A stretch of 15,864 nt of DNA, taken from Acidobacteriaceae bacterium. Its GTDB lineage: Bacteria; Acidobacteriota; Terriglobia; Terriglobales; Acidobacteriaceae. Below the pieces are notes generated by a model. The model worked only from the letters and a program-made list of their open reading frames with translations, did not search any database and was not told the origin of the DNA. Of this stretch, positions 1 to 15,864 are shown piece after piece. The stretch covers positions 1 to 15,864 of the forward strand of contig PMTP01000110.1 in assembly GCA_003167305.1 (NCBI GenBank), written 5' to 3'. A program made the position numbers and the translations under genes. Within the stretch, counting starts at the first letter, position 1. Every line of letters starts with the position of its first letter.

Positions 1-800
1 CGGAGAATCTTGCAGCTCTCCATGATCTCCAGAGCGCGAACCAGCAAGCGGGCCGTCACGTCGCCGGCCGGCTGCACCGGCACGTCGAAATCCATCTCCG
101 CGTAGGCCGCGTAGGGAGCGGCGCGGCGAAGGTCCTGGGGCAGCCCGGAGGCACGCGCCACGGGACCGACAACGCCGAGCGCGACTGCCTTCTCGGTGGT
201 CAGAACGCCGATGCCCGCGCAGCGCGAACGAGCCGTCCGGCTGGTGGTGAAAATGGGAATCACGGTGCGGCCCATCTCCAGCTCAAGCGCCTCGACCAGT
301 CTGAGAATCGCCTGCGGGTCGGTAATGTCGCGATTGACCCCGCCGATGCGGTTCATCGAATAGTTGACGCGGTTGCCGCTGATCGCCTGAAGCACGTCCA
401 TCACCTTCTCGCGCAGTTCAAAGCAGGTCATGAACATCGTCTTGAAGCCCATCAGCTTGGCGGCGATGCCCGCCCAGAGTACGTGCGAGTGCAGCCGCTC
501 CAACTCCGCCATGATGACGCGAATATACTGTGCGCGCGGCGGTGGCGTGAGGCCGGTCAAGCCCTCCATGGCGTTGCAGAGCGTGAGCGTGTGGATATTC
601 GAACAGATGCCGCAGACCCGCTCCATCAACGCGATGACCTGAATGTAGTTGCGCGTCTCGGCCAGGTGCTCGATGCCGCGAAAGTTGAAGCCGATGTGCA
701 GCTTGGCGTCGATCACCGTCTCGCCTTCGCAGATCAGATCCAGCTTGTAAGGTTCTTCGAGCGCCGGGTGATATGGGCCCATGGGGATTTTGTAGCTCAT
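1..800 (-). CDS. Group 4 [NiFe] hydrogenase large subunit (NuoD/HycE C-terminal-like), partial at left edge
   Basis: The first 266 residues are visible; the rest lies beyond the window. The protein begins MSYKIPMGPYHPALEEPYKL and matches the NuoD/HycE/EchE large-subunit family. Residues 61-66 read RVCGIC followed by SNIHT, the N-terminal L1 motif whose two cysteines (C63, C66) bind the Ni-Fe centre in true hydrogenases; complex I NuoD proteins lack these cysteines. So the sequence supports a catalytic hydrogenase rather than a complex I subunit, but the C-terminal CxxC needed for proof is outside the window. Start: ATG at 800 with AGGAG (806-810) five bases upstream, and the ATG overlaps the stop of the NuoC-like gene (TCAT on the plus strand at 797-800). 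In the enzyme this subunit holds the H2-producing/consuming site on the cytoplasmic side. The subgroup within group 4 cannot be fixed from this fragment. Confidence 0.92.
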   Translation of the reverse strand, partial: MSYKIPMGPYHPALEEPYKLDLICEGETVIDAKLHIGFNFRGIEHLAETRNYIQVIALMERVCGICSNIHTLTLCNAMEGLTGLTPPPRAQYIRVIMAELERLHSHVLWAGIAAKLMGFKTMFMTCFELREKVMDVLQAISGNRVNYSMNRIGGVNRDITDPQAILRLVEALELEMGRTVIPIFTTSRTARSRCAGIGVLTTEKAVALGVVGPVARASGLPQDLRRAAPYAAYAEMDFDVPVQPAGDVTARLLVRALEIMESCKIL

Positions 801-1222
801 TTTTTCTCCTGACTGGCGGCCACGGCGTCGCGCAGGTTCACGCCCGATGTATCACCCTGGCGCAGCAGCAATGGTTCGTACTCACGGCCCTGAAAGTCCA
901 GGGAATATTCCTCATGAATCTCGCGCTCAATCCAGTCCGCGCCCTCGCACAAGTCAAAAATGCTTTCAATCGAATTGCCGGTCAACAGAAAGGAAAAGCC
1001 CAGCAACTGGCCATCGAGGTCCCAGTGGTATTCCAGGCGAAAGCCCTCTTCTTTTGGCAACTGATAGGCGGTGATGGTGATGAAGCGCGCATGAAGCTCG
1101 TTCATCGCCTTGGCCAGCTCGCGCACATTCGTCGCGCCCAGCGTGAGCCAATGCACGCCGCCCTTTTCAATCCAGGGTTCGGTGATCCCCAGTTTTTCTG
1201 AAATGCTTTCGAGCGGGGTCAT
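797..1222 (-). CDS. NuoC/HycE N-terminal-like hydrogenase subunit (30 kDa-subunit family)
   Basis: 141 residues, starting MTPLESISEKLGITEPWIEK. The open frame extends further upstream, but that part overlaps the ferredoxin-like gene in another frame. The chosen ATG at 1222 has GGAGG (1229-1233) at good spacing and forms an ATGA overlap (1219-1222) with the upstream stop. The segment GNSIESIFDLCEGADWIERE, then IHEEYSLDFQG, matches the NuoC/HycE N-terminal signature (SI..IFP.A.W.EREV.D.FGI.F.G). In complex I and group 4 hydrogenases this subunit packs against the large and small subunits and helps hold the peripheral arm together. In E. coli HycE the same domain is fused to the catalytic domain; here the two are separate and coupled genes, as in Ech and Mbh. 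No membrane segment. Confidence 0.9.
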   Translation of the reverse strand: MTPLESISEKLGITEPWIEKGGVHWLTLGATNVRELAKAMNELHARFITITAYQLPKEEGFRLEYHWDLDGQLLGFSFLLTGNSIESIFDLCEGADWIEREIHEEYSLDFQGREYEPLLLRQGDTSGVNLRDAVAASQEKK

Positions 1223-1641
1223 TGCGTGCCTCCAGGGACGGGTTCTGCCGCGGGTACGGCGGCTGCCGGCGGCGCAGCAACGGCCGGCTTGACAGTCTGC
1301 TTGCGGGCCACGGTGTAGGATTTTTTCAACTCGCCGATGGTCAGGTAAATTGGCGGGCACTCCGAGTCCTGGCTGAGCGCGTGTTCCTTGCAGCCCTCGA
1401 CGCACCGCCCGCAGAAGGTACATTGGCCGGGATCGTAGCTCCAGGTGAACTCGCCCTTGCCGCCCTTGAACTCGATGGCGCGCGCGGTGCAGCGCATCTT
1501 GCAGATTGCGCAGCCCGAGCAGAGCGCGGGATCGAAGCGGACAAGGCCGCGGTAGTGCTCACTCACTTTGGGGCGCGCGGGAAAGAGCGTTGTCCGCGAG
1601 CCGCCCCACAGGTTCTTCCACATCATGGTCAGAATATTCAT
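1219..1641 (-). CDS. 2[4Fe-4S] ferredoxin-type hydrogenase subunit (NuoI/HycF/EchF-like)
   Basis: 140 residues. Two complete 4Fe-4S ligand sets are visible: C41-x2-C44-x2-C47-x3-C51 (CSGCAICKMRC) and C74-x2-C77-x2-C80-x3-C84 (CTFCGRCVEGC). This is the electron-entry subunit expected to pass electrons from soluble ferredoxin to the small subunit. The proline that usually follows the last cysteine of each motif is absent (CT and CK). From about residue 115 there is a low-complexity Ala/Pro/Val tail with no obvious role. ATG at 1641 overlaps the stop of the HycD-like gene (1638-1641, ATGA), so translation is probably coupled. Its position between the membrane anchor and the NuoC-like gene supports assignment to this complex rather than to a free ferredoxin. 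Confidence 0.9.
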   Translation of the reverse strand: MNILTMMWKNLWGGSRTTLFPARPKVSEHYRGLVRFDPALCSGCAICKMRCTARAIEFKGGKGEFTWSYDPGQCTFCGRCVEGCKEHALSQDSECPPIYLTIGELKKSYTVARKQTVKPAVAAPPAAAVPAAEPVPGGTQ

Positions 1642-2564
1642 GCTCTAAACCTCATAAAAAGCGCGGATGCAACGGCCAGAACCGCGAAGATCAGCGTGCA
1701 TTGCCAGTAAAAGCGCACCGTGGTATCGATCTGCAAGCGCGCCGTGGCCGCCGCCACCACCGACAGCAGAAGCACGAGGCCGAAGGAGAGCGCGACGAAG
1801 ACCAGAGCGGCAACCCACCAGAGCGTGAAGGCCGGAGCAATCAGCGTGGCCACCAGGCCCGTCGCCGCAACCCACTCCAGCCCATGCGAAAGCTCCCACA
1901 TGGCCAGCTCGGGTCCGGCGTACTCGGTCATCGGCCCGGAGTAGATCTCCTGCTCCGCGTTGGGCAGCGAGAAGGGATTCAAGTGCAGCTTGGCGGGCAG
2001 GCAAACCAGAATCGCCACAATGCCCAGCCAGCGCAACGGCGAGCTGGGCAGTTGCGCCAGCGCCTGGAGGCTGAAGGTGTGCTGCGAGGCGGCGATGGAA
2101 AGAATGGCCAGCAAGAAGACGATGTTGTACGAGACGCTGAGGACGGCTTCGCGCGCCGAGCCGATCTCGCCGAAGATTGAGCCGGAAGAAAAGCCTGCTG
2201 CGATGATGCACATCGACGGAAGTTCAAGCAGCGCCAGCAGCAGAATCAGATCGCCCTGAAAGCCGCCCGATGCGGGCAGCACCGGCAACAGGCCCACCGC
2301 GCCCGCCGCCGCCGAAACCGCAATCAGCGGCCAGGCCCTCATCAGCAGGCCGGCGATGCCGATGCGTGGTGGCGTGGACTTGCCCAGCAGCTTGATGAAG
2401 TCGAAGAAGGGCTGCATAAAGGGCGGCCCAATGCGCCCCTGCATGCGCGCAACCGCCTTGCGTTCGACCCAGAGGAAGAACCACGCGGCGGGCACGGCGA
2501 AGAGCAAGCCGGGAAAGATGAGCAGGCGCGCTAAGGCAGTTTGTAATTCAAGAAACAGATTCAT
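1638..2564 (-). CDS. Group 4 hydrogenase membrane anchor subunit (NuoH/HycD/EchB-like)
   Basis: 308 residues, very hydrophobic, about eight membrane segments. Residues 32-48 (WVERKAVARMQGRIGPP) are the classic NuoH/HycD signature; DFIKLLGKS follows at 55-63, GSAREAV at 135-141, and the conserved cytoplasmic loop PNAEQEIYSGPMTEYAG lies at 201-217. The family forms the membrane base next to the small subunit and links the redox reaction in the peripheral arm to ion pumping. Length is as expected for HycD/EchB. Start ATG at 2564 overlaps the stop of the small-subunit gene (ATGA, 2561-2564). Loops between helices keep several conserved acidic residues (E34, E136, E204, E206, E215) of the kind implicated in coupling in complex I; this last point is family knowledge, not shown here. 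Confidence 0.93.
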   Translation of the reverse strand: MNLFLELQTALARLLIFPGLLFAVPAAWFFLWVERKAVARMQGRIGPPFMQPFFDFIKLLGKSTPPRIGIAGLLMRAWPLIAVSAAAGAVGLLPVLPASGGFQGDLILLLALLELPSMCIIAAGFSSGSIFGEIGSAREAVLSVSYNIVFLLAILSIAASQHTFSLQALAQLPSSPLRWLGIVAILVCLPAKLHLNPFSLPNAEQEIYSGPMTEYAGPELAMWELSHGLEWVAATGLVATLIAPAFTLWWVAALVFVALSFGLVLLLSVVAAATARLQIDTTVRFYWQCTLIFAVLAVASALFMRFRA

Positions 2565-3109
2565 GCCTGCACCTCTTCATTTTTCGTTTCCGTTATGGCC
2601 GCGCATGAGCAAGCGCCATTGCATCCCGGCCCGACCAAAGGCATGACGACCGGCGCAATGGGCAGCTTTTTCGAGGCTCTCTCGGCCAGAATCTCCGCCG
2701 CCTTGGCGACGCCCTGGATAATGGCGTCGGGACGAGGCGGGCAGCCGGGGACAAAGACATCCACCGGAACGTGCCGGTTGAGCGGCCCGTCCAGCGTACG
2801 GCTGTCAATGAAGACGTTCGTCGTCGCCGGGCAGGAGCCGATGGCCACCACTGCCTTGGGTCCGCAGACCTGGTCGTAGACAGTCTTGATGGCGTTCACC
2901 GCGTTGTGGGTTACGGGTCCGGTGATGCAAAGAATGTCAGCGTGGCGCGGCGAGCCTTCCAGGCGCACACCCAACTGCTCGGCATCGTAACGCGGCGTGA
3001 GGCTGGCGATCAGTTCAATATCGCAGCCGTTGCAACTGCCCCCGTTCATGTGGAAGAGCCATGGGCTGTGGCGCCGGGAGTAGCACATCAATTTGTTCCA
3101 GAGGTTCAT
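2561..3109 (-). CDS. Group 4 hydrogenase small subunit (NuoB/HycG/EchC-like)
   Basis: 182 residues. The four ligands of the proximal [4Fe-4S] (N2-like) cluster are visible: C26 and C29 in GGSCNGCDIE, C93 in IGSCPATTN and C123 in VPGCPPRPD. This is the NuoB/HycG/MbhJ family, which hands electrons to the active site in the large subunit. Start ATG at 3109 with GGAGG (3116-3120) upstream; it overlaps the stop of the fused antiporter gene (ATGA, 3106-3109). The C-terminal end, about residues 160-170, adds a cysteine-rich stretch GPGCNGACSC (C163, C167, C169) that I do not recognise as part of the core family fold. No signal peptide: group 4 small subunits stay cytoplasmic, as the sequence suggests here. 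Confidence 0.92.
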   Translation of the reverse strand: MNLWNKLMCYSRRHSPWLFHMNGGSCNGCDIELIASLTPRYDAEQLGVRLEGSPRHADILCITGPVTHNAVNAIKTVYDQVCGPKAVVAIGSCPATTNVFIDSRTLDGPLNRHVPVDVFVPGCPPRPDAIIQGVAKAAEILAERASKKLPIAPVVMPLVGPGCNGACSCAAITETKNEEVQA

Positions 3110-6100
3110 GGCCTACCTCCCAGCAGCATTTGCAGCGCGTTCGGCCAAATGCCGGCAGCCAGCAGCAGCACCACCAGCGCAACGATCACGGCCTGCAAAA
3201 CAAAAGGCTCCTTTGTTGGATGCGATGGGGTTGGCGGTGGACTCGGCTCGCCCGGCGGACCCCACCAGATGCGGGTCAAAGCCAATGTGTATGCAATCAG
3301 CGCCAGGATCGACGAGACAATGAAAACCCCTGCCAGCGGCCATCCAATCTGCACGGCTGTCTCGTAGAGTCTCCAGCGGCCGATGAAGCCCATCGTCGGC
3401 GGAATGCCCAGCATCGCCAACATTCCAAAGAGGAAGCCAAAGGTGCTGACCGGGTAGCGCACGGCCAGGCCCTTCGGTTCGCCTTCGAGTGCGCCGTCAG
3501 CCTCGGGGCCGCTGAGGCAGATGAAGAGCAATGCCTTGGCCAGAGCGTGAGTAGAGGCTGCAATCACTGCGCCGTCCAACCCAAGCAAACTGATAGAAGC
3601 TGCTCCCAGTATCAGGAAGCCGACGTCCTCGACCGTAGAAAGAACCAGTAGGCGCTTGAGGCTGCATTGCGAAAGCATCAAAAGAGCAGCCAGGAACGAT
3701 GTCGCGGCCGCCACGCACAGCAGCACTGGATGAAGATGGTAGGAGTCAGGAATGGTGCGCGCGGAAACGATGAACTCGCCAAAGGCGGCCATATCAACGA
3801 CGGCAATAATCAAACCTAGAACTACGGCCGGAACTTCGTCGGCCAGACTGAGCAGCCAGAAGAATAATGGCACCGCGGCCAGCTTCACGCAGACGCTGGT
3901 GATAAACAGCGCCCAAGCCCATTCATACTGTCCCTGCTCCAACAAAAGACCGCTGGCCACAAGGGACAATGCCGAGATAAGCACCACGGCCAGGTAAGTC
4001 AGCTTTGCCGCTTGCGTGCGCGCGCTCTGCCAGACCAGCGCCACGGTCAGGAATGCGCCCAGTTCCAGGAACCCAAGGCGCAACCAATGATTGGGAACAA
4101 CCACAACCAAGCCCGCCACGGTGGCAGCGCCGGCCAGCGTCATCAGTGGCGCAAAGCGGCGGCTCTTCTTGTGCGCGAGAGCGGCCAGCACCAAGGCGAG
4201 TCCGGCCAGGCCGCAAGCGGCAATCAGCAGCTTCGGCATCTCCAAATTCGGCAAGGCAATGATCGAATTCCAGCCGGATACGCCAAGCGCAAACCAGCGA
4301 ACCCCAGCCAGTATCGCCGCCGCCAGCACTATCACCAGCGCCAATGCATGCCGTTCCATCCACGAAACCACCACGCCCAACCCGCGTGAAGCAGCCAGCA
4401 AGCCGCGCCAAACGCCCAGATAAACCGCGTCCACATTCGACCAGCGGAAGAACTCATGCCAGTTTTGCAGGAAGATGCTGGAGAAATCGCCCGCAGTCAG
4501 TCTTCCCTGCTCTGACAACGGCTCGCCTCCGGTGAAGATTCCCCCTCCGGCCAGCGCCGCTCCGGCACTCTGCGTAGGACGCGAGACGTAAGCAACCGCG
4601 TAGATCGCCCCGCCCACAATCAACGAAAACACCGCCAGCACCAGGCCGCCCACGCTGGAGAAGCTGCCCGCATCGGACGACAGCCCAAGCCACGTTACAT
4701 TCACCGCGCTCATTTGCAGCGCATTCAGAATCGGATTGAGCAGGTAGTTGACCGCCAACTGCGGCGCGACGCCCAGAATGACGCTGCCAGCGGCCAAAAA
4801 GCCCATGCCCCAGACCATCGTCGGCGGGGACTCGTGCGCGTCTTTGGTCGCCTCGGTCGTGGGGCCCAGAAAGACCGCGCTGGTAGCCTTGGCGCAAAGA
4901 AAGACCGTGCCCAGGCTGACCGCCCAGGCCACCATCGCGGGAACGGCCCATCCGGCCTGCAACGCCGCCGCGTAGAGCATCCACTTACTGGCGAAGCCGC
5001 TCATCAGCGGAACGCCCGCCATGCTGCCCACGCCGATCAGCCACGACAACGTCGTCCGCGGCATCTTCTGCGCCAGGCCGCCCAGCTGGTTCATGTCGCG
5101 CGTGCCAGAGGCGTGCTGCACCGAGCCGGCGGTCAAAAACAGCCCGCCTTTGAAAAATCCGTGATTCAGGCAATGCAGCAGCCCCGCGGCAATCGCCAGC
5201 GGCGTGCCGATGCCGATGCCCATCATCATGTAGCCGATCTGGCTCACCGTCGAGAAGGCCAGCATACGCTTCAGATCCGTCTGCACCATCGCGTACATCA
5301 CGCCCACGGCCATCGTGACAGTGCCGATCCAGACCAGAGTCGCGCTGCCCCAGGCGAATCCGCCATTCACGGGCCACGCGCCAAAGCTGTGCATGCGGCA
5401 GGCCAGATAAACGCCGGCCTTCACGTAACAGGCAGCGTGCAGCAGGGCGCTCACCGGGGTGGGCGCGGCCATCGCTTCGGGAATCCAGGTGTGCAGAGGC
5501 ACCTGCACGGATTTCGCCACCAGCGCCACCAGCATCAGAACAAAAACGCCGCCGGTAAAGGCATGCGCCACCGCCGGATCGGTCCACAGCGCGCTGCCCG
5601 TGCGGTGGTAGACCACCAGAATCGCCGCCAGCAGGCCGTAGCCCGCGATGTGGGTCATGAGCAGCACTTTGCGCGCTCCAGCGACCGCCTCGCGGTTGGT
5701 GTACCAGAAGCCCACCAAACTGAACGAGCACAACCCGACCAGCTCCCAGCAGAGATAGAAGAAGAAGAGGTTGGCGCTGTAGACCAGCCCAACGAAGCCG
5801 GCGATGAAGACCAGCATCGAGGCGTAGAAGCGGGTGGCGGCCTTGTCGTGCGCCATGTAGCCGATGGAATAGAGCAGCACGAATGCGCCCAGCCCCGACC
5901 CCATCAAAGCAAAAAGGACGCTGAGCGCGTCCACGTGAAAGACCAGAGCCAGCGGCCCATCCCAGTGGAGCACGTTCAGATCGATAGCCTGCCCTGCCTT
6001 GACCCAGCCAATCAGCCCCGCCACGGAAGCCACTGCCGGCAGGCAGGCAAGAAAGGCCAGTATCCCCTTAGTCCTTGCGGAACAGAGCTTTGCGACAAGA

Positions 6101-6186
6101 ATCTGCAGCGCGGCGCCCAGCAGAAGCGAGCACGGCGCGATCAGGATAAGAGTTGCTGCGTTCATACCTGCAATGCTAGTTTGCAA
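3106..6186 (-). CDS. Fused double antiporter-like subunit (NuoL-like + NuoN-like) of the group 4 hydrogenase
   Basis: 1026 residues counted from a TTG at 6186; typical NuoL is about 600 and NuoN about 480. Module 1 (about 10-610) is NuoL/HyfB/MrpA-like: WELVGLCSFSLVGFWY with E148, KSVQVPLHTWIPEAM with K225, K256 in YVKAGVYL, TDLKRMLAFSTVSQIGY, NHGFFKGGLF, GFASKW with K401, and the NuoL-type NVDAVYLGVWRGL stretch near 585. Module 2 (about 615-1026) is NuoN/HyfF-like: FLELGAFL (E708), VKLAAVPLFFWL (K768), CSLKRLLVLSTVEDVGF, THALAKALLF (K884). Together about 25 membrane segments. Role inferred: ion translocation driven by electron flow to H+. Start is uncertain: TTG at 6186 has GGAG five bases upstream, whereas ATG at 6165 (residue 8) has no spaced ribosome site but fits a leaderless start. 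First gene of the operon; ATGA overlap with the small-subunit gene. Confidence 0.88.
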   Translation of the reverse strand: MQTSIAGMNAATLILIAPCSLLLGAALQILVAKLCSARTKGILAFLACLPAVASVAGLIGWVKAGQAIDLNVLHWDGPLALVFHVDALSVLFALMGSGLGAFVLLYSIGYMAHDKAATRFYASMLVFIAGFVGLVYSANLFFFYLCWELVGLCSFSLVGFWYTNREAVAGARKVLLMTHIAGYGLLAAILVVYHRTGSALWTDPAVAHAFTGGVFVLMLVALVAKSVQVPLHTWIPEAMAAPTPVSALLHAACYVKAGVYLACRMHSFGAWPVNGGFAWGSATLVWIGTVTMAVGVMYAMVQTDLKRMLAFSTVSQIGYMMMGIGIGTPLAIAAGLLHCLNHGFFKGGLFLTAGSVQHASGTRDMNQLGGLAQKMPRTTLSWLIGVGSMAGVPLMSGFASKWMLYAAALQAGWAVPAMVAWAVSLGTVFLCAKATSAVFLGPTTEATKDAHESPPTMVWGMGFLAAGSVILGVAPQLAVNYLLNPILNALQMSAVNVTWLGLSSDAGSFSSVGGLVLAVFSLIVGGAIYAVAYVSRPTQSAGAALAGGGIFTGGEPLSEQGRLTAGDFSSIFLQNWHEFFRWSNVDAVYLGVWRGLLAASRGLGVVVSWMERHALALVIVLAAAILAGVRWFALGVSGWNSIIALPNLEMPKLLIAACGLAGLALVLAALAHKKSRRFAPLMTLAGAATVAGLVVVVPNHWLRLGFLELGAFLTVALVWQSARTQAAKLTYLAVVLISALSLVASGLLLEQGQYEWAWALFITSVCVKLAAVPLFFWLLSLADEVPAVVLGLIIAVVDMAAFGEFIVSARTIPDSYHLHPVLLCVAAATSFLAALLMLSQCSLKRLLVLSTVEDVGFLILGAASISLLGLDGAVIAASTHALAKALLFICLSGPEADGALEGEPKGLAVRYPVSTFGFLFGMLAMLGIPPTMGFIGRWRLYETAVQIGWPLAGVFIVSSILALIAYTLALTRIWWGPPGEPSPPPTPSHPTKEPFVLQAVIVALVVLLLAAGIWPNALQMLLGGRP
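6173..6178 (-). promoter_or_regulatory. Candidate -10 box for the hydrogenase operon
   Basis: TAGCAT on the minus strand, four of six matches to TATAAT, with no good -35 box, as expected for an activator-dependent promoter. Transcription would begin at about 6166, next to the ATG at 6165, giving a practically leaderless message. If translation instead starts at the TTG at 6186, the true promoter must be further upstream and this hexamer is coding. Confidence 0.3.
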
Positions 6187-6199
6187 GTGCTCTCCGGGC

Positions 6200-6215
6200 T
6201 GTGATGAGCCTCACC
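6200..6215. promoter_or_regulatory. Crp/Fnr-family-like operator upstream of the hydrogenase operon
   Basis: TGTGA-TGAGCC-TCACC matches the Crp consensus TGTGA-N6-TCACA at nine of ten positions. Its centre (6207.5) is 41.5 bases upstream of 6166. On the minus strand a TAGCAT hexamer (6178 to 6173, four of six matches to TATAAT) sits where the -10 box of a class II activated promoter starting near 6166 would lie. The identity of the regulator is not known; Crp, Fnr and their many relatives share this half-site type. Confidence 0.5.
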
Positions 6216-6224
6216 TTTAGGGTC

Positions 6225-6247
6225 ATCGTCCTGCAATGCGGGACGAT
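6225..6247. repeat. Inverted repeat between divergent operons
   Basis: ATCGTCC (6225-6231) and GGACGAT (6241-6247) form a perfect 7-bp inverted repeat around nine bases. It lies 10 bp beyond the Crp-like site in the 278-bp region separating the hydrogenase operon from the sigma-factor operon. It could be a second operator; it is too short to call a terminator and has no T run. Confidence 0.3.
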
Positions 6248-6401
6248 TCACCGCACTGCCTCCGAATCTTCCTGAAGTCGAACGCATTTCTGCCGCTATC
6301 CTAAATCGATTCGATAGATTCCAAAACGTCAAGCCGGCATATCCCGCAGCCCGACAAGAGGATTATCGGCAGAAAAAAACTGGACTACCGCAGATTTCCT
6401 G

Positions 6402-6432
6402 TTAACCATTCAAGGCTCCCGTGTGTTATACC
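6402..6432 (+). promoter_or_regulatory. Candidate promoter of the sigma/anti-sigma operon
   Basis: TATACC (6427-6432) is preceded by TGT (6424-6426), an extended -10 arrangement; a weak -35 TTAACC lies at 6402-6407 with a long 19-base spacer. Transcription would start near 6439, leaving about 26 bases before the ATG at 6465. The alternative, an ECF-type promoter recognised by the operon's own sigma factor, could not be picked out by eye. Confidence 0.25.
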
Positions 6433-6464
6433 GGTGGTTTCAAATCTTCAGCCTGGAGGCAAGT

Positions 6465-6902
6465 ATGGTGGACATATTGGTACCGATCGCAGTATTCACA
6501 ATGATTGGCTGGATCGTGTGGGTGATCTTCTCTTCCGTGCGGCGCTACAAGACGGCCAAGGTGCAAGGGGAAGTGGCCGAGGCGCTGCTGGCCCGCTTTG
6601 ACTCAGCGCAGTCGATGCTGGCTTACGTGGAGACCGAGGGCGGCAGAAAATTTCTTTCCTCTCTGGCGCAGGAGTCGGGAACCGCCTACGGCAGTATCCT
6701 TGACTGTACGCGGTGGGGTCTGGTCTTCCTGATCGTGGGCGGAACGGTGTGCTGGATGCACTCGGCCGGAGTGGTTGACCACGATGCGCAGGTGATGGGA
6801 ATCCTGGCGGTGGCGCTGGGCATTGGACTGGAAGCGTCGGCGGTGGTTTCCTACTATGCCTCCCGCGCGCTGGGACTGGTGAACTCAAAACCGAAGGCTT
6901 GA
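6465..6902 (+). CDS. Small membrane protein of unknown function, first gene of the ECF sigma operon
   Basis: 145 residues from ATG 6465, chosen over a GTG at 6423 because GGAGG (6455-6459) lies five bases before it and because the hydrophobic N-terminus then begins at residue 4. Membrane segment 1 covers about residues 4-23; a soluble, charged stretch (about 25-80, VRRYKTAKVQGEVAEALLAR and RFDSAQ) follows; segments 2 and 3 span about 83-98 and 109-131. The layout (one helix, a cytoplasmic segment, a two-helix hairpin) resembles small membrane proteins of unknown function found next to ECF sigma factors in acidobacteria, but I cannot name a family with confidence. It sits 15 bases upstream of the sigma gene and is probably co-transcribed. 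A sensory or stress-response role is a guess from context only. Confidence 0.8.
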   Translation: MVDILVPIAVFTMIGWIVWVIFSSVRRYKTAKVQGEVAEALLARFDSAQSMLAYVETEGGRKFLSSLAQESGTAYGSILDCTRWGLVFLIVGGTVCWMHSAGVVDHDAQVMGILAVALGIGLEASAVVSYYASRALGLVNSKPKA

Positions 6903-6917
6903 TCGCGGGTGGCGGAA

Positions 6918-7451
6918 ATGGAAGATGCGCGCATGATTGCGGCCTGGATCGCACCGGGGCGCGAGCAGACAGCAGCGGGCGAGGAAGGCTTCAGGCGGCT
7001 CTATGAAGCGACTTCCCGCCCGCTTTGGGGCTATCTGCAACATGCCAGCGGACGCCCCGATGTGGCCGACGACCTGCTCCAGGAGACCTATTGCAAGTTT
7101 CTCTTGCGCGAGACGCCGGCGATGGATGAGGCTGAGAGCCGCTCCTATCTCTTCCGCATCGCCACCAACCTGCTGCACAACCGGTTTCGCAGCCGCGACG
7201 ACGCCGCCCTGGAAGAACCTGCCGAATGTGGCACGCAAACGGACGAAGACGCGCGCCTGGATGTGCGGGCGGCGATGCGCCATCTGAAACCGCGCGAGCG
7301 GGAGCTGCTTTGGCTGGCGTATGTTGAAGGAATGAGCCACGCGGAGATTGCCACCGCCACCGGACTGGGCGCAATGAGCATTCGGATTCTGCTCTACCGC
7401 GCCCGGCAAAAGGCGAGCCAGTTACTCCGTCCCGAGAGGATCAAATCATGA
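6918..7451 (+). CDS. RNA polymerase sigma factor, ECF (sigma-70 family)
   Basis: 177 residues from ATG 6918, which has GGTGG (6908-6912) five bases upstream; a GTG at 6909 is possible but has no spaced ribosome site. Region 2 is seen at about 25-91: DVADDLLQETYCKFL (48-62) is the core-binding 2.2 segment and RSYLFRIATNLLHNRFR (75-91) covers 2.3/2.4. Region 4 is at about 122-170: LKPRERELLWLAYVEGMSHA and EIATATGLGAMSIRILLYRA, a helix-turn-helix that reads the -35 box. No region 1.1 or 3, and no C-terminal extension, so a minimal ECF factor. It overlaps the anti-sigma gene by four bases (ATGA, 7448-7451), the usual arrangement for a sigma/anti-sigma pair, and so is likely held inactive at the membrane until a signal releases it. 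Target genes are unknown. Confidence 0.93.
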   Translation: MEDARMIAAWIAPGREQTAAGEEGFRRLYEATSRPLWGYLQHASGRPDVADDLLQETYCKFLLRETPAMDEAESRSYLFRIATNLLHNRFRSRDDAALEEPAECGTQTDEDARLDVRAAMRHLKPRERELLWLAYVEGMSHAEIATATGLGAMSIRILLYRARQKASQLLRPERIKS

Positions 7452-7906
7452 AGCCAATGAGTTGCGAGCACGAGAGCAGCATCATCCGGGCCTTGCACTC
7501 GGGCGAGTGGAGCAGCGAATTGCGGCTTCATGTGGCAGAGTGCGTGGATTGCAGTCAGGCGCTGCATCTGGCCGAAGCGCTGCGCGCAGCAGCCCGGCGC
7601 GCGGAAATTCATTGCCATCCGCCCGATGCGCATTGGATTTTGCAGCGGTCGCGGCGGATGGCACGCGAAATCGCCGTGCGGCGCATGACCCGCCTGCTTG
7701 CGGCCATGCGCGCCCTGGCGGCAGTCTATGTGGCGGCGGCGGCTTTGTGGCTTTTGCGCGGCTCTGCGGCGCTTCAGTACCGTGAAGTCGCTTCGTCGAT
7801 GCACGGAGTCTCCAACTGGTTCGCACTGATGGGGGCCATGGTTGCCGCGGTGTGCGTGGTTGCCGGCCTGTGGCCGATTCTGCGCGATAGCTCTGAAGCG
7901 AGCTAA
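7448..7906 (+). CDS. Membrane anti-sigma factor with HxxxCxxC zinc motif
   Basis: 152 residues. The N-terminal part carries LRLHVAECVDCSQAL, with H28, C32 and C35 giving the H-x3-C-x2-C motif of zinc-binding anti-sigma (ZAS-like) domains; C6 or H7 may supply a fourth ligand. Two hydrophobic segments follow, about 85-104 (the ALAAVYVAAAALWLL stretch) and 122-143 (NWFALMGAMVAAVCVVAGLW). The expected topology puts the sigma-binding N-terminus in the cytoplasm with a helical hairpin in the membrane and almost no extracytoplasmic sensor, so any signal is probably sensed within the membrane or through the zinc site. Start ATG 7448 with GAGAGG (7435-7440) upstream and coupling to the sigma gene. The protein ends 33 bases from the convergent carbonic anhydrase gene; no clear terminator lies between them. 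Confidence 0.82.
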   Translation: MKPMSCEHESSIIRALHSGEWSSELRLHVAECVDCSQALHLAEALRAAARRAEIHCHPPDAHWILQRSRRMAREIAVRRMTRLLAAMRALAAVYVAAAALWLLRGSAALQYREVASSMHGVSNWFALMGAMVAAVCVVAGLWPILRDSSEAS

Positions 7907-7939
7907 GGGCGGCAAAAAGATAGCGATAACCGCAGTTTC

Positions 7940-8557
7940 TTATCCCGCCAGCGGCAGGAAGCGCCGCATTTGCTCGTCATACTGCTCAATGCGGCCGGTG
8001 AGGATGTCGTAGTACCAGCCGTGCACCGTGAGTCGGCCCTCGACGACCGCGCGCGCCACCGACGGCTGGGCGCGCAGATTCTGCATCTGCGCCACTACGT
8101 TGCCGCGGATCAGCGAGGCTAATTCGGCGTGTTCGCCGTCTGCCGGGTTCGAGGGCTGGCGCTGGCTGAAGGCTCCCTCGACGTGGCTCAGCCAGCGGCG
8201 AGCCTTGGGCAGGCTCTCCAGTTCCTTACGGTCCAGCGCCGCCTTCAGCGCGCCGCAGTCGGAGTGGCCGCAGAGGATGGCGCTCTTCACCTTGAGCACC
8301 TCGACGGCGTACTCGATGGTCGCCGTCACGCCGTCCACGGCGTTGCTGTCGATGGGCACCACGTTGCCGGCGTTGCGGATGATGAACAGGTCGCCCGGCC
8401 CCGTGCCCAGGATCAGGTCAGGCACAACGCGCGAGTCCGAGCAGGTGATGAAGAGCCACTCCGGCGCCTGCCGGTCGGCTAGCAATTGAAACTGGTCCCG
8501 CTTGCCGGGAAAGACCTGGGCCAGAAACCGCTTATGTCCTTCGATCAGCCGATCCAA
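7940..8557 (-). CDS. Beta-class carbonic anhydrase
   Basis: 205 residues. The active-site signature is complete: C39, D41 and R43 in ITCSDSRVVPD, and H98 and C101 in LCGHSDCGALK. C39, H98 and C101 are the zinc ligands, and D41/R43 form the catalytic pair of beta-carbonic anhydrases. It interconverts CO2 and bicarbonate in the cytoplasm. Length is normal. The start is TTG at 8557, giving MDRLIEGHKRFLAQVFPGKR, which fits the family N-terminus; the ribosome site before it is weak, and no in-frame ATG lies nearby upstream. The gene stands alone on the minus strand, after a 350-base region with its own candidate promoter and two palindromes. Supplying bicarbonate or removing CO2 released by the nearby PFOR is a reasonable but unproven link. 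Confidence 0.94.
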   Translation of the reverse strand: MDRLIEGHKRFLAQVFPGKRDQFQLLADRQAPEWLFITCSDSRVVPDLILGTGPGDLFIIRNAGNVVPIDSNAVDGVTATIEYAVEVLKVKSAILCGHSDCGALKAALDRKELESLPKARRWLSHVEGAFSQRQPSNPADGEHAELASLIRGNVVAQMQNLRAQPSVARAVVEGRLTVHGWYYDILTGRIEQYDEQMRRFLPLAG

Positions 8558-8681
8558 CTGATTCCGCTCGCCCCTTCGCCTCCATCATACCTGCCGATCC
8601 GTTCCCGCCTATTGCATCGTCCCGGGAGTTTGTCGGGAATCGATTTCTGTGAGCGACAAAAAGTTTAGGGTTATCTAGTGT

Positions 8682-8700
8682 ATCTCCATTATAATGAGAT
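8682..8700. promoter_or_regulatory. Palindrome in the carbonic anhydrase leader
   Basis: The core CATTATAATG (8687-8696) is a perfect 10-bp palindrome. It is flanked by ATCT and AGAT with a single extra C on one side, making a near-perfect 18-base symmetric site. It contains TATAAT on both strands, so it could be a promoter -10 or a repressor operator. Confidence 0.35.
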
Positions 8701-8713
8701 GCATGGGGAAGTT

Positions 8714-8728
8714 TATTCGCTGCGAATA
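8714..8728. promoter_or_regulatory. Perfect 15-base palindrome TATTCGC-T-GCGAATA
   Basis: Two 7-bp arms around a single central T, upstream of the carbonic anhydrase gene and between its candidate promoter and start codon. The symmetry and length fit a dimeric transcription factor operator; the regulator is unknown. Confidence 0.4.
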
Positions 8729-8747
8729 TCTGGATGAGAATAGATAA

Positions 8748-8775
8748 ATAATTGGTATTTTGGGCTGTTTGTCAA
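8748..8775 (-). promoter_or_regulatory. Candidate promoter of the carbonic anhydrase gene
   Basis: On the minus strand a perfect -35 box TTGACA (8775 to 8770) is followed after 16 bases by AATTAT (8753 to 8748, four of six matches to the -10 consensus). Transcription would begin near 8741 and give a leader of about 180 bases. Confidence 0.4.
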
Positions 8776-8814
8776 GAGATTTTCTCTCTTTCCCCACCGC
8801 AAAGCAAGAATGTA

Positions 8815-8841
8815 TGAGCCCCGCCTTGTTGGCGGGGCTCA
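8815..8841 (-). terminator. Probable transcription terminator after the PFOR/DHOD-like operon
   Basis: TGAGCCCCGCC (8815-8825) and GGCGGGGCTCA (8831-8841) form a perfect 11-bp, GC-rich stem with a 5-base loop. Read on the minus strand it lies about 70 bases past the stop of the DHOD-like gene and is followed by a T-rich but broken tail (TACATTCTTGCTTT). There is no T run on the plus strand. Confidence 0.65.
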
Positions 8842-8883
8842 CAGACGACTCAAATGGAATCCTGGCATTGATGAGACCGGTTG

Positions 8884-8908
8884 TAGTCCCTATTCCCTAT
8901 TCCCTGTT
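8884..8908. repeat. Tandem heptamer repeat (CCCTATT CCCTATT CCCTGTT)
   Basis: TAGT is followed by three tandem 7-base units, CCCTATT twice and CCCTGTT once, ending next to the stop codon of the DHOD-like gene (8910-8912). A sister copy with the same TAGT lead, the same three-unit length and the same last unit occurs at 15813-15837. Confidence 0.7.
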
Positions 8909-8909
8909 C

Positions 8910-9922
8910 CTAAAACGCTCCCACCGTCTGCCGCAAACTATACGAGCTGAGCGTCTTGATGTAGTTGCCGCGGTCAAACGGAGAGGTGTCGGGGACCGAG
9001 CGGCGGCTCAGGCAGCCGCGCGTCTCCCACAGCGAGGTGTACTCGCGCTTCTCCAGCCAGTAGCGCACGTCGGCCAGCACTCTGCCGATGTGCTCGATGC
9101 CGTGAATATGCAGCGCCGAGGCCATCATCGTCACGCCGGCTCCGGCCATGATGCCCTTGAGCACGTCTTCCGCCGAGTGAACGCCGCCGGAGATGGCCAG
9201 GTCGAGGTTCAAGTGGCCGTAGAGGATCGCCGCCCAATGCAGCCTTGGCAGCAGCTCCGAGGGCGTGGAGAAGTGCAGCGTGGGCCGCACCTCCAGCGTC
9301 TCGATGTCGAAGTCCGGCTGATAGAAGCGGTTGAAGAGCACCACGCCGCGAGCGCCCGCCTCCTCCAACTGGGCAACCAGGTGCGGAATGCTGGTAAACG
9401 ACTGCGACAGCTTTACCGATACCGGCACATTCACTGCGGTGGTAACCGCAGTCACCAGCTCCAGGATTTGCCCTTCAAGAGCCGTGGAAGTCTGGCTCTT
9501 GTCGGTGGCCAGCGCGTAGGTGTTCAACTCGATGGCGTCGGCGCCGGCCTGCTCCACGTCCTTGGCAAAGCGCACCCAGCCGCCGGTGGTGGCGCCATTC
9601 AGGCTGGCCAGAATGGGAATCTTCACCGCATCCTTGCAGCGCCGCAGGTGCTCCAGATAGACCTCCTGCGTCATGCGGTAGTCGTTTAAATCAGGCAGGT
9701 AGCCAAGCGACTCGGCAAAGGAATCCGTGCCCCGCGAGAGGTCATCGTCCAGCGCCTTCGACTCCAGCGCCAACTGCTCCTCGAAGAGCGACACCAGAAC
9801 AATCGCCGAGGCCCCCGAATCCTCCATCCGCTTCACATTGTCAATGTTCTCTGACAGCGGCGTGGAGGAAACCACGATTGGACCGCTCAGCTTCAATCCA
9901 AGATACTGCGTGGAAAAATCGA

Positions 9923-9926
<4 letters not shown>
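8910..9926 (-). CDS. Dihydroorotate dehydrogenase-like flavoprotein paired with PFOR
   Basis: 338 residues, TIM-barrel FMN protein of the DHOD superfamily. It begins MIDFSTQYLGLKLSGPIVVS, has VSVKLSQSF (169-177) on a core strand, and ends the barrel with the FMN-phosphate region LAISGGV and MAGAGVTMMASA (243-271). The DHOD signature around N-x-S-x-P-N with the catalytic Cys/Ser loop is replaced by IELNTYALATD (132-142), so it is unlikely to be a pyrimidine-pathway PyrD. Genes of this type commonly sit beside PFOR genes in several phyla (family knowledge); their reaction is not established to my knowledge. Start ATG 9926 has GGAGGTG upstream and overlaps the PFOR stop (ATGA, 9923-9926), so the two proteins are made together. 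A role as an electron-transfer or regulatory partner of PFOR is inferred. Confidence 0.85.
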
Positions 9927-13576
<3,650 letters not shown>

Positions 13577-13623
13577 TACCAATTCCCTCATAGTGCGGCC
13601 CGCGGAAAATCTGCCGCTCCTCT

Positions 13624-13649
13624 GAGTCTCATCTCCAGGGGTCAGACTC
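13624..13649. repeat. Inverted repeat in the PFOR leader
   Basis: GAGTCT (13624-13629) and AGACTC (13644-13649) are separated by 14 bases, about 50-75 bases upstream of the PFOR start codon. It could form a weak hairpin in the transcript or be an operator. No T run. Confidence 0.3.
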
Positions 13650-13651
13650 GC

Positions 13652-13667
13652 TGTGATGCAAAGCACA
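13652..13667. promoter_or_regulatory. Crp/Fnr-family-like operator upstream of PFOR
   Basis: TGTGA-TGCAAA-GCACA matches TGTGA-N6-TCACA at nine of ten positions. It also overlaps a longer symmetric arrangement GTGATG-N7-CATCAC (13653-13671). The centre is about 83 bases upstream of the PFOR ATG. No convincing -10 box could be placed at class I or class II distance by eye. Confidence 0.45.
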
Positions 13668-13769
13668 TCACGGGGGTGAAATCCCATATTGTGCGATTAA
13701 GTTCTTATAATGAAGCCCCGAATAATCTCAGATATGGTCTTTGTTTTGTTTGAAAAGCCTGGGTTTTCA

Positions 13770-13799
13770 GGTACAGACATGAATCGCGCTTGATATACT
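13770..13799 (+). promoter_or_regulatory. Candidate extended -10 promoter of the repeat protein gene
   Basis: TGA-TATACT (13791-13799) is an extended -10 element with five of six matches; a poor -35 (GGTACA, 13770-13775) lies 18 bases before it. Transcription would start at about 13806-13808, at the ATG itself, implying a leaderless or near-leaderless message, which fits the lack of a ribosome-binding site. Confidence 0.45.
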
Positions 13800-13807
13800 C
13801 GCGCGTA

Positions 13808-15673
13808 ATGGCGAATGAGCAGGAAATCGTACCGGAAAAACTTGCGGAACCGGAAACCGAAGCTGCGCACGAGGAGTTTCCCGTCTCGCAACCGGAGGCC
13901 GAACCCGGCGAAAACGCCGAAGAAGCGCCCCAGCCCGAGCCGGTCGCGCCCGTAGTGGTGGAGGCCGAAAGCGAGGCGGGCTGTCCGATCGAGATGGGAC
14001 GGTACGGCGGACAACTGAGATGCGGCCGCAAACTCCACGCCGCGCTCGAAGGAGTAGACGAGCAGCCTGTATGCCTGATGCACTCGAAAGACCCGGACAA
14101 GCAATTAGGTCCACTTTTTGATGCCTTCTGGCTGGAGTTTGAGAGGATTCTGGAAGAGGCAGGGGAAAATAAGGCCCACTTCGAGGGATTTTTCATTCCC
14201 CGCGCTGACTTCAACCGAAGGACGTTCAAAGCGATCTGCCGATTTGATCGAACGACCTTCATGCAGAGTGCAGACTTTAGCGGAGCGACCTTCACGCAGT
14301 ACGCACTCTTCAGCAAAGCGGCCTTCACGCAGGAAGTAAACTTCAACATAGTAATCTTCATGCAGAACGTATTTTTCAACGATTCGACATTCGCACAGAA
14401 CGCATACTTTGGCAACGCGAAGTTCATGCAGAACGCATACTTCAGTAAAGTAACCTTCACGAAGGACGCATACTTCAGCGGAGTGACCTTCACGCAGAAT
14501 GCAGACTTCTGCGGAGCGACCTTCACGCAGGACGCAGACTTCGGCAATACGACCTTCACGCAGAACGCAGACTTCGGCAATACAATCTTCAAGCAGAACG
14601 CAGGCTTCAGTAGAGTGACCTTCACGCGAAACGCATCCTTTGGCGATGCGACTTTCACGCAGAACGTAGGTTTCAGCAATGCGATCTTCAAGCAGAATGC
14701 AGACTTTAGTAGAGTGAATTTCAAGCAGGACGCAGATTTTTGTGAAGCGACCTTCACACAGAATGTAATCTTCGAGCGGATAGAATTCTGTGGAACGGCC
14801 GATTGGCATGAGTGCAAATTTCTCGATCAAGCGGAATTCCGGCATATAGATTTCGAGCCTAAGGAGCCAGGAAAGCCAGGTGCCGTCTTTATCATGGCGA
14901 AATTCGCCAAGCCCGGAGAGATCGTCTTCGAGGATGTCGATCTCAGCCGCGCTCTCTTTCTCAACTGCGATGTGAGCGCAGTCAGGTTTACCTCCTCCGT
15001 AGATTGGGCAGAGCGCAAGGGGCATCGCGGCCTTGCGGTCTTTGAGGAGGAGATTCTTCTCGATCCGGAGCTTTCCCAAATACAAGAGGAATACGGAGAG
15101 TTCGACTATGACGCGGTGGAGCAGATCTACCACCAGTTACACAAGAATTACGATGACCGTTTGGATTATCGCAAGGCCAATGACTTTCATTATGGCGAGA
15201 TGGAGATGAGGCGGTTGGAGCCGCCATCATACGGTCGATTACTGACCGTGCGCTGTATCCTCCGCCCTTGGATGAGTCTGCTCAATCTTTATCGGCTGGC
15301 CAGCGACTACGGCAACAGCTACGCCAAGCCTGGAGCCTGGCTGCTTGCAACCCTCCTGGCGGCGACGCTCTTGTTTCCCATCCTAGGGCTTGAACAGAAG
15401 CAGCCCAAACCAGGAAATCCCGCTGGAAACGCAATCGTGACCTACTCCAGCGTTTGGAACCGACAGGACACGGATACGAATAATCGTTGGACAGAAGCAA
15501 AACTGATCGGCAAGAGTGGAATCACGGCTATCGATACGGCCACATTTCAAAGAAATCCGGAGTACACGCCCGTCTATCCGCGGGGCCGCATCCTGGGAAT
15601 CCTCGAAACGTTGCTGACTTCCTCCCTCTTCGCGCTCTTTCTGCTCGCCATCCGCCGTCAATTCCGCCGGTAG
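13808..15673 (+). CDS. Pentapeptide_3-type repeat membrane protein
   Basis: 621 residues from ATG 13808; an in-frame TTG at 13790 falls on the -10 box and is rejected. Order: acidic Glu/Pro-rich N-terminus (1-57); a Cys/His cluster C59, C72, C89, H92 (RCGRKL ... PVCLMHSKD) like a small zinc site; twenty consecutive 11-residue units with Phe spaced 5 then 6 (about 129-348, e.g. FTQNADFGNTT), then a degenerate cap; a helical stretch with IYHQLHKNYDDRLDYRKAND and FHYGEMEMRR (440-469); two membrane segments (about 510-528 and 595-615) at the C-terminus. The family is known for right-handed beta-helix repeats, and the C-terminal pair of helices resembles a channel-like anchor seen in many such proteins. 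No function is established. No ribosome site, no signal peptide; it is transcribed divergently from PFOR. Confidence 0.87.
   Translation: MANEQEIVPEKLAEPETEAAHEEFPVSQPEAEPGENAEEAPQPEPVAPVVVEAESEAGCPIEMGRYGGQLRCGRKLHAALEGVDEQPVCLMHSKDPDKQLGPLFDAFWLEFERILEEAGENKAHFEGFFIPRADFNRRTFKAICRFDRTTFMQSADFSGATFTQYALFSKAAFTQEVNFNIVIFMQNVFFNDSTFAQNAYFGNAKFMQNAYFSKVTFTKDAYFSGVTFTQNADFCGATFTQDADFGNTTFTQNADFGNTIFKQNAGFSRVTFTRNASFGDATFTQNVGFSNAIFKQNADFSRVNFKQDADFCEATFTQNVIFERIEFCGTADWHECKFLDQAEFRHIDFEPKEPGKPGAVFIMAKFAKPGEIVFEDVDLSRALFLNCDVSAVRFTSSVDWAERKGHRGLAVFEEEILLDPELSQIQEEYGEFDYDAVEQIYHQLHKNYDDRLDYRKANDFHYGEMEMRRLEPPSYGRLLTVRCILRPWMSLLNLYRLASDYGNSYAKPGAWLLATLLAATLLFPILGLEQKQPKPGNPAGNAIVTYSSVWNRQDTDTNNRWTEAKLIGKSGITAIDTATFQRNPEYTPVYPRGRILGILETLLTSSLFALFLLAIRRQFRR
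14192..14851 (+). repeat. Array of twenty 33-bp coding repeats
   Basis: Each unit encodes 11 residues of the form F-x-Q-N-A-x-F-x-x-x-x. The central units are very similar at DNA level: 14522-14554 and 14555-14587 differ at 3 of 33 bases. Outer units are more diverged, as expected for an array growing from its centre. The repeat also leaves long stop-free frames on the opposite strand, which are not genes. Confidence 0.9.
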
Positions 15674-15733
15674 AGTTCGACTTTCCCGATCTTCGCCGCC
15701 CAGCGCTGGCCGAGCGCCAGTTTCTTGCGCGCG

Positions 15734-15770
15734 GATTTTGCGCATAATAACCTTCCTCCGGCGCAAAATC
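15734..15770. repeat. Perfect 10-bp inverted repeat after the repeat protein gene
   Basis: GATTTTGCGC (15734-15743) and GCGCAAAATC (15761-15770) are exact complements around 17 bases, 60 bases past the stop of the repeat protein. As a terminator it lacks a T run on either strand. On the minus strand the loop contains GGAGGAAGG followed by ATG at the arm border. Confidence 0.55.
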
Positions 15771-15812
15771 GAAGTATGACCAATGGCCCGAGCCGCGATG
15801 TTTTCTGTTCCT

Positions 15813-15837
15813 TAGTCCCTGGTCCCTGGTCCCTGTT
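15813..15837. repeat. Tandem heptamer repeat (CCCTGGT CCCTGGT CCCTGTT)
   Basis: TAGT is followed by three 7-base units, CCCTGGT twice and CCCTGTT once, preceded by CTGTTCC. It is a sister of the copy at 8884-8908: same lead, same unit number, same final unit. The rest of 15674-15864 shows no supported gene. Confidence 0.7.
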
Positions 15838-15864
15838 TTCCGTGAACGGCCGGGAACAACCCTG

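What the first reader, a model, noticed from the sequence alone, without database searches (positions are those of the whole stretch)
3106..6186. NuoL-like and NuoN-like antiporter modules fused into one 1026-residue protein
Complex I and Hyf-type hydrogenases encode these pumping subunits as separate proteins. Here a single reading frame, with no stop or frameshift, carries a full NuoL-like module and a NuoN-like module, giving a hydrogenase with two putative ion channels in one chain and only six genes. A fixed 1:1 ratio and a covalent link between pumps would be unusual and could alter coupling.
Basis: partly seen in the sequence, partly recalled or inferred. Interest (0 to 1): 0.8.

Follow-up and report, generated by a model that had tools for sequence, protein, structure and literature searches.

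The report
Two proton-pump modules in one protein
Soil and peat bacteria of the phylum Acidobacteriota make a membrane hydrogen enzyme in which two proton-pump-like modules, encoded as two neighbouring genes in related bacteria, are joined into one long protein; it is a real, recurring gene fusion and a new twist on a known type of enzyme.

Summary
Window 3106-6186 is one open frame (1026 aa from TTG; more likely 1019 aa from ATG at 6165) with two antiporter-like modules, heading a tightly overlapping six-gene group 4 [NiFe]-hydrogenase operon. It is no assembly error: the frame is open through the module boundary in 27 of 27 genus loci that reach it, and three Acidobacteriota genomes of other families have the fusion. 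The nearest relatives found, on Azospirillum plasmids, keep the same gene order with the modules as two genes (616 and about 400 aa) and group with the fused enzymes by large subunit (support 100/99). So adjacent genes were most likely fused. Module 1 is NuoL/MrpA-like. Module 2 is a shortened (about 12 helices), faster-evolving module, nearest NuoN by a small margin, with Asp (217 of 217) in the column where NuoN has Lys (5 of 5). There is a precedent: CooM-type proteins of CO-linked six-gene hydrogenases also chain antiporter modules, but in the opposite order and apparently by internal duplication; one clade with them is rejected (AU p 0.0001). New variant of a known kind. Altered coupling is untested.

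The parts
3106..6186 (-). Fused antiporter-like protein, 1026 aa from TTG 6186; probable start ATG 6165 (1019 aa)
4351..6165 (-). Module 1 (residues 1-605, ATG numbering): NuoL/MrpA-like; E141, K218, H243, H331, H335, K339, K394 kept in 217 of 217 fused proteins; includes the lateral-helix region
4216..4494 (-). Residues 558-650: predicted lateral helices (558-572, 576-605), one membrane-spanning helix (607-625), then a poorly conserved linker into module 2
   Evidence: AlphaFold2 helices (residues 528-580 have pLDDT below 50); dN/dS 0.11-0.63 for 606-650
3109..4215 (-). Module 2 (residues 651-1019): shortened antiporter module, about 12 helices; TM5 E701, TM7 K761, TM8 D791 (NuoN Lys column), TM11 H873/K877, TM12 R930
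2561..3109 (-). NuoB-like small subunit (Fe-S)
   Evidence: PF01058, E 9e-27
1638..2564 (-). NuoH-like membrane anchor
   Evidence: PF00146, E 3e-50
1219..1641 (-). NuoI/HycF-like 4Fe-4S ferredoxin subunit
797..1222 (-). NuoC-like subunit (ATG at 1222, 4-base overlap with the NuoI-like gene)
   Evidence: PF00329 on the longer frame 797-1423; start counted from the translation; ATG visible
3..800 (-). [NiFe] large subunit (NuoD-like), cut by the contig end; the N-terminal CGIC pair is present
   Evidence: PF00346 and PF00374; the full-length relative in L046 ends in DPCYSCTDR; the window is the whole contig

Best explanation
The fused protein is the membrane pump subunit of a six-gene, ferredoxin-type group 4 [NiFe]-hydrogenase. 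It arose when two adjacent genes, a NuoL-like and a short antiporter-like gene in the order still kept in Azospirillum, became one frame in Acidobacteriota. Most likely mechanism (inferred): reduced ferredoxin passes electrons through the NuoI-like and NuoB-like subunits to the [NiFe] site; proton reduction there drives a charge and conformation wave through the NuoH-like subunit into module 2 (proximal) and on to module 1 (distal), which move protons (or Na+) outward. The NuoL-like lateral helix folds back over module 2 and its end helix runs straight into module 2, so the fusion joins chain ends that should already lie close together. Shown here: the fusion, its recurrence, its relationship to unfused relatives, selection on both modules, retained conduction residues, and the invariant Asp in the TM8 Lys column of NuoN. 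Inferred: direction, ion, stoichiometry, order of modules in the membrane, electron donor.
Against: Fusion rather than fission of an old fused gene rests on a tree with moderate support for the fused clade itself (82/79). Model pTM is only 0.54, residues 528-580 are below pLDDT 50, and module 2 predicted alone came out poor (59). In the unfused N proteins of Azospirillum and of L206/L212 the TM5 Glu column holds Ser, Cys or Gly, so that residue is not a constant of the module. No functional data. AOR is absent from 37 genomes searched, 23 of the genus and 14 of the order, so the electron donor here is unknown. The fused gene is patchy: 20 of 36 same-genus genomes (my count).
Confidence: 0.72

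Rival explanations
1. Artefact: a missed stop, frameshift or misassembly joins two genes.
For: A frame break or N-gap occurs inside module 1 in three relatives, L049, L050 and L022; many of the genomes are MAGs.
Against: 27 of 27 genus loci that reach the boundary are open through it; 212 of 240 listed homologues are at least 940 aa long; a named strain (Occallatibacter savannae AB23, L047) has it; purifying selection runs on both sides.
Confidence: 0.01
2. It is a CooM protein: the CO-linked CooMKLXUH hydrogenase family, whose pump subunit is also one long chain.
For: Same set of six gene types; CooM of Rubrivivax gelatinosus is 1255 aa with 29-33 predicted membrane segments (PMC4257681, passages); CooM-type frames L191, L194 and L203 carry three PF00361 stretches each.
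Against: Module order is opposite: CooM runs half-module, HecN/HyfF/HyfB-like, then L-like; the two full CooM modules group with each other (support 92); fused + CooM large subunits as one clade rejected, AU p 0.0001; no CooS match in the window or the 29 genus loci, several with short flanks; gene order differs (B before H).
Confidence: 0.04
3. The ancestor of the whole clade had one fused gene and Azospirillum split it secondarily.
For: Support for the fused clade is only 82/79.
Against: The deeper relatives L206, L211 and L212 also have separate L and N genes; the 120 best homologues of the Azospirillum L gene are all 515-634 aa.
Confidence: 0.1
4. Module 2 is not a pump but a structural or charge-relay spacer; only module 1 translocates ions.
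For: Lacks the first helices; evolves about three to five times faster than module 1 (path lengths); Asp in the TM8 Lys column of NuoN.
Against: In 217 fused proteins TM5 acid and TM7 Lys are kept in all, TM11 Lys in 211 and a basic TM12 residue in all; dN/dS 0.08-0.23.
Confidence: 0.25

Closest known systems
AOR-adjacent group 4 hydrogenase operon on Azospirillum plasmids (NZ_CP054618.1, NZ_CP029357.1, NC_016587.1, NC_016586.1)
   Same: Same gene order L-N-B-H-I-C-D; large subunit 53-56% identical; orthologous modules
   Different: L (616 aa) and N (397-409 aa) are separate genes; ferredoxin and aldehyde ferredoxin oxidoreductase genes sit upstream, which the window lacks
CooMKLXUH CO-linked hydrogenase (group 4c)
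   Same: Six subunits of the same types; the pump subunit is a chain of several antiporter modules
   Different: 2.5 modules in the opposite order, apparently from internal duplication; H before B; CODH gene nearby in L191 and L194; separate large-subunit clade
Ech-type hydrogenase (e.g. Butyrivibrio pNP243; the name Ech is recalled)
   Same: Six gene types with one NuoL-like protein
   Different: One antiporter gene only (647 aa), different order, distant clade
Complex I NuoL and NuoN; Hyf-type HyfB and HyfF
   Different: Separate subunits there; both modules score far below NuoL/NuoN family cut-offs; module 2 has His/Lys in TM11 where five NuoN proteins have Tyr/Asn

Membership tests
Group 4 [NiFe]-hydrogenase | Large subunit with both Cys pairs of the Ni site (motifs recalled) | tested here: met
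   CGIC in the window; CGIC and DPCYSCTDR in the full relative L046, whose pump protein is 96% identical to the window's. The window's own second pair lies beyond its contig end.
Group 4 [NiFe]-hydrogenase | NuoB, NuoC, NuoH, NuoI-like and antiporter subunits in one operon | tested here: met
Group 4 [NiFe]-hydrogenase | Maturation gene hypD in the genome | tested here: met
   G000:C149, E 2e-152
CooMKLXUH (group 4c) | CODH catalytic gene cooS beside the operon | tested here: not met
   No CooS match in the window or in 29 genus loci; it matches in L191 and L194, but not in the third CooM-type stretch L203. The window's downstream side is cut and several loci have short flanks.
CooMKLXUH (group 4c) | CooM architecture: half-module, N-like, L-like | tested here: not met
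   Window order is L-like then short N-like
CooMKLXUH (group 4c) | Large subunit in the CooH clade | tested here: not met
   AU p 0.0001 against one clade
AOR-linked hydrogenase (Azospirillum type) | Orthologous subunits in the same order | tested here: met
AOR-linked hydrogenase (Azospirillum type) | AOR and ferredoxin genes upstream | tested here: not met
   No match in the window and 29 genus loci; AFOR_C absent from 37 genomes, 23 of them of the genus (the same search rings in 5 of 14 control genomes); present with the fused gene in G254, G357 and G333
NuoN family (module 2) | Score over the NuoN family cut-off (TIGR01770, 332.6 bits) | tested here: not met
   83.3 bits for the half alone
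NuoL family (module 1) | Score over the NuoL family cut-off (TIGR01974, 407.5 bits) | tested here: not met
   348 bits, whole chain
HydDB subgroup 4a-4i | Placement against HydDB references | not testable with these tools
   No HydDB set held. A paper reports groups 4b and 4d in Terracidiphilus MAGs (PMC9599518, passages); which one this would be is not known.

The most novel reading that the evidence does not exclude
A second, independent evolutionary route to a single-chain double pump in a minimal six-subunit hydrogenase, in which the proximal module works with a reversed central charge (Asp in the TM8 column where NuoN has Lys). The covalent link and the charge swap together would set a distinct coupling step, such as module 2 as an obligatory charge relay that gates module 1, giving a natural two-module minimum for the complex I mechanism.
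Probability: 0.25. Interest if true: 0.68.

Novelty: new variant of a known kind. Interest (0 to 1): 0.45.

Why it matters
Complex I and its relatives move protons through a row of separate antiporter-like subunits, and how the signal passes from one to the next is debated. Here evolution has tied two of them into one chain in a small hydrogenase, from genes that stay separate in close relatives, and the proximal module carries an invariant charge swap. Fused and split natural versions allow a direct test of whether linkage and central charge affect coupling. It also suggests that the single-chain arrangement known from CooM arose at least twice. For ecology, it points to a widespread hydrogen-metabolising, probably energy-conserving enzyme in peat and soil Acidobacteriota.

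Tried and rejected
Artefact or missed stop: rejected. The apparent breaks near residue 355 in L050 and L022 are runs of N in the assemblies, and L049 has a frame break inside module 1; none lies at the module boundary.

Long 'open frames' of 1073-1233 aa reported for other NuoL matches: I fetched ten stretches. In nine the antiporter frames found are separate ones of 441-710 aa; in L090 one stop-to-stop frame of 1003 aa matched over a single antiporter module only. None matches both modules of the fusion in order.

CooM homology of the fusion: considered as the main alternative and rejected.

PFOR as a conserved electron-donor neighbour: PFOR lies upstream in the window and in L050 only; it gave no match in L046 or the other genus loci, several with short flanks, so it is not claimed as a partner.

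Structure of module 2 alone: pLDDT 59 with 16 sequences; its best Foldseek matches are E. coli NuoN (E 1.7e-4), read only as weak support. In the full-chain run the aligner's rows mostly cover residues 1-573, so module 2 was barely tested there.

A sample of 398 genomes of the phylum of Kushneria (G358) gave no large-subunit match at E 1e-80; as Azospirillum has one, that sample was too thin to show absence. Literature: searches listed no paper whose title or abstract start describes an L-N fusion in a hydrogenase; subscription papers are mostly not held and only passages were read.

Full report
OBSERVATION. The frame at 3106-6186 is on the minus strand: 1026 aa from TTG at 6186, or 1019 aa from ATG at 6165, without a stop. 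The nine closest listed homologues have 1019 aa. It heads a run of six genes: fusion, NuoB-like 3109-2561, NuoH-like 2564-1638, NuoI-like 1641-1219, NuoC-like 1222-797 and NuoD-like 800-3. Each stop overlaps the next start by four bases, as expected for a translationally coupled operon. In the relative L046 (pump protein 96% identical) the large subunit is complete and ends in DPCYSCTDR, with ERVCGICSNIHT near its start. These are the four Cys of a [NiFe] site (motifs recalled). HypD is in the same genome. The 29 genus-type loci are labelled Acidobacteriaceae, Acidobacteria, Terracidiphilus or Occallatibacter, except L041, labelled Rhodoferax and probably a contaminant contig.

NOT AN ARTEFACT. 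Of 63 loci, 29 are of the genus type (L024-L052); 23 full-length, 2 cut by a contig start (L040, L048), 1 with a frame break inside module 1 (L049), 1 with an N-gap inside module 1 (L050), 2 ending before the boundary (L051, L052). In all 27 that reach the boundary it is open. Of 240 listed proteins are at least 940 aa; the rest are shorter pieces or proteins. dN/dS over six pairs is 0.04-0.11 for module 1, 0.08-0.23 for module 2 and 0.11-0.63 for residues 606-650.

DISTRIBUTION. In the genus, 20 of 36 genomes have the gene, whole or in pieces, and 16 do not; of 24 genomes of the same order or class, 23 have no match better than E 1.7e-62 (the level of complex I NuoL) and one has none (my count). 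Across the phylum, 32 of 297 genomes have a large-subunit match at E 1e-80 or better, at 42 places besides the window. I fetched 19 of these 42 places with wide flanks: 3 (G254, G357, G333; 58-62% identical large subunit, three other families) have the fusion. Of the other 16, 15 have separate antiporter frames and 1 (L160) showed none in the stretch. Elsewhere I read 21 of 44 listed places of a 299-genome sample of the phylum of G061 (record labelled Bacillota) and 15 of 15 of a 297-genome sample of the phylum of G060 (Desulfuromonadaceae), at E 1e-85: none has this fusion; 3 have CooM-type chains, 3 have separate L and short N genes, and the remaining 30 have one or several separate antiporter genes. 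A sample of 398 genomes of the phylum of Kushneria gave no match at 1e-80 and shows nothing.

UNFUSED RELATIVES. Azospirillum plasmids carry the same order L-N-B-H-I-C-D with L of 616 aa and N of 397-409 aa as two genes, behind genes for a ferredoxin and an aldehyde ferredoxin oxidoreductase (AOR). In the three sets compared, BLAST pairs L with residues 8-629 (46-47% identity) and N with 698-1019 (32-35%) of the 1026-aa frame. The three distant fused Acidobacteriota operons also have the ferredoxin and AOR genes directly upstream (the AOR label rests on the N-terminal part of an NCBIfam model, below its cut-off, and on the Azospirillum annotation). AOR (AFOR_C) is absent from 37 genomes, 23 of the genus and 14 of the order. 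The 120 best homologues of Azospirillum L are all 515-634 aa, none fused. Large-subunit tree (30 rows, careful): fused + Azospirillum 100/99; fused alone 82/79, so not firmly shown. Module tree (47 rows): module 1 groups with Azospirillum L (100) and module 2 with Azospirillum N (99), and more deeply with the split genes of L206 and L212 (99 and 96). Fusion of neighbouring genes is therefore the simplest history; fission in Azospirillum is not excluded.

COOM PRECEDENT. CooM of Rubrivivax gelatinosus is 1255 aa with 29-33 predicted membrane segments in a hexameric hydrogenase (PMC4257681, passages). The two full CooM modules group with each other (support 92, not starred). One clade of fused and CooM large subunits is rejected (AU p 0.0001). 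Long antiporter chains in six-gene hydrogenases thus seem to have arisen at least twice, by different routes.

MECHANISM (mostly inferred). In 217 aligned fused proteins module 1 keeps TM5 Glu, TM7 Lys, TM11 His/His/Lys and TM12 Lys in all rows, with the TM8 Lys in 188. Module 2 keeps a TM5 acid in 217, TM7 Lys in 217, TM11 His in 201 and Lys in 211, and a basic TM12 residue in 217. In TM8 module 2 has Asp in 217 of 217; this is the column where five of five NuoN proteins aligned have Lys, while NuoM, NuoL-like and CooM modules have their Lys (where present) one column later. Four of four Azospirillum N proteins have Asp there and L206/L212 have Glu, but these unfused proteins lack the TM5 Glu column (Ser, Cys or Gly). 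TM11 of module 2 has His/Lys as in L-type modules where the NuoN proteins have Tyr/Asn, so module 2 is a mosaic and not a plain NuoN. Helix names follow recalled NuoL/M/N numbering. Module 2 looks like a working but altered conduction module that evolves about three to five times faster than module 1 (path lengths to L033, L047, L018 and L143). I propose ferredoxin-driven H2 evolution with charge passing from the NuoH-like subunit through module 2 to module 1. The electron donor in this genus is unknown; the PFOR gene upstream in the window is shared only with L050 among the loci searched.

PRIOR KNOWLEDGE. Group 4b and 4d hydrogenases are reported in Terracidiphilus MAGs (PMC9599518, passages), without mention of pump architecture in the passages seen. 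Subunit fusions reported for complex I in the passages seen concern C-D and B-C-D (PMC12361115). The listed searches showed no paper on an L-N fusion.

VERDICT. Observation confirmed; interpretation partly right; new variant of a known kind; interest 0.45.

Noticed in passing
13790-15673 (+): 627-aa protein with many pentapeptide-like repeats (ATFTQNADF...), by eye; long minus-strand frames over it are probably shadows.
   Followed up: no
9923-13687 (-) and 8910-9926 (-): Pyruvate:ferredoxin oxidoreductase (TIGR02176, 1799 bits) followed by a dihydroorotate-dehydrogenase-like protein, upstream of the hydrogenase on the same strand but separated by genes on the other strand; the arrangement is shared with L050 but not seen in L046.
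   Followed up: partly
6909-7906 (+): A sigma-factor-like protein followed by what looks like its membrane-bound partner (both named by eye, no family search); homologues lie beside the hydrogenase in L046 and L050.
   Followed up: partly
L050 near 11041; L022 near residue 355 of the fusion; L051, L052, G017:C115: Assemblies of several relatives break or end at almost the same place in module 1 (residues 340-390), with N runs in L050 and L022; probably a shared assembly difficulty.
   Followed up: yes
L041 (4235-base contig labelled Rhodoferax MAG_CA144): Carries a Terracidiphilus-like fused gene (72% identity) on a tiny contig; likely a contaminant of that MAG.
   Followed up: no
L141, L142, L143; L097, L098, L100, L102: A ferredoxin-AOR gene pair sits in front of this hydrogenase type in both Acidobacteriota and Azospirillum, suggesting an aldehyde-oxidising, H2-evolving operon; the passages seen of a 2026 classification of tungsten oxidoreductases (PMC13328260) do not describe it.
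   Followed up: partly
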